This document shows positions 1 through 64,000 of a stretch of DNA of 64,000 bases, in pieces (position 1 is the first letter of the stretch; every line of letters begins with the position of its first letter). The notes beneath the pieces were generated by a model. That model made no database searches, was not told where the DNA came from, and was given only the letters and a program-made list of their open reading frames with translations. The stretch is from an uncultured Alphaproteobacteria bacterium (lineage in GTDB: Bacteria > Pseudomonadota > Alphaproteobacteria > JAPOUT01 > G958296285), in assembly GCA_958296285.1 (NCBI GenBank), contig OY282459.1:1470762-1534761 (forward strand), read 5' to 3'. The position numbers were made by a program, and so were the translations under genes.

Positions 1-358
1 CCGATAAAACAGCCTTCACCGAAGTCGCGCCCTCAATGACATGATGATTCGTAACAATCAAACCATCCGAATCTATAATGAAGCCCGAACCCAGCGAGCG
101 AGTCGGACGCTGAGGCTGCGGAAATTGACGACCAAAAAACTCCTCCAAAAAATCCCTCCCAAAAGGCTGCCGCCGAGCGTCCTTCACCGCCTGAGTCGTC
201 GCAATGTTGACGACAGAGGGCGAAAGACGCTTCGTCAGAACCACAAAATCATCGCCGCTAGGAACGCGCGCCGCGCTCGGCAGAGAAAAAACGCAAACCG
301 CCGCGAAACATAAAATAACGCGCGGAATCAAAAAACGAATCTCTTCTTCTTTTCGCAT
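1..358 (-). CDS. degP: DegP/HtrA-type periplasmic serine protease, N-terminal part (runs off the left edge)
   Basis: Only the first 119 codons are in the window; the start is the ATG at 358, 14 bp after the hflC stop. The N-terminus has a basic start, a hydrophobic stretch (about residues 9-27) and an Ala-rich end, a typical Sec signal peptide. Then comes the Do-family core: LSPSVVNIAT at about 45-54, a loop rich in Phe, Arg, Gln and Pro (about 62-86), and GSGFIIDSDGLIVTNHHVI at 90-108. His106 in TNHHVI is at the place of the catalytic triad His. The Asp and Ser (GNSGG) lie outside the window. DegP proteins degrade or chaperone misfolded periplasmic and outer-membrane proteins, including autotransporters in other bacteria. 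It follows hflK-hflC on the same strand and is probably co-transcribed. DegP versus DegQ/MucD cannot be separated from this fragment. Confidence 0.93.
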   Translation of the reverse strand, partial: MRKEEEIRFLIPRVILCFAAVCVFSLPSAARVPSGDDFVVLTKRLSPSVVNIATTQAVKDARRQPFGRDFLEEFFGRQFPQPQRPTRSLGSGFIIDSDGLIVTNHHVIEGATSVKAVLS

Positions 359-372
359 GAAATCTCTCTCCT

Positions 373-1407
373 CTATTTCTCGGCGCCGCTCTCGCCGCCA
401 TCGCCGCCCGCGCCGACATCGATAAGAGCAGGAAGTTCAGGACATAAGGCTTTGCGCAAATCCTTCTCGCGAAACGGACGCCCCCCCTTCCGCGGAGCAG
501 AAACCCCAGACGACGCCCGCTTGGATTTTCCATCAGGATCGCTGAAAAAACGGAAAAACTCCGTATCAGGCGACAGAACCAAAGAACTCTCTTTATCCTT
601 AAAAGCGCGCTCATAGGACTGCATGGAGCGGTAAAAAGCGAAAAATTCAGGATCCTGTCCGAAAGCCCGCGCGAAAATGCGGTTGCGACAGCCCTCGCCC
701 TGTCCGCGCAAAATCTCAGCATCCCGATAGGCTTGCGCCAAAATCACCGCAACGCTCTTCTCGGCCTCAGCCCGAATCTCGCGGGCATCCTGCTGACCAA
801 TGGCGCGAATCTCCGCAGCCTCCTGCTCCCGCTCCGTCTGCATGCGCCGAAAAATCGCCTGACTGTTCGCCTGAGGCAAATCAGCACGCCGAATCCGAAC
901 ATCCACAACCTCTATCCCAAAATCCTGAGCCTGACCATTCACAAGATCACGTATCTCCAGCATCAACTCGGCACGACGATCCCGAACAACCGCCTCAAAA
1001 GGCTGCTTCCCAAGAACAGAACGCATGCTGGAACTCAACAGCGCGCCAAGACGCGAAGACGCCGTCCGCGCATTGTTCAACGTGATGTAAAACGCAAGAG
1101 GCTCAAAAATGCGGTATTTTAAAAAAGCATCCACAACAAGACGCTTCTGATCAGACGCGATAACCTCCTCCGCAGGAAGATCCAAATCCAAAATGCGCCG
1201 ATCTATGAAAACAACATTCTGAATGAAAGGCAATTTGAAATGCAAGCCAGGAACATCTATCGCGCGCCGAGGATCCCCCAACTGCAACACAAGAGCGTAG
1301 CGAGTCTGATGAACGGAAAAAGCCGTCAAATACAAGGTCAGCGCGCCAAAACCAAGAACGAAAATAAGCGCCCATAAACTATAGCGCGGACCAGAGGCAG
1401 AACTCAT
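373..1407 (-). CDS. hflC: HflC, membrane-anchored SPFH/band-7 protein, FtsH protease modulator
   Basis: 344 aa. A single N-terminal transmembrane segment (about residues 10-30) is followed by the SPFH/band-7 domain, with typical HflC text such as VPGLHFKLPFIQNVVFIDRR and later VVDVRIRRADLP. An Ala/Glu/Arg-rich coiled coil (QTEREQEAAEIRAIGQQDAR) follows, and a conserved FFAFYRSMQSYE-like helix lies before a charged, Gly-rich tail. In E. coli HflC forms a large periplasmic cage with HflK around the inner-membrane AAA protease FtsH. The start ATG overlaps the hflK stop by 4 bp, so the two are translationally coupled. The C-terminal tail after about residue 290 is low-complexity and longer than in E. 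coli. Confidence 0.96.
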   Translation of the reverse strand: MSSASGPRYSLWALIFVLGFGALTLYLTAFSVHQTRYALVLQLGDPRRAIDVPGLHFKLPFIQNVVFIDRRILDLDLPAEEVIASDQKRLVVDAFLKYRIFEPLAFYITLNNARTASSRLGALLSSSMRSVLGKQPFEAVVRDRRAELMLEIRDLVNGQAQDFGIEVVDVRIRRADLPQANSQAIFRRMQTEREQEAAEIRAIGQQDAREIRAEAEKSVAVILAQAYRDAEILRGQGEGCRNRIFARAFGQDPEFFAFYRSMQSYERAFKDKESSLVLSPDTEFFRFFSDPDGKSKRASSGVSAPRKGGRPFREKDLRKALCPELPALIDVGAGGDGGESGAEK

Positions 1408-2483
1408 TTCTGATCCCCTTTCTGAACACCCTTCCCCTTCCCTCCAATCTCATTCAGTGGAAGATAGGGAACAACGCCCGGAGCGCTCTCGGCATCTATG
1501 ATGACCTTGTTCGTTCCGCCTAAAACACGCTCCATCGTCTCTAAAAAAATGCGCTTGCGCGTAACATCGCTGGCGTTCCGATATTCATTATAAACCGCGA
1601 GAAAACGCTGCGCCTCGCCTTCCGACTCGGCAATGGTCTGCTCGCGATAAGCCTCCGCCTCGCGCCGCAACTTCTCCGCCTCGCCTCGCGCCTCAGGAAC
1701 AAGCTTGTTGCGATAGGCTTGAGCCTCATTCCGCGCGCGCTCCTGATCCGCCCGCGCCGCCTGAACATCACGAAACGCCCCAATCACCGCGCCAGGCGGA
1801 TCCACCTTCTGCATCTTAACCTGCGTGATCCGTATCCCCGCTTTATAAAAATCCAACGTCGCCTGCATCAAACGCTGAACATCCGCCTCTATCTGCTGCC
1901 GCTCCTCCGTCAGAATCGGCTGAATCTTGTTGCGTCCAATCGCCTCGCGCATCGTGCTTTCGGCAACCGCCTTCACCGTCCCAACAGGATTCTGAATGTT
2001 AAACAGAAACTGACCCGCATCCTTGATAACCCAAAAAACCGAAAAATCCACATCCACAATATTCTCATCGCCCGTCAGCATAAGACTCTCCTCAGGAACA
2101 TCGCTGATCGCCCGAAGACCCGAAGCAGCGCGCCCGCTCTCAAAAGGCGCCCGCAGACCAACATCTATCCGATTGATGATCGTAACCTTCGGAGTCAAAA
2201 CGCTCTCCACAGGCCATGGCAAATGATAATGAAGACCCGGCACCGTCAGATGCGTGAATGCCCCAAAACGCAGAACAACACCCTGCTCGTCAGGCAGAAC
2301 CCGATAAAAACCGCTCGCGCCCCAAAACAGAATCGCCAATAAAAACGCGAAACCTATCCCAAAACGACCGCCCCTAAAAAAACGCCGAAATGTCGTCTGA
2401 ACCTTCCGAACCCACTCCTCCACTTCAGGAGGAGCGCGATGACGACCCCCATCCTGATTCCATGGATTTTCGTTCCAAGACAT
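1404..2483 (-). CDS. hflK: HflK, membrane-anchored SPFH/band-7 protein, partner of HflC
   Basis: 359 aa. It begins MSWNENPWNQDGG, the Asn/Trp/Gly-rich start seen in HflK, then an amphipathic stretch and one transmembrane helix (about residues 41-60, FGIGFAFLLAILFWGASGFY). The band-7 domain contains VLRFGAFTHLTVPGLHYHLPWP, and a long Glu/Arg/Ala coiled coil (about 235-300) follows. With HflC it is expected to surround FtsH. A Shine-Dalgarno AAAGGAG lies 12 nt before the ATG at 2483. It is the first gene of an hflK-hflC-degP run and is divergent from mrp across 102 bp. Confidence 0.96.
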   Translation of the reverse strand: MSWNENPWNQDGGRHRAPPEVEEWVRKVQTTFRRFFRGGRFGIGFAFLLAILFWGASGFYRVLPDEQGVVLRFGAFTHLTVPGLHYHLPWPVESVLTPKVTIINRIDVGLRAPFESGRAASGLRAISDVPEESLMLTGDENIVDVDFSVFWVIKDAGQFLFNIQNPVGTVKAVAESTMREAIGRNKIQPILTEERQQIEADVQRLMQATLDFYKAGIRITQVKMQKVDPPGAVIGAFRDVQAARADQERARNEAQAYRNKLVPEARGEAEKLRREAEAYREQTIAESEGEAQRFLAVYNEYRNASDVTRKRIFLETMERVLGGTNKVIIDAESAPGVVPYLPLNEIGGKGKGVQKGDQK

Positions 2484-2543
2484 GGCAATAAAACTCCTTT
2501 CCCGCGAGAACGTCTTTAGCGCGCATGCGGCTTCTGATAGTTT

Positions 2544-2572
2544 GATATAATGAAAGATGAGGCGCGGGGCAA
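2544..2572 (-). promoter_or_regulatory. Putative sigma70-type promoter of hflK-hflC-degP
   Basis: Read on the minus strand: TTGCCC, 17-nt spacer, TATATC. The -10 overlaps a perfect TATAAT read on the opposite strand (2546-2551), so the two divergent promoters would compete for polymerase. Position and spacing fit; no experimental support is visible. Confidence 0.45.
2546..2551 (+). promoter_or_regulatory. Putative -10 element (TATAAT) of mrp
   Basis: A consensus TATAAT lies 34 bp before the chosen mrp start. No convincing -35 hexamer is found 16-18 bp upstream. Initiation a few bases downstream of this box would exclude an in-frame ATG at 2550 and leaves the ATG at 2586, which has its own ribosome binding site. 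Confidence 0.4.
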
Positions 2573-2585
2573 TAAAGGATTCATT

Positions 2586-3653
2586 ATGGATGAGAAAAAC
2601 TCCAACCCATCAACCCCCACAAAAGAGCGCGTCTTGGAAGCGCTCGGACGAATCGCCGACCCCATAAGCGGAGAATCTATCACCGCCGCAGGACTCGTGG
2701 AAGGCGTCAGAGTCCACGGCGCGCGCGCCCAAGTGATCCTAGCATCCCCGCATCATCAAGCCGAGGCGCGACAGATATTAGGAAAAATCTGCGAAAGCGA
2801 AATCCTCAAAATTCCAGGAATCCGCCAAGCCAATGTCGTCCTAACCGCGCATAAGCCTCCGCCAAAACTCGCGGCGCGGAAAACAGCCCCCGATCTCTCC
2901 TTCACGCGAAAAATCATCGCTGTCGCGAGCGGAAAAGGCGGAGTCGGAAAGTCTTTCGTCGCCGTGAACCTCGCAGTCGCCCTCGCGCGCAGAGGACTCA
3001 CAATCGGATTGCTGGACGCCGATATCTACGGACCATCCGTCCCGCAAATGCTCGGAATCAAAGACAAACCCACCCTGGATGAAAAAAAACGCCTCATCCC
3101 CCATAAAGCCCACGGAATAGAAGCCATGTCTTTGGGCTTCCTCGTGGATCCCGATCGCGCGATGATCTGGCGAGGACCTATGGTGCATTCCGCAATCACG
3201 CAAATGCTCGGGGATGTCGCATGGAACCCAATGGACATGCTCATCGTGGATATGCCCCCTGGAACAGGAGACGCCCCTTTGACCCTCGCCAGCGGAGGAT
3301 CGCTTTCAGGAGTCGTCCTCGTCTGCACGCCGCAGGAAATCGCGCTTGCCGATCTGCGGCGCGCAATCGCAATGTTTCGGCGCTTGGAAATCCCAACGCT
3401 CGGAATCGTGGAAAATATGGCGTGGTACGAACAGCCCAATGGCGAACGGGTCCCGATCTTCGGAGAAGGCGGCGCGGAAAATCTGGCGAAAAAGGAAAAT
3501 CTCAAACTCCTCGGCGCCCTGCCCCTCAATCTCGCCGCCCGCGAGGGAAGCGACAGAGGCGCGAATGTCTTTATGATCTCAGAGGCGGAAAAACTCGCCC
3601 AGCGCTTTGACGAAATCGCCGAAAAACTCGCGCGGATAACTAAGGATAACTAA
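2586..3653 (+). CDS. mrp: Mrp/ApbC P-loop ATPase, iron-sulfur cluster carrier
   Basis: 355 aa from the ATG at 2586, preferred over an in-frame ATG at 2550 because AAGGA sits 6 nt upstream and the earlier codon overlaps a -10 box. Residues 10-90 form the DUF59/MIP18-like domain. The ATPase domain has the deviant Walker A SGKGGVGKS at 115-123, DADIYGPSVP just after, and VDMPPGTGD as the switch region. The family binds and transfers 4Fe-4S clusters in the cytoplasm. The CPxCG motif of many Mrp proteins is missing: at that place, after IVENMAWYE, the sequence reads QPNGERVPIFGEGG. Loss of these cysteines also occurs in other alphaproteobacterial Mrp proteins, to my knowledge. The 3' end overlaps the convergent gene A by 4 bp. 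Confidence 0.95.
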   Translation: MDEKNSNPSTPTKERVLEALGRIADPISGESITAAGLVEGVRVHGARAQVILASPHHQAEARQILGKICESEILKIPGIRQANVVLTAHKPPPKLAARKTAPDLSFTRKIIAVASGKGGVGKSFVAVNLAVALARRGLTIGLLDADIYGPSVPQMLGIKDKPTLDEKKRLIPHKAHGIEAMSLGFLVDPDRAMIWRGPMVHSAITQMLGDVAWNPMDMLIVDMPPGTGDAPLTLASGGSLSGVVLVCTPQEIALADLRRAIAMFRRLEIPTLGIVENMAWYEQPNGERVPIFGEGGAENLAKKENLKLLGALPLNLAAREGSDRGANVFMISEAEKLAQRFDEIAEKLARITKDN

Positions 3654-6600
3654 AACAAATACCGAACCCTGAACCGCCCGCTATTCACAACAGAATCGCC
3701 CCCCACGCCAAAAAGACCCCGATAGGACAATCCCAATTTGACGCGATCGGATTGCGCCAGATTCACCTCCAAAGAAATCTCCATCAGCGCGCGCTCCATG
3801 CTCCCCTCAATGCGAAAGGGCGTCTGACCTGTCGCGTCCGAAGCAAGACGCGCGCGAATCGGAAGGCGCGGATCGGTCAGAAAAGAATGCGCCGAAACGC
3901 CCGCGCGAGCAGAGAAAACGCCATACACAGTCCGCAGCGACCTAGACGCCTCAAAAGACGGCGACAAACTCGCCTGAACTTCACGGATAGCCTCTATATG
4001 AAGCGCCGCAGCGCCGCCCGATTCCGTGAAACTATCCATAAAATGTCCAGTCGCCGAACCCTCCAAGCGCGGAACAAAAGACCACCCCCATGCCTCAAAA
4101 CCCCGATATTCTAAACCCGCGCGCGCCGAAACCGTGATCGTATCAGGCTCTCCAACAACCGTCTCTATCCCGCTCAAAAGAACGCCCCGCTTGACCTCAT
4201 ACAAGCCCAAACCCAAATTGACCGACAGATCATAAACGAAAGAATCCGCCGAATCCGCCCGAAGCGCAGCCCCTATCAGAATCCTGTCGCCTCTGCCAGA
4301 ACCCGAGGACGAAAAGTCCAAATCGCTGCTCTCATAAGAAAACGCGCCAGAAATATGCCAAGCGCGTCCCAAAAAATCCCGCCACAACAGAAAAGACCCG
4401 CCGCCAGAAATATGAAGAACAACCTCCGTGAAATCACCAGCGCCAGAATCCTGCGCGAAAGAACGAGCGCCTAAACGCATCCAACCACAACGCTCCCTGC
4501 CCCAATCCGTCAGAAGACAATCCTGAGTCCCAAAAGATTTCGCGAAAAGACGATCGGAAAGCCAGTCGGCTTGCAAGGGCGCGTCATAGGCGCGCGGCAT
4601 CAGAGTCTGAAAACTGCGAGGCAGAGATTCCTCAGACGCGCTCCGCAACGCCGCGAAAAGAGGCTCTATCGCCAAAGGACTCGTTTCAGAAACCCGCCGA
4701 AAATAATCCGTCATCCCCGCATCCGCGCCACGCGCCGTGAAAGCCCCAAAATCCCGCGTCAAAATTATCCGGAGCGTGCTGCCCTCTAAACTTATCTCCG
4801 ACCTGTTCAGAAAACTCGCATTGACACGCAAACCCGCATAATTGACCCGTCCAGCGCGAAGAAGATTGACAGACGAAAAAACGCCGGCAATGCCTCTGAG
4901 ATCCAACTCCCCAGCCAAAAGAGCCTCCCCCCCCGCGCCTGTCCCCATATCTATGATCGGATTGGGAAGAGCCGCCATCCCCCCGTCAAACTCAAGACGC
5001 AGAGAACCCCCTGTCTGAGTGAAAAATTCCAAACCTCTCACGCGCCCATCACGAATGGTCAGCGTTCCACTGTTCATCAGAGAATCAGAGCCACTCCCAA
5101 AATCGCTGTCGCCCGTCAAAACCGCGCCCGTCCCAGAATTGATGAAACTGTCCGACCCCGCGCCCATCGTCAGCGAGCCTTCATATATGCCCGCATTCTC
5201 AAATCTGTCATCGCCGCCGCCCATCGCCACATCGCCCAAAAGACTCGCGCCCCCCGAATTCGTGATGACGTCATCGCCTTCCAGCATAGAAGCGCCGCTG
5301 GACTGGCATGTCACGTCAGAACTCTGAAGAGCGCGGGCATGGCAATCGGCGTAAATCCCGCCCATGACGCGTCCGCTATTTTGAATCTCGTCATCGCCAA
5401 AACCCGTATAGATCCCCCCTTCAATCACGCCGCCGCTCTGGTTGATCAGCCTGTCATGCCCCTCCCCAAAGGCAGGATCTCCAAGATCGCTTGCAGTGAT
5501 CGCGCGAATGAAAAGAATGTCGCCCGCTATCCGCCCGTTATTCTCAAGCAGAGGCGATGCGGCAGAAATATCCCCTCGCGCCGCATAAACGCCTGTCTCA
5601 TGAACGACCATATCGCCATTCGGGTAGTAATCTCTGGACGCCCATTCGGGCAACTCTAACGTGCCTGCCGCCGCCGCCGCGTCGACCACCTCCCAATTGT
5701 CAGCGACAAACTCTGTGCCAGCCGCCTTCACCAAAATGGCGCGATAAATCATCCCGCCCCGAAGAACAATATCGTCCGTCTCGTAAGACTCACTCGCCAT
5801 GAAAGGACTCATCCGACCTTTAGTCTGATCGCGCATCCAATTCGCGCCATCCATATCGGGAGCATCGCGATCATGAATCGCCGATCCGCCATCCATCACA
5901 ACAAGGGCGGGGCTGTTCCGCGCCACGCTGACCGAAGAATCTTCCGTGATCAGCAAATCCAACCTGCCTCTGTCCGACCGAACGAAAACGCCCCGAGACC
6001 CTGAGCCTGTCGCGCCTAAAACCGCTCCCAACCCAACACCCACGGCCACAAAACCCGAACCCATCGCATAGGCGTCTATAATATGCGCGTTGTCGCCCGA
6101 AGTTGAAAGCCGTCTATTCGCCTCAATGCTAATCTCGCCGCCCCCAGCGCCGCGCGCGAAAATCGCGCTGCCTGTGGTCGTGATGATCCCATTGGCTAGA
6201 ATGCGAAGCGCGCCCGCGTTGGCCTTCTCGGCATGAACGCCGCGAGACCTCGCGCCTTCGGTCAGCAAGGAGGTGTTCTGATCCAAAGTGATGGACAGAT
6301 CGCCAGAATCCCCCGCCATATTGCCAAGAGCGCGGAGCTCTATCGCAGGCGCGTCATCGCCCCGCGTCCGAATGCTGCTATTCCCTGAAAACATGATGTT
6401 AATTCCTGTCCGCGCATAAACGCGGATGCCCGCCGAACCATCGCCGCGCGCGCTGATCCGTGAATTGCCCGCCGACATTACCATCGCAGAGCCTAAAGGA
6501 AGAGTCGCCTCGCCAAGCCTGACGCCATCGCTCCCTCCCTCATGAGACGTCAGAAGCCCGCCAGAGCCGCTCAACATCACCACAGCCGAAGAGGCCTCGC

Positions 6601-7930
6601 CCGCGCCCGTCATCGGGGAAATATGAATGCCATGCATCCCCGACATCATAGCGCTGGAGTCAGGATCCCCCGTCTCTATAGAGCCAGAGAGATCAATCGT
6701 CAGGCTCGGAGCATCGGTGAAATCCACAACAACCCCCGCGCCCCCCTCAGCGCGTATGAAACCCCCAACAGTGATCTCCACATCGCCGCCCTCAGACGAA
6801 GCGTGAATTCCCTCCGCGCCAGCGCCTGTCACCGTGATCTCGCCCGGCGCGGTGATCGCAAGCGCCCCGCCAGCCGTGTTGGCGCGAATGCCAACCGATC
6901 CTTCCCCAAATGTCCTGATAATAGCCTGCGCGGATATATCAATGTCGCTGTCGCCAGAACCCGCCACATCGCTGAAAATGGCATGAGAAGAATCGCCGCT
7001 CGCGCTTCCGGTGATAATCCTGCCGCCTTGAATGTCTATATCCACGCCTCCCGCATTCCCAGAAAGCGTCTGCGCGTAAATGCCATGCGAGCCCGCGCCC
7101 TCCGTGAAAATAACAAGACTCCCACGCATATCAATATCCACCGCGAGAACGCTGCCGCTGCCACGACCCTCAGCAGAAATCCCATGCGAAGCCGCCCCTT
7201 GAGTCCTAATATAAGCCGCTTCCAATGTCCCCGTGATCATCGGCGCGCCATCACTGTCAAAAATAATCGCCCCCCCATTGCCGACAACATCCACAACGGA
7301 AGACGCCGTGCCAACATCCACATCCATATCGCTCGTGCTGACCCTGATGCCATGCGCGCCGGCGCTCTGAGTCTCCACGCGGACAGTGTCCGTCGTGGCC
7401 GCGCCAAGAAAAAGCCGCAACATGCTCTCGCTATCCCCAACAAGCTCCAAGCCGGTCTGAGACCCCCCAGTAAAACGCCCCGCCCTTATCTCCATTCTAA
7501 TCTCATCGCCGTTAGAGAGACGAATGCTCTCCAGAGCGGCGCTCCCCTCTTTCACGAAAACCAAGCGCGTAAAGTTGGAACCGCTGCCCCCATAAACAAC
7601 GGACATGTCATCGTAAGAATCTTCGCCGCACCAAATGCCCGTATGATAAGCGCCCTCGCCAAGACGCCGCCAACCGCCCGATCCCTCCCCAGACGGCGCC
7701 GCGCTCCCGGAAGGAACCGCGCGTTCCGCCAAATAGGTGCTCTGATTGTTCACGACAAATGAGCCTTGCTCATAACGCACCGTCGCCGAAAATTCAGGAA
7801 TGGATGCCGCCGCGCCGCATTCATCCGCAGCCCGCGCCAAATCCGCGCCAAAAACGCCCAGCGCCGAAAAGAAACCCGCCGCCCAAAAGCAAAGAAATCG
7901 CCACCCCATTCGCTCTGTCCTGATCATCAT
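3650..7930 (-). CDS. Autotransporter A (type V secretion), beta-helix passenger plus C-terminal beta-barrel
   Basis: 1426 aa. Signal peptide about 1-34 ends LARA, followed by the ADECG start shared by the family; a partner cysteine follows in IWCGED. An aromatic Y..G..V segment (about 50-95) resembles carbohydrate-binding modules of the CBM5/12 kind. The passenger is Gly/Ser/Asp-rich with many SHGI and GSGDxDIDI strands. Around residues 705-790 two further such segments occur (Y..DDIV..GG.IYRA...NWEVV and W...YYPNGDMVV...VYAA). GDD-x-x-x-NSG strands lead to the barrel, which begins about residue 1115 with the helix LQADWLSDRLF and a Cys pair (CLLTDWGRERCGWMR) and ends FRVRYLF. The gene starts 13 bp after gene B stops and has AGGGA about 10 nt before the ATG, so it is probably last in a C-B-A operon. 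The ligand is unknown. Confidence 0.92.
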   Translation of the reverse strand: MMIRTERMGWRFLCFWAAGFFSALGVFGADLARAADECGAAASIPEFSATVRYEQGSFVVNNQSTYLAERAVPSGSAAPSGEGSGGWRRLGEGAYHTGIWCGEDSYDDMSVVYGGSGSNFTRLVFVKEGSAALESIRLSNGDEIRMEIRAGRFTGGSQTGLELVGDSESMLRLFLGAATTDTVRVETQSAGAHGIRVSTSDMDVDVGTASSVVDVVGNGGAIIFDSDGAPMITGTLEAAYIRTQGAASHGISAEGRGSGSVLAVDIDMRGSLVIFTEGAGSHGIYAQTLSGNAGGVDIDIQGGRIITGSASGDSSHAIFSDVAGSGDSDIDISAQAIIRTFGEGSVGIRANTAGGALAITAPGEITVTGAGAEGIHASSEGGDVEITVGGFIRAEGGAGVVVDFTDAPSLTIDLSGSIETGDPDSSAMMSGMHGIHISPMTGAGEASSAVVMLSGSGGLLTSHEGGSDGVRLGEATLPLGSAMVMSAGNSRISARGDGSAGIRVYARTGINIMFSGNSSIRTRGDDAPAIELRALGNMAGDSGDLSITLDQNTSLLTEGARSRGVHAEKANAGALRILANGIITTTGSAIFARGAGGGEISIEANRRLSTSGDNAHIIDAYAMGSGFVAVGVGLGAVLGATGSGSRGVFVRSDRGRLDLLITEDSSVSVARNSPALVVMDGGSAIHDRDAPDMDGANWMRDQTKGRMSPFMASESYETDDIVLRGGMIYRAILVKAAGTEFVADNWEVVDAAAAAGTLELPEWASRDYYPNGDMVVHETGVYAARGDISAASPLLENNGRIAGDILFIRAITASDLGDPAFGEGHDRLINQSGGVIEGGIYTGFGDDEIQNSGRVMGGIYADCHARALQSSDVTCQSSGASMLEGDDVITNSGGASLLGDVAMGGGDDRFENAGIYEGSLTMGAGSDSFINSGTGAVLTGDSDFGSGSDSLMNSGTLTIRDGRVRGLEFFTQTGGSLRLEFDGGMAALPNPIIDMGTGAGGEALLAGELDLRGIAGVFSSVNLLRAGRVNYAGLRVNASFLNRSEISLEGSTLRIILTRDFGAFTARGADAGMTDYFRRVSETSPLAIEPLFAALRSASEESLPRSFQTLMPRAYDAPLQADWLSDRLFAKSFGTQDCLLTDWGRERCGWMRLGARSFAQDSGAGDFTEVVLHISGGGSFLLWRDFLGRAWHISGAFSYESSDLDFSSSGSGRGDRILIGAALRADSADSFVYDLSVNLGLGLYEVKRGVLLSGIETVVGEPDTITVSARAGLEYRGFEAWGWSFVPRLEGSATGHFMDSFTESGGAAALHIEAIREVQASLSPSFEASRSLRTVYGVFSARAGVSAHSFLTDPRLPIRARLASDATGQTPFRIEGSMERALMEISLEVNLAQSDRVKLGLSYRGLFGVGGDSVVNSGRFRVRYLF

Positions 7931-7943
7931 AAAACGCCGATCC

Positions 7944-9890
7944 CTAAAAAATATAGCCGAAACGGAACATGCCCTGATGCGACCGACCCCGCCCTTCCAT
8001 CGCCACAGAGCCTTGATAGGAAAAGCCCGCGCTTAAACCATTGACAGACTTGTAACGAAAACCCGCTTCGTAATCTACGAAACTCCGCGCTATAGCCCCG
8101 CTTATGCGGAAAGACGAAACGCCTATAGGCGCGGAAGCAAGTCGCGCGCTGATGTCGCTCCTTGGGTCTTCGGTCATGAAACCCAAGCCTGTCCCCGCCC
8201 AAAAAGAAAAATCGCCCGCCTTAGACGAAAAACCATAGCGCCCAACACCAGAGGCGCGAAAGAAAATCGGAGTCTCGCCAATGTCGTCAACCGCCAAAGC
8301 CGCCGCATTCCCCTTCTCCAAAACCCCCTCCAAAATCTGATGAAGAAAATGAATTTCTAACCGGGGAATGGCGAAAAACCCCGATGGAGAACGAGTCTTG
8401 CCCTTCGCCCGATCGGCTTCATCTAGACGAACCCGCGCCGACACGCCTATCGCCGCCCCCAACTGAATGAGATCCGGATCGGACGACACAACCCCCAAAT
8501 AAGAACCCGGAAATAAAGACGCCGCGCCCAAATTCACCGCCCGCCGCATATCATAGGAAGAATATCCAAAGCGGAAACTCGCATCCCAATCCAAACCGAA
8601 AACTTTGCTCCTCATCCCCGCGCCCAAAAAAAGACGATCCCCATCGGCAGAAGCGCTCTCCCCATCCATCGCAAGATTATGGTAAAGAGCCGCCAAAACA
8701 ACCTCCCAGCTCTCCAACTTCGCCCGCATCCCTAAAGAAAAACCCAGCGCCTCCTCCTCAAAACCAGAACGATATTCCCCAGACGGCTGCTCAAACATCC
8801 CGCCTTCAGCCCGCATCCAAACACATCCTTTTTGACTCGCAAAAGCCGCTATCCTGACGTCCAACTTCTTCAGAGCGCATGATTCCGACCAAAGATCCTC
8901 AGCAAAACGCTTATCCGCATGCCAACCCGCTTGAAGAAGAGCGTCATAACTCCGCGGCAGAAGACGAATATAAGCAAGCCGCGTCATCTCCAAAGAATCA
9001 ACCGAACCCGCCGCGAAAAGAGCGTCCGCCATATCGTTCAGCGCAACCAAAACAGGCGAATCATAGGCAACACGGTGAAGAGACTGCAAATGACGCGCGA
9101 TATTCTCAAGGTCGGCAGAAACAAATTGCCCCATGGAATCGCTCGGCAGCGCCAACCCGCGAACAGGAAGACGCGCCGCGCGCGTGAAATCCTCCCGCAC
9201 AGTCACGCGGACAATACCGCCTTCTATGGAACTCCCAAGCAGAGTGAAAAGCGGCGAAACCTCAATCCGCAAATCTTCAGCCCGCGTGACGTTCTGCGCG
9301 CGCAAAAGCGTGATATGTCGCGCGCTCTGCAGACCCGGAACGGGAGATGTCCCCGTCAAGCGAACTGTCCCGCCAAGATGCGCGACCGTCCCTGTCGCGC
9401 CAAAATCCAAAACAGCGCCCGCTCCCGATGGAATATCCGTAATCCGCATGATCAGAACGCCCGTGGATTCAAACCTCTCCAAACCCTCTATGCGGACAGA
9501 AGTCCCGCCAGAAGGCGCGATGGTTAAATTTCCGCTATTGGCGAAAAGGTCTCGGACGCCCCCGCCAAAACGACTCGTCCCACTGAGCGTCATCAAGACG
9601 CTATCCTCTAATTGAACGCCGTCATTGCCGTCTCCTGTCGTGATGCCGCCCACATCGCCCACGCTCCCCCTCATTCTGATGAGAAGATTGTCGGCGCTAT
9701 ATTCTATTCCGCCGCCCAAACTGGCATCATCGGCGTCACCGCATATAACCTCGCTCTGGTAAGCCGCCTCCGCAGAGGCAAAAGGCGCGCCGCATTCATC
9801 CACCGCTCTGGCAGGAGAAACAGGCGCGGCAGAAGCGCCATAAAGCGCCGCCGCAATGAAACCATAAAAACGACAGCGATCAAAAAGCAT
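7944..9890 (-). CDS. Autotransporter B, short passenger
   Basis: 648 aa, the smallest of the set. Signal peptide about 1-29 (MLFDRCRFYGFIAAALYG... ending ARA), then VDECG and a second Cys in VICGDADD. The passenger is only about 270 residues: one strand-rich module with DGVQLEDSVLMTLSG, GGVRDLFANSGNLTI and a final VRITVRED-like strand. The translocator starts near residue 312 with the shared SYDALLQAGWHADKRF helix, then a Cys pair with CVWMR, and ends MFRFGYIF. It effectively shows the minimal unit from which the larger genes are built. Its ATG overlaps the stop of gene C by 11 bp and GAGG lies just upstream inside gene C, so translation is probably coupled. Role unknown. Confidence 0.92.
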   Translation of the reverse strand: MLFDRCRFYGFIAAALYGASAAPVSPARAVDECGAPFASAEAAYQSEVICGDADDASLGGGIEYSADNLLIRMRGSVGDVGGITTGDGNDGVQLEDSVLMTLSGTSRFGGGVRDLFANSGNLTIAPSGGTSVRIEGLERFESTGVLIMRITDIPSGAGAVLDFGATGTVAHLGGTVRLTGTSPVPGLQSARHITLLRAQNVTRAEDLRIEVSPLFTLLGSSIEGGIVRVTVREDFTRAARLPVRGLALPSDSMGQFVSADLENIARHLQSLHRVAYDSPVLVALNDMADALFAAGSVDSLEMTRLAYIRLLPRSYDALLQAGWHADKRFAEDLWSESCALKKLDVRIAAFASQKGCVWMRAEGGMFEQPSGEYRSGFEEEALGFSLGMRAKLESWEVVLAALYHNLAMDGESASADGDRLFLGAGMRSKVFGLDWDASFRFGYSSYDMRRAVNLGAASLFPGSYLGVVSSDPDLIQLGAAIGVSARVRLDEADRAKGKTRSPSGFFAIPRLEIHFLHQILEGVLEKGNAAALAVDDIGETPIFFRASGVGRYGFSSKAGDFSFWAGTGLGFMTEDPRSDISARLASAPIGVSSFRISGAIARSFVDYEAGFRYKSVNGLSAGFSYQGSVAMEGRGRSHQGMFRFGYIF

Positions 9891-12800
9891 AGCGCAGCCT
9901 CATAATCGCCTCATGCGTCTCAGTCCGTCCGCCAACAGCCACCGAACCCCGATATTCCAAAAGAAACCGAGTCTTTCCAAAAATGCCAATGTCCAGAGCA
10001 GCATTGACATTCGCCAAAGAACCCTCCATCGCGCTCCGAGTCGTGAAACTCCCCGATTCAGGCGAAGCCGAAGCGAAACGCGTCTGGTAAGCGCTGTCCG
10101 CGCCAGAAAGAAACTGCGTGAAACCCGCGCCAAAACGAAACAAACTCCCATCCCCACGACCCAAATCGTAGCGGAACTCTAGTGATGGCGTCATGCTGAA
10201 ATAAAGATCATCCGAACCCTCCTGTCTCAACGCCGCCGCGCCCCCTTTCTCCGTGAAGGACGACAGGAAAAAACCAATCAACTTCGCCTTCAACTGCGGG
10301 ATAAGAACCCATTCACCTCCTCCTCCGGCAAAAGGCATGCCAATCCCCAAAGGCATCAGCCTGCGCACCCCTATCTCACCCCCCGCATGAAAAAGATCAA
10401 CGTCCCCCGCAACGGAAGAAAGAGAACCAATGCCAATGGAACGCCGATAATCATGCGAAGAATATCCAACGGTCAGGGCCGCGTCTATGTCAAAACCTCT
10501 GAGAAAGCGCGGAGGGGCAAGAAGCGCCGCGCCAAAAAGATAACGATCCGCATCACCCGATTGATCGGCAAGAACGCCTCCCCCCTTCAGACTGCCATTC
10601 TCATAACCTATCCCAAAAATCGCGCGCCATTGCCGCTGCGAAAACTGCGCGCCGCCCGATACGCGAAACGCATTCTCCGAAAAAGAAGCGCCCTGGCTGC
10701 CATAGCTCGGAGCAGTCCCGCGGCGAAGAGCCCGCCCGCCCGAAACAGCCCACGCGCAAGAGCGCGAGACCCCCGCGAAACAGGACGATCCAAGCATGTC
10801 CCGGGTGAAAGCCTCATCCGCGAACCACGCAGTTTGACGCGCAGAATCATAAATGCCAGGCAGAAGACGGGCATAAGCCGATTCCCTATCGGCATCCGTC
10901 CTCTCTTGCGCCGCCCCAAAAGACAAGAGCGCCCGCAGAACAGGGTGATCGCCAGATTCTCCCTCCTGAGCCGAAGACGCCGTCCGAGGCCGAAGCCCGC
11001 GCAAATATGACGGCAAGCCGCCTTCGCCCGAAAAATCCGCCCTCACCAAAAGGTTCAAAATGGAAAAACCCCCAAGATCATCTATGCGAGGCGTCAGAGA
11101 CGCCACAGAATAAAAAAGATTGTCGTAGCGAATGACAATGTCCGACGCGACACTAAGCCTGCCGCCCCGAACCCGAATGAGACCAATCGTGATCCCATCA
11201 GGCGGACGCAAAAGCCCGCCTGCAGCCCGAATCTCTATCGTGCCTGAAAGATCAACAGCCGTTTCCGCAGAGCCAATAGAAGCGAAATCCAACATCGCCG
11301 TCCTATGAACCGCGCTGAACGGAGACGCGTCCCGCAAAAAATCCGTGTCCTCAATGACGAAGGAAAGCGCCCCCGTTGATGCGAAATTCTCCAGATTCCC
11401 AATGTTCACGCTATGACTGAAACCCGCATTGCGGATCGTGATCGTGCCAGCATTGGTCATATCATCCGCTGTCCCGCCTCCAAAATCGCTCAGACTCGTG
11501 AGCGTCATCGTTCCCGAATTTCGCGCCGAGTCGTCGCCCCCGCCCATAGAGAGAGAACCGGTGAAAGCGCCCTCATTCTCAAAAACATCGCCCCCATCCC
11601 CAGAAATGATATTCCCTCTTATTTCGCCCCCATCTCTGTTGAGTATCTCGTGTCTAAAATCAGCGCCAACGCCCGCGCCGCTGACAATATCGCCAACAAT
11701 CGTTCCCAAATTCGTTAGGGAGGAAGCATAATCCTCATTCCCCGCCATACCCCCCATATAGGAAAGGGCGGAAGAATCCCGCTCAAACATGATGGCGCGG
11801 AGACCGCTCGCGGTGCTCGCCGAGCATATATTCTCCTCATTGCCTAAACCAAAAGATCCCGCGCAAACAACGCTGTCCGCATCAATCTGAAGTCCCAAAA
11901 AACTGGAATCATCCACGCCAACAAGACGGAGAGCCGCCGAATTCTCACCAGACGCCGCAATGCGCGCCCCCGAAACAGCCATGCGCAAAACCCGCGAGCC
12001 CGCGCCCGCAGCAAAAAGAGAAACCGCGTCAGTCCCCGAAAAAGACGGCGCAATCACATCGCTGTCAATGATGAGATTGTCGCCAACCCCTTGAGGAATC
12101 TTCTCAAGAAGCAAAGAATCGCCGTCATTATTGATGAAGGCGGCATCCCCGCCTCTCACGCCTATCCCGCCCCCAAGAGAGGCATTGCTCGGAAAAAGCG
12201 CGATCCTCTCAGTCGCAAAAAAATCCGAAACATCCACGCGACCCGCGAAACTCACAGAATCGACATCAATCAGAGCATCGGAGAACGAACCCACAAAAAT
12301 AAGCTCAAGAACACCCCCCTCCTCTTGCGTGAAACTTTCCAACCCCGTCAGAAGAGGATAACCGTCAAGAACAAAAGTCCCGCGATTGGTGAAAGAGTCG
12401 CTGCCCTGACTCAGATTCACATCGCCAAGAAAACGCCCGCCAGGCAGAATGGTGAAACTGTCGTTTCCGTCCGTCCCCAAAACATCGCCGATGATCTCGC
12501 CGGCATTGCTGATGGAAACCTCGCCCGCCTCATCCGCCGCGCGATCCATGAAAATCGCCACCGCGCTCTCGCGGGCAACGCATAGACCTTCGCTGTTAAA
12601 AGACCCCGCGCAGAGAACCGCGCCCGCGCCAACATTAAGCGTCAACTCCCCAGAACCATCCGCGTAAAGATGAACAACAATCCCATCATCGCCCGAAGCC
12701 GAAAGGCGCGCGCTCAATCCGGCAATGTCCGCAGTCAGATCCCCCGACACAACGCTCGCTTCCACAGCATTGGATCTTTGCCCAGAAACGCCAAGCGTCG

Positions 12801-13632
12801 CATCACGAATGGTGATATCCACATCGCTATCGCTATCGGCTACAGCATAAATGCCATGACTCATCTCGCCTCGCGCGACAGCGCTCCCTTCCGCAAGAAG
12901 ATCAATCGCCACACCGCCCCCATTCCGCGAAAGCGCATAAATAGCATGATTCTCAGACCCCAAACCTTCCGCGCTAATATCGCCGGAAATGTCTATGTCA
13001 ATCGCGCCGCCCCCAGAGGCGCGCGCATGCACGCCATAAGAACTGTCCATGCCCATCGCCGTGATCGCCGCGCTGGCGGCAACATCCATGTCTATCGTTC
13101 CGGCGTTTTCAGAAACAAGATTCTCCGCGAAAAGGGCTGTCCCCCCCGTGCCATGCGCGGTGACATCGCCCTTTATGTCAAAAACAACGCTCCCCGCTTC
13201 CCGCAGACGAAGATAAACGCCTCGCTGTCCATCGCCTCTGGCGATAATCGCGGAGGCATCGGCTGTCTCGGCGCGAAGCGCGCCGCTTCCGTCTAAATGG
13301 AGCGCGCCTTGATCCGAAGAGAGGAGAGGAAAATCCGCCGCAAGATCCAGCATCCCGCTCTGAAGCCGAACTTCCAACCTTCTCCCCTCAACGAAAATGA
13401 AAGGAGTCGTCCCCTCGCTCGTATAAAGAAGCGTCAAATCCTCGGCAGAGTAAGAGATTCCATCGCTGTAGCCGGCGCTTTCATCGCAGCTTATGGAGCC
13501 CGGCGGCAACGGATCGCCGCAAGCCTGCTCAGACTGCGCCCGAGAAAGACGCGGAGCAAAAAAAACAACGGCGCAGAGAATAAGAAAAAGCACGCCGCAA
13601 GACGCTTTCCTTACCCCCCTCATGCGAAACAT
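9880..13632 (-). CDS. Autotransporter C, beta-helix passenger plus C-terminal beta-barrel
   Basis: 1250 aa. Signal peptide about 1-32 (hydrophobic FLILCAVVFFAP, ending SRA), mature start QSEQACGDPL with a second Cys in SISCDES. The passenger has many SHGIYA and VDIDI strands and two VCAGSF-type Cys motifs: LCAGSFNSEGLC and VCAGSFGLGNEENIC. NSG/NEG strands with GGGDDSARNSG follow. The translocator begins near residue 922 (YDSARQTAWFADEAF) with the Cys pair CFAGVSRSCAW and ends IMRLRYAF. It is the first gene of the presumed C-B-A operon. A TTGACA box lies at 13663-13668, but I see no well-spaced -10 and no strong Shine-Dalgarno before either candidate ATG (13632 or 13623), so the exact start is uncertain. 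Confidence 0.9.
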   Translation of the reverse strand: MFRMRGVRKASCGVLFLILCAVVFFAPRLSRAQSEQACGDPLPPGSISCDESAGYSDGISYSAEDLTLLYTSEGTTPFIFVEGRRLEVRLQSGMLDLAADFPLLSSDQGALHLDGSGALRAETADASAIIARGDGQRGVYLRLREAGSVVFDIKGDVTAHGTGGTALFAENLVSENAGTIDMDVAASAAITAMGMDSSYGVHARASGGGAIDIDISGDISAEGLGSENHAIYALSRNGGGVAIDLLAEGSAVARGEMSHGIYAVADSDSDVDITIRDATLGVSGQRSNAVEASVVSGDLTADIAGLSARLSASGDDGIVVHLYADGSGELTLNVGAGAVLCAGSFNSEGLCVARESAVAIFMDRAADEAGEVSISNAGEIIGDVLGTDGNDSFTILPGGRFLGDVNLSQGSDSFTNRGTFVLDGYPLLTGLESFTQEEGGVLELIFVGSFSDALIDVDSVSFAGRVDVSDFFATERIALFPSNASLGGGIGVRGGDAAFINNDGDSLLLEKIPQGVGDNLIIDSDVIAPSFSGTDAVSLFAAGAGSRVLRMAVSGARIAASGENSAALRLVGVDDSSFLGLQIDADSVVCAGSFGLGNEENICSASTASGLRAIMFERDSSALSYMGGMAGNEDYASSLTNLGTIVGDIVSGAGVGADFRHEILNRDGGEIRGNIISGDGGDVFENEGAFTGSLSMGGGDDSARNSGTMTLTSLSDFGGGTADDMTNAGTITIRNAGFSHSVNIGNLENFASTGALSFVIEDTDFLRDASPFSAVHRTAMLDFASIGSAETAVDLSGTIEIRAAGGLLRPPDGITIGLIRVRGGRLSVASDIVIRYDNLFYSVASLTPRIDDLGGFSILNLLVRADFSGEGGLPSYLRGLRPRTASSAQEGESGDHPVLRALLSFGAAQERTDADRESAYARLLPGIYDSARQTAWFADEAFTRDMLGSSCFAGVSRSCAWAVSGGRALRRGTAPSYGSQGASFSENAFRVSGGAQFSQRQWRAIFGIGYENGSLKGGGVLADQSGDADRYLFGAALLAPPRFLRGFDIDAALTVGYSSHDYRRSIGIGSLSSVAGDVDLFHAGGEIGVRRLMPLGIGMPFAGGGGEWVLIPQLKAKLIGFFLSSFTEKGGAAALRQEGSDDLYFSMTPSLEFRYDLGRGDGSLFRFGAGFTQFLSGADSAYQTRFASASPESGSFTTRSAMEGSLANVNAALDIGIFGKTRFLLEYRGSVAVGGRTETHEAIMRLRYAF

Positions 13633-13740
13633 GTCATGCGAGGCATTCTAAAAACTTTCCCCTGTCAAGAAGATAAATCGCAAGACGCGCCACGCCCCCA
13701 GACCAACGGCCTAGTCCGCGAATGAAAACCCCTCAAACTG

Positions 13741-16700
13741 TCAGAATGCGTAGTTTATGCGAAGAGCGCCGTAATGAATGTTGGTGTTGCCCTGCAAGGA
13801 TATGCCGCCCTCATAACCCAAATTGATCTCCATGCGATCGGCAATCTTATAACCAACGCCAATGCCCAAATCCAACATGGAACGCTCCATCGTGCCGCGC
13901 GCGCGAGCCAGCTGCTCGCCATCATCGCTGGACGCCCTCAAATCCGAATGCGGACGACCAAGAAAAACATCCGCGCCAAGACGAAGCCAAGACGTCAAAG
14001 CGCCCCCCGCGAACTCGCCAAGACCGCGAATCTCCATGAAAGTGCTGGCATAAGCGAGAACCTCGTTGATGTCCTCCACGGAAAGAAGAACCAACGAGCC
14101 GCTGTTTCCTGTCTCGTCAAATTTGTCCACCCTCTGCCCCATGACGCCAATCTCAGCGCGGGAAACAAAAACCCACTTGCTAAAAAACGGCATGGCGGAA
14201 TCCCTCACGCCCGTTGTGTCCAAAACAGCGCGCTTGCCAATGGCAACCGCGCCTGTGGCGGTAACAAGCTCGGGCCTGCCCGTGGCGATGTTCGCCAGGT
14301 TTCTGCCACGGCGCTTGCTCTTATAAGAGGTGTAGCCAATGCGGAATTGGGCGTCTATGTCAAAAATGTCCAAAAGGGGCTCGCCGCGAGTGCTCACCGT
14401 GAAGCCCACAAGAAACCTGTTCGCCCGCGCAGGGAAAACAGGAAGAGTCGGACTCTCAATGTCCAACTGACTCCCCTCATAACCCGCGACAAGAACCGCA
14501 TGCCATCTGGGCTTGGTGAAACGAAGACCCATCATAAAAGCGTAAGCGTCCTCGTCATATTCGGCATTGTTGGTGGAAGGATCATGCCTCGTGATGCGCC
14601 CCGCGAAACGCGACCACGCGCACATGTCGCCCGTCTTTTTGAGCATCGGATCACATTCGGAGGAAAGCATCGCAAGCCCAAGAGCGCGATCGGCATACCA
14701 ACCCGTCTGCAAAAGAGCGTCATAGGATTGCAGAATCCGCATCGTGTTCTGATTTCTCAACGTTATCTGCAAAACGCCGTCCGCAGAGACGGTAACATCG
14801 CCATATTGACTCTCAATGCCTTCAACGGGGCCCGGCGTGAGATTCGTGCCGGTGATAAGAGGAATCACGCCCGAACCCGGAATGGATCCGCCTGCCTCTC
14901 TGCTGGCGGCGCTCTGTCTGAGCCTTATCACGCCGCCCGAGAAAGTCCCCGCCGCGCCGCCTATGCTCAACAAAGCCTCTGTCGGAAGAGCGCCGCCTGT
15001 GGCGTCATAAACGAAATCAAGATTGCCGCCCGTCTGGGAAAAAGCGCCGAGATTGGAAAACACAAGCTGCCCGCCCCTTGCGGCGTGATCCACGATCAAA
15101 TTGCCGCTGTTGGTGAAACTGGAAGTGGCGGCCGCGGCAAAATCCGTGTCGGCGGCGATCGTCCACGTTCCCGCGTTGGAAACCACAGGCTCGCCGCCCG
15201 AGAAGGCGAGATCGCCGCTTACAACACCCCCGGCAAGATTGGTCAAAACCTCCAAACGGGCAAGAGACGAAGAGGGCGCGAAAATAAGACGCTCACTATT
15301 CACCAAACTATCCTCGCCCTCGCCAAAATCAGTGCTTCCCGAGAGAGTCATCGCCTCTCTTCCTCTATTGCGGACAAGGTCGTTGCCGCCTCCGGTGGAA
15401 ATAGAGCCGGTGATCTCGCCATGATTCACAATCGTATCCGCGCCCGAACCGGTGGCAATGTTTTCCATGCTCCCGTCACGCCAATTGGTGATGGCAATGC
15501 CCGTAGAGCCTGTCACCGTCAATGCGCCGGTGATAGAGGCAGAATTCGTGAAAGTCTCAAGGTTGGCGAAACTATACCCCGTCTCTATCGTCAAAGAGCC
15601 TTCGTTCCGAAATTCGTCCGCGCCCGCGCCGAAATCGGAAGAGCCGCTTAGGGTCATCATTCCGGAATTTTGAACTCGGTCATCGCCATCGCCGAAATCG
15701 GAAGAGCCGCTTATGGTCATCATTCCGGAATTTTGAACTCGGTCATTGCCGCCGCTCATTTGAATCGCGCCGGCAAAAGTTCCGAGATTCTCAAAGAGAA
15801 TGCCGCCACTGGCCACTCCATGGAATTCTCCCATGACCGTGCCTCTGTTCGTGGCTCTGCCGCCGGAAGAGATTATGAAGATCGCGCGGGAGGCGAGTGT
15901 GGGATCGCCGTCCGCGTCCAAAGTGGTGACTGTCGCGCCTGAAGCAATGTCCAACGAAGCCCGACCGCTTGTGTTTAATGACACAACGGCATCACCAGAG
16001 TCCTGCACACCCGCAACGCTATGCGTGCCGCCATTGATGTCCACATCAATATTGCCGACCCCGCTTGTTCTAGCCCATATTGCCGCGCTTTCAGTGCCTG
16101 TCGTGGAGGTGTTCCCGCTGACAATCATGGAGATATTGCCTGTCGCGTCCGCACCTCCTCCTTGAATTATAGCCCCTACAGCAATAGCGAAACCGCCGCC
16201 GACGGTGGAAACATCGCCCGCTATGTTCATGAAAATGTCGCCGGATGGATGCTGAGCCAAAATGCCCTGGTTGCTAGCATCCGTGTCCGTGTTGGAGATT
16301 GTCGTGCCTGCGGCGGTGGATATCCGAATCACGCCGCCCGAACTCGCAATCACGCTGACCGCCGCGCCATCGGCTTGGGTGCCGGTTTTGGTGATCGCGC
16401 CCGCGCCCGAAAGAATGTGAATCTGACCGCTCGCGCCCGCATGACGAATGAAAGGCGTGTTGGTCGCCGTGGAACCATAGGAAATGACAAGATCGCTGAA
16501 AGTCGTGCGGATTCCGTTGGCATAGCCGTCCTCGCTAGAGCAGACCACGCGCCCCTCGCCCTCGCAATCGTCTATGCCGCGAGACGCCGCCGCAATAAGA
16601 GTGGAAATGGTCAGCTGAATCGCCGTCCCGCCCGAATTCAAACTCAGCGCGCCTTGCGTGGAGGTCAAACCGCTTATGTCCAAACCCGAAGTATCCACGC

Positions 16701-18597
16701 CGATGATCGGCAGAATGACAGGAGTCGTCCTGCCGTCCAAATCTCCGCCAACAATGACAAGCTCTATCACGCCCATAGGCGCGGCAGATAACGTCCCCAC
16801 GCCCAAATCAAGAAGCGCGTCCGTGGGAGCCGTCCCCGCAGACAAATCCACGCGGAAGCGCAAAGTTCCGCTCGTCTGCGTGAAAGTCTCCAAACCGGTC
16901 AGCTCTATCTGTCCGCCCGCCGCCACGCCGTCAAAAACCACTGTGCCGCCCTGATTGACAAAAAGATCCGAGCCTGAGCTGAAATCCCAATCGCCGTCCA
17001 ACATGACCATGCCTTCGTTGCGAAATTCGTCATCGCCCGCTCCTGCCGAGAACGTGCCGTCAAAAGTCGCGCCATTCGCGTTCTCAAAAAGATCGTTGCT
17101 CGAGAGCGCCACGAAATCTCCGATGATCGTCCCCAAATTGCTGATTCTGTTGCCGGCGAACATCGTCAGGGCTGTGTTGGCATCGCCATCGTCATCCAAA
17201 GTGCGCGTGGATCCGGCTGAGGCTGTCCTGTTCATGGAGGACAAGTAAATCGCCCGAGTCGCCATGCCTCTCGCCCGCGCCGTTACGTCCGCGGCGATGT
17301 CCAATGTGATAGGACCGCCGACGCCGCTGAGATGAATCACGGCATCCGAAGTCCCCTGCATGCCTGACGCCGTCAGCGTTCCGCCGTCAATATCCGCATC
17401 TATGCCGCCTGTCCCAGCATGACCGATAGTTATGACATCGCTGTTCGCGCCCATCGTGGAATTCACGCCATTGACGTTCAAAGTGATATCGCCTGTGGAG
17501 GCAGAATCGGAGACGCTGATAGAGACGGCATGGCTTCTCGCGCCTTCCGTTGTCGCTCCGCCTGTGGCATCCACATCCACATTGCCGCTCGTCCCCGCAT
17601 GGGAAACCTGTATGGCGTTGGCTCCGCCTCCCGTCGTGGAAGCCGCGCCGCTCATATTCAGAGAGATATTGCCTACAGACGTGGCTGCAGTGTTAGAGAC
17701 AGAGATCGCACCGCCGAGGGTGGTGGAAACATCGCCCGAGATGTCCGCAGCTGTATTGCCCGTCCCGCCATTGCTGATGGCTATGCCGATGCCGGCTCCG
17801 CCGGTGCCTGTAACAGAAACGCCGCCGCTGACGTTCACGATGATATCGCCTGTCGCCGATGCCGCAGAGATGGCGGCAGTTATTGCCGTGTTGTCCACAG
17901 CGGACACCGTCCCGGCGACATCCAAAAAGATGTTTCCGCCGCCTGCGACATCTATGCCGCCATTGCCCGAATCCGTGTCCAAATTGGCGATAGATACGCC
18001 TGAAGCGATCACGAGGCGAACCGCATCCGTGCCCGAAACAGGCGCGATAGAGACCGCCGCGCCATCGTTGGCATCAAGCGGGCGGGAAATGGAGCCTGAG
18101 AGAATGTGAATCTCGCCGCCATCGCCCGTATGAGCGATGGATTCCGCCGCGCCCGTTGCGCCCGTTCTGCGATAGACGATGGCGAGATCGCCCTCGCTAT
18201 ATTCAATGTTCGCGTCATAGGGAGGCGTGCTCGTGCTTGTCTGGGTATTTATGCAGACGACCTCATTCGCGGCAAATTCTGTCGCCGCGAGAGGCGCAGA
18301 CCATCCCATCTGCGCGGTCGCGCCCGGCGCGCCCGTGATCGCCCCTGTCGCCCGATGAAGATTCGTTGTCGTTGTCGGGGGCGTGCCCGAAGTGGTGGAA
18401 ACTTGAACCACCGTCCCCACAACGTAATTCGCATGATTCGCGGCGGCATAAGCCGCGAAACGAGTCAAGCCCGCAGTCGCCATAGAACCCGTGCCGCATT
18501 CATCCGCCGCGAGAGAAGTCCTCGGCGGCGGCGCGAGCAACATCGCCGCCGCAAGGGCTAAGCCCACAAAAGAAAAGCGCAGAATTGCATAAACCAT
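13741..18597 (-). CDS. Autotransporter D, two-module passenger
   Basis: 1618 aa from the ATG at 18597, which has AAAGGGGGAG upstream; an in-frame ATG at 18678 lies inside the promoter spacer and is rejected. Signal peptide about 1-30, then ADECGTGS, and an aromatic Y..G..V...W segment (about 47-105) ending with the partner Cys in NEVVCIN. Two modules follow, the second opening with DDCEGEGRVVCSS. The passenger is rich in SVTGTGG- and DVDATGG-like strands, with two 63-bp tandem units near 15631-15756. The translocator begins near residue 1287 (SYDALLQTGWYADRAL), has the Cys pair CDPMLKKTGDMCAWSR and ends ALRINYAF. It has its own promoter at 18662-18690 and is 108 bp upstream of gene C. Confidence 0.93.
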   Translation of the reverse strand: MVYAILRFSFVGLALAAAMLLAPPPRTSLAADECGTGSMATAGLTRFAAYAAANHANYVVGTVVQVSTTSGTPPTTTTNLHRATGAITGAPGATAQMGWSAPLAATEFAANEVVCINTQTSTSTPPYDANIEYSEGDLAIVYRRTGATGAAESIAHTGDGGEIHILSGSISRPLDANDGAAVSIAPVSGTDAVRLVIASGVSIANLDTDSGNGGIDVAGGGNIFLDVAGTVSAVDNTAITAAISAASATGDIIVNVSGGVSVTGTGGAGIGIAISNGGTGNTAADISGDVSTTLGGAISVSNTAATSVGNISLNMSGAASTTGGGANAIQVSHAGTSGNVDVDATGGATTEGARSHAVSISVSDSASTGDITLNVNGVNSTMGANSDVITIGHAGTGGIDADIDGGTLTASGMQGTSDAVIHLSGVGGPITLDIAADVTARARGMATRAIYLSSMNRTASAGSTRTLDDDGDANTALTMFAGNRISNLGTIIGDFVALSSNDLFENANGATFDGTFSAGAGDDEFRNEGMVMLDGDWDFSSGSDLFVNQGGTVVFDGVAAGGQIELTGLETFTQTSGTLRFRVDLSAGTAPTDALLDLGVGTLSAAPMGVIELVIVGGDLDGRTTPVILPIIGVDTSGLDISGLTSTQGALSLNSGGTAIQLTISTLIAAASRGIDDCEGEGRVVCSSEDGYANGIRTTFSDLVISYGSTATNTPFIRHAGASGQIHILSGAGAITKTGTQADGAAVSVIASSGGVIRISTAAGTTISNTDTDASNQGILAQHPSGDIFMNIAGDVSTVGGGFAIAVGAIIQGGGADATGNISMIVSGNTSTTGTESAAIWARTSGVGNIDVDINGGTHSVAGVQDSGDAVVSLNTSGRASLDIASGATVTTLDADGDPTLASRAIFIISSGGRATNRGTVMGEFHGVASGGILFENLGTFAGAIQMSGGNDRVQNSGMMTISGSSDFGDGDDRVQNSGMMTLSGSSDFGAGADEFRNEGSLTIETGYSFANLETFTNSASITGALTVTGSTGIAITNWRDGSMENIATGSGADTIVNHGEITGSISTGGGNDLVRNRGREAMTLSGSTDFGEGEDSLVNSERLIFAPSSSLARLEVLTNLAGGVVSGDLAFSGGEPVVSNAGTWTIAADTDFAAAATSSFTNSGNLIVDHAARGGQLVFSNLGAFSQTGGNLDFVYDATGGALPTEALLSIGGAAGTFSGGVIRLRQSAASREAGGSIPGSGVIPLITGTNLTPGPVEGIESQYGDVTVSADGVLQITLRNQNTMRILQSYDALLQTGWYADRALGLAMLSSECDPMLKKTGDMCAWSRFAGRITRHDPSTNNAEYDEDAYAFMMGLRFTKPRWHAVLVAGYEGSQLDIESPTLPVFPARANRFLVGFTVSTRGEPLLDIFDIDAQFRIGYTSYKSKRRGRNLANIATGRPELVTATGAVAIGKRAVLDTTGVRDSAMPFFSKWVFVSRAEIGVMGQRVDKFDETGNSGSLVLLSVEDINEVLAYASTFMEIRGLGEFAGGALTSWLRLGADVFLGRPHSDLRASSDDGEQLARARGTMERSMLDLGIGVGYKIADRMEINLGYEGGISLQGNTNIHYGALRINYAF
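15631..15756. repeat. Two 63-bp tandem units inside gene D
   Basis: The 63-bp unit starting GAAATCGG at 15631 recurs at 15694 with only a few changes. It encodes 21-residue strands of the type DDRVQNSGMM-T-SGSSDFG. In-frame gain or loss would change the number of beta-helix coils by one. Confidence 0.75.
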
Positions 18598-18661
18598 GGG
18601 AACTCCCCCTTTCTGTATCGCTCTCGGCGCGGGCGGTCGCTTCGCCAATGAGCCTCTTGTC

Positions 18662-18690
18662 TTTATATTGAAGCTCATCGCTTAAGCCAA
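18662..18690 (-). promoter_or_regulatory. Promoter of autotransporter D
   Basis: Minus strand: TTGGCT, 17-nt spacer, TATAAA, then GACAAGA. The same TTGGCT box and 17-bp spacing stand before genes E and F, and the GACAAGA discriminator is shared with F. It places initiation about 60 bp before the ATG at 18597. Confidence 0.75.
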
Positions 18691-18696
18691 GCGGAA

Positions 18697-18717
18697 ATTT
18701 CCGAAAAAGACGGAAAT
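18697..18717. terminator. Inverted repeat between genes E and D, possible weak terminator
   Basis: A 7-bp perfect stem (ATTTCCG / CGGAAAT) encloses a 7-nt loop, with T-rich loop sequence on the minus strand. It lies 76 bp after the gene E stop and directly upstream of the gene D -35 box. It lacks a clean T-tail, so it may instead be an upstream promoter element. Confidence 0.3.
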
Positions 18718-18792
18718 CTCACGCCCCCTCGCCCAATATAGGCAACAGGCGAAAAAATAACAGATTGACCCAGAACCCCCATGAAAACTCCC

Positions 18793-21700
18793 TCAGAACT
18801 TGTAATTCAAGCGCAGACTGCCATTGTGAATCTCCGTGCTGGAATCCAACGCAAAACCGCCCTCATAGGAAACATTAATCTCCATCGTCTCCGACTCATA
18901 GCCAACGCCTAAGCCAACCTCAATCAGCGCCTGCTCTAACGTCCCCGTGGCGCGGAAAGACTCGCCCGTGGAGATGAAAGCCGCCTTCAAGCCCGACTCA
19001 GGACGACCAAGAAAAACATCCGCCCGAAGACGACCCCAAGGCGTCAAAGCGCCCCCGCGAGGCAGCTTCTTCACGCCGCGAGCCTCTATGTAGGTGCTCG
19101 CGAAGGGAAGAGCCTCCGCTATGTCCTCTACCGTGAACGCCCCGTCTCCGCCTGTCTCGCTGAAACTGTCCATCGCCTGCGCCATCACGCCCAACTCCGT
19201 ACGCGAAATGACAAGCCACGAGCCGAAAAGACGACTCCCTATCGGATCTAAAATCTTCACCCTAGCCCGCTTCTCTACGCCCAACGCGCTCGTGAGAGTC
19301 ACCAAATCCGCCTCGCCCTCTATGCCCGCCGCGCCCGTGCGAAGCGCATGCTTCGCCGCGTATGCCGTGTAGCCAAGACGGAACTGGATGTCTATGTCAA
19401 ACTTGCCCGGAAGACGCTCATCGCTCGTCCCAACGCCTAAGCCAAGATGCAGGCGATTCGCCTCAGCAGAAGACAGCAAGCCCTCATAAGGCAGAATCTC
19501 TAAATCGCCGCGATCATATCCCGCCGCCGCCGTCAAACGCCACGAAGACTGAGAGTAATTAAAGCCCATCACAAGAGCGAAAGCATCCTCATTATAACGC
19601 GCCCGAGCCGCAGGAGAATGTCGCGTGAAACGCGCGCCAAGACGCATCCAACTGCACAAACCACGACCTATCAAACCCGCCGCCAACTGCGCTGGATCAG
19701 GTACAGGCTCGCACTCCGAAGAAAGCATCGCCCGAGCAAACGCCCGATCCGAAAACCATCCCGTCTGCAGAACGGCGTCATAGGTCTGGAGACTCGCCGC
19801 CGCGTCCCGCGGAATCAAAGCCACCTGAAGAACATCGCCCACAATAGAAAGCGCTCCCTGATTCGTTCTCCCATCCAAGCCGCCAAGCCCCGCGCTCGCA
19901 AGATTGTCCCCCGTGATCAACGGAAGAACGCCGCGCGGAGGCGCAACGCTGCCATCCTCCGACCTGATCTCTATCCTGCCCAAAGAGAAAGTCGGAACCG
20001 CCGAGCCTATGTCAAGCAAAGCCCCCGCAGAACCCTGCGCCAAAGCCCCAAACTTCACAAAATCAAAGCGAAAGACAATGACCCCGCTCTCCTGCCTGAA
20101 AATCTCAAGACCCCTCAGAGAAATCTGCCTATCGCCGTTGGCGTTGTGATCCACCACAAGAACGCCGTCATTGACGAAACTATCGCCGCCAACGCCGAAA
20201 TCAGAATTCGCGTTGAGCGTCATCGTGCCGGTGTTGCGAACGCTGTCATCCCCGCCGCCCATATCAAAACTGCCCGAAAAACTGCCCGAATTCGTAAGTT
20301 CGTCCTTCCCGCCGCCGGCGTTGAATCTGCCCTCAAATGTGCCCGTGTTGGTGAAGGTGTCAGCGCCCTCGCCGGCGTCAAATCTGCCGCGGAAAATGTC
20401 CGAATTCCGAAGAGAATCCACGCCCGCGCTCCCCATCACAACCCCATAAAGATTGCCGAGATTCGTGATTGTCGTCCCGCCTGTCGTGGCAAGGCGAACC
20501 GCGCGTCTGGCAAGGGCGGAAGAGCTTCCGACTGTCGCGCCGCCGGCGATGGTCAGCGAAATCGTCCCCGAGCCCGTGGCAAGATTGAGGATCGCCGAAG
20601 TCGCGCCCTGAGCGCCCGATGTGGAATGCGTTCCGCCATTGACGGCTATGTCTATAGACTTCGCGCCCACAGTCTCGGCGCGGACGGCATCGCTCGCGCC
20701 CCGCGCGGAGGTGGAGCCCGCGAGAATCATCGTGATGTCCCCGCCTCCTGACGCATGAATCCCATGATTGCCCGCATTAACGTCAGCGTTGGATATAGAA
20801 GTGCCCGCCGCAGTCGTGATCAGAATCGGGTGAAGCTCGCTAGAGCGAACAAGCCCAAGCCTCGCCGCCGCAAGAGTCGGCGCGGAAAACAATCCATTCA
20901 AATTCGCCAATTGCTGGGTCGTGACATCGCTTCTGACTTGATAAATCACGTCTCCAACGCGGAAACGATCGCCCGCCGCATAAACAGAGGCAGAACTCCA
21001 AAGAGGCGCGGTGTCAGCAGGATTGATGACGCTCAAAGCCGCGCCCTGATTGCCGTCATTGGGCTTGACGATAGAACCGCCGGCGCGGATATGAACCTCG
21101 CCCCCCGACCCAACATGACGAACAAACCGCGCCGAAGCCGCGTAAAGAACCGCGAGGCGATCCTCATACGCCGTGATGCCCTGACCTGTCGGAACAGAAG
21201 AGCAAATCACCTGCCGCGTGGCAGCCCCCGCGCCCGAAACAGACCGCGAAACAAAACCATTGCCGCAAAGATTGGGCGGCGGCGCAAGAGACAATTGCAG
21301 AACATTGCCCACAACAGAAAGAGTCCCATAAGCATTCGCGCCAAACGTGAAAGGCGAAAGACTCAAGTCCGCGTCAATCTCCTCGCCCATGATGAGCGGA
21401 ATCACGCCCGAAACAGGAATCGTGCCCGCCGAAGCCAACAACTCTATCCGCGCGGCGGTGAAAGTCGGGACGGCTTCCCCTATGTCAAGAAGGGCGACTG
21501 TCGGCAGAGCGCCGCTGAAATCCAAGCGGAAGCGCAAAGTCCCGCGCGTCTGCGTAAAGGTCTCAAGAGCAAAGAGAAAGACCCGTCTGTCCCTCGTGTG
21601 ATGATCTATGACGAGAGTCCCGGTGTTGGTGAAACTGTCCGAGCCTCCGCTGAACTGCACATCCCCTCCTATCGTGAAAGTGCCCGAATTCTGAAGTTCA

Positions 21701-24700
21701 TCGTTGCCCGAGCCAAAATTTATCTCATTCGTCAGCGTCAGAGTTCCTGAATTGACGAGTCTATCCACGCCATCGGTGAAATCATGCGCGCGAAGTCCAA
21801 ACGTACCATCCGCGGTCGCTCCGAAATCGTTGAGCGTCATCACGCCGGCATTGTAAAGCTCAAAGCCCTGATCAAACCCCGCATTCGCAATAGAGCCTGT
21901 GAAAGTTCCGTGATTCTCAAAGAGAGCCCTGCCGTTAGGATTCCGAAACGCGCCAAAGACTGTCCCTCTGTTGGTGAATCGGCTGCCGAGCCAATTGCCC
22001 GTGCCTATCGTCCGCGCGGTCTGGGTGGAGGTGTCATTGGCTTGGAAAAACACCGCGATCGTCTTCGTTCCCGAAGCGCGCACAGTCGCGCCGGCAGAGA
22101 TGTCCAATGTGATGTGGCCTCCTGGGATGCTGCCCAACGTTGACAAAGCCACAACGCCCGCAGGATCGAAGTTGCCGTCATCGCCGGACGCCGCATGCGC
22201 GCCGCCTGTGATGTCCACATGCACCTCGCCCGTCCCTCCCGCCCGAGCGTATATGGCGGAGGCGGCGTTGCCTGTCGCCGAACTGTCGCCGCTGACAGTC
22301 AAGAAAATATCGCCTGTTCCCGCGCTGCTTTCTATTCGGGCGAATATGGCGTGGTTGTTCGTGCCGACCGAGGAAGTCCTGCCCGCTATGTCCATGACAA
22401 CATTGCCTGATCCAGAACCAGCATAGTTGACGTAAATTCCATATTCACCGTTGCCCGTGCCCGTGTTGCTAATGGACGAGCCTGACGCCGTTGTGAGATA
22501 GAGCGCGGAGCCGCGCCCCTCTATGCCGACCGCAGGATGGAAGTTGTCATTGCCCGATCCCAACACATAGGGAGACTTCGTGATTCTGCCCTGCAGGATA
22601 TGAATCTCGGAGTTATCGCTCTCGCTTCTTATGAATTCCGTTCCTGTCGCGGCGGAATCATAAATAATGGCGAGATTGTCTATATCGGTCGCAATGCCCG
22701 AAGCATAAGAATCGGCGGCGGAAGCGGAGCAGGTAACCTGCTGAGTCGCCGCGCCCGGAGCGATAGGCTCGCCTTCCTCGCCGCGCGTTGATGGCGCATC
22801 GCCGCAAATCGTCACAGGAAGAACAAGCTGCAAAACGCCGTCCGCATTCACAGAAAGCTCTCCACGATCCGCAGTCAGCCCGCCGATAGAAACCCCGCCC
22901 GTGCGCGAGACCAAAAGCAGAATGGTCTCCCCATGAGTGGCGCTCGCGCTCCCGCTAGGCGAGAAAACCTCTACCGCGCCTAACGTGAAAGTGGCGGCAG
23001 CTCCGCCCAAATCCAAGAGCGCTTCGGTCGCGAGAGTCTGGCTGAAATCATAGAGGAAGCGGAGAGTTCCACTCGTGAAAGTGAAAGTCTCCAAATTTTC
23101 AATATCTATTTGCGCGTTGCCATTGCCCGCATGATCTATGACGAGAATGCCCGTATTCTCAAAAAGATCGTTCTCGGCGAACTCGGAAATGCCCGGCGTG
23201 TTTGTATCGGGATCGCTATCGGTGCTTTCCAAAGCGTTCAGAGCCGCGATCTGGACGTCCGTGCCATCCACGATGAACTCTGTGGATGACACAACAAATC
23301 TATCGCCCCGAGCGTAAGTCGCGTCCACGTCCCAAGCGCCCCCCGCGGTCGTTGCGCCGAAATCGGCATTGCCGTCAAGGCGCATCACGCCGGCATTGCG
23401 GACTGCGTCATCATTCTCGCCCAAGCCCGAAATCGCGCCGGTGAAACTCGCGCCCGCGAGATTCTCAAAGAGGAAAACGCCATCGCTCGCAAAGGCGAGA
23501 TCGCCGATGACTGTCCCGGCGTTGGCGAGCCTGTTTGCCGTGGCGGTGTTGGAGGAAGCGAGGTAAATCGCGCGCTCGGCGGATGTGGCAGCGCCGTCCG
23601 CGTCCAAAATGGTGACGGTCGCGCCCGAAGCGATATTGAGCATGATCGCCCCCGCTTGGGCAGTCCCGCTGACAACGCCCGCGCTAGCCCCGCTCGTAGA
23701 GCCTGTCGCCCGATGCGTCCCGCCGGTGATGGATATATCCACAGCGCCCGCACCATTTGTCAGGGCGCGGATGGCGCTCGTATCAGCGCCGCTCGTTATC
23801 GTGTCGCCGCTCGCGGTTATGGAAATCGCGCTAGAATTGCCAGCGGGATTGATCTGCCCCCAAACAGCATGGCTGTTTCCGCTCCCAGCCGTGGACACAT
23901 CGCCCTCCACCTCCAAAGTGACAGGACTGGCGCCGCCATTAACCGAGGCAAGCACGCCGGCATTGTTCGTTCCGCTAGAGTCCTCGTTGGTCACTGTCAC
24001 GTCATCGTCGACGGTGATGTAGAGAGCGCCGCTGCCCGAAGAAGCGAGAACGCTGACCGCATGCCTGTCCGCGCCATCGGGCTTGGTGATTGTGCCCTGC
24101 AGGATATGAATCTCGCCGCCATCGTCCGTATCATGGTTGATGGAAGGCGTCCCCGATGCGGGAGAATCGTAAATGATCGCAAGATTGTCTGTATCCTGAT
24201 TCGTAATGCCCGCAGAATACGCGCCGGCAGTCGCCGAAGCGCAAGTAACCCGAGTCTCCGCCGCCACCACAGGCGAACCAGAGGCCTCAAAATCAGGATT
24301 CTGTCCGCAAATCACCGCGCGAAGCGCGATCTGTATAACGCCATTGACAACCGAAACAAGCCCATCCGCAGAACTAATGCCATCCGCCTGCAAAGGGGTT
24401 AAATCGCTGGTAGAAATACCCCGCGCGATCAGAGGAACCTGTATGCCCGGTCTGTCAGCGCCCATCTGTCCCGCCGAAGACGCCACAACCTCAACCGTCA
24501 CCTCCTCGCCGAAAGTCACCGTCGTCGCGCCGCCCAAAGTCAAAAGAGCGAACCCAGGAGCGATATTGCCCATCGTCACGTCCGCCGCGAAATCATAGAC
24601 AAAGCGAATTGATCCGCTTGACATGGTGAAGGTCTCAAGATTCTGGAGATTTATCCGCATATTGCCATTGGCGGCGTGATCTATGACAATCGTTCCCGTT

Positions 24701-27700
24701 CCCGTATTGACAAATGCGTCTATTCCTCCCCCAAAATTATACGCGCCATTGAGCGTCATCGTTCCCGCATTGTTGATCTCGTCAGCGCCGCCGCTCGGAG
24801 CGATCTCGCCGGCGAAACTTCCTGTGGCGGCGTTCTCAAAGAGGAGATTGCCATTGCCTCCGGCCGTGAAACGGCCGACGACTGTCCCCGCATTGGTGAT
24901 CCTGTTGCCCATCCAATTGCAATCGGCGTTCGTGGCGTCTGTGACGTCCGGGCAATCGCCCGTTGGGATCGTCCGCCGAGTCGCGGTCGCGGTGTTGGAG
25001 GAAAAGAAGCGGAGCGCGCGGGTGGCGCTTCCTACCGCTTGGACAGTCGCGCCTGACGAAATATCCAGCGTGAGCTGACCCCCGGCGCTGCCCGTGCTCA
25101 AAGTCACAATGCCAGCGCCATCGCCGCCCTGAGCGCCGGACCCCGTATGCGTCCCGCCCGTGAGGAATACATTTATAGCGCCCGAACCAGACGAGATGGC
25201 GTGGATGGCGCTCGCGCTGTTGCCGCTCGTGGTCGTGTCGCCGCTCGCGGTCACGGAAATATCGCCGGAATTGTCAGAGGGATTGATCTGCGCCCAAATG
25301 GCATGGCTGCTGCCCGTCCCAACCGTGGACACATCGCCCGCTATGTCCAAAGTGACAGCGCCATTGCCCGCCAGCTTCGCGGCAATTACGCCGGCATTGT
25401 CGCCTGAATCAGCATCCTCGTTGGTCACTGTCGTGCCATCGGCGGTGCTGATGTAGATCGGCTCATCGCCCGTGCTGGCGAGGATGCTGACCGCATGCCT
25501 GTTCGCGCCTGCCGTCTTCGTGATGCTCCCGCGCAGAATATGAATCTCGCCGCCCGGACTCGGGTTGCTTATGAAAGGCGTGTCAAACGCCGCGGATTCG
25601 TAAATCACCGCGATAGCGCCGGCATCGCTCGGCGCGGTTATGCCCCCGCTGTAAGCGCGGTAAGCGGCAGAATCGCAGACAACCTGCCGATCCGCCGCGC
25701 CCGGAGACTGCGCCACGCGGGCGGACGTCCTCTTGCCGCAAACGTTCGGGACAAGAGCGATCTGAAGATTTTTGCCACTAGCGGAAATGGAAAGATCGCC
25801 CTGAAGAGCCGAAAAAGCGGCGAGCTGATCGGCAGTCCAATCGGCTACCTGATTGATGAGCAGAATCGTCCCCGATGACGGAACTGCCGTGCCGGCGCTC
25901 GCCTCAATCTCTATCGCGGCGGCGCTGAATGTGGCGGCGGCGCTTTCCAAATCCAAAATCGCGGAGGCCGGGATGGCGCGTCCGAAATTCAAGCGGAAAC
26001 GGATAATGCCGCCCGTCTGCGTGAAAGTCTCAAGATTGTCCAAATCTATTTGCGCGTTGGCGGCGGCGTGGTCTATGACGAGCGTTCCCGTATTGACGAA
26101 AAGGTCCGAAGTTCCGCCGCCGAAATTGGCGTCTCCGTTGAGGGTCAAAGTGCCTGAGTTGCGGATTTCGTCATTGCCGCCGCTCAAGGCGATTTCGCCG
26201 GTGAAAGTTCCGCTATTCTCAAAGAGGACATTGCCATCGCTTAAGGTCAAGAAATCGCCGAAGATTCTCCCGGCATTGCTGACCCTGCTTCCCGAAAAAC
26301 TGCCCGATCCGATCGTCCGCGCCGTTCCCGTGAGGGTGTTGGCGGAATTGAGGGAGATCGCGCGCGTGGCGCTTCCCATCGCTTGAACAGTCGCGCCTGA
26401 CGAAATGTCCAGCGTGGTTTGACCGCCACCGGCAGCGCGCGCGGTTATGCGAACGACTCCGTCCTCACCATTTGTGATTGATCTCTGAGCGCCGGATGCC
26501 GTATGCGTTCCGCCTGTGATGTCTATATCCACATTGCCCGTCCCTAGCGTTATGCCATAGATGGCACTGTTGTTCGCGCCTGTCGTGGATGTGTTGCCGC
26601 TGACAGTGATGGAGATATCACCTCTCATGGTGGTGTTGATCATGCTCCCCAGCACGGCTTCGCTGCCGAGTCCGCCGACTGTGGAGACGGCGCCGGCGAT
26701 ATTCATCGTGATGTTGGAACTGTCCCCAAGGGTGGCCCCAGCGGCGACGCCAAGAGTAGCATGAATCCCTCCTTGAGCCCCATCGGTATCCAGATTGGAG
26801 ACGGTCGTGTCCGCGGCGGTCGTCAGATAAAGATCGCCGGCGGCGGTAGAGTTTATAGAGACGGCATGTCCGTCCGTGCCATCGGGATGGGAGATTGTGC
26901 CGCTTTGGATATGAATCTCGCCGCCCGCGCCCGTATGGCGGAGGAAAGGCGTTCCTGTCGCGGCGGCGTTATAAAGAATGGCGGTATTGGCTTCATCCGT
27001 GCGGATGCCCGAAGCATAAGCATTGGCATCGGCGGCAGAGCAGATAACCTCCCGCGTGGCTGCGCCCGGAGGCGCAGGAACCCGCGTGGAAAAATCGCCG
27101 CATACCGTGTCAAGCAATTGAAGCACCAAAATGCCGCTGCCGCTGTCAATGGCAAGAGTCCCCTGAGAGGCCGTCAGCCCGCCGATAGACGAAATCCCGC
27201 CCATCCTCGTGATCAGAGGAATCGTCGTGCCAACTCCGACATCCCCGCCGGGAGCAGCCGTGATCTCTATCCGCCCCGCCGTGAAAGTCGCTGTCGCCGA
27301 AGCTATATCAAGAAGCGCGTTTGCCGCAGAGACGGCAGGCACGGGGTTGCTGAAATCAAAAACAAAGCGAAGAGTGCCGCTCGTCTGCGTGAAAGCCTCA
27401 AGCCCGGTCAAATCTATTTGGGCGTCTCCGGCGGCGTCATGGTCTATGATGAGAGTTCCGGTGTTCTCCACACTGTCCGATCCGGTGCCGAAGTCGGCGG
27501 TAGCGTCAAGCCTCAATGTGCCGGCGTTGGTCACCTCATCACTGCCGGCGCCCAAGTTAAAAGAGCCGGTGAATTCCCCGCTAGCATTGTTCGTGAAGAT
27601 TTCAGAATTGCCGGCTCCATGGACGTCTCCAATGATCTCCCCCGAATTGACGGTCGTGCCGCCGCCCGTGCCGCTTCCCATATAAATCGCTCTGCTGGAG

Positions 27701-29940
27701 CTCGTCCCCGCCGCATCCACAGTCGCGTCCGAAGCGACAGTGATCATGATCGCCCCCGCTTGGGCGGTCGGGGCGATCGCGCTGACAACGCCAGAGGCGG
27801 ACGAGCTCGTGGCGCCCATAACCCGATGCGTCCCGCCCGTGATGTCTATATTCAAGTTGCCCGAACCCGCTGTGCGGGCGAATATGGCGCTCGCATTAGC
27901 GCCGGTCGTTGTCGTGTCGCCGCTCACGGTTATGAAAACCGCGCTAGAATTGCCAGTGGGATTGATCTGCCCCCAAACAGCATGGCTGCTGCCCCCAGCC
28001 GTGGTCACATCGCCCGCCACGTCCAAAGTGACAGGACTGGTACCGCGATTAGACGCGGCAAGCACGCCGCCACTGTTTGAATCAGTATCCTGATTGGTCA
28101 CTGTCGTGCCAGCGGCGGTCGTGATGTAGAGCACATCGCTATCGGTGTTCGAAACATCGAGAACGCTGACCGCGGCATTATTGTCCGCGTTGGCAGGCTT
28201 CGTGATCATGCCATTATTGAGGTGAATCTCGTTGCCATGACCAGCAAGACGGACGAAAGGCGTCGTGCCTGAAGCGGCGTTATAGAGAAGGGCGAGATTG
28301 TTTCTTGTCGCGCTGACGCCATTCGGATCAGCAGCGCCGCAGGAAACTTGTTCTGTCGCCGCGCCCGGCGTCATCGCCGTCCGCGTGGTGGCGGCGGCGT
28401 TGCACAGCGAGAAGGAAGCGAACGCGATCTGAAGGTTGTTGTTGCCTGTAACGAGACCGCTGGTTATGGAAAGAACGCCATGCGAGCTTCTCAAGCCGCC
28501 AATGCTCGTGAGGGTCGTGCTTTCAATCAGCGTCAGCGTTCCTGAAGTCGGGCGCGTGCCTGCCTCCGCGACCACATTCACCGTGCCTCCCTCAAAGGTC
28601 GCCGCCGTCGGGCTGCCGATGTTCGCAATACCAAATGCTGGCAAAGCGCGGCTGAAATCCACATTAAACCGAAGCTCGCCGTCCAAATTGGCGAAAGTAT
28701 CCATGTTTGAAATATCCACTATGGAATGGCCGTTGGCGGCGTAATCAAAGACCAGAATTCCCGCATTGGTCAGTTGGTTGGCAGTTCCGCCCTCAAAGTC
28801 GGAGTCGGAGTCTAGCGTCATCGTGCCTTCATTGTAGATGAAGTCGTCCCCCGCGCCCATCTCAAAATTGCCGGTGAAAGAGCCGCCCGTCTGAATATGA
28901 AAGAGATCTCTGCCCCCCACACTTTGGAAATCGCCAATGATCGTTCCCGCATTGTTGACCCTGTTGCCCGCCCATGCTGTCGGAATATGTCCCGTGATCG
29001 TGGGAGCGCCGCCGCGGGTGGAACCCAGATAGATCGCGCGATCGGCGGATGTGGCAGCGTTAGCCGCGCTCAAAGTGGTGACTGTCGCGCCGGAAGAAAT
29101 GTCCAAAATGAGGCGCTGGTTGCTGGAGCCTATCATTGTCACAACCCCTTCGTCCGTCTCTTGCCTCAACGCCGCTCTATGCGTCCCGCCTAGAATCTTC
29201 ACATCCGCTACGGCGGTCGCGCCGCCCGACGTTTGCGCTCTTATGCTTTGATCCGATGCGCTGGTCGTGCTGCCCGTCAAGCGCAGATAGACATTGCCCC
29301 TGCCGACCGCCCTCACAGCGCCTAGATCGCCTGTCGTGTCGTTTTGGGTGATGCTCGTGCTTGCTCCCGTGTGGATGCGAATATCGGACGCCCCTACAGT
29401 CGTCGTCGGCGCCACGCTCACCGCCCAAATATTGGTGGTGTTGTCAGCCTGAGTCACGGAAGCCGAGCCTGTCAGGTGAATCTCGCCGCCATCGCCCAAA
29501 TTGCTTATATTCGTAGCGTCCGTTCTCCGATAAATGATCGCAAGATCCTCTCCTCCCGAGGCGGAGTAGTCCACGGTCGCGTCGTAGCCCGTGAGGGTGC
29601 CCGTGACGCAGACCGCCTCCTTGAAGGCATAATTCCCAGTCCCCAAAGGAGTAGACCAGCCCGCTGACCCTCCCGTCTCGGTCGGCGCTCCCGTGATTGG
29701 GCCAGTCGCCATGTAAAGTCTTGTATTAAGGCTAATCGTATGCCGCACCACAGCCCCCAGAGTGTAGGTGGTGCCGCTGGCATATGACGGGAAGCGCGTG
29801 AGTGTCGGCGAAGCCTCCGTGCCTGTGCCCGCGCCGCATTCTGTCGCGCGAGAGGCGTCCGGAAGCGCCAAAAACGCTCCCGCCGCCAAAAAACACGACA
29901 AGAATAGGCGGATCTCCGCGAAACTCCAGCGATCTCTCAT
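18793..29940 (-). CDS. Giant autotransporter E, seven-module passenger
   Basis: 3715 aa from the ATG at 29940 (GAGGGGAG upstream). The longer reading frame to 30063 begins within the -35 box and is rejected. Signal peptide about 1-32, then ATECGAG and an aromatic Y..GAVV...W segment (about 45-105) with partner Cys EAVCVTG. Seven modules of about 1.3-1.5 kb follow; internal ones open with Cys pairs near 28405, 27100, 25740, 24306, 22806 and 21270 (for example VCGDFSTRVPAPPGAATREV). Each module repeats FIRHTG-GGEIHI, VTNEDTD-NAGV, DITGGTH-A-GA, FENAATGSFTG, GGADEINNAGTMTLNG and LETFTQTSGTLRF strands. Two extra Y..GDRF segments are inserted (about 20832-21003 and 23170-23345). The translocator starts near residue 3385 (TYDAVLQTGWFSDRAF), carries a Cys pair ending CSWMR and ends SLRLNYKF. 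The ligand is unknown. Confidence 0.94.
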   Translation of the reverse strand: MRDRWSFAEIRLFLSCFLAAGAFLALPDASRATECGAGTGTEASPTLTRFPSYASGTTYTLGAVVRHTISLNTRLYMATGPITGAPTETGGSAGWSTPLGTGNYAFKEAVCVTGTLTGYDATVDYSASGGEDLAIIYRRTDATNISNLGDGGEIHLTGSASVTQADNTTNIWAVSVAPTTTVGASDIRIHTGASTSITQNDTTGDLGAVRAVGRGNVYLRLTGSTTSASDQSIRAQTSGGATAVADVKILGGTHRAALRQETDEGVVTMIGSSNQRLILDISSGATVTTLSAANAATSADRAIYLGSTRGGAPTITGHIPTAWAGNRVNNAGTIIGDFQSVGGRDLFHIQTGGSFTGNFEMGAGDDFIYNEGTMTLDSDSDFEGGTANQLTNAGILVFDYAANGHSIVDISNMDTFANLDGELRFNVDFSRALPAFGIANIGSPTAATFEGGTVNVVAEAGTRPTSGTLTLIESTTLTSIGGLRSSHGVLSITSGLVTGNNNLQIAFASFSLCNAAATTRTAMTPGAATEQVSCGAADPNGVSATRNNLALLYNAASGTTPFVRLAGHGNEIHLNNGMITKPANADNNAAVSVLDVSNTDSDVLYITTAAGTTVTNQDTDSNSGGVLAASNRGTSPVTLDVAGDVTTAGGSSHAVWGQINPTGNSSAVFITVSGDTTTTGANASAIFARTAGSGNLNIDITGGTHRVMGATSSSASGVVSAIAPTAQAGAIMITVASDATVDAAGTSSSRAIYMGSGTGGGTTVNSGEIIGDVHGAGNSEIFTNNASGEFTGSFNLGAGSDEVTNAGTLRLDATADFGTGSDSVENTGTLIIDHDAAGDAQIDLTGLEAFTQTSGTLRFVFDFSNPVPAVSAANALLDIASATATFTAGRIEITAAPGGDVGVGTTIPLITRMGGISSIGGLTASQGTLAIDSGSGILVLQLLDTVCGDFSTRVPAPPGAATREVICSAADANAYASGIRTDEANTAILYNAAATGTPFLRHTGAGGEIHIQSGTISHPDGTDGHAVSINSTAAGDLYLTTAADTTVSNLDTDGAQGGIHATLGVAAGATLGDSSNITMNIAGAVSTVGGLGSEAVLGSMINTTMRGDISITVSGNTSTTGANNSAIYGITLGTGNVDIDITGGTHTASGAQRSITNGEDGVVRITARAAGGGQTTLDISSGATVQAMGSATRAISLNSANTLTGTARTIGSGSFSGSRVSNAGRIFGDFLTLSDGNVLFENSGTFTGEIALSGGNDEIRNSGTLTLNGDANFGGGTSDLFVNTGTLVIDHAAANAQIDLDNLETFTQTGGIIRFRLNFGRAIPASAILDLESAAATFSAAAIEIEASAGTAVPSSGTILLINQVADWTADQLAAFSALQGDLSISASGKNLQIALVPNVCGKRTSARVAQSPGAADRQVVCDSAAYRAYSGGITAPSDAGAIAVIYESAAFDTPFISNPSPGGEIHILRGSITKTAGANRHAVSILASTGDEPIYISTADGTTVTNEDADSGDNAGVIAAKLAGNGAVTLDIAGDVSTVGTGSSHAIWAQINPSDNSGDISVTASGDTTTSGNSASAIHAISSGSGAINVFLTGGTHTGSGAQGGDGAGIVTLSTGSAGGQLTLDISSGATVQAVGSATRALRFFSSNTATATRRTIPTGDCPDVTDATNADCNWMGNRITNAGTVVGRFTAGGNGNLLFENAATGSFAGEIAPSGGADEINNAGTMTLNGAYNFGGGIDAFVNTGTGTIVIDHAANGNMRINLQNLETFTMSSGSIRFVYDFAADVTMGNIAPGFALLTLGGATTVTFGEEVTVEVVASSAGQMGADRPGIQVPLIARGISTSDLTPLQADGISSADGLVSVVNGVIQIALRAVICGQNPDFEASGSPVVAAETRVTCASATAGAYSAGITNQDTDNLAIIYDSPASGTPSINHDTDDGGEIHILQGTITKPDGADRHAVSVLASSGSGALYITVDDDVTVTNEDSSGTNNAGVLASVNGGASPVTLEVEGDVSTAGSGNSHAVWGQINPAGNSSAISITASGDTITSGADTSAIRALTNGAGAVDISITGGTHRATGSTSGASAGVVSGTAQAGAIMLNIASGATVTILDADGAATSAERAIYLASSNTATANRLANAGTVIGDLAFASDGVFLFENLAGASFTGAISGLGENDDAVRNAGVMRLDGNADFGATTAGGAWDVDATYARGDRFVVSSTEFIVDGTDVQIAALNALESTDSDPDTNTPGISEFAENDLFENTGILVIDHAGNGNAQIDIENLETFTFTSGTLRFLYDFSQTLATEALLDLGGAAATFTLGAVEVFSPSGSASATHGETILLLVSRTGGVSIGGLTADRGELSVNADGVLQLVLPVTICGDAPSTRGEEGEPIAPGAATQQVTCSASAADSYASGIATDIDNLAIIYDSAATGTEFIRSESDNSEIHILQGRITKSPYVLGSGNDNFHPAVGIEGRGSALYLTTASGSSISNTGTGNGEYGIYVNYAGSGSGNVVMDIAGRTSSVGTNNHAIFARIESSAGTGDIFLTVSGDSSATGNAASAIYARAGGTGEVHVDITGGAHAASGDDGNFDPAGVVALSTLGSIPGGHITLDISAGATVRASGTKTIAVFFQANDTSTQTARTIGTGNWLGSRFTNRGTVFGAFRNPNGRALFENHGTFTGSIANAGFDQGFELYNAGVMTLNDFGATADGTFGLRAHDFTDGVDRLVNSGTLTLTNEINFGSGNDELQNSGTFTIGGDVQFSGGSDSFTNTGTLVIDHHTRDRRVFLFALETFTQTRGTLRFRLDFSGALPTVALLDIGEAVPTFTAARIELLASAGTIPVSGVIPLIMGEEIDADLSLSPFTFGANAYGTLSVVGNVLQLSLAPPPNLCGNGFVSRSVSGAGAATRQVICSSVPTGQGITAYEDRLAVLYAASARFVRHVGSGGEVHIRAGGSIVKPNDGNQGAALSVINPADTAPLWSSASVYAAGDRFRVGDVIYQVRSDVTTQQLANLNGLFSAPTLAAARLGLVRSSELHPILITTAAGTSISNADVNAGNHGIHASGGGDITMILAGSTSARGASDAVRAETVGAKSIDIAVNGGTHSTSGAQGATSAILNLATGSGTISLTIAGGATVGSSSALARRAVRLATTGGTTITNLGNLYGVVMGSAGVDSLRNSDIFRGRFDAGEGADTFTNTGTFEGRFNAGGGKDELTNSGSFSGSFDMGGGDDSVRNTGTMTLNANSDFGVGGDSFVNDGVLVVDHNANGDRQISLRGLEIFRQESGVIVFRFDFVKFGALAQGSAGALLDIGSAVPTFSLGRIEIRSEDGSVAPPRGVLPLITGDNLASAGLGGLDGRTNQGALSIVGDVLQVALIPRDAAASLQTYDAVLQTGWFSDRAFARAMLSSECEPVPDPAQLAAGLIGRGLCSWMRLGARFTRHSPAARARYNEDAFALVMGFNYSQSSWRLTAAAGYDRGDLEILPYEGLLSSAEANRLHLGLGVGTSDERLPGKFDIDIQFRLGYTAYAAKHALRTGAAGIEGEADLVTLTSALGVEKRARVKILDPIGSRLFGSWLVISRTELGVMAQAMDSFSETGGDGAFTVEDIAEALPFASTYIEARGVKKLPRGGALTPWGRLRADVFLGRPESGLKAAFISTGESFRATGTLEQALIEVGLGVGYESETMEINVSYEGGFALDSSTEIHNGSLRLNYKF
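20832..21003 (-). other. Inserted Y..GD.F domain in gene E (first)
   Basis: About 57 residues, from the W in LWSSASVYAAGDRF to the LGLVRSSEL end, interrupt the usual SVINPADT...ILITTAAG strand pair. The DNA around the GDRFRVGDVIYQV part resembles insertions in gene F. It is an inserted small domain, perhaps carbohydrate-binding by its W/Y pattern, but that function is not shown. Confidence 0.65.
23170..23345 (-). other. Inserted Y..GD.F domain in gene E (second)
   Basis: The segment AWDVDATYARGDRFVV through ISEFAEN splits the module strand that elsewhere reads SDFG-G-DSF-NTG. Pattern W..D..Y..GDRF...EF.V...QI.ALNAL matches the family of insertions in gene F, including the Leu-Asn-Ala ending. 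Confidence 0.65.
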
Positions 29941-29965
29941 CAACGGGACTCCCCTCTTTCGCGTC

Positions 29966-30029
29966 CGCGCGAGACGCTCGCGCGATCTGCTGACTGCCTG
30001 CTGTCCTGCGCCGCGCGCGAGACGCTCGC
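29966..30029. repeat. Twin hairpins in the 5' leader of gene E
   Basis: Two copies of a GCGAG-ACG-CTCGC inverted repeat (29966-29984 with an 8-bp stem; 30017-30029 with a 5-bp stem) lie between the promoter and the ribosome binding site. A related CTCGCGCGAG palindrome stands just before the ribosome binding site of gene F. They may structure the leader RNA or bind a protein; nothing distinguishes these. Confidence 0.55.
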
Positions 30030-30034
30030 AAACT

Positions 30035-30063
30035 CTTATACTAGACTTCGCCGCATAAGCCAA
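30035..30063 (-). promoter_or_regulatory. Promoter of autotransporter E
   Basis: Minus strand: TTGGCT, 17-nt spacer, TATAAG. Upstream sequence TTTTGAGAAAATAGCGC is nearly the same as before gene F and is A/T-rich like an UP element. The following 158 bp between here and gene F's stop contain no gene that I can see. Confidence 0.75.
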
Positions 30064-30222
30064 GCGCTATTTTCTCAAAAATAACGAAAAAATTGCCGTC
30101 CATGCGCGAAGGTTCTTTTTAGAAAGATCAGAAAGCGCGGCGGAAGCCGAAAAGCGCGCCATTGAGCGATTGAGAGCGCCATCCAAGCGGAAAAACCCCC
30201 TAATCCCCCCTAGCCGCTAAAG

Positions 30223-33200
30223 CTAAAAGGCATAGTTGAAGCGGAAGGTGGCGTTATGCACATTCGTATCGCCCTCAAAAGACAAGCCGCCCTCATAGCC
30301 CAAACTCAACTCCGCAGAGTCGGATTTGTAGCCCATGCCAAAGCCAACATCCAAAATCGCCCGATCCAATGTGCCTTTCGCGCTCAAAGGCGTCTCGCCA
30401 AGACTGCCATTTATCACAGTCTCAGGGCGACCAAGAAACACATTCGCGCCCATGCGGAACCACGGAGTCACAAGCGCCCAGCCCAAATCCCTCTGAACGC
30501 GAACCTCTAAATAGGAATTCAGATAGCCCAAAGTGTCGCCGACATCCTCAACAAAAAGAGACCCGCCGCCCGCGCTAACCCCGCGCTCGTCCCGGAAATC
30601 GCGCAAGCCGCGCGACATCAGACCAAGCTCAACACGCGTCACGACAAGACCTTCGCCAAACATGGACGTCACCGCAGGGTTGCCCGAGCCTATCACAGTG
30701 CGCTTCTCAACGCCCGCCGAAGCCGCCATCGTCAGAAGGCTCGTATCGCCCCGCGCCGAAATGGCGCGATTGTTAAAGTCGTAATCCACATTGTAATCGG
30801 TGTAGCCCACGCGGAACTGAACGTCATAATCCAAAGAGGCAGGCAGCGGCGCGCCATTGCTCCCAACCCGAATCCCCGCCAAATAGCGATCCGCCCAAAC
30901 ATCCAACTTCGCATCCTCGCCAGAAGCCGAAACCTCCATGTTAGAACGCTCATAACTCACGGCAGTCGTGACAATCCAATTCGGGCGGGAAGCATGGAAG
31001 CCCGTGATAAGCGCGTAAGCCTCTTCGTCATAATGCGCGCCGCCCGAGGGATCATGCAAGGTGAAGCGCGCGCCGCCGCGACCCCAAAGGCAAGCATCGC
31101 CCTCAGCGTCAAGAATGGGATCGCAGGCTTGATCGCGCATGGCGAGACCAAAAGAGCGATCGGCATACCAACCCGTCTGAAGAAGAGCGTCATAGGCTTG
31201 GACGCTCGCGCCCGAAATCCTAGGCGCAAGCTCCAGCTGAAGCGCCCCCTCCGAGATGGAAAGCGCGCCAAAAACGCTCGTCAGAGCCGCAGGGACTTCC
31301 GAAGGCAGAGCGCTCCCGACAATCAGAGGCAAAGTGCCCGTGAAGGGAACGAAAACCCCGCTCGCCGAAACAATGTCAATCTCGCCGGCCGTGAGCTCGG
31401 CATTCGCCGAAGCAATGTTCAAGAGCGCCTGCGCACTCGCCGGGAGAGCGCCGTCATTCTCGCTGAAATCATAGACGAAGCGAAGAACGCCGCTCTCCTG
31501 CGCGAACCTCTCCAAGCCCGCTATGGAAACCTGCTGATTATCATTCGCCGCGTGATCTATGGTGAGCGTTCCGGTATTGACGAGAGCGTCCGCTGATCCC
31601 GCGCCGAAATCGGAGTTGTCGTTAAGAGTCATCATGCCGGCGTTCTGAACCTCGTCATCGCCGCCGCCCATATTCAGAGCGCCTACGAAACTTCCGAGAT
31701 TCTCAAAGAGATCATTGCCCGCGCCGCCGATAAAGTCGCCGAACACCATGCCCGAATTGAGAGCCCTGTTGCCCATCCACGGCATGCCCGTTCCGATCGC
31801 GCGAGTCACCGCGGGTCCCGCGGTGTTGCTGGAAGAGAGGGAAATGGCGCGGGTTGTGGCGGCGGTGGCGCGAATTGTGGCGCTCGCGCCAATGTTCAGA
31901 AGAAGCTGCTGTCCGCTATTGCCTCTGAGGGCGACCACGGCGGCGGTGGTTCCGGGAGCGGTATGCCTGCCGCTCGTGATGCTGATGTCCACCACGCCGC
32001 CGCTTCCCGCCGCCGTGGCGGCAATGGCGGAAGAGCTGGCGGAGGCGGCGGAAGAATCGCCGGCGATGGTCATGAAAACGCTGCCGCCGCCCGAAGCCGA
32101 GATGCCGTGATTGCGAGAGCCTGTGGCGTCCGTGTTCCTGACTGTCGTGCCTGCGGCGGTGGTGATGCGGATGAGGTCTACGCCCAAAGTGGCGAGGCTG
32201 ACGGCGGAGCCATCAGATTGGGCGGATGTTTTGACGATCGCGCCCGCGCCCGCCAGGATATGGATTTCGCCGCCATTGCTGCTCAAACGAATGAAAGGCG
32301 TGCCTGCGGCGGGGGCGGCGTAGGAAAAGGAGACAAGACTGCCGCTAAAACTGACGCCATCGGGCTGGACAGAATCGCAAACGACTTCGCTGTCCGAAGG
32401 TCTGCCCTCGGTGGGCGTCCGATCGGTGAGTTCTCTGCCGCAGACTTCGTTCAGGAATCGGGCGAGGGTGATCACCAAAACGCCCGACTGGACAGCAAGC
32501 TCGCCATCCATGCTGGTGAGATCGGCGATGTTCGCGGCGGTAAGCCCGCCCGAATCCGTCAGGGTGATGAGGGGGATGACAAACCCGTCCGCTTCGGGGC
32601 GCGTGGAGTCTGAGGAGGCGGTGACGCTTATCGTGCCTGCGGCGAAGTTGCCGCCGCCGCCCAACGCCGATCCGCCGCCCAAATGGAGGAGCGCGGTTGT
32701 CCCCGAAGGGGTGAGCGCGTTTCCGCTATTACTGCCGAAATCATAGACGAAGCGGAGCGCTCCGCCGGAGAAGGTGAAAGTCTCCAAGTTGGCGAGATTG
32801 ATTTGGGCGTTTCCATTGGCGTCATAATCTATCGTCAGGGTCGCGCCGTCGCTGTTTGTGAAAGTATCCGTGCCTGTGCCGAAATCGGAATCGGCGGAGA
32901 GGGTCATAATGCCTGAATTGGTGACTGTGTCGGCGTCCTCGGCCATCGTTAGATCGCCGGCGAAGGTTCCGGAGTTGGTGAAAGTGTCCGTGCCTGTGCC
33001 GCCCGTCAGATCGCCTGTAAAGGTTCCGGATTCGGAGTTGGTGAATTCGTTATTGCCCACGCCCATATCCACATCGCCGTCTATCTCGCCGGCATTGACG
33101 AGAATGTCATTGCCCGCGCCGAGGTCAATATCGCCTGTGATGCTTGAGCCGTCCGCGGTTTGGAGTTCGTCATTGCCGCCGACCATGTTCACATCGCCGG

Positions 33201-36200
33201 TGACAGCGCCATGATTCTCAAAAAGCTCCTCGCCTGTATTGCCGTCAAACACAAGATTGCCTGTGATCGCGCCGCGATTGGTGATTCTGTTGCCTGTCCA
33301 GGCGCTTGTTCCGATTGTCCGCGTGGCTGCCGTGGCTGTGTTGGTGGAAAGGACGTATATGGCGCGGGTGGCGAGTCCTGTGATTTGCACGGTCGCGCCT
33401 GACGCGATATCCAAAGTCGCCTGCCCGCTCTCTGACGAGAGATGGATTGTGCCGTCTGCAGAACCGCCCTGACGTCCCGATGCCGAATGGGTGCCGCCGT
33501 TAATATCCACATGGACTTCGCCCGTGCCAAGCTGAACAGCGGCTATGGCGTCTGTAGGATCGACGCCTGTTGCTGTAGAACTGCCGGCGATCTCCATATA
33601 GACATTGCCGCTTCCGCTTGAGATGACGCCGCGGATCGCATCCTCATTGCTTCCGACTCCTGCGTTTGAGACGCTTGTCCCCGAGGCGGTCGTGATAAGG
33701 ATATTCTCGTTGGACGCGCCAACGCTAATGCTCACGCCCGTTCCCGTGGTGGCGGAGACCGTTCCAGCATTGAGATGAATCTCGCTGCCCGTGCCCGAAA
33801 GACGTATGAAGCCGGTCGTGCCTGTGGAAGTGTGCAGAAGAGCGAGATTGGTCAGAGAGGTGGAAAGGCCGCCCGAATAGCCTCCAGAGTCGGAGCATGT
33901 CCTCTCCCGCGTTGCCGCGCCGTTCCCAGCGCGCACCCGCGTGACGGGGAAGCCATCGCAAATGATCGGCAGAAACTCAGCCTGCAGAATGCTGTTCATA
34001 ACAAAGAGCCTGCCATTGCCAAAGGTCAAAGAGTCAGCCGCATCCGAAGCGATAGCCGAGGCGCTGATAAGAGGAACGGTTCCCGTTGTCGGAAGCCCTC
34101 TCATCATGCTGTCCACTATAGACACTGTGCCTGTGCCAAGCGCAACTGTGGCGCTTCCAAGACCCAAAAGCGCATTTGTAGAAGAGACAGACGGGAGCGA
34201 GCTCGTGTCAAGACGGAAGCGCAAAGTTCCGCTCGCAAGGGTGAAGGTCTCAAGACCGGTGATAGCGACCTGATCGCCTTCTGCGGCGTAATCTATGACG
34301 AGGATTCCGGTATTGTTGATGCTGTCTGTTCCCGTGCCGAAAGAGGAATCGTTATTGATGGTCAAAGTGCCTGAATTGATGATTCTGTTGAGTCCGTCTC
34401 CCATCGCCAGACCGCCTGTGAACGTGCCGGAGTTCGTGAGATCGTCAGCGCCCGAGCCTGTGGTGAGGTTTCCGGTGATCGTGCCTGCGTTGGTGACGTC
34501 ATTAGCGCCATCGCCCAACATCAGATTGCCTGTGATGATTGAGCCTGCCGCCGTGATGATTTCATCAACGCCGCTTCCTCCCGTGATAGCGCCGGTGATC
34601 GTGCCTGCATGGTTGATCTCGTTAGCGCCCGCGCCCAAATCCACAGCGCCGGTGATTGTTGAGGCGGCGATGGTTCGGATTTCGTCATTTCCGCCGCCCA
34701 AATTCACAGCGCCGGCGATGCTGCCACGATTCTCAAAGAGAATGTTGCCGCCGCCCTGTCCTGAAAGTTCTCCCGTGATCGTGCCGTAATTGGTGATTCG
34801 GCTGCCCATCCAATTGCCCGCTCCGATTGTCCGCGCCGTCGTGGCTGTGGTGTTGCTAGAGGACAGCCTTATCGCGCGGGTGGCGGTTCCCGTGGCTTCC
34901 ACAGTCGCGCTTGCGGCGATATCCAACGTTATCTGACCGCCGTTGTTCGCGACTAAACGCACACCGCCCCAAGGATCAGAAATAAAGGCGTTCGTCTGCG
35001 CGCCCGAAGCGCTATGCGTGCCGCCGGTGATGTCCACGGCGATATTGCCGACCCCATTTGTGCTAGCGATTATTGCCGCGGCTGTCGCGCCTGTCGTGGA
35101 TGTGTCTCCGCTGACGCTCACAGAGATATTGCCTGTCGCTGTGGTGGCTCCAGTATCGCCTACTGCTTGAATAAGGGCTGCCACAGCATTGGAGCCAAAT
35201 GCGCCGACAGTGGAAACATCGCCCGCTATCTCCAAGAAAATATCGCCAGATGGCTGCTCAGCCCGAATGCCTCCGTTGCCAGTATCCGTGTCCGTGTTGG
35301 AGATTGTCGTGCCTGAAGCGGTTATCATCCGAATCGTGCCGCCTGTGGAGGCAATCACGCTGACCGCCGGGCCATCGGATTGGGTGCCGGTTTTGGTGAT
35401 TGTGCCGTCATTGACATGAATTTCGCCGTTCGTGCCTGTATGACGCAGGAAAGCGGTCGTGTCTGAAGCGGAATCGTCATCATAGATGAAGGCGAGGCCA
35501 TTGGAAGCGATGTCTATGCCCGCCGATTGCGCCGTCCCGCAGGTGAGCGCGCGGGTCGCCGCGCCGGGCGAGACGGGAGAGCGAGCGGTTGTCGCCACGC
35601 CGCAAAGGCGCGTCAGATCGGCTTGGAGGATATTGTTCTCCACGAAAAGATCAAAGTCCATAAAGGAGAAGCCCGCCGCGGATGTCAGATTGGTCGCCTC
35701 TATGAACAAGATTCTGCCCGTTGTCGGGATAGAGCCTGCCGGATCGTTGCTATCCACGAGCTCCAATGTTGTCGCCGCGCCGAAACTCAGAGTCGCCCCG
35801 CCCAAATTCAGAAGCGCATCGCTCGGCAGAGCGTTTGTGAAATCCAAGACGAAGCGCAATTTTCCGGTCTCGGAGGCGAAACTCTGCAGATTGGTCAGAG
35901 AAATCTGCGCGTCTCCGTTGGCGGCGTGATCTATGATCAGATCGCCGCTATTGGTGAAAGAGTCGCCAGCTGCGAAATCCGTGCCCCATTCGGTGAGACC
36001 GCTAATGGGGCCGGCGATGGAAGGAAGAATAGTGGCTAAGCCGGTGCTTGTGAATAAACCTACTCTAGTTGCTGAAGTAGAGAAAGTTCTACTCGCCTGA
36101 AGGAGTTGGTTTGACAGGATAAACCTTTCCCCTGAGGTATACGTCCTGTTGGGCACAAATGCGGCAACGCCCTCCCGTGTGAAGATCTGCACCGTGCCTG

Positions 36201-39200
36201 CAGGGGCGGAAGTCGGCGCTGTCATAAGTTCGTTGAGAGCGGTCAAATCATCGCCCGAGATGCCCGAATTCACGCGATAGCCCATGCTTCCGACTCGGAA
36301 CGTATCGCTCGCCATATATGGCGTGATATCGCCGCCGAAAGCGGAAGAGGCGTTTAACGTCATGGTCGCGCCCGCCGCATTGACGATCATATCGCTCGCG
36401 CCGCGGACCGTGTTGAAAAAGCCCGTGAAAGTTCCGCGATTGACGAATCTGTCGCCGCCGCCATTGCCCACGAAAGAGCCCGAGAAGACGCCGCTATTGG
36501 TGAAACTGTCCGCGCCCGCCGCGCCGGCGAAAACGCCATAAAGCTCTCCCGCGTTTGTGGAGGTTGTCGCGCCTGACGTGACAAGACGGACGGCGCGGCG
36601 CGTCAAAGCCGAAGACGAGCCCACCTCCGCGCTCGCCCCAATATCCAGCGTGATTGTCCCTGACGTTCCAATCAGATTGATCATCGCCGAGGTCGCGCCT
36701 TGGGTCTGCGTTCCCCCTGCCGTATGGGCTCCGGCGCGAATGTTCGCTGTGATCGCTTCCGTGCCTGTCGTTTCGGCGCGGATCGCGTCAGAATTGGGGT
36801 TGCGCGCGTTAGTGGAGGTGCGAATATCCAAACTGACAGCCCCGCCGCCTGAAGCGTGAATCCCGTGATTGCCGTCTTCCGTATCCTGATTGTTGACGGA
36901 GCGCCTACTCTCTGTCGTGATGGAAATCGGCGAAGTCCCCGTGGTGATGACGCTGATCGCCGCGCCGTCATCGCCATCGGGCTTGATGATAGAATCAGCG
37001 CTCGCGCGGAGGTAAATCGCTCCGCCTGCGCCGGTGTGGCGTATATGAGGCGTCCGAATGATGGAAATGCCCAATGTGGTATGTTGGGCAGAGTCTGTCG
37101 CCGAAGGCGCGGCAGTCAGCCCGTTCAGCATGGTGGGCGTGGCGGTAGTTACCGTAAAGATTACGCCATCCACGCTAAAAATATCGTTCTGCGAGTAGGT
37201 TGTCGCGGTATCAAAAGGCGTGGCGGAGGGATCGTAGATGACGGCGAGATTGTCCTCAGAAATGGAGATGCCCGCCGTCTGAACGTCATCGCAGACCACG
37301 CGGAAGGCGGCGATCCCGTCTGTCGGATCCTGAATGATCGTATGGCGGTTAGTGCCGCAGAATGTAGACGCATCAGAAGTGAAAATCAGCCGCGTTCCGT
37401 CCGAACTGCGCGAAAGCGCGCCGAGAACGCCCACGCCCAAAGTCAAGGTGGTCGCGATATCCGATGGCAGAAGTCTCGTGGAATCGGAGGAGATCAAATC
37501 TATCACGACATTATTGGCGGGGAACGCGCCGCCGCCTTGCGGGATAAGCTCCACAACGCCATCCGTGAAGGTCAAGCCCGATGTTCCCTGCGCCGGGAAA
37601 TGGAGAAGCGCCGCCGTTCCGCTTGTCGGCAGAGACGAACTATCCACGATGAAGCGCAAAGTTCCGCTCGTCTGCGTAAAGGTTTCCAAAGCGGTGAGAT
37701 CAATAGTCTCGGTATTGGCGGCGTAGTCAAAGGCGAGGATTCCGGTGTTGATGAGGCTGTCCGCGTCATCGCCGAAATCGGCGTCCGAAGCGATTGTCAT
37801 CGTTCCCGAGTTGGAGATCGCGTCTCCGCCCGCGTTTGTCGTGAAAGTGCCTGCGAAGATTCCGCTATTGGTGAAACTGTCCGCGCCCGCCGCGCCTACG
37901 AAAGCGCCATAGACAGCGCCGGCATTGGTAGAAGTTGTCGCGCCTGTCGTGACAAAACGGATGGCGCGGCGCGAAACGCCATTGCTCGCGCCGACAATCG
38001 CCCCTGACGCGATATCCAACGCGATTGTCCCATCCTCGCCGACCAAATTGACGACATCCCCGGTCGTGCCTTGCGTTCCCGTTGTCGTATGCGTTCCGCC
38101 GTCAATATCCACGTCTATGGCGCTTGAGCCGTCCGCCAAGGCGCGAATCGCGTCAGACGCGCCCACCGCCGAGCTGGAGCCCGCGATCTCCATAAAGATA
38201 TCGCCGGAGCCAGCCGCCGTGATCGCGTGGCTGCCGGAGCTCGTGCCTGCGTGGCTGACGGTCGTGCCTGCCGCAGTCGTGAGTCGGATTGCGTCCGTTC
38301 CCGAACCCTGGGCAAGGCGCACCGCTCCGGTGGCGTCTTGGGTTGAGTCCGCGGCGATCGTCCCCTGATTGACATGAATCTCAACGCCGCCGTTCCCATT
38401 GTTGGAGATGAAAAGCGTTCCCGCCGCCGGGCTGTTATAGATGAGGGCGAGATTCGCCACGCTCGCCGAAATGCCGCTTGAATAGAGATTGTCTTCCGCC
38501 GAGCCGCATGTGACTTGCAATGTCGCCGCGCCGGGCAAGACGGGAGAAGTCGGCGTCCGCGTTCCGGGGATTTGCCCGCAGACAAGATCGCTCGTCAGAG
38601 TGAGCTGCAGAACCGTGCCCGACACGGCAAGCGTGCCAAGAGAAGAACTGAGCCCGCTTATATCCGTAGAGCTCGTGAAGCCGGGCCAATTGATAAGATC
38701 AATGGTATCCGTGCTGCTAAGAGCCTCGCCCGTCTCAAGAAGGATAGTGCCAGCCGTGAAAGTGGCGACCTCCCCCGTGAGACGCAGGAAACCGCCCGTT
38801 GACGGAGAGCTGGAGACAAAGCGCAAAGTTCCGCTCGTCTGAATGAAAGTCTCTAGGTTCGGAAAGACATCGTTCTCGCGGATGACGAGCTCGCCCCTAT
38901 TCTCAATCGTGTCGCCCAAATTGATGTGGTCGTCATCGTCAAAGCCGGGAATAGGAACGCGGCTCACGGGGCCGTTTCTGCCAAGATCGGTTGAGCCTTT
39001 GAGATGCCATATGCCCTCATTAATGACGACATCGCTCGCGCCGCCCTCTGTTGCGTCCGAACTCTCAATGCCGCCAAAGATCGTTCCGCGATTGGTGATG
39101 CGTATTCTGCCGCGCGTTTCTATTTTTATCGCGGGCGAGCTCGTTGAGGAGCGGCTGCGCGAGCCGACCGTCGCGCCCGAAGCGATATCCACCTCAACAG

Positions 39201-42200
39201 GCAGAAGAGGGCGCTGTGTTATTCCGAGCGTTGGAAATTCCACATTATCCACAGTGACCGAAATGACATTCAGCCCCCTTCCGTCCGCCGCTTGGGCGGT
39301 GTGCGTTCCGCCATCAATGTCAATGTCAATGAGTCTGTCCCGCGCGCCCGAAAAGCCGCCCGTGTAGCGCGCGCGAATCGCCGCGCCCTGCGCCGCCGAT
39401 GTGGAGCCGGCGATCTTTAACGAGATGTTCCCCGTATTCTCGGCATAGATCGCGTGCTGATTCTGTGGCAGCTCAGAGAGCATGGCTAACCTGACATTTG
39501 ACGACCCTACGAAAGCAAGCTCAGTTGAGAACATCTGAGTTGCGGGCCCGGCAAACAACATATATAGCCCCCCCGTGCCAACAATAAAGTCGCCGAGGGA
39601 ATAAGTCTGACCGGCGACAAACTGGGGCGGACTGATTTCCCGCTGGTTAGAGACCGTCGTGCCCGCGGCGGTCGTGATGGCGATCGGCTGAGCCGCCGAG
39701 GAGACAACCGAAACGGCGGCGCTAAGCGTATTGCTATGAGGCTTGACGATTCTTCCCGCCGTGATATGAATCTCGCCGCCATCGCCCGTGTGGCGTATGA
39801 ACGGAGTCGCGCCAATGGAAGTAATGCCAAGCGACATGGCGAGCGCTTCTGTCGGCGCGGCGGCGCGGGCGTTTAAGAGAGCGAGCTCGTCATCTGTCGC
39901 GTCCGCATCCACTTGGAACACGAGATCATCGCCCACGCCGAAAATATCGCCCGCTTCATATGCCGTTCCGCTCGCCCACATGGCAGGGACGCCCGAATAA
40001 ACCACGGCGAGATTGTTAAGCGTCTGCGTGTTTCCGGCATCGTCCGTCATCGGCGTGATTCCCGCCGCCACGACATCATCGCACGGCATATGCCTTGTGG
40101 CGACCCCCGGCGTGATCGCCGCATTGTTCGCCGTCAGGAAATTCCCGCCGCAAAAACTTATGGTCGGAACGCCAAAGTTGAAATAAAGCGTGTTGTCGCG
40201 GATGCTGAACGTCCCGCCAAAAAACGGGCTGCTCGCCGGAGTGAGTTCCGCGGCGATCGCCGAGTCTAGCGTGGTCGCCGTGAGCAGAGGAACGCTGGAG
40301 CCGGCGGAAAGAGGCAGATTCCCGGCGGTCGCCACAAGGTCTATGAAGTGGATATTGCCCGCCGTGAAACTGACGCGCGCGCCCCCCAAATTCAAGAGCG
40401 GGGTTGTCGGCAGAGCGCCGCTCGCGTCAAAGCGGAAGCGCAATTGCCCGTTGCTATGCGAGAAAGTCTCCAAACCCCCGATGGAGACTTGGGCATCGCC
40501 ATTGGCGGCATGATCTATGCTGATCGTGCCGCCGCTATTGGTGATCGTATCGCCCGTGCCGCTTCCGAAATTAGAGCCTCTCAGCCGCCACAAGCCGCCT
40601 GAACTCACTGCGACCGTGTCGTCTACGTTCACAGAATTCCCAACATATGCCCCATGGACGCTTCCTGATATTCGTATATCGGGATCGGGAGCGCCAGCAG
40701 TGCCGCCATATTGCTGGGCGACCTCTATCGCCGTGAAGGAGGAGGCTCCAAAAACGCATTCGCCCAAAGCGTTGAATGTCCCGGCGCAGACGGTCGCGCG
40801 ATTCCTCACATTCACAGTGATTGAGTCCGTGCCGACAAACGGTTCAATGTAAATTGCCGCGCTAGAGGGTCCGGAAGCGGAGACTCTTGAAACGCCGCTC
40901 CCTGACGCCGCGCCGAGCGTGATTGACAAATCCATGCCGCCGCCATTGGCGCTAATGCCACGGGAGCCGCCGCCCGAAACGGCAATTATCGTGTTGCTGA
41001 TGGCGATATCCAAAATGCCATTGGGAGTGTTGACGGAGCTTGTCCCTAGCTCGGCAAGAATGCCATGGGAGTTCGCGCCCGAAGTCCTGATGATCACGCC
41101 GGCGTTTCTTCCGTCAATGTCTATGTCTATACCCGCGCCGCCGGCGTTTCTGTTAGCCAAAGCATGGATGCCGTGCGCGCTTCCGCCCAAAGTGGTGATG
41201 GTCGTCTCCGGACCGCCGATGCCGCCGCCGCCTCTGCCCCTGCCGCCAAAGACGTCAATATCTACAATATCTCTACCGCCTTCGCCTCTCTTTTCGGCAT
41301 AAATGGCGGTAGCCCGCTCTGCCCGCGTCAGAATGCGCCCTTCGCGGAATTCAATCTTGACCATGCCAGTATGGCTCGCCCCCGCGCCTCTGGAGACGGC
41401 GCGAATGGCGTTAGAGCCAGTGCCGCGCGTCTCATATCTGTCTCTCGCCAAAATATCTATTGCCGCCGCGCCGTTCACTCGGGCGAAGACGGCGTGGCTG
41501 GTCGCGCCGCGCGTGATGACGGTTTGGGAGATGCTTCCGCTTTGGCGTCCGCTAGAAGATCTGATGGTGGCGTTTCCGCCATCGGTGAGGGCGTAGATTC
41601 CGTGGCTGCCCGCGCCTCTTGTGACAATTGACCGCGCGCCTTCGCCTTGCGCGAGTGCTTGGAGCGTGAGCGCCACACTGTCGACGTTAGTGCTGCCGAA
41701 AATGCCGTGGCTGCCCGCGCCTGTCGTCAGAATGACGATTCCTTCGGCTTGAATTCCAACGGTGAGGCTGATGTCCACTTTGCCGCCGGTTGACCGCCCG
41801 AAGATTCCATGACTGCGCGCGCCCGATGTTTGGATTTTCCTATAGCCCTCTTCATCCGGGATAGGCGGGGTATAAGAAGTCGGCTGGGCGGCGAAAACGT
41901 CAATTTCCACGACTCCGTCATGGGTGGAGGTGGAGGCGGAGAGCCCATAGATCGCGTGGGCGTCTTGGCCGGCGGTGCTGACGAAAGCCCGCAAGCCGAC
42001 AGCGATGTCGGAATCTTGGTCGGAAGAGGTGAAAATGCCGTGATTGCCCGCGCCTGCCGTGTCCGTGTTGGCAATGGTGATGAGATCAAAGGGGCTCGGC
42101 AGGACGGAATTAAGGGTCGCGCGGTCAAGAGTTCCGGCGGGGGTCATGGCGTCATCGTCCTCTTCGGCGGTGAAAGAGCCGATTCTGATGATAGGCTTGC

Positions 42201-44364
42201 TGTCGTCCCCCGTGATGATGCTGACCGCCGCGCCATCGCTAGAGTTGAAGGTCTTCCGAATATTGCCCGTATTGTATGCGATGCTGATTTCGCCGCCGCT
42301 CCCCGTATGGCGGATGAAGGGCGTGAAATATCGGTTCAGACCGAATGTGCCGAAATTCGCCGTGGTCGGCGCGAATCTGAGAGCGTTCAGACGGGTCAGT
42401 TGGTCCGCGGTGGCGTCATCATCCACCTGATAATAGACATTGTCCACGCGGAAAATATCGCCCGCCACGTAATTGCTGGAGCGGCGATGGGTTGTCGTCC
42501 ATTGGGGGGGGACGGAGGTGATTGTCTCGGGGTCTGGGCGCGTCAGCCCAAGCGAAGCGGCGAGGGCTTCTGTCGGCGCGGAGGTGCGAGCGTTGAGCGC
42601 GTTCAGCTCGTCCGTCGTGGCGTCATCATCCACTTGGTAGATGACATCGCCCACGCGGAAAATATCGCCCGCGACATATCTGGCTCTGTGGAAGGTCGGC
42701 GACTGCCAAACCTCGGCGGTGGGGCTGTAGATGATCGCGGTATCGTCATCGGAGATGGGAATCCCGGCGGTTCGGACAGCGTTGCAGGGGAGATGCGTGG
42801 TGGCGGCTCCCAAAATGATGGGCGTCTGCCCTGTCGTGGCGTCCTCGCAGGGCGGCAAGTTCAGGCGCAGCTGGATCGTGTTGCCGGAAACAACGAGAGC
42901 CGCATCCGGCGCGGCGGTCGTGATGGCGGGCGCAAGCGAAAGAGCGCTAACGTCCGTGGAGGAACTGATGCCCGTTCCTGTGATAAGCGGAATCGTCCCC
43001 ACAGCTGGAATGGAACTGCCGCCGCCGAGAGACAGCGCTACCATTCCCCCTGAGAAAGTCAATGTGCTCGCGCTTCCCAAATCCAAATACGCCGTGGTCG
43101 GAATAGCGTTGTTGAAATTGATGCCGAAGGTCAGAGTCCCTCCCTCCTGCGCGAAAGTCTCAAGACCCGCTATCACCAGCTGTCCTGTGCCGGACGAAAA
43201 AGTCCATAAGCCATTGTTGGTGAAACTGTCGGCGCCCGCGCCGAAATCGCCGCTCGTTAACAAATTTATGCCGCCGGTCGTCGTGGAGTTGTTGATCAAA
43301 CTGTCCGCGCCGCCGCCAAGATTGAAAGTGCCGAGCATCTGAGCTGATCCTGAAACCGTGATCCTGTCATTGCCGCCCCCTGTCGTGATAGACCCATAAA
43401 CATCTCCGTCCGTGATCCTGATCTGGTTGGCGGCGTCTCCTGTGCCTGTGTTGCCGCTTACCATGCGGATCGCGTTGGCGGTTTGGAAAGAGCCCGCCGT
43501 TCCAACCTCCGCGCTGCTTCCGAAAATATCCAGCACGATTTGCCCCGTGCCTGTTCCGGCGTCCAGATTGACGACCGCCGAAGTCGCGCTCTGCGTCCCC
43601 GAAGCCTGCCGAGCGCGCGCATTATTCAACGCGACATAAATATTAATATTGCCCGTGCCTGACCTCGTCGCCCGAATCGCGCTGTTATTGTTGCCTCTGG
43701 CAGTTAATGTCCTTTGGCTGGCGCTTGTGCCAAAGCCGATGAAGATATTCCCCCCGCTTGAGACGTCAATGGCGTCTCCGCCAGATTCCGCATCAACAGT
43801 GGCTAAACCCGTAATATAGACAGCGTCCGTGCCGGTGTTGCTGAGGCTGATCGCGTCTCCAGCCGTTCTCCTCGTAATCGCGGTGTCGCCCCAATGGATC
43901 TCAGCGCCCGTCCCCGTATGGCTGATTGAACTCACCACGGTGGAGGTGGAGAAGACGATAGCGAGATCGTTTGCCGTATAAGCAATGTCTGTTGATGAGG
44001 TGAGACTGTCGCCTGATGCGCAATCAATCTCCCTGCCGGCATATTCGGTCATCGCGAGAGCCGCAGACCAGCCATTCGTGGTCGCGCTTGGATTGCCTGT
44101 GGCTGTCCCCGTCTTCCGATAGAGACCCTCAGTGCCCATATCAGGCGTATATCGGACGATTGTTCCAACCTTGTAATCGGCATCGTTGGCGGAATCGTAT
44201 TCGGCGAAGCGGGTATTCTGTGTCGCGAACTCGCTCATCGCGCCGCATTCATCCGCCGCGCCGGCGCTTCGCGGATGCGCGAGCTGGATCGCCATCCCCG
44301 CCGCCGCGAAGACTATACTCAACAATAACGAATGCGCCATGAAACGCCTGTCTGACTTCTTCAT
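30223..44364 (-). CDS. Giant autotransporter F, eight-module passenger
   Basis: 4713 aa from the ATG at 44364; GAGGGGGAG precedes it, and the upstream in-frame TTG is not needed. Signal peptide about 1-37, then ADECGAMSEF, an aromatic Y..GTIV...W segment and partner Cys EIDCASG. Modules open with Cys pairs near 42848, 40148, 38573, 37353, 35605, 33953 and 32430. One module adds many SHGIFG strands and a VCAGTFNALGEC motif. Y..GDIF-type segments are inserted at five places, two of them doubled. Arrays of 19-20-residue coils (ITGNLTTGSGADDLTNSGTF type) lie at about 32930-33220 and 34380-34720. The translocator begins near residue 4388 (AYDALLQTGWYADRSF), has CDPILDAEGDACLWGR and ends TFRFNYAF. 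Predicted surface-displayed; ligand unknown. Confidence 0.94.
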   Translation of the reverse strand: MKKSDRRFMAHSLLLSIVFAAAGMAIQLAHPRSAGAADECGAMSEFATQNTRFAEYDSANDADYKVGTIVRYTPDMGTEGLYRKTGTATGNPSATTNGWSAALAMTEYAGREIDCASGDSLTSSTDIAYTANDLAIVFSTSTVVSSISHTGTGAEIHWGDTAITRRTAGDAISLSNTGTDAVYITGLATVDAESGGDAIDVSSGGNIFIGFGTSASQRTLTARGNNNSAIRATRSGTGNINIYVALNNARARQASGTQSATSAVVNLDAGTGTGQIVLDIFGSSAEVGTAGSFQTANAIRMVSGNTGTGDAANQIRITDGDVYGSITTGGGNDRITVSGSAQMLGTFNLGGGADSLINNSTTTGGINLLTSGDFGAGADSFTNNGLWTFSSGTGQLVIAGLETFAQEGGTLTFGINFNNAIPTTAYLDLGSASTLTFSGGMVALSLGGGSSIPAVGTIPLITGTGISSSTDVSALSLAPAITTAAPDAALVVSGNTIQLRLNLPPCEDATTGQTPIILGAATTHLPCNAVRTAGIPISDDDTAIIYSPTAEVWQSPTFHRARYVAGDIFRVGDVIYQVDDDATTDELNALNARTSAPTEALAASLGLTRPDPETITSVPPQWTTTHRRSSNYVAGDIFRVDNVYYQVDDDATADQLTRLNALRFAPTTANFGTFGLNRYFTPFIRHTGSGGEISIAYNTGNIRKTFNSSDGAAVSIITGDDSKPIIRIGSFTAEEDDDAMTPAGTLDRATLNSVLPSPFDLITIANTDTAGAGNHGIFTSSDQDSDIAVGLRAFVSTAGQDAHAIYGLSASTSTHDGVVEIDVFAAQPTSYTPPIPDEEGYRKIQTSGARSHGIFGRSTGGKVDISLTVGIQAEGIVILTTGAGSHGIFGSTNVDSVALTLQALAQGEGARSIVTRGAGSHGIYALTDGGNATIRSSSGRQSGSISQTVITRGATSHAVFARVNGAAAIDILARDRYETRGTGSNAIRAVSRGAGASHTGMVKIEFREGRILTRAERATAIYAEKRGEGGRDIVDIDVFGGRGRGGGGIGGPETTITTLGGSAHGIHALANRNAGGAGIDIDIDGRNAGVIIRTSGANSHGILAELGTSSVNTPNGILDIAISNTIIAVSGGGSRGISANGGGMDLSITLGAASGSGVSRVSASGPSSAAIYIEPFVGTDSITVNVRNRATVCAGTFNALGECVFGASSFTAIEVAQQYGGTAGAPDPDIRISGSVHGAYVGNSVNVDDTVAVSSGGLWRLRGSNFGSGTGDTITNSGGTISIDHAANGDAQVSIGGLETFSHSNGQLRFRFDASGALPTTPLLNLGGARVSFTAGNIHFIDLVATAGNLPLSAGSSVPLLTATTLDSAIAAELTPASSPFFGGTFSIRDNTLYFNFGVPTISFCGGNFLTANNAAITPGVATRHMPCDDVVAAGITPMTDDAGNTQTLNNLAVVYSGVPAMWASGTAYEAGDIFGVGDDLVFQVDADATDDELALLNARAAAPTEALAMSLGITSIGATPFIRHTGDGGEIHITAGRIVKPHSNTLSAAVSVVSSAAQPIAITTAAGTTVSNQREISPPQFVAGQTYSLGDFIVGTGGLYMLFAGPATQMFSTELAFVGSSNVRLAMLSELPQNQHAIYAENTGNISLKIAGSTSAAQGAAIRARYTGGFSGARDRLIDIDIDGGTHTAQAADGRGLNVISVTVDNVEFPTLGITQRPLLPVEVDIASGATVGSRSRSSTSSPAIKIETRGRIRITNRGTIFGGIESSDATEGGASDVVINEGIWHLKGSTDLGRNGPVSRVPIPGFDDDDHINLGDTIENRGELVIRENDVFPNLETFIQTSGTLRFVSSSPSTGGFLRLTGEVATFTAGTILLETGEALSSTDTIDLINWPGFTSSTDISGLSSSLGTLAVSGTVLQLTLTSDLVCGQIPGTRTPTSPVLPGAATLQVTCGSAEDNLYSSGISASVANLALIYNSPAAGTLFISNNGNGGVEIHVNQGTIAADSTQDATGAVRLAQGSGTDAIRLTTAAGTTVSHAGTSSGSHAITAAGSGDIFMEIAGSSSAVGASDAIRALADGSSAIDVDIDGGTHTTTGTQGTTGDVVNLVGEDGTIALDIASGAIVGASNGVSRRAIRFVTTGATTSTNAGAVYGAFVGAAGADSFTNSGIFAGTFTTNAGGDAISNSGTMTIASDADFGDDADSLINTGILAFDYAANTETIDLTALETFTQTSGTLRFIVDSSSLPTSGTAALLHFPAQGTSGLTFTDGVVELIPQGGGAFPANNVVIDLISSDSTRLLPSDIATTLTLGVGVLGALSRSSDGTRLIFTSDASTFCGTNRHTIIQDPTDGIAAFRVVCDDVQTAGISISEDNLAVIYDPSATPFDTATTYSQNDIFSVDGVIFTVTTATPTMLNGLTAAPSATDSAQHTTLGISIIRTPHIRHTGAGGAIYLRASADSIIKPDGDDGAAISVITTGTSPISITTESRRSVNNQDTEDGNHGIHASGGGAVSLDIRTSTNARNPNSDAIRAETTGTEAITANIRAGAHTAGGTQTQGATSAMINLIGTSGTITLDIGASAEVGSSSALTRRAVRLVTSGATTSTNAGELYGVFAGAAGADSFTNSGVFSGSFVGNGGGDRFVNRGTFTGFFNTVRGASDMIVNAAGATMTLNASSAFGGDITPYMASDTFRVGSMGYRVNSGISGDDLTALNELMTAPTSAPAGTVQIFTREGVAAFVPNRTYTSGERFILSNQLLQASRTFSTSATRVGLFTSTGLATILPSIAGPISGLTEWGTDFAAGDSFTNSGDLIIDHAANGDAQISLTNLQSFASETGKLRFVLDFTNALPSDALLNLGGATLSFGAATTLELVDSNDPAGSIPTTGRILFIEATNLTSAAGFSFMDFDLFVENNILQADLTRLCGVATTARSPVSPGAATRALTCGTAQSAGIDIASNGLAFIYDDDSASDTTAFLRHTGTNGEIHVNDGTITKTGTQSDGPAVSVIASTGGTIRMITASGTTISNTDTDTGNGGIRAEQPSGDIFLEIAGDVSTVGAFGSNAVAALIQAVGDTGATTATGNISVSVSGDTSTTGATAAAIIASTNGVGNIAVDITGGTHSASGAQTNAFISDPWGGVRLVANNGGQITLDIAASATVEATGTATRAIRLSSSNTTATTARTIGAGNWMGSRITNYGTITGELSGQGGGNILFENRGSIAGAVNLGGGNDEIRTIAASTITGAVDLGAGANEINHAGTITGAITGGSGVDEIITAAGSIITGNLMLGDGANDVTNAGTITGNLTTGSGADDLTNSGTFTGGLAMGDGLNRIINSGTLTINNDSSFGTGTDSINNTGILVIDYAAEGDQVAITGLETFTLASGTLRFRLDTSSLPSVSSTNALLGLGSATVALGTGTVSIVDSMMRGLPTTGTVPLISASAIASDAADSLTFGNGRLFVMNSILQAEFLPIICDGFPVTRVRAGNGAATRERTCSDSGGYSGGLSTSLTNLALLHTSTGTTGFIRLSGTGSEIHLNAGTVSATTGTGVSISVGASNENILITTASGTSVSNAGVGSNEDAIRGVISSGSGNVYMEIAGSSTATGVDPTDAIAAVQLGTGEVHVDINGGTHSASGRQGGSADGTIHLSSESGQATLDIASGATVQITGLATRAIYVLSTNTATAATRTIGTSAWTGNRITNRGAITGNLVFDGNTGEELFENHGAVTGDVNMVGGNDELQTADGSSITGDIDLGAGNDILVNAGEIDGDVDMGVGNNEFTNSESGTFTGDLTGGTGTDTFTNSGTFAGDLTMAEDADTVTNSGIMTLSADSDFGTGTDTFTNSDGATLTIDYDANGNAQINLANLETFTFSGGALRFVYDFGSNSGNALTPSGTTALLHLGGGSALGGGGNFAAGTISVTASSDSTRPEADGFVIPLITLTDSGGLTAANIADLTSMDGELAVQSGVLVITLARFLNEVCGRELTDRTPTEGRPSDSEVVCDSVQPDGVSFSGSLVSFSYAAPAAGTPFIRLSSNGGEIHILAGAGAIVKTSAQSDGSAVSLATLGVDLIRITTAAGTTVRNTDATGSRNHGISASGGGSVFMTIAGDSSAASASSSAIAATAAGSGGVVDISITSGRHTAPGTTAAVVALRGNSGQQLLLNIGASATIRATAATTRAISLSSSNTAGPAVTRAIGTGMPWMGNRALNSGMVFGDFIGGAGNDLFENLGSFVGALNMGGGDDEVQNAGMMTLNDNSDFGAGSADALVNTGTLTIDHAANDNQQVSIAGLERFAQESGVLRFVYDFSENDGALPASAQALLNIASANAELTAGEIDIVSASGVFVPFTGTLPLIVGSALPSEVPAALTSVFGALSISEGALQLELAPRISGASVQAYDALLQTGWYADRSFGLAMRDQACDPILDAEGDACLWGRGGARFTLHDPSGGAHYDEEAYALITGFHASRPNWIVTTAVSYERSNMEVSASGEDAKLDVWADRYLAGIRVGSNGAPLPASLDYDVQFRVGYTDYNVDYDFNNRAISARGDTSLLTMAASAGVEKRTVIGSGNPAVTSMFGEGLVVTRVELGLMSRGLRDFRDERGVSAGGGSLFVEDVGDTLGYLNSYLEVRVQRDLGWALVTPWFRMGANVFLGRPETVINGSLGETPLSAKGTLDRAILDVGFGMGYKSDSAELSLGYEGGLSFEGDTNVHNATFRFNYAF
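32930..33220. repeat. Imperfect 19-20-residue coil repeats in gene F (first array)
   Basis: Successive strands of the form TGD-L-MG-G-N-F-NSG occur back to back, each about 57-60 bp and clearly diverged from one another. They read like single beta-helix coils, with GxGxDxFxN turns. Confidence 0.65.
34380..34720. repeat. Imperfect 19-20-residue coil repeats in gene F (second array)
   Basis: About six coils such as ITGNLMLGDGANDVTNAGT and ITGNLTTGSGADDLTNSGT follow each other directly. They are more diverged than the 57-bp array in gene H, so they look older. Confidence 0.65.
35976..36334 (-). other. Inserted Y..GD/GE.F segments in gene F (site 1, doubled)
   Basis: Two related segments (DTFRVGSMGYRV...ALNELMTAPT and YTSGERFILSNQLL) split the strand that in other modules runs SDFG-G-DSF-NSG. 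The insertion point is the same as for the second insertion in gene E. Confidence 0.6.
37035..37215 (-). other. Inserted Y..ND.F segment in gene F (site 2)
   Basis: The segment TPFDTATTYSQNDIFSV through TTLGISII lies between the LAVIYD strand and HIRHTGAGG, which are adjacent in modules without an insertion. Confidence 0.6.
39470..39645 (-). other. Inserted Y..GDF segment in gene F (site 3)
   Basis: QFVAGQTYSLGDFIVG through MLSELPQ separates TVSNQ from NQHAIYAENTG, which normally read as one continuous SNEDTD-NHAIHA strand turn. It is more diverged than the other copies. Confidence 0.55.
39795..39990 (-). other. Inserted Y..GDIF segment in gene F (site 4)
   Basis: MWASGTAYEAGDIFGVGD through AMSLGITSIGA lies between the VVYSG strand and TPFIRHTG. 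It shares AAAPTEALA-SLG and LNAR with the copy at 42.6 kb, both in protein and largely in DNA. Confidence 0.65.
42315..42710 (-). other. Tandem pair of inserted Y..GDIF domains in gene F (site 5)
   Basis: Two copies in a row, each reading YVAGDIFRV--V-YQVDDDAT---L--LNA, separated by a Pro/Trp linker, lie between the AIIYSPT strand and TPFIRHTG. The DNA of the two copies is close enough to show a recent duplication. An 8-G run (8 C in coding sense) lies in the linker near 42504-42511. Confidence 0.7.
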
Positions 44365-44408
44365 CAACGGGTCTCCCCCTCGCGCGAGCCATGCGCCCGA
44401 TTCTTGTC

Positions 44409-44437
44409 TTTATAGGAGATTTTGCAGAGCAAGCCAA
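44409..44437 (-). promoter_or_regulatory. Promoter of autotransporter F
   Basis: Minus strand: TTGGCT, 17-nt spacer, TATAAA followed by GACAAGA; upstream TTTTGGGAAAATAGCGC matches the region before gene E almost completely. It points away from the tRNA array that starts about 100 bp to the right. Confidence 0.75.
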
Positions 44438-44513
44438 GCGCTATTTTCCCAAAATTCTCAAAAAATGAAAAATGCCAAAAGAAAAGCCCCTCGTGAAGAA
44501 AAAGCACAGACTC

Positions 44514-44526
44514 TATGCTTTATATT
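44514..44526 (+). promoter_or_regulatory. Putative promoter region of the first tRNA array
   Basis: TATGCTTTATATT precedes the first tRNA by about 10 bp and provides a TATATT -10 candidate. About 45 bp here are nearly identical to the region before the second array (about 49501-49545). No good -35 is seen. Confidence 0.4.
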
Positions 44527-44535
44527 TTATCGGGG

Positions 44536-44636
44536 GCCGGTGTGGTGGAACTGGTAGACACGCCCGATTCGCACTCGGGTGGGACATGCAGCTAACCCTG
44601 CATCCCGTGCGGGTTCGAATCCCGTCACCGGTACCA
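44536..44636 (+). tRNA. Class II Leu-type tRNA with anticodon CGC (copy 1)
   Basis: 101 nt including encoded CCA. Acceptor GCCGGTG pairs with CACCGGT (7 bp, terminal G1-U72 wobble), then A73-CCA. D-arm GTG/CAC with loop GGAACTGGTAGA is typical of leucine tRNAs. Anticodon stem CCCGA/TCGGG encloses TTCGCAC, giving anticodon CGC at 44570-44572 with U33 and A37. The variable region (29 nt) folds as GGG, 2-nt bulge, ATGCAG / CTGCAT-CCC with loop CTAACC. T-arm GCGGG-TTCGAAT-CCCGT is canonical. Body and discriminator say leucine; the anticodon would read the Ala codon GCG. Which amino acid it carries is unknown. Confidence 0.85.
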
Positions 44637-44718
44637 GTTCCCTGCCACAAAGGCGCGACTTTTATACGACAAAAAACGCTCTCGCGCAATGGCTCTCAAT
44701 CTGAATGCGAAAATGCCG

Positions 44719-44727
44719 TGATATAAT
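44719..44727 (+). promoter_or_regulatory. Extended -10 promoter of tRNA copy 2
   Basis: TGaTATAAT 15 bp before the tRNA. The same block is repeated in each 105-bp spacer, so each later tRNA copy carries its own promoter. No strong -35, as is usual with extended -10 sites. Confidence 0.6.
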
Positions 44728-44741
44728 CACGCGCCATCTGC

Positions 44742-44843
44742 GCCGGTGTGGTGGAACTGGCAGACACGCCCGACTCGCAATCGGGTGGGACATGCAGACG
44801 ACCTCTGCATCCCGTGCGGGTTCGAATCCCGTCACCGGTACCA
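44742..44843 (+). tRNA. Class II Leu-type tRNA with anticodon CGC (copy 2)
   Basis: Same body as copy 1 with one D-loop change (GGC for GGT). Anticodon loop CTCGCAA, anticodon CGC at 44776-44778. Variable-arm tip ACGACCT, allowing the stem to extend by one A-T pair. It is the last copy of the first array and ends 86 bp from the gene G stop. Confidence 0.85.
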
Positions 44844-44877
44844 GTTCCATGCCACGAGGGCGCGACTTTTATACAAC

Positions 44878-44922
44878 AAAAAACGCCCCCGCGCAATGGC
44901 TCTCAACGCCAAAGCAGGGGCG
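44878..44922 (-). terminator. Rho-independent terminator of autotransporter G
   Basis: On the minus strand, CGCCCCTGC pairs with GCGGGGGCG (9 bp with one T-G pair) around a 21-nt loop that can form a small inner stem, followed by six T. It begins 8 bp after the gene G stop codon. An almost identical structure follows gene H. Confidence 0.7.
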
Positions 44923-44929
44923 AAGGCGC

Positions 44930-47900
44930 TCAAAAAGCGTAATTCAGGCGGAAGAGGATATTGTGCAGACTCGTCTCGCCTGTCAGAGCGAAAGCGCCTT
45001 CATAGGCGAAGTCCATCTCCAAATTGCCGCGGCGATAACTCCCGCCGAGACTGACATCCATGACGGCGATCCCCATTTCGCCATCGGCGTTATGAGGGTT
45101 GCCGCCCGAAGTTCCTTCTACGGTGGCGGAGGGATCGCCGAGAAAAAAATCTATCCCCGTCCGCAAATGGGGGACTATATGGACGTTCTGTCCGCGATAT
45201 CGGGTGAGGTAATCGGTCTGCGCCTCCGCATAGACGCGCCCGATTCCCAAAATGTCGCTCGTTTCGGCGACTGTCAGAAGAGAGTCGCGCCCTCGCGCGG
45301 CGCTAAAGCCGTCCATGGCGCGCGAGACGAGTCCCAGATCCGCCCCCGTCGTCAGGTAGAGAGCGCCGAAAGACTTTGGCAGACGCAGAGATTTCGGGGC
45401 GATGGGGAATTGTTTTTCCACGCCCCCTGTCGCGGCGATCGTCAAGAGGTTGGAGCTGCTGTTGGCGATCGGGAAGTTTCCGCCGAAAGCGGTCTCTATC
45501 TCTTGCGAGGAATAGCCGAAGCGGAGTTCGCCGTTGAAATCCAGGTTGAGGCGGGATCGCCCGCCGCGCGTTCCGATCTGCGCGCCGCCGAGATAGCGAT
45601 TGATGTCGGCTTCCGTCCTGATGCCGCTGAGTTCGGTTTCTAACGCGCTGACCTCTATGCCCATCCCGAGTCTCATAAACCACCGATCCCGCAAAATATG
45701 CGCGCCTGTGGCGAAGGTATAGACGAGCTCGTCATATTCCGCCGCGCCTGACGGGGCGTGGATGGCGAAACGTCCGCCGGTGCGACCCCACGCGCACCAG
45801 TTTTTCTCGCCGAGGAGAACGGCATAGCAGGTCTGCGAGCGCATGGCGATGCTGAAGGCGCGATCCGCATACCACGCCGTCTGAAGAAGAGCTTCGTAGC
45901 TTCCGAGCGCGGCGCGGAAGGCGGCGGCGGCGTCAAGCGGGGTCGGCGTGGTGGGGCCGGGATCGGTCGGGCCGGGATCGGTCGGGCCCGTCGGGGGAGG
46001 CTCCACAGGCGGGCGCGGCGAAGTCGGGAGGGTGATCTGCAAAACCCCGCTGCTTGAGACCGCGAGCGCTCCCGAGGAGGAGGTCAGCGCCCTGATTTGG
46101 CTTGCCGTCAGCCCGCCGGAACTTGTCCGCGTGATGAGCGGCAGAACAGCCCCCGCCGAGAGGGTGGAGCCGCGAGCGGCGGCAACCTCAATCGCCCCCG
46201 CCGTGAAAGTTGCCGTGGTCGCGCCGCCGAGATTAAGAAGCGCGTTTGCCGCAGAGACTGTCGGCGCGGCGTTGTTGAAATTGAAGACGAAGTGAATTGT
46301 CCCCGATGTCTGCGTAAAGGTCTCAAGGCCGGAGATGGAGACCTGCCCGCCTTCCGCGGCGTGATCTATGACGAGCCTTCCCGTATTGGTGAAACTGTCG
46401 GAGCTCCCCGCGCCGAAATCAATATCGTCATTAAGAGTGAGCCTTCCTGAATTGGAGACGGAGTCGTCTCCCGCCCCCATGGTGATATCGCCTATGAAAG
46501 TTCCCGCATTGTTGAAAACGTCATTGCCCGCCCCCATGGTGATATCGCCTGTGAAGGTTGAGCCGCTGGCGGTTCGGATTTCGTCAACCCCGCCGCCCAG
46601 AGAGATGTCGCCTGTAAAACGTCCCGTGGCGGCGTTCTCAAAGAGGTCGTCCCCCGCGCCGCTTGAGAAATCGCCCACGATCGTTCCGGCGTTGCTCGCC
46701 CTGTTCCCCGTCCAATCTCCCGATCCGATCGTCCTCGCGGTTGTCGTGTCTGTGTTGGTGCCGGAAAAGAAAATCGCTTGGTCGTTGGATGAGGCGGTGT
46801 TGTCCTCATTCAGAGTGGTGACTGTCGCGCCTGACGAAATATCCAACGTGACCTGATTGCTGGTGGCGTCATTGCTGGTGGGGGTGTCGGCAGCCCTTAC
46901 CCGCACAGTGGCGACATCCGCGGCAAAAGAGCCAGTCGCTCTATGCGTGCCGCCGGTGATGTCCAAATGGACATTGCCCGACCCACTGTTGAAAAGATTT
47001 ATGGCAGGGTCGGAGCTGCCGAGCGTGGTCGTGTTGCCGCTGACAGTCGCGTTGATATCGGCTGATGAGCTGGCGTTGCTAATTCCGCCACGGATAGCGG
47101 CGTTGGACACGGCGCTGGTATTGTCGGCGATGGAAACATCGCCCGCGATGTTCAGATGAAGAGCGCCCGTGTGGGTGCTTAGAGAACTCACCGAAATTCC
47201 ATGTCTGAGATTGCGCCCATCTTCGTTGGCGACTGTCGTGCCTGAAAGGGTCGTCAAATAAAGATCGCGCGAGCCGGTCGTGTTGGAAAGAAAAACCGCG
47301 CTGTTCCCCGAACTGCCGCTGGGCTTGGTGATTGTGCCGCTTTGGATATGAATCTCGCCGCCTGAGCCCGTATGGCTGATGAAGGGCGTTCCTGAGGCGG
47401 CGGTGTTGTAGAGAATGGCGAGACGGTCATTGGTTGCCGTGATTCCTGAGGAATAGGCGTTGGCGGTGGCGCTCGCGCAGGAAACCTGCATATTCGCCGC
47501 GCCGGGCGTAGAGACCATTCTGCTCGCCAGAGCCTGCCCGCAAACCCTATCGGCGAGGGTGATCTGCAAAACCCCGCTCGTGATCGCGAGCGTTCCGGAG
47601 GAGGAGCTCAGCGCCATGACTTGGCTTGACGTCAGCCCGCCGGAACTTGTCTGCGTGATGAGCGGCAAAACAGTGCCGCTGGAGAGCGTGGAGCCGGAAG
47701 CGGCGACAACCTCAATCACCCCCGCCGTGAAAGTCGCCGTGGTCGCGCCGCCGAGATCAAGAAGCGCGTTTGCCGCCGTGACTGTCGGCGCGGTGTTGGA
47801 GAAATCATAAACGAAGCGTATCGTCCCCGAGGTCTGCGTAAAGGTCTCAAGCCCTGAAAAATCCACTTGCTCATCGCTGTTGGCGGCATGGTCTATGATC

Positions 47901-49294
47901 AGCGTTCCTGTATTGATGAAACTGTCGGTGCCCGTGCCAAATGTGGAATCGCCGTCCAGCGTCATTGCCCCTGCATTGCGGACTTCATCGCCGCTGCCGC
48001 CCATATCCTCAATTCGGCCGGTGAAAGTGCCGTGATTTTCAAAGAGGTCAGCGCCTCCTCTGCTTGAGAAATCGCCGATGATTGTGCCTCTGTTGGTGAC
48101 GCGACTGCCCATCCAGTTTCCCGATCCGATCGTGCGCGGTGTATTGGTGGTGGTGTTTATGGAGTTAATGAAGATCGCGCGATTGGCGCTCCCCGAAGCT
48201 TCCAAAGTCGTGCCTGAAGAAATGCTTATGAGGTGGGGATCAAGAGCAGAGCTGTCCACTCGCAAAGCGCTGTTTGTCGTGCCCGTCTGCGATCCTGTGG
48301 CTCTATGCCTGCCGCCGGTGAGATTTACGACTACTCTGCCAATCCCAATGTTGCCTGATGATCGGCCTTGCCCAAAGATATCTATGGCAGCGCGGTTAGT
48401 GCCTGTGGCGGTCGTATTGCCGCTCGCGGTTAAAGCGATCGTGCGGCTGACGCCCCCAGCGGGCTGAGTGTCAACTGATAGACGAATCGCATCACCAACG
48501 GCGGTAACATCGCCCGCTACATTCACATAGATATCGCTGCTAGAAAGATTGCGAACTTCTACCCCATAATTGTTGTTGCTGTCTGTATCCGTATTGGAGA
48601 TTGTCACGCCTGATGCGACCGTGAGAGAGAGAGGGTTAGTATTGCCAGCAACGGTAAGAATCCCAACTGCCGCGCCATTGGATTCGGTGCCGGTCTTGGT
48701 GATTGTGCCTTGCTGAACGTGAATCTCGCCGCCCGCGCCTGAATGGCGGATAAAGTTCGCTGTTCCGGTTCTATTATAGATGATGGCGAGATCGGCGTCA
48801 TCATAGTCAATTGTGCTGTCATAGCCTGTTGAAGGTGTATCGGAGGAGTTGCAGACGACCTCATCGGAGGCGTAATCCGTGCCTGCCGTCAGATTCGCCG
48901 ACCAGCCATTCATGGCGGTTGTGCCGTTTGTTCCGCCCGGCGCGCCTGTCCCCGTCCCTATTCTCCGATAAAGACGCTCTGTGGAACTGACCGTATGTTT
49001 AATGACAGTGCCGAGCGCGTAAACCGTTCCCGATGCGTATGTGCCGAAGCGAGTCGTGCCTGCCGAGGCGGTTGCCCCTGCCCCGCATTCATCCGCCGCT
49101 CTTGCCGGCGTTGTCGGCGCGAAAAGCGCAAGCGTCAAAAGCGCGGACATCAGAGACGCCCGCATCGCAGACGCCCGCATCGCCCCCAGCGCGAGAATCT
49201 TTAGAGGGAAGCGCGGCAACAAGGCTACCCCCCCCCCCCCCCGCGAGGAGACGAAGCTAAAGCCCTGTGATTTCACAGCTTTTTCCGTCTTCAT
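44930..49294 (-). CDS. Autotransporter G, two-module passenger with Pro-rich linker; probably phase-variable
   Basis: 1454 aa. The start at 49294 has AGGGGGA upstream. The N-terminus is unusual: about 38 residues precede the normal signal peptide, and a 15-G run encodes RGGGGV at 18-23. The hydrophobic core lies at about 49-62, ending ARA before ADECG. A Y..GTVI...W segment with partner Cys EVVCNSS follows. Module 2 opens at VCGQALASRM. Instead of passing straight to the translocator, the passenger ends in a Pro/Thr/Gly linker (about 1090-1115). The translocator starts YEALLQTAWYADRAF near 1130, has CYAVLLGEKNWCAWGR and ends LFRLNYAF. Gene G shares this linker type and its 3' end with gene H. 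It is flanked on both sides by tRNA arrays on the other strand. In this copy the G-tract keeps the frame open. Confidence 0.94.
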   Translation of the reverse strand: MKTEKAVKSQGFSFVSSRGGGGVALLPRFPLKILALGAMRASAMRASLMSALLTLALFAPTTPARAADECGAGATASAGTTRFGTYASGTVYALGTVIKHTVSSTERLYRRIGTGTGAPGGTNGTTAMNGWSANLTAGTDYASDEVVCNSSDTPSTGYDSTIDYDDADLAIIYNRTGTANFIRHSGAGGEIHVQQGTITKTGTESNGAAVGILTVAGNTNPLSLTVASGVTISNTDTDSNNNYGVEVRNLSSSDIYVNVAGDVTAVGDAIRLSVDTQPAGGVSRTIALTASGNTTATGTNRAAIDIFGQGRSSGNIGIGRVVVNLTGGRHRATGSQTGTTNSALRVDSSALDPHLISISSGTTLEASGSANRAIFINSINTTTNTPRTIGSGNWMGSRVTNRGTIIGDFSSRGGADLFENHGTFTGRIEDMGGSGDEVRNAGAMTLDGDSTFGTGTDSFINTGTLIIDHAANSDEQVDFSGLETFTQTSGTIRFVYDFSNTAPTVTAANALLDLGGATTATFTAGVIEVVAASGSTLSSGTVLPLITQTSSGGLTSSQVMALSSSSGTLAITSGVLQITLADRVCGQALASRMVSTPGAANMQVSCASATANAYSSGITATNDRLAILYNTAASGTPFISHTGSGGEIHIQSGTITKPSGSSGNSAVFLSNTTGSRDLYLTTLSGTTVANEDGRNLRHGISVSSLSTHTGALHLNIAGDVSIADNTSAVSNAAIRGGISNASSSADINATVSGNTTTLGSSDPAINLFNSGSGNVHLDITGGTHRATGSFAADVATVRVRAADTPTSNDATSNQVTLDISSGATVTTLNEDNTASSNDQAIFFSGTNTDTTTARTIGSGDWTGNRASNAGTIVGDFSSGAGDDLFENAATGRFTGDISLGGGVDEIRTASGSTFTGDITMGAGNDVFNNAGTFIGDITMGAGDDSVSNSGRLTLNDDIDFGAGSSDSFTNTGRLVIDHAAEGGQVSISGLETFTQTSGTIHFVFNFNNAAPTVSAANALLNLGGATTATFTAGAIEVAAARGSTLSAGAVLPLITRTSSGGLTASQIRALTSSSGALAVSSSGVLQITLPTSPRPPVEPPPTGPTDPGPTDPGPTTPTPLDAAAAFRAALGSYEALLQTAWYADRAFSIAMRSQTCYAVLLGEKNWCAWGRTGGRFAIHAPSGAAEYDELVYTFATGAHILRDRWFMRLGMGIEVSALETELSGIRTEADINRYLGGAQIGTRGGRSRLNLDFNGELRFGYSSQEIETAFGGNFPIANSSSNLLTIAATGGVEKQFPIAPKSLRLPKSFGALYLTTGADLGLVSRAMDGFSAARGRDSLLTVAETSDILGIGRVYAEAQTDYLTRYRGQNVHIVPHLRTGIDFFLGDPSATVEGTSGGNPHNADGEMGIAVMDVSLGGSYRRGNLEMDFAYEGAFALTGETSLHNILFRLNYAF
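45945..46020. repeat. Pro-rich linker of gene G with 15-bp tandem repeats
   Basis: GGGCCGGGATCGGTC occurs in tandem and encodes GPTDP-type repeats. Such linkers give length to the exposed passenger or separate it from the pore. Confidence 0.6.
49228..49242 (-). repeat. Poly-G tract (15 G in coding sense) inside gene G
   Basis: Fifteen consecutive C on the plus strand, 15 G in the coding strand, covering codons 18-23 (CGG, four GGG, GTA). Tracts of this length in the 5' part of surface-protein genes are classical slipped-strand phase-variation sites. Gain or loss of one base would stop translation or force re-initiation at the ATG codons near codons 39, 44 or 49. Confidence 0.85.
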
Positions 49295-49363
49295 GATCAG
49301 TCCCCCTATTCCCCTTGAATCCCCTAAACCCCGACTGCCTCTTTCGCGTGAAAGGCGAATTCC

Positions 49364-49379
49364 TCAAGGCGAGCCTTGA
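49364..49379. repeat. Palindrome in the 5' leader of gene G
   Basis: TCAAGGC-GA-GCCTTGA, a perfect 7-bp inverted repeat about 20 bp downstream of the putative -10 box. It could be an operator or an RNA hairpin; too small a loop makes a protein-binding site more likely. Confidence 0.4.
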
Positions 49380-49401
49380 TTCCTCAAAATAGAACAATAG
49401 C

Positions 49402-49430
49402 AATATAGACAGACGCGCCCCGAAAGACAA
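49402..49430 (-). promoter_or_regulatory. Promoter of autotransporter G
   Basis: Minus strand: TTGTCT, 17-nt spacer, TATATT. Spacing matches the other autotransporter promoters but the -35 differs (TTGTCT instead of TTGGCT), and the leader is about 100 nt long. Confidence 0.6.
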
Positions 49431-49523
49431 GTGGGGATTTCTTATTTTCAATCTCTTTTCCAAAATTAGGAAAAGTGAAAAAGGTTAAAAGAAACGCCTC
49501 TCGTGAAGAGAAAGCGCAGACTC

Positions 49524-49536
49524 TATGCTTTATATT
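49524..49536 (+). promoter_or_regulatory. Putative promoter region of the second tRNA array
   Basis: TATGCTTTATATT in the same position relative to the first tRNA as in array 1; the surrounding sequence is conserved between the two arrays. Confidence 0.4.
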
Positions 49537-49545
49537 TCATCGGGG

Positions 49546-49646
49546 GCCGGTGTGGTGGAACTGGTAGACACGCCCGATTGCCATTCGGGTGGGACATGCA
49601 GTCAACCCTGCATCCCGTGCGGGTTCGAATCCCGTCACCGGTACCA
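49546..49646 (+). tRNA. Class II Leu-type tRNA with anticodon GCC (copy 3)
   Basis: First copy of array 2, with the D-loop T also found in copy 1. Anticodon loop TTGCCAT gives GCC at 49580-49582, which would read the Gly codons GGC and GGU. Variable-arm tip TCAACC. All stems are intact and CCA is encoded. The body is leucine-type, so anticodon and body disagree. Confidence 0.85.
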
Positions 49647-49728
49647 GTTCCATGCCACGAAGGCGTGACTTTTATACGACAAAAAACGCTCTCGCGCAAT
49701 GGCTCTCAATCTGAATGCGAAAATGCCG

Positions 49729-49737
49729 TGATATAAT
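49729..49737 (+). promoter_or_regulatory. Extended -10 promoter of tRNA copy 4
   Basis: TGaTATAAT, 15 bp before the tRNA, identical to the block before copies 2, 5 and 6. Confidence 0.6.
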
Positions 49738-49751
49738 CACGCGCCATCTAC

Positions 49752-49853
49752 GCCGGTGTGGTGGAACTGGCAGACACGCCCGACTCGCACTCGGGTGGGA
49801 CATGCAGCCACAAGTTGCATCCCGTGCGGGTTCGAATCCCGTCACCGGTACCA
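49752..49853 (+). tRNA. Class II Leu-type tRNA with anticodon CGC (copy 4)
   Basis: Anticodon loop CTCGCAC, anticodon CGC at 49786-49788. The variable arm has the most divergent tip, CCACAAG with a G-T closing pair, while the stem pairs are kept. Otherwise identical to copies 2, 5 and 6. Confidence 0.85.
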
Positions 49854-49935
49854 GTTCCATGCCACAAAGGCGCGACTCTTATACGACAAAAAGCGCTCTC
49901 GCGCAATGGCTCTCAATGTGAATGCGAAAATGCCG

Positions 49936-49944
49936 TGATATAAT
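49936..49944 (+). promoter_or_regulatory. Extended -10 promoter of tRNA copy 5
   Basis: TGaTATAAT, 15 bp before copy 5. Confidence 0.6.
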
Positions 49945-49958
49945 CACGCGCCATCTTC

Positions 49959-50060
49959 GCCGGTGTGGTGGAACTGGCAGACACGCCCGATTGCCATTCG
50001 GGTGGGACATGCAGACGACCTCTGCATCCCGTGCGGGTTCGAATCCCGTCACCGGTACCA
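49959..50060 (+). tRNA. Class II Leu-type tRNA with anticodon GCC (copy 5)
   Basis: Anticodon loop TTGCCAT (as in copy 3), anticodon GCC at 49993-49995, but the variable-arm tip ACGACCT is that of copy 2. Loop and tip variants are therefore shuffled between copies, which suggests gene conversion. Confidence 0.85.
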
Positions 50061-50142
50061 GTTCCATGCCACGAGGGCGCGACTCTTATACGACAAAAAG
50101 CGCCCCCGCGCAATGGCTCTCAATGTGAATGCGAAAATGCCG

Positions 50143-50151
50143 TGATATAAT
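50143..50151 (+). promoter_or_regulatory. Extended -10 promoter of tRNA copy 6
   Basis: TGaTATAAT, 15 bp before copy 6. Confidence 0.6.
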
Positions 50152-50165
50152 CACGCGCCATCTTC

Positions 50166-50266
50166 GCCGGTGTGGTGGAACTGGCAGACACGCCCGACTC
50201 GCAATCGGGTGGGACATGCAGCGAGATCTGCATCCCGTGCGGGTTCGAATCCCGTCACCGGTACCA
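50166..50266 (+). tRNA. Class II Leu-type tRNA with anticodon CGC (copy 6)
   Basis: Anticodon loop CTCGCAA (as in copy 2), anticodon CGC at 50200-50202; variable-arm tip CGAGAT is unique to this copy. Last copy of array 2, 86 bp from the gene H stop codon, the same distance as copy 2 from gene G. Confidence 0.85.
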
Positions 50267-50300
50267 GTTCCATGCCACGAGGGCGCGACTCTTATACGAC

Positions 50301-50345
50301 AAAAAACGCCCCCGCGCAATGGCTCTCAACGCCAAAGCAGGGGCG
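50301..50345 (-). terminator. Rho-independent terminator of autotransporter H
   Basis: Same structure and nearly the same sequence as the terminator after gene G: 9-bp stem (CGCCCCTGC / GCGGGGGCG), six T on the minus strand. Confidence 0.7.
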
Positions 50346-50352
50346 AAGGCGC

Positions 50353-53300
50353 TCAAAAAGCGTAATTCAGGCGGAAAACCAAATTATGCAGATTCGTCTC
50401 GCCTGTCAGAGCGAAACTTCCCTCATAGGAAAAATCCAGCTCCAAATCTCCGCGCCGATAACTCCCGCCAAAACCGATATCCATCAGCGCCGGCGCTTGC
50501 GAGCCGTCCGCGCTATATGGTGGCGTACCGCCAGACCGCCCCTCCATGCTCACCGCAGGATCGCCCAAAAAGAAATCTATCCCCGCTCCCAAATGCGGCA
50601 TCACATAGCCATAACGAGTCTCGTGAGCCGTCCGCGCTTCTATGGAAAGACGACCAAACCCTGTCGCTCCGCTCGCGCTGGAAACCTCTAACGCCGAAGC
50701 GTCTCGCATCACGCTGAAAGCGCTCAAACTCCGCGATACAACCCCCAACTCCCCATAGGAGGTCAATGAAACATCTCCCAGCCATTCAGGCAATCCCATA
50801 CGCCCCGCGCCAATAAGAGAACGTTTCTCTACGCCCCCAGAAGCGGAGACTGTCAGAAGATTGGAACTGCTCTCAGAAGTCGTGAAGTTTCCTCCGAAAT
50901 CCGTCTCCGTGGATTGCAGAGAATAACCCACGCGCAATTGCGCCTCCAAATCTACGCCCCATGGAAAGCGTCCGCCCCGACTCCCAATCCGAGCGCCTCC
51001 TAATATGCGATTGACCCCGCTCTCCGCTTTCACAGACACAGACGCGGAACTCGCTTCTAGCGCGCTTCGCTCAAAAGCCCCGCCCGCCGTCATGAACCAG
51101 CCGCCGCGAGCGAGATGCGCCCCCATCGTAAGAGCGTAGACCGTCTCGTCATAATCCGCCCCCCCCGAAGGCGCGTGGCTCGTGAAACGCCCCCCCGTAT
51201 CTCCCCATACGCACCAGCGCCGATCCCCAACGAGATATCCATCGCAACTCTGCGACCGTAGAGATTGTCCAAAAGAACGATCCGCATGCCAGCCCGTTTG
51301 CAGCAGAGCCTCATAGCCCTCCAAAGCCGCCATGAACCCTGCTCTCTCTGCTTCCTCAGGAGTCAAAGGAGTCGGAGGCGAAGGCGGCTGAGTCGGGGTC
51401 GGATTTGGATTCGGAGTTGGAGTTGGATTCGGATTCACAGGCGGAGGCGCAGGGAAGGTGATCAGCAGGATGCCGCCCGCCGCCCCCAAGTCTCCGCTCA
51501 CCCCCGAAGCCAGACGGAGACTGCCGAGATCTGTATCTCCCATGATTCTGGTACCCCTGATAAGCGGGATTGAATCGCCTGATGTCGGCGCGCTTCCCCC
51601 CACCACCATAATTTCCACCGTCCCCGCCGTAAAGACGACAGCCGCATCGCCGATATTGAGGATAGCGTTGGCGGAGCCTGTCGGGCGTGTCGTGAAATCT
51701 ATGCGGAAGCGGAGCGTTCCCGATGTTTGCGTGAATCTTTCCAAACCCATAATATTGATTTGGCTGTTCCGATTCGCCGCGTGATCTATGACGAGCGTTC
51801 CCTGATTGACGAGACTGTCCTCATTTCCCGCGCCGAAATCGGAATTCGCCGTCAGGGTCATCGTTCCTGACGCGCTGTTCGTGATTGCGTCATTGCCGCC
51901 GCCCAAAGAGAAACTCCCTCCGAAAACGCCGCTATTCATGAAATTGTCCGCGCCCGCGCCGCCCATAAAGACGCCATAAATGCTTGTTCCCGCGTTGGTC
52001 GTTGTTGTCGCCCCCATCGTGGAAAGGCGAACCGCCCGCCTTGTCAGCGCCGAATTCGACCCCACAGTCGCGCCTGACGCGATATCCAGCGTGATCGTCC
52101 CAGACCCGCCGATCAGATTGACGACCGCCGAAGACGCGCCTTGCGCTCCTGTTGTCGTATGCGTTCCGCCGTCAATATCTATATCTATGGCGCTCGAGCC
52201 TGTCGCCTCGGCGCGAATGGCATCGCTCGCTCCTCGCGCCGATGTGGAGCCCGCGATAGCCATAGAGACAGCTCCACCCCCTGACGCATGAATCCCATGA
52301 TTGCCCGCGTCCATATCCTCATTGCTCACGCTCGTCCCTGAGGCTGTCGTGATCGCGATCGCGTCCGCCCCCGCATTGATGACGCTGACCGCCGCCCCAT
52401 CCGTCCCTGCCGGCTTGGCGATCGGATCAGAACCCGACCGGATGTGAATCTCGCCCCCTGCCCCTGTATGCCTTATGAAAGGCGTTGCTTCCGCATCCGC
52501 CGCCGCCTCATAGAGAAGCGCCAACCCCGTCTCGTCCACATCAATCCCTCCCATCCTGATGTCATCAAGAGAAACTTGCAAAGTGGATGTCCCCGGCGAG
52601 ATCGCTGTCCGCTCGCTAAATGCGAAATTGTCGCCACCATAGGTCGTGTCGGACGCCGCGAAGGTGAAGCGCAGCGCGTTGTCGCTGATCGTCAATTCCC
52701 CAAAGACGTCCGCCGCCAAAGACAGACCGCTTATATCCGTGTTGTCAGGCAGAGAGTTCGCGCTGACGAGAGAGAGCATCCCTGAGGTTGGAAGCGTCCC
52801 GCCGGCGCTCGGCGTGATATCTATCGCCCCCGCCGTGAAGGTGATGGAAGTCGCTCCGCCAAGAGCGAGAAGCGCCGTGGTCGGGAGGCTTCCGCTCAAA
52901 TCAAGGCGGAATCGCAAAACTCCGCTCGTCTGCGTAAAGGTCTCAAGGCCGGAGATGGAGACCGTCCCGCCTTCGGCGGCGTGATCTATGACGAGCGTTC
53001 CCTGATTGATGAGACTGTCGGCATTGCCCGCGCCGAAATCGGAATTCGCCGTCAAGGTCATCGTTCCTGCAGAAGCGTTCGTGATCACATCGTTCCCGCC
53101 GCCCGGGGAGAAGCTTCCCGAGAAGGTTAGGCTGTTCGTGAAACTGTCCGCGCCCGCGCCCCCCATAAAGACCCCATAGAGGCTTCCCGCATTGGTCGTT
53201 GTTGTCGCCCCTGTTGTCGTGGAAAGGCGAACCGCCCGCCGCGTCAAAGCCGAAGATGCGCCCACAGTCGCGCCTGACGCGATATCCAGCGTGATCGTTC

Positions 53301-56300
53301 CCGTTTCGCCGATCAGATTGACAATCGCCGAAGACGAGCCTTGCGCTCCCGTTGTCGTGTGCGTTCCGCCATCAATGTCTATATCTATCGCGCTGTTGCC
53401 TGTTGCCTCGGCGCGAATGGCATCGCTCATCCCTTGCGCCGATGTGGAGCCCGCGATATCCATATTGACAGCGCCGCCGCCTGAGGCGTGGATTGCGTGA
53501 TTATTGGCTTCCGTGTCCTCATTGCTCACGCTCGTCCCTGAGGCTGTCGTGATCGCGATCGCGTCCGCCATCGCCGTGATGACGCTCACCGCCGCCCCGT
53601 CCGTCCCTGCCGGCTTGGTGATCGGATCAGAACCCGACCGGATGTGAATCTCGCCGCCTTGGCCTGTATGCCTTATGAAAGGCGTTACCATTGTCTCATT
53701 CACCGCCGCCGTATAGAGAAGCGCTAGACCCGTCTCGCTCTCAGCAATCCCTCCCGTCCTGATGTCATCGCAGATCACGTGGAAAGTGGATGTCCCCGGC
53801 GCGACTGCCGACGTGCCTCTGAACGCAAAATTATCGCCATTATTGCCGCAATAGGGCGTGCTAGACGCCATGAAGGTCAGACGCAGAGCATTGCCGCTGA
53901 TCTCGAGCGTCCCAAAGACGCCTCTCGCAAAAGACAGCTCGCTTATATCCGTGTCGTCAGGCAAAGAGGTCGCGCTTATCAAAATCAGCGTTCCCGATGT
54001 TGGAAGCCTCCCGGCAGTCGGCTCAATGTCTATCATCCCTGCCGTGAAGGAGGGCGTCGCCCCGCCCGTGTCCAAAAGCGCTGAGGTGAACGAGGTGAGC
54101 GTCCGATCGCCGCCCAAATCTATCCGGAAGCGCAATGTCCCCGAGGTCTGCGTGAAAGTCTCAAGATTGGAGAGGACGATCTGCGCGTCCCCCGCCCCGT
54201 CATGATCTATCACCAAAATGCCCCGATTCTCAAAACTGTCGCTCATCCCGCCGCCAAAGTCCGAAGTTGCCGTCAACCTCATCGTTCCTGCGGCGGCGTT
54301 GGTGATCACATCATTCTCGCCGCCAAGGGAGAGGCTTCCCGAGAAGGTCAGGCTGTTCGTGAAACTGTCCGCGCCCGCGCCCCCCATAAAGACCCCATAG
54401 AGGCTCCCGGCATTGCTTGTCGTTGTCGCCCCTGTCGTGGAAAGGCGAACCGCCCGCCGCGCCCACCCCAGCGCCGAATCCGACCCCACAACCGCTCCTG
54501 CCGCTATATCCAGCGTGATCGTTCCAGACCCGCCGATCAGATTGACGACCGCCGAAGACGACCCTTGCGTTCCTGTTGTCCTATGCGTTCCGCCGTCAAT
54601 GTCTATGTCTATCGCGCTAGAGCCCGTGGCGTTAGCGCGAATGGCATCGCTCATCATCCCCTGCGCCGATGTGGAGCCCGCGATGTCCATAGAGATATTT
54701 CCCCCTCCCGAGGCGTGGATTGCGTGATTATTGGCATCCGTGTCTTCATTGGCAATGCTCGTCCCAGAAGCTGTCGTGATCGCGATTGCGTCCGCGCTAA
54801 TATTGATGACGCTGACCGCCGCCCCGTCCATGCCTGTCGGCTTGGTGATCGGATCAGAACCCGACCGAATGTGAATCTCGCCGCCCCCGCCCGTATGACG
54901 AATGAAGGGCGTTGCCATTGTCTCATCCTCCGCCGCCGTATAGAGAAGCCCCAGACCCGCCTCGCTCTCGGCAATCCCTCCCGTCCTGATGTTATCGCAG
55001 ACCACTTGGAACGTGGATGTCCCCGGCGCGATCGCCGTCCGCCCGCGGAAAGAGAGATTGCCGCCGCAATAGGGCGTGCTAGACGCCGCGAAGGTCAGGA
55101 GCAGAGCATTGCCGCCGATCGTCAGTTCCCCAAAGACCCCCCTCGCCAAAGACAGACCGTCTATATCCGTGTTAGCGGGCAGAGACATCGCGCTTATAAG
55201 ATCTAGCGTTCCCGATGTTGGAAGCCTCCCGGCAGTCGGCTCAATGTCTATTGCCCCCGCCGTGAAGGTGATAGAATTGGCTCCACCAAGAGCGAGCAGC
55301 GCGTTCGGGAAATCCCTCAGCATCCGTCCGCTTCCCAAATCTATCCGGAAGCGCAATGTCCCCGAGGTTTGCGTGAAACTCTCAAGGTTGGAGAGAGCGA
55401 TCTGCGCGTTCCCCGCTCCGTCATGGTCTATCACCAAAATGCCCCGATTCTCAAAACTGTCGCTCGTCCCGTCTCCAAAGTCCGAAGACGCCGTGAGAGT
55501 CATGCGGTTAGAGCCTGTCGCCGTGTTCACAACCGCATCATTCCTGTCGCCCAAAGAGAACCTCCCCGAGAACACTCCGCTATTCGTGAAACTGTCCGCG
55601 CCCGCGCCCCCCATAAAGACGCCATAGAGGCTTCCGGCATTGGTCGTTGTTGTCGCCCCCATCGTGGAAAGGCGAACCGCCCGCCTTGTCAGCGCCGAAT
55701 CCGACCCCACAATCGCCCCTGACGCGATATCCAGCGCGATCGTTCCCGCTACGCCGATCAGATTGACGACCGCCGAAGACGAGCCTTGCGTTCCCGTTGT
55801 CGCATGCGTTCCGCCGTCAATGTCTATATCTATGGCGCTAGAGCCTGTCGCCTCGGCGCGAATGGCATCGCTCGCTCCTTGCGCCGATGTGGAGCCCGCG
55901 ACAGCCATAGAGACATTGCCGCCGCCTGACGCATGAATCGCATGATTGCCGGCGCCCGCATCCTCATTGCTGACGCTCGTATCAGAGGCTGTCGTGATCG
56001 CGATCGCGTTCGCGCCCGCATTGATGACGCTGACCGCCGCCCCGTCCGCGAGAGTGGATGATTTGGTGATCGGGTCAGAAGCCGCTCGGATGTGAATCTC
56101 GCCGCCTGCCCCTGTATGTCTTATGAAAGGCGTCACTGTTGCCGCATCCGCCGCCGCATAGAGAAGCGCCAGACCCGCCTCGCTTTCCGATATCCCTTCT
56201 GTGAGAATATCATCGCAGACCACTTGGAACGTGGATGTCCCCGGCGCTGTCGCCGACATTCCTCGGAATGGCAAATTGACCCCGCAATAGTTTGTGTTGG

Positions 56301-59300
56301 ACGCCGCGAAAGTCAGACGCAGAGCTCTGTCGCTGACCGAGAGTGTCCCAAAAACCCCGCTCGCCAGAGTCAAACCGCTTATATCCGTGTCGTCGGGCAG
56401 AGAACCCGCGCTCAGGAGAGCGAGCGTTCCCGATGTCGGAAGCCTCCCGGCAGTCGGCTCAATATCTATCACCCCCGATTTGAAAACAAGCGTCGTCCTG
56501 CGCGTGCCCAATAGGGAGAGAGCGAAAGAGTCGAGCGTCCGACCCTCGCCCAAATCTATCCGGAAGCGCAATGTCCCTGAGGTTTGCGTGAAACTCTCAA
56601 GGTTGAAGAAAGAGATCCGCGCATCGTTATTGGCATCGTGATCTATCACCAAGATGCCCCTATTCTCAAGACTATCGCCCGATCCGCCGCCAAAGTCGGA
56701 ATTCGCCGTCAGCGTCAGAGTTCCCGAAGAAGCATTGACGACTCTGTCATCGCCGCCGCCCAGAGTCAGAGAGCCTGTCAAAACGCCCGAGTTCATAGCC
56801 CTGTCGCTGCCGTCCCCCAGAGTCAGAGACCCTGCCAAAACGCCTGAGTTCATAATGTCCGTCCTAAAGGCTGTGTTAGACGGACCCAAACTCTGAACGG
56901 ATCCTATAATCGTCCCGGCATTCGTCAAAACTGCCGCGTAAGTTCCAACGCCCCCATAAGACGAAAGACGGCTGCCCCGGAAGAAAACAACCCCTCTCGT
57001 GGCAGCGGAAGCTTCGCAATTGCCTGTCTCCGCGCTGAACGAACCCCCGCAGACAAAATTCCCTGCCCCCACGCTCACGCTCAATTTGCTATAAGCCGAA
57101 GCGCCCTGAACATAAATCGCGCTCGTCCCAGAGCCGCCCGAAGAGATACGAGCCCCCGCAGAAGAGCCAAGCGATACGCTCACAGCCCGAGCAGTGGTAG
57201 AATTATTAACCCAGCTTGTATCCCGAGCAAAAATCCCACGCCCGCGAGTTGAAGCCACCGTCGCCGCGCCAGTGATGCTCACGCTGACGTCTCCGCCCCG
57301 CGCTTCTGCAAAGATCGCCCTGGGAGTTCCTTGACCTGTCGCCTCTATCCGCGCAGCCCCCGTGATCGTGATCGCGACATCGCCAGAATCGCTTATCGTG
57401 CCGGGGGAAGGGTTTTGGGGCAAAGTGGATCTGGCGGACGCCCCGATCGCGTCTGAATCTGTGCCGCTTGTCGTGATGCGCGGGCTGCCGGCGATATCCA
57501 CCGTGATGTCGCCCATCCCTCCCTGGATGGCCGCATTGACGGCATAAGCAAAGTCCCCTGTCGCTGTGATTGTCGCGCCATCAATGTCAATATCTATATC
57601 AGCCGAACTGTCTATAGATGCCAGTCCGTAAAGGGCGTGGGAGTCGTCCCCCGAAGCCGTGATCGTGCCGGAGACGTCTATATCCACCGTCCCTGCCCCT
57701 GTTGTTTGGGCGTAGACAGCATGGAAAGGTTCCCCTTCCGCCTCTACGGAGACGGAGCCGGCAATATCCACGCTGACAGACCCGCCCCCTGAAGCATGGA
57801 TCGCATGGACGCCAGTGCCGAGGAAGGCATCGTCCATATTGGAGACGCTTGTTCCAGAGGCTGTCGTGATCGCGATCGGTTCTGTGCTCGTTGTGATGAC
57901 GCTCACCGCCGCGCCATCCTCACCGTCGTTGGGCTTCACAATCGGATCAGAACCCGATCGGATATGAATCTCGCCGCCCGCGCCTGTATGCCTTATGAAA
58001 GGCGTTACCATTGTCTCAGTGTCATCCACCGCCGCCTCATAGAGAAGCGCCAAACCCGTCTCGCTCTCCGATATTCCCAGTACCCTGATGTCATCACAAG
58101 CCACTTGGAAAGTGGAAGTCGCCGACCTTGCCGCCGGCGCCGCTTTGAACGGCGCATTGCCCCCGCAATAGGTCTCGCTGGACGCCGATAATCTCAAAAG
58201 CAGAGCATTCCCGCTGATCTCGAAATCCCCAAAGAGGCCTGCCGCCAAAGACAAGTTGCTTGTATCCGTCCCATCGGGCAGATCGTTCGCGCTTATCAGA
58301 GTCAGCGTTCCGGATGTCGGAAGCCTCCCGGCGCTCAGCGCAATGTCTATCGCTCCCGCCGTGAAGACAGGCGTAGCCGCGCCTGTGTCCAAAAGCGCCG
58401 AGGAGCCGAAGGAAGAGAGCGTCCGACCGCCGCCCAAATCTATCCGAAAACGCAGCGTCCCTGAAGTCTGCGTGAAAGTCTCAAGACCGGAGAGATTTAT
58501 CCGCGCGTCCCCCGCCCCGTCATGATCTATCACCAAAATGCCGCGATTTTCAAAACTGTCGCTCCCGCCTCCAAAGTCCGAAGTTGCCGTCAGCGTCAGA
58601 GTCCCGGCAGAAGCATTCGTAACTGTGTCATCGCCGCCGCCTAGAGTCAAAGAACCCGTCAAAGACCCTGAGTTCATAACGCTGTCAGCGCCGCCGCCCA
58701 GAGTCAGAGAACCCGTCAAAGACCCTGAGTTCATAACCATGTCGCTGCCGCCGCCTAGAGTCAGAGACCCCGTCAAAACGCCTGAGTTCATAACGCTGTT
58801 ATCGCCGCCACCTAGAGTCAGAGAGCCCGTCAAAACGCCTGAGTTCATAACCCTGTCAGCGCCGCCGCCCAGAGTCAGAGACCCTGTCAAAACGCCTGAG
58901 TTCATAATGTCCGTCCTAAAGGCTGTGTTAGACGGGCCAGAACTCTCAACAGCCCCTATAATCGTCCCCGCATTCGTCAAAACCGCCGCGTAATCCCCAT
59001 CGCCCTCATAAGACGAAAGACCGCTGCCCCGCGAGAAAACAACCCCCTTCGTGGCAGAAGAAGCCTCGCAATTGTCTGTCCCCGCGCTGAACGAACCCGC
59101 GCAGACAAAATTCCTCGAACCCACGCTCACGCTCAACTGGCTATAAGCCGTATCGCCTTGAAGATAAATCGCGTTCATCCCAGAGCCGCCCGAAGACAGA
59201 TGCGCCCCCGCGGACGAGCCAAGCGATACGCTCACAGTCCGGGAAGCGGTTGAATTATTAGCCCAGCTTCTATCCTGAGCATAAATCCCATGCCCATGGG

Positions 59301-62300
59301 TTGAAGCGATCGTAGCCGCGCCTGTGATGCTCACGCTGACATCTCCGCCCCGCGCTTCGGCAGAGATCGCGGGACTTCTTTGACCCGCAGCCTCTATCCG
59401 CGCATCCCCCGTGATCGTGATCGCGACATCGCCGGAAGAGCCTAGGGGCACGGACGAGGTGGCGGACGCCCTGATCGCGTCTGAATCCGCGCCGCTTGTC
59501 GTGATTTGCGCGCTGCCGGCTATATCCACCATAATGCCGCCCGTCCCGTCATTCACGACCGCATTGACGCCATAAGCAGCATCAGAATCGCTGTCCCCTG
59601 TCGTTGTGATTGTCGCGCCATCAATGTCAATATCTATATCAGCCGAACTGCCCGAAGATGCCTCTCCGTAAAGGGCGTAGGCGTCGTCGCCCGAAGCCGT
59701 GATCGTGCCGGAGACGTCTATATCCACAGTCCCCGCCCCTGTTGTTGTGGCGAAGACAGCATGGGCTTCGTCTCCTTCTGACTCGGCGGAGCCGGCAATA
59801 TCCACGCTGACAGACCCCCCGCCCGAAGCATGGATCGCATGGTCGCCTGTGCCTGTGTCTTCATTGGCAATGCTCGTCCCTGAGGCTGTCGTGATCGCGA
59901 TTGCGTCTGTTCCTGATGAAGGAATCACGCTCACCGCCGCCCCGTCCGCGCCTGTCGTCTTGGCGATCGGATCAGAACCCGCTCGGATGTGAATCTCGCC
60001 GCCCGCGCCTGTATGTCTTATGAAAGGCGTCACTGTTCCCGTATCCGCCGCCGCCGCGTAGAGAATGGCGAGATTTTCCACGCTCATCGTGATCCCGCTC
60101 GTCTGAATGTCATCGCAGACCACTTGGAAATCAGATGTCCCAGGCGCAATCGCCGCGCGCTCGCGGAACGACAGATTGTCGCCGCAATAGGTCGTGTTAG
60201 ACTCCGCGAAAGTTAAACGCAGAGCATTGCCGCCGACCGTCAGCTCCCCAAAGATGTCCGCCGCCAAAGACAGACCGCTTATATCCGTCCCGTCAGGCAG
60301 AGAGTTCGCGCTGACGAGAGCCAGCGTTCCTAAAGTTGGAAGAGTCGTCCCGGCGCTCCGATCGATCTCTACCATCCCTGCCGTGAAAACAAGAGTCGCC
60401 CTGCCCACATCCAAAAGCGCCCCGGCAAAGGAGGAGACCGTCCGACCGCCGCCCAAATCTATATGGAAGCGCAATGTCCCCGAGGTTTGCGTGAAACTCT
60501 CAAGATCGGAAAGAGAAATCTGCCCATCCCCTGCCGCATCATGGTCTATCACCAAAGTGCCGCGATTTTCAAAACTGTCGCTTGCCCCGCCGCCAAAATA
60601 GGAATCCGCCGTCAAACTCATCGTTCCTGCGGCGGCGTTCGTGATTGCGTCATTGCCGCCGCCGAGGGAGAAGCTTCCCGAAAAGGTCATGCTGTTCGTG
60701 AAACTGTCCGCGCCCGCGCTCCCCATAAAGACCCCATAGAGGCTTCCTTCATTGCTTGTCGTGGTCGCTCCTTTCGTGGAAAGGCGAACCGCCCGCCGCC
60801 CCAGCGCCGAATCCGACCCCACAGTCGCTCCTGCCGCGATATCCAGCGCGATCGTCCCCGATTCCCCGATCAGATTGACGACCGCCGAAGACGACCCTTG
60901 CGTTCCCATTGTCCTATGCGTTCCGCCGTCAATGTCTATATCTATGGCGCTAGAGCCTGTGGCGTTAGCGCGAATGGCATCGCTCGCCCCTCGCGCCGAT
61001 GTGGAGCCCGCGATGTCCATAGAGATATTTCCGCCTCCTGAAGCGTGAATCGCATGATTATTGGCGTCCGTGTCTTCATTGGCAATGCTCGTCCCAGACG
61101 CTGTCGTGATCGCGATCGCATCCGCGCCCGCATTGATGACGCTGACCGCCGCGCCGTCCATGTTGTCCGCAGGCTTGGCGATCGGATCAGAATCCGACCG
61201 GATGTGAATCTCGCCGCCTGCCCCCGTATGCCTTATGAAAGGCGTTGCTGTTCCCGTATCCGCCGCCGCCTCATAGAGCAGCGCCAGACCCGTCTCGCTT
61301 TCAGAAATCCCTCCCGTCCTGATCTCATCGCAGACCACTTGGAACGTGGATGTCCCAGGCGAGATCGCTGTCCGCCCGCGGAACGACAGATTGTCCCCGC
61401 AATAGGTCGTGCCGGACGCCGCGAAGGTCAGACGCAAAGCATTGCCGCTGATCTCGAGTCTCCCAAAGACGCCCGCCGCCAAAGACAATTTGCTTATATC
61501 CGTCCCGTCAGGCAGAGAGTTTGCGCTGACGAGAGAGAGCATCCCCGAGGTTGGAAGCGTCCCGGCGCTCGGCGCGATATCTATCGCCCCTGCCGTGAAG
61601 GAGGGCGTCGCCCCGCCCGTGTCCAAAAGCGCCATTGTCGGGAGATTGCCGCTCAAATCCAAGCGGAAGCGCAATGTCCCCGAAACTTGCGTGAAACTCT
61701 CAAGGTTGGAGAGAGCGATCCGCGCGTCCCCTGCCGCATCATGGTCTATCACCAAAATGCCCTGATTTTCAAAACTGTCGCTTGCCCCGCCTCCAAAGTC
61801 CGAAGACGCCGTCAAACTCATCGTTCCCGAGCGCGCATTCACAACCCTGTCATTCCCGCCGCCTAGAGTCAGAGACCCCATCAAAACGCCAGAGTTCATA
61901 ATATCTGTCCTAAAGGCAGTTCCGGACGGACCAGAACTCTCAATATTCCCAACGATCGTCCCCGCATTCGTCAAGACTGCCGCATAAGTTCCAGAGCCTC
62001 CATAAGACGAAAGAGAACTCCTGCGCGAGAAAAGAACCGCCTTCTCATCAGAAGACTCGCAATTGTCTATCCCCACGAGGAACGAGCCCGCGCAGACAAA
62101 ATTCCCCAAACCCACGATCACGCTCAACTGGCTGGAACCCGTATCGCCCTGAAGATAGATCGCGCTCGTCCCAGAGCCGTCCGAAGAGAGACGCGCCCCC
62201 GCAGACGCCCCAAGCGATAGGCTCACAGTCCGGCTCGTAGAAGAGACATAAGACGCCGACCGATCACGAAGATAAATCCCATGACCAAGATCCGAAGCGA

Positions 62301-64000
62301 TCGTCGCCACGCCGGTGATGCTCAGATCTATATCCCCGCCCCACGCTTCGGCATAGATCGCGTGGCTGCCCTGCCCTGTCGCCTCTATCCGCGCATCCCC
62401 GGCAATCGTGATTGCCACATCGCCAGAATCGCTTGTCGTGCCGGGGGGCGCTGTCCTAGAAGGCGCGAGGGCGCGGGCGCTCGCGGCGATGGCGTCCGAG
62501 AAACTCCCCTCCGCCGTGATGCGGGCGCTCCCGGCGATATCCAGCGTGATATCGCCTGTCCCCCCAGAGACGCTCGCGTTTATCGCCGCGGCCTCGTCTC
62601 CTGTCGTCTCTATTGTCGCGCCGGCGATATCAATATCCACATCCGCCGAACTCGCCGAAGCCGCTTGTCCGCGAAGGGCGTCCGCGCCGACGCCCGATGT
62701 CGTGAGCATTCCGGAGACATCTATATCCACAATCCCCGCGCCGGTCGTTGTGGCGAAGACGGCATGAGCGTCTTCGCCTTCCGTCTCGGCGGAGCCGGCG
62801 ATATCAAGGCTGACAGACCCGCCGCCTGACGCATGGATCGCATGAGAGTCAAAATTATCCGTATCCTCATTGCTGACGCTCGTCCCAGAAACTGTCGTGA
62901 TCGCGATCGCGTCCGCGCCCGCATTGATGACGCTGACCGCCGCCCCGTCCGTGCCTGCCGTCTGGGCGATCGGATCAGAACCCGACCGGATATGAACCTC
63001 CCCGCCTGCCCCTGTATGTCTTATGAAAGGCGTTGCTGTTCCTGCATTCACCGCCGCTGTATAGAGCAGCGCCAAATTGTCTTCGCTCACCTCAATCCCC
63101 GCCGTCACAATATCATCGCAGACAGTTTGGAAAAAAGATGTCCCCGGCGCGATCGCTGTCCGCTCGCGGAACGACATATTGCCCCCGCAATAGGTGGCGC
63201 TGGACGCCGCGAAGGTGAAGCGCAGCGCGTTGTCGCTGATCGTCAGTTCCCCAAAGAGACCCGCCGCCAAAGACAGACCGTTTATATCCGTGTCGCCATC
63301 CAAAGTGGTCGCGCTTATCAAAATCAGCGTTCCCGATGTTGGAAGCATTCCGGCAGTCGGCGCAATATCTATCGCCCCCGCCGTGAAGGTGGCGCTCGCG
63401 CCGCCAAGAGCGAGAAGCGCCGTGGTCGGGAGGCTTCCGCTCAAATCCAAGCGGAAGCGCAATGTCCCCGAGGTCTGCGTGAAACTCTGCAGACTGGTCA
63501 GAGAAATCTGCGCGTCCCCCGCCCCGTCATGGTCTATCACCAAAATGCCGCGATTTTCAAAACGGTCGCTCGTCCCGCCGCCAAAGTCCGAAGACGCCGT
63601 CAAAGTCATCGTTCCTGCGGCGGCGTTCGTGATCACATCATTCTCGCCGCCGAGTGAGAAGCTTCCCGAAAAAGTCAGACTGTTCGTGAAACTGTCCGCG
63701 CCCTCGCCGCCCACGAAAACGCCATAGAGGCTTCCTTCATTTCTTGTCGTTGTCGCCCCTGTCGTGGAGAGGCGAACCGCCCGCCGCGTCAAAGCCGAAT
63801 CCGACCCCACAGTCGCCTCTGACGCTATATCCAGCGTGATCGCTCCCGATACGCCAATCAGATTGACGATTGGCGAATCCGCGCTTTGCGTTCCGGTTGT
63901 CGTGTGCGTTCCGCCGTCAATGTCTATCTCTATCGCGCTCGCGCCTGTCGCCTCGGCGCGAATGGCATTGCCTAGTCTCTGAGCTAATGTGGAGCCTGCG
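50353..64000 (-). CDS. Giant autotransporter H, at least eight modules; 5' end outside the window
   Basis: 4548 residues are visible and the frame stays open to the right edge, so signal peptide and start are missing. Eight full modules and part of a ninth follow one another; they open at about 63190, 61400, 60185, 58166, 56286, 55070, 53850 and 52640. Five are short (about 1.21 kb) and three are long (1.8-2.0 kb), the long ones adding EGEDAHAVFA-type strands, SGDVAIT strands and a VCAGSF...NC motif. Typical text is FIRHTGAGGEIHIRSGSDPI, TASGTSVSNEDTD-NHAIHA, IDIDIDGGTH and GGAGADSFTNS. The last module lacks both module cysteines. A Pro/Asn/Thr linker (51361-51455) leads to YEALLQTGWHADRSF, CDGYLVGDRRWCVWGD and the end VFRLNYAF. 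Closest to gene G in linker, barrel and 3' flank. The ligand is unknown. Confidence 0.95.
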   Translation of the reverse strand, partial: AGSTLAQRLGNAIRAEATGASAIEIDIDGGTHTTTGTQSADSPIVNLIGVSGAITLDIASEATVGSDSALTRRAVRLSTTGATTTRNEGSLYGVFVGGEGADSFTNSLTFSGSFSLGGENDVITNAAAGTMTLTASSDFGGGTSDRFENRGILVIDHDGAGDAQISLTSLQSFTQTSGTLRFRLDLSGSLPTTALLALGGASATFTAGAIDIAPTAGMLPTSGTLILISATTLDGDTDINGLSLAAGLFGELTISDNALRFTFAASSATYCGGNMSFRERTAIAPGTSFFQTVCDDIVTAGIEVSEDNLALLYTAAVNAGTATPFIRHTGAGGEVHIRSGSDPIAQTAGTDGAAVSVINAGADAIAITTVSGTSVSNEDTDNFDSHAIHASGGGSVSLDIAGSAETEGEDAHAVFATTTGAGIVDIDVSGMLTTSGVGADALRGQAASASSADVDIDIAGATIETTGDEAAAINASVSGGTGDITLDIAGSARITAEGSFSDAIAASARALAPSRTAPPGTTSDSGDVAITIAGDARIEATGQGSHAIYAEAWGGDIDLSITGVATIASDLGHGIYLRDRSASYVSSTSRTVSLSLGASAGARLSSDGSGTSAIYLQGDTGSSQLSVIVGLGNFVCAGSFLVGIDNCESSDEKAVLFSRRSSLSSYGGSGTYAAVLTNAGTIVGNIESSGPSGTAFRTDIMNSGVLMGSLTLGGGNDRVVNARSGTMSLTASSDFGGGASDSFENQGILVIDHDAAGDARIALSNLESFTQVSGTLRFRLDLSGNLPTMALLDTGGATPSFTAGAIDIAPSAGTLPTSGMLSLVSANSLPDGTDISKLSLAAGVFGRLEISGNALRLTFAASGTTYCGDNLSFRGRTAISPGTSTFQVVCDEIRTGGISESETGLALLYEAAADTGTATPFIRHTGAGGEIHIRSDSDPIAKPADNMDGAAVSVINAGADAIAITTASGTSIANEDTDANNHAIHASGGGNISMDIAGSTSARGASDAIRANATGSSAIDIDIDGGTHRTMGTQGSSSAVVNLIGESGTIALDIAAGATVGSDSALGRRAVRLSTKGATTTSNEGSLYGVFMGSAGADSFTNSMTFSGSFSLGGGNDAITNAAAGTMSLTADSYFGGGASDSFENRGTLVIDHDAAGDGQISLSDLESFTQTSGTLRFHIDLGGGRTVSSFAGALLDVGRATLVFTAGMVEIDRSAGTTLPTLGTLALVSANSLPDGTDISGLSLAADIFGELTVGGNALRLTFAESNTTYCGDNLSFRERAAIAPGTSDFQVVCDDIQTSGITMSVENLAILYAAAADTGTVTPFIRHTGAGGEIHIRAGSDPIAKTTGADGAAVSVIPSSGTDAIAITTASGTSIANEDTGTGDHAIHASGGGSVSVDIAGSAESEGDEAHAVFATTTGAGTVDIDVSGTITASGDDAYALYGEASSGSSADIDIDIDGATITTTGDSDSDAAYGVNAVVNDGTGGIMVDIAGSAQITTSGADSDAIRASATSSVPLGSSGDVAITITGDARIEAAGQRSPAISAEARGGDVSVSITGAATIASTHGHGIYAQDRSWANNSTASRTVSVSLGSSAGAHLSSGGSGMNAIYLQGDTAYSQLSVSVGSRNFVCAGSFSAGTDNCEASSATKGVVFSRGSGLSSYEGDGDYAAVLTNAGTIIGAVESSGPSNTAFRTDIMNSGVLTGSLTLGGGADRVMNSGVLTGSLTLGGGDNSVMNSGVLTGSLTLGGGSDMVMNSGSLTGSLTLGGGADSVMNSGSLTGSLTLGGGDDTVTNASAGTLTLTATSDFGGGSDSFENRGILVIDHDGAGDARINLSGLETFTQTSGTLRFRIDLGGGRTLSSFGSSALLDTGAATPVFTAGAIDIALSAGRLPTSGTLTLISANDLPDGTDTSNLSLAAGLFGDFEISGNALLLRLSASSETYCGGNAPFKAAPAARSATSTFQVACDDIRVLGISESETGLALLYEAAVDDTETMVTPFIRHTGAGGEIHIRSGSDPIVKPNDGEDGAAVSVITTSTEPIAITTASGTSVSNMDDAFLGTGVHAIHASGGGSVSVDIAGSVSVEAEGEPFHAVYAQTTGAGTVDIDVSGTITASGDDSHALYGLASIDSSADIDIDIDGATITATGDFAYAVNAAIQGGMGDITVDIAGSPRITTSGTDSDAIGASARSTLPQNPSPGTISDSGDVAITITGAARIEATGQGTPRAIFAEARGGDVSVSITGAATVASTRGRGIFARDTSWVNNSTTARAVSVSLGSSAGARISSGGSGTSAIYVQGASAYSKLSVSVGAGNFVCGGSFSAETGNCEASAATRGVVFFRGSRLSSYGGVGTYAAVLTNAGTIIGSVQSLGPSNTAFRTDIMNSGVLAGSLTLGDGSDRAMNSGVLTGSLTLGGGDDRVVNASSGTLTLTANSDFGGGSGDSLENRGILVIDHDANNDARISFFNLESFTQTSGTLRFRIDLGEGRTLDSFALSLLGTRRTTLVFKSGVIDIEPTAGRLPTSGTLALLSAGSLPDDTDISGLTLASGVFGTLSVSDRALRLTFAASNTNYCGVNLPFRGMSATAPGTSTFQVVCDDILTEGISESEAGLALLYAAADAATVTPFIRHTGAGGEIHIRAASDPITKSSTLADGAAVSVINAGANAIAITTASDTSVSNEDAGAGNHAIHASGGGNVSMAVAGSTSAQGASDAIRAEATGSSAIDIDIDGGTHATTGTQGSSSAVVNLIGVAGTIALDIASGAIVGSDSALTRRAVRLSTMGATTTTNAGSLYGVFMGGAGADSFTNSGVFSGRFSLGDRNDAVVNTATGSNRMTLTASSDFGDGTSDSFENRGILVIDHDGAGNAQIALSNLESFTQTSGTLRFRIDLGSGRMLRDFPNALLALGGANSITFTAGAIDIEPTAGRLPTSGTLDLISAMSLPANTDIDGLSLARGVFGELTIGGNALLLTFAASSTPYCGGNLSFRGRTAIAPGTSTFQVVCDNIRTGGIAESEAGLGLLYTAAEDETMATPFIRHTGGGGEIHIRSGSDPITKPTGMDGAAVSVINISADAIAITTASGTSIANEDTDANNHAIHASGGGNISMDIAGSTSAQGMMSDAIRANATGSSAIDIDIDGGTHRTTGTQGSSSAVVNLIGGSGTITLDIAAGAVVGSDSALGWARRAVRLSTTGATTTSNAGSLYGVFMGGAGADSFTNSLTFSGSLSLGGENDVITNAAAGTMRLTATSDFGGGMSDSFENRGILVIDHDGAGDAQIVLSNLETFTQTSGTLRFRIDLGGDRTLTSFTSALLDTGGATPSFTAGMIDIEPTAGRLPTSGTLILISATSLPDDTDISELSFARGVFGTLEISGNALRLTFMASSTPYCGNNGDNFAFRGTSAVAPGTSTFHVICDDIRTGGIAESETGLALLYTAAVNETMVTPFIRHTGQGGEIHIRSGSDPITKPAGTDGAAVSVITAMADAIAITTASGTSVSNEDTEANNHAIHASGGGAVNMDIAGSTSAQGMSDAIRAEATGNSAIDIDIDGGTHTTTGAQGSSSAIVNLIGETGTITLDIASGATVGASSALTRRAVRLSTTTGATTTTNAGSLYGVFMGGAGADSFTNSLTFSGSFSPGGGNDVITNASAGTMTLTANSDFGAGNADSLINQGTLVIDHAAEGGTVSISGLETFTQTSGVLRFRLDLSGSLPTTALLALGGATSITFTAGAIDITPSAGGTLPTSGMLSLVSANSLPDNTDISGLSLAADVFGELTISDNALRFTFAASDTTYGGDNFAFSERTAISPGTSTLQVSLDDIRMGGIDVDETGLALLYEAAADAEATPFIRHTGAGGEIHIRSGSDPIAKPAGTDGAAVSVINAGADAIAITTASGTSVSNEDMDAGNHGIHASGGGAVSMAIAGSTSARGASDAIRAEATGSSAIDIDIDGGTHTTTGAQGASSAVVNLIGGSGTITLDIASGATVGSNSALTRRAVRLSTMGATTTTNAGTSIYGVFMGGAGADNFMNSGVFGGSFSLGGGNDAITNSASGTMTLTANSDFGAGNEDSLVNQGTLVIDHAANRNSQINIMGLERFTQTSGTLRFRIDFTTRPTGSANAILNIGDAAVVFTAGTVEIMVVGGSAPTSGDSIPLIRGTRIMGDTDLGSLRLASGVSGDLGAAGGILLITFPAPPPVNPNPTPTPNPNPTPTQPPSPPTPLTPEEAERAGFMAALEGYEALLQTGWHADRSFGQSLRSQSCDGYLVGDRRWCVWGDTGGRFTSHAPSGGADYDETVYALTMGAHLARGGWFMTAGGAFERSALEASSASVSVKAESGVNRILGGARIGSRGGRFPWGVDLEAQLRVGYSLQSTETDFGGNFTTSESSSNLLTVSASGGVEKRSLIGAGRMGLPEWLGDVSLTSYGELGVVSRSLSAFSVMRDASALEVSSASGATGFGRLSIEARTAHETRYGYVMPHLGAGIDFFLGDPAVSMEGRSGGTPPYSADGSQAPALMDIGFGGSYRRGDLELDFSYEGSFALTGETNLHNLVFRLNYAF
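51361..51455. repeat. Pro-rich linker of gene H
   Basis: Encodes about 30 residues of NPNPTPTP-type sequence between the last module and the translocator helix. Same position as the linker in gene G but different repeat sequence; absent from genes A-F. Confidence 0.7.
52640..56286. repeat. Three tandem short modules (about 1.21-1.22 kb each) in gene H
   Basis: Boundaries taken at the Cys-motif codons (56286, 55070, 53850, 52640). The modules align over their whole length at DNA level, with long stretches that are identical by eye, for example around the GGAGADSFTNS strand. A fourth short module continues from 52640 to the linker. Confidence 0.8.
56751..56864. repeat. Two 57-bp coil units in gene H
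   Basis: The same 57-bp unit as in the five-copy array at 58632-58916, here in two copies, encoding MNSGVL-GSLTLGDGSDRA-type coils. Confidence 0.7.
58632..58916. repeat. Five tandem 57-bp coil units in gene H
   Basis: Five copies with an exact 57-bp period, only a few substitutions apart. Each encodes a 19-residue coil MNSG-LTGSLTLGGG-D-V. The corresponding places in the other long modules hold one or two copies, so copy number has changed recently and in frame. Confidence 0.85.

Follow-up and report, generated by a model that had tools for sequence, protein, structure and literature searches.

Misacylated tRNAs can make the decoding of sense codons ambiguous, a phenomenon described chiefly in yeasts and, for nematodes, in vitro only. 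The nearest analogues of the genes reported here are two groups of unusual tRNAs, the nev-tRNAs and the allo-tRNAs. The eukaryotic nev-tRNAs (PMC4300185, PMC4033280) combine a class II, leucine-like body with a non-leucine anticodon (Gly CCC or Ile UAU), are multicopy and read mostly rare codons; those of C. elegans are leucylated in vitro with no detectable mistranslation (PMC4300185). The allo-tRNAs (Mukai et al. 2017, reviewed in PMC7609411) are bacterial, have a long variable (V) arm and a 12-bp acceptor domain arranged as 8/4 or 9/3, carry the identity of Ser (or Ala) tRNAs, have widely varying anticodons that mismatch the predicted synthetase, and sometimes occur in arrays. In the literature searched, which gives partial coverage, no bacterial family of leucine-type tRNAs of this kind is described.

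We analyzed a 64,000-nt stretch of DNA (the window), corresponding to positions 1470762-1534761 of a single 1.733-Mb contig in a genome, probably alphaproteobacterial, that is 93.5% complete. Six chimeric tRNA genes, all on the + strand between 44536 and 50266, match the Rfam model RF00005 with 50.4-53.0 bits (gathering score 29). The anticodon is CGC in t1 (44536..44636, V-loop CTAACC, 52.4 bits), t2 (44742..44843, ACGACCT, 52.2 bits), t4 (49752..49853, CCACAAG, 50.4 bits) and t6 (50166..50266, CGAGAT, 52.3 bits), and GCC in t3 (49546..49646, TCAACC, 53.0 bits) and t5 (49959..50060, ACGACCT as in t2, 50.5 bits). Alignment of the genes, 101-102 nt in length, reveals in every copy a 7-bp acceptor and a 5-bp T-stem, the Leu-type D-arm GTGGAACTGGYAGACAC, a roughly 27-nt variable arm whose stem is ATGCAG/CTGCAT, the wobble pairs G1-U72 and G49-U65, and U33, A37, U48, A73 and an encoded CCA. 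The G1-U72 pair also occurs in E. coli tRNA-Leu(UAA). The anticodon loops (TTCGCAC, CTCGCAA, CTCGCAC and TTGCCAT), with U33 and A37 kept, read as competent for translation. The sequence-only reading, which had described six intact class II cloverleafs with these features, four with CGC and two with GCC, is thus borne out in position, strand and structure.

Chimeric tRNAs of this kind are easily overlooked: ARAGORN detects only t6 and labels it tRNA-Ala(CGC). The five missed genes, and a minimum-energy fold of the unmodified sequences that is not a cloverleaf (about -45 versus -36 to -40 kcal/mol), would fit pseudogenes or misread repeats. That explanation is largely refuted and scarcely credible, given that all six genes are complete with CCA and that tRNAs of the host for Leu(TAA), Leu(TAG) and Ala(CGC) fold no better, failing likewise to reach the cloverleaf, which makes this folding test uninformative. 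Covariance scores, earlier named as a check for pseudogenes, lie at 50-53 bits against a cut-off of 29 and together with covariation among homologues rule out a broken-stem reading.

E. coli LeuRS requires A73, A14, A15-U48, G18G19 and A20a and does not require the anticodon, while C2-G71 counteracts SerRS (PMC9976931). All of these elements, C2-G71 included, are present in 6/6 chimeric tRNAs, which agrees with the earlier claim of a leucine-type scaffold that LeuRS would read through A73 and the fold rather than the anticodon. The D-arm is nearly identical to that of the host tRNA-Leu(TAG), and LeuRS itself is represented in the host by one gene above the family cut-off (983 bits). As also noticed previously, the AlaRS determinant G3-U70 is missing, with C3-G70 in all six; the discriminator is A73, as opposed to U73 in the host tRNA-Gly(GCC) and to the G73 of SerRS substrates. 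Because the LeuRS determinants are kept and both G3-U70 and the U73 of host tRNA-Gly are absent, leucine is the likely amino acid, and we consider leucylation of the chimeric tRNAs as such to be probable.

The genome contains 52 tRNA matches, including normal Ala (CGC, GGC, TGC), Gly (GCC, TCC, CCC) and Leu (TAA, TAG, CAG, GAG) tRNAs, and the chimeric genes are therefore additions to an existing set. GCG is the most used alanine codon of the host (2120/4226) and GGC the most used glycine codon (1541/2769). The anticodons fit these two codons, as they would if the genes were supplementary Ala and Gly tRNAs, charged according to their anticodon and providing extra decoding capacity, but such a role is very unlikely considering C3-G70 in place of G3-U70, A73 in place of U73, the leucine D-arm and long variable arm, and the normal CGC and GCC tRNAs that the host already has.

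Efficient missense decoding at the commonest alanine and glycine codons would be very costly or toxic. We compared 115 gene pairs between the host and E. coli, representing 32,713 aligned residues, an approach that is blind to low-level or conditional leucine decoding. GCG aligns with Ala in 37.6% and with Leu in 5.1% of cases (39.2% and 5.0% for GCC), and GGC with Gly in 63.5% and Leu in 1.2%; the picture is unchanged with relatives from the same order. GCG thus corresponds to Ala and GGC to Gly and, in the absence of a leucine excess in homologue alignments, reassignment of either codon to leucine is rejected at the evolutionary level. The earlier proposal that these tRNAs could put Leu at GCG and GGC, or serve outside translation, thus finds partial support: the genes have Leu-type identity elements and are not pseudogenes, a reassigned code is not supported, and Leu insertion, if it occurs, would be at a low level or conditional.

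The chimeric tRNAs share with the nev-tRNAs a class II body of Leu type, a non-Leu anticodon, multiple copies, the presence of normal cognate tRNAs and codons that are not reassigned. They differ in a variable arm of about 27-33 nt across the bacterial genes compared with 15-20 nt, in reading the commonest rather than mostly rare codons in the case of the window, and in that leucine charging is predicted here and demonstrated for the nev-tRNAs. No evidence for common descent was found, and since the host is bacterial and the nev family belongs to nematodes, we regard the chimeric tRNAs as an analogue and not a member. With the allo-tRNAs they share a bacterial host, a long variable arm, an anticodon at odds with the predicted synthetase and an arrayed arrangement; membership is rejected on the acceptor, which is 7/5 instead of 8/4 or 9/3, on identity (A73, Leu D-arm, C3-G70), and on anticodons limited to Ala, Gly and Ser. 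Canonical bacterial tRNA-Leu has the same D-arm, A73, A14, A15-U48, G18G19 and 7/5 architecture. The window genes possess its LeuRS determinants and lack its anticodon base A35, having CGC or GCC instead, and they differ further by a variable arm about twice as long, a multicopy array and a hypervariable V-loop.

Relatives were sought by scanning genomes for the Leu D-arm in combination with any non-A35 anticodon. Among the matches listed, a group with the same long variable arm comprises L064, L080, L083, L084, L109, L121, L129, L139, L142, L150 and L171. When additional copies are counted in, the group has the anticodons GGC, CGC, GCC and GGA, with CAC in one damaged copy; the anticodons are nearly confined to these four even though the search excluded nothing except A at position 35, and U33 and A37 are invariant. 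The hosts are gammaproteobacterial metagenome-assembled genomes (MAGs) with isolate names RHO, IRC, CAR and SB, plus the rhodobacterial Boseongicola sp. SB0675_bin_26; L109 is Candidatus Azophilus lithoversatilis (Azotimanducaceae). Most of these MAGs are apparently sponge symbionts, the isolate naming resembling that of reef-sponge MAG studies (e.g., PMC8163846). Several relatives have 2-4 copies per genome, and decayed copies occur at L109, L121c, L139 and L342. With a model built on the window genes alone (R1), the best relatives score 76-90 bits and the ordinary 85-87 nt tRNA-Leu of those genomes about 70 bits. In evenly drawn samples, restricted patterns matched 1/385 genomes from the window's class, 1/369 from that of G068, and 4/81 in the G068/G066 family (reversed control pattern, 0). 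The family thus spans several lineages, namely gammaproteobacterial MAGs, one rhodobacterial MAG and the host of the window, and the long-V-arm chimeric tRNA is otherwise rare and patchy in distribution. The window genes have an identity of 0.79-0.81 with L064/L171 compared with 0.71-0.73 for the Leu tRNAs of their host, and the V-stem TGCAG/CTGCA is common to the window and gammaproteobacterial genes; a common origin is no more than suggested by these similarities.

In eight gammaproteobacterial relatives (L121, L083, L171, L064, L129, L080, L142, L109), a GC-rich hairpin of 10-12 bp ends 2-7 nt 5' of the tRNA, its sequences unrelated and its pairing kept, and a second hairpin lies 3', often with GGCCA in the loop. 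At L080, L109, L139, L150, L306, L310, L311, L319 and L342, the tRNA belongs to a conserved unit, at most about 300 nt long, that recurs in differing genomic contexts, as if the cassette had moved whole. A downstream ORF in the gammaproteobacterial units was rejected as a conserved gene, its ATG context being kept and its reading frame not. The scan also returned, among the matches listed, oddities with shorter variable arms, and many matches with a tRNA-Leu(UAA)-like body whose anticodon stem fails to close in register, which we read as group I introns and set aside. Gemmatimonadota MAGs and one Zixibacteria MAG (L101, L105, L119, L138, L148, L177) contain Leu-like tRNAs with ordinary variable arms in which the anticodon is GGC, CGC or CGG and its stem in some cases imperfect, possibly a separate case of the same anticodon switch. 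On viral contigs (L184, L197, L209, L217, L199, L232 and others), phage tRNAs whose anticodons are those for Asn, His or Gln have a Leu-type D-arm, some with a long variable arm. At L003 and L043 (G000, 1236897 and 1238995), a second tRNA-Thr(TGT) lies 2.1 kb from the first with the same 5' part and an altered 3' end, resembling the trace left by an integrating element.

The six genes of the window are organized in tandem units of about 207 nt plus one duplicated block, as revealed by a repeat search. This layout, the dispersed units in one gammaproteobacterial clade, the decayed copies and the patchy distribution would all be expected of selfish or neutral repeats, that is, tRNA-Leu copies with a changed anticodon spread by tandem and dispersed duplication with no function for the host. 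Pairwise differences between copies argue otherwise: the scaffold differs at 8/480, 0/255 and 0/570 positions (8/1305 altogether, 0.6%), all eight at one D-loop base, compared with 36/630 (5.7%) in the spacers between copies. A frozen scaffold, about ten times less divergent than the adjoining DNA, argues for function. The tRNA structure is under selection: among 29 base pairs predicted across 20 genes, 14 display two-sided (compensatory) change, and for 28-29 pairs over the 20 homologues standard pairing is found in 96.1% of cells against 79.5% after shuffling, with 0/500 shuffles as high. Together with persistence in several lineages, these observations make repeats without function rather improbable. 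Anticodon loops differ at 37/105 pairwise positions (35%) and V-loops at 65/102 (64%), the latter changing faster than spacer DNA. Since t2 and t5 have the same V-loop and unlike anticodons (CGC and GCC), the copies are mosaics. The L121 array repeats the pattern, with near-identical bodies and different anticodons and V-loops.

Sequences resembling expression signals accompany the genes. An extended -10 promoter-like site, TGATATAAT, lies 14 nt upstream of t2 (44719..44727), t4 (49729..49737), t5 (49936..49944) and t6 (50143..50151), each an exact match on the + strand. Exact matches to TGNTATAAT number five in the window versus 0.42 expected, four of them at these genes; the four sites are not independent because all belong to one repeat. 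The t1 leader (44461..44535, + strand) starts a 300-nt repeat that is 94% identical to 49471-49770, containing the t3 leader, and an AT-rich TATATT directly upstream in the t1 leader region may mark a promoter. A terminator-like hairpin with a T-rich tail follows t3 (49651..49677, + strand) as the clearest copy, with weaker ones 3' of the other chimeric copies.

The surroundings consist of successive autotransporter-like ORFs of very large size on the - strand (3650-63810; 1426, 648, 1250, 1645, 3756, 4714, 1454 and 4485 aa), with PF03797 (autotransporter) matches in those at 3650-7930 and 7944-9890. The tRNA arrays sit between the last three, and tRNA-plus-ORF ends have been duplicated together. 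The 1454-aa ORF that separates the two tRNA groups (44930..49294, - strand) has no Pfam match and is context outside the tRNA function. About 20 codons into it, a run of 15 C at 49228-49242 (15 G on the coding strand) is a candidate switch for phase variation by strand slippage in the gene of a surface protein. A phage or plasmid origin was rejected as blastn against phage and plasmid collections gave no match.

We tentatively favor the reading, about as likely as not, that these are functional extra tRNAs, charged with leucine and in limited or conditional missense use, a bacterial Leu-accepting counterpart of the nev-tRNAs. In such a mechanism, a leucine-tRNA scaffold bears anticodons that match the most frequent Ala and Gly codons; the host LeuRS, blind to the anticodon, would most likely charge it with Leu; and the tRNAs, if expressed, would place Leu at GCG and GGC on the ribosome, rarely enough that both codons keep evolving as Ala and Gly, with a benefit perhaps under stress or Ala/Gly starvation. 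The Rfam matches, compensatory pairs, frozen scaffold, LeuRS elements, D-arm close to that of host tRNA-Leu(TAG), single LeuRS, match to the commonest codons, promoter-like sites, invariant U33 and A37 and anticodon confinement count for limited missense use. Against it count the lack of a leucine excess at GCG and GGC, the toxicity expected of efficient use at such common codons, a variable arm longer than that of host tRNA-Leu, the decayed copies in some relatives and, by analogy, the nev-tRNAs, charged without detectable mistranslation (PMC4300185).

The same nev-tRNA precedent and the unchanged code fit the main rival, ranked ahead of repeats without function: leucylated tRNAs acting off the ribosome, whether as dedicated donors of leucine, as decoys for toxins that cut or modify tRNAs, or as regulatory RNAs, with the variable arm as a recognition handle. 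The exceptional length of that arm, its conserved stem and a loop diverging in the window at 64% versus 5.7% for spacers, a pattern seen again in the L121 array, favor such a role, as does the strong hairpin just 5' of gammaproteobacterial copies. It leaves unexplained, however, why anticodons are confined to Ala, Gly and Ser and for what reason U33 and A37 persist. A search for a cyclodipeptide synthase as user of Leu-tRNA gave no match, its control sequences being unmatched too, and no conserved neighboring gene was found around the window and relatives. We consider an off-ribosome role somewhat unlikely. A bolder version of missense use, in which a horizontally spread family in marine and sponge bacteria would program code ambiguity by inserting Leu on cue wherever the most frequent codons for Ala, Gly and Ser occur, and in which the hypervariable V-loop would have diversified to serve recognition or control, appears quite improbable.

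If directed at the codons used most for small residues, a conserved bacterial family would represent either a natural mistranslation system or a case that shows how cells keep charged missense tRNAs from translation. With these genes, it becomes possible to test whether the genetic code is departed from covertly or under certain conditions.
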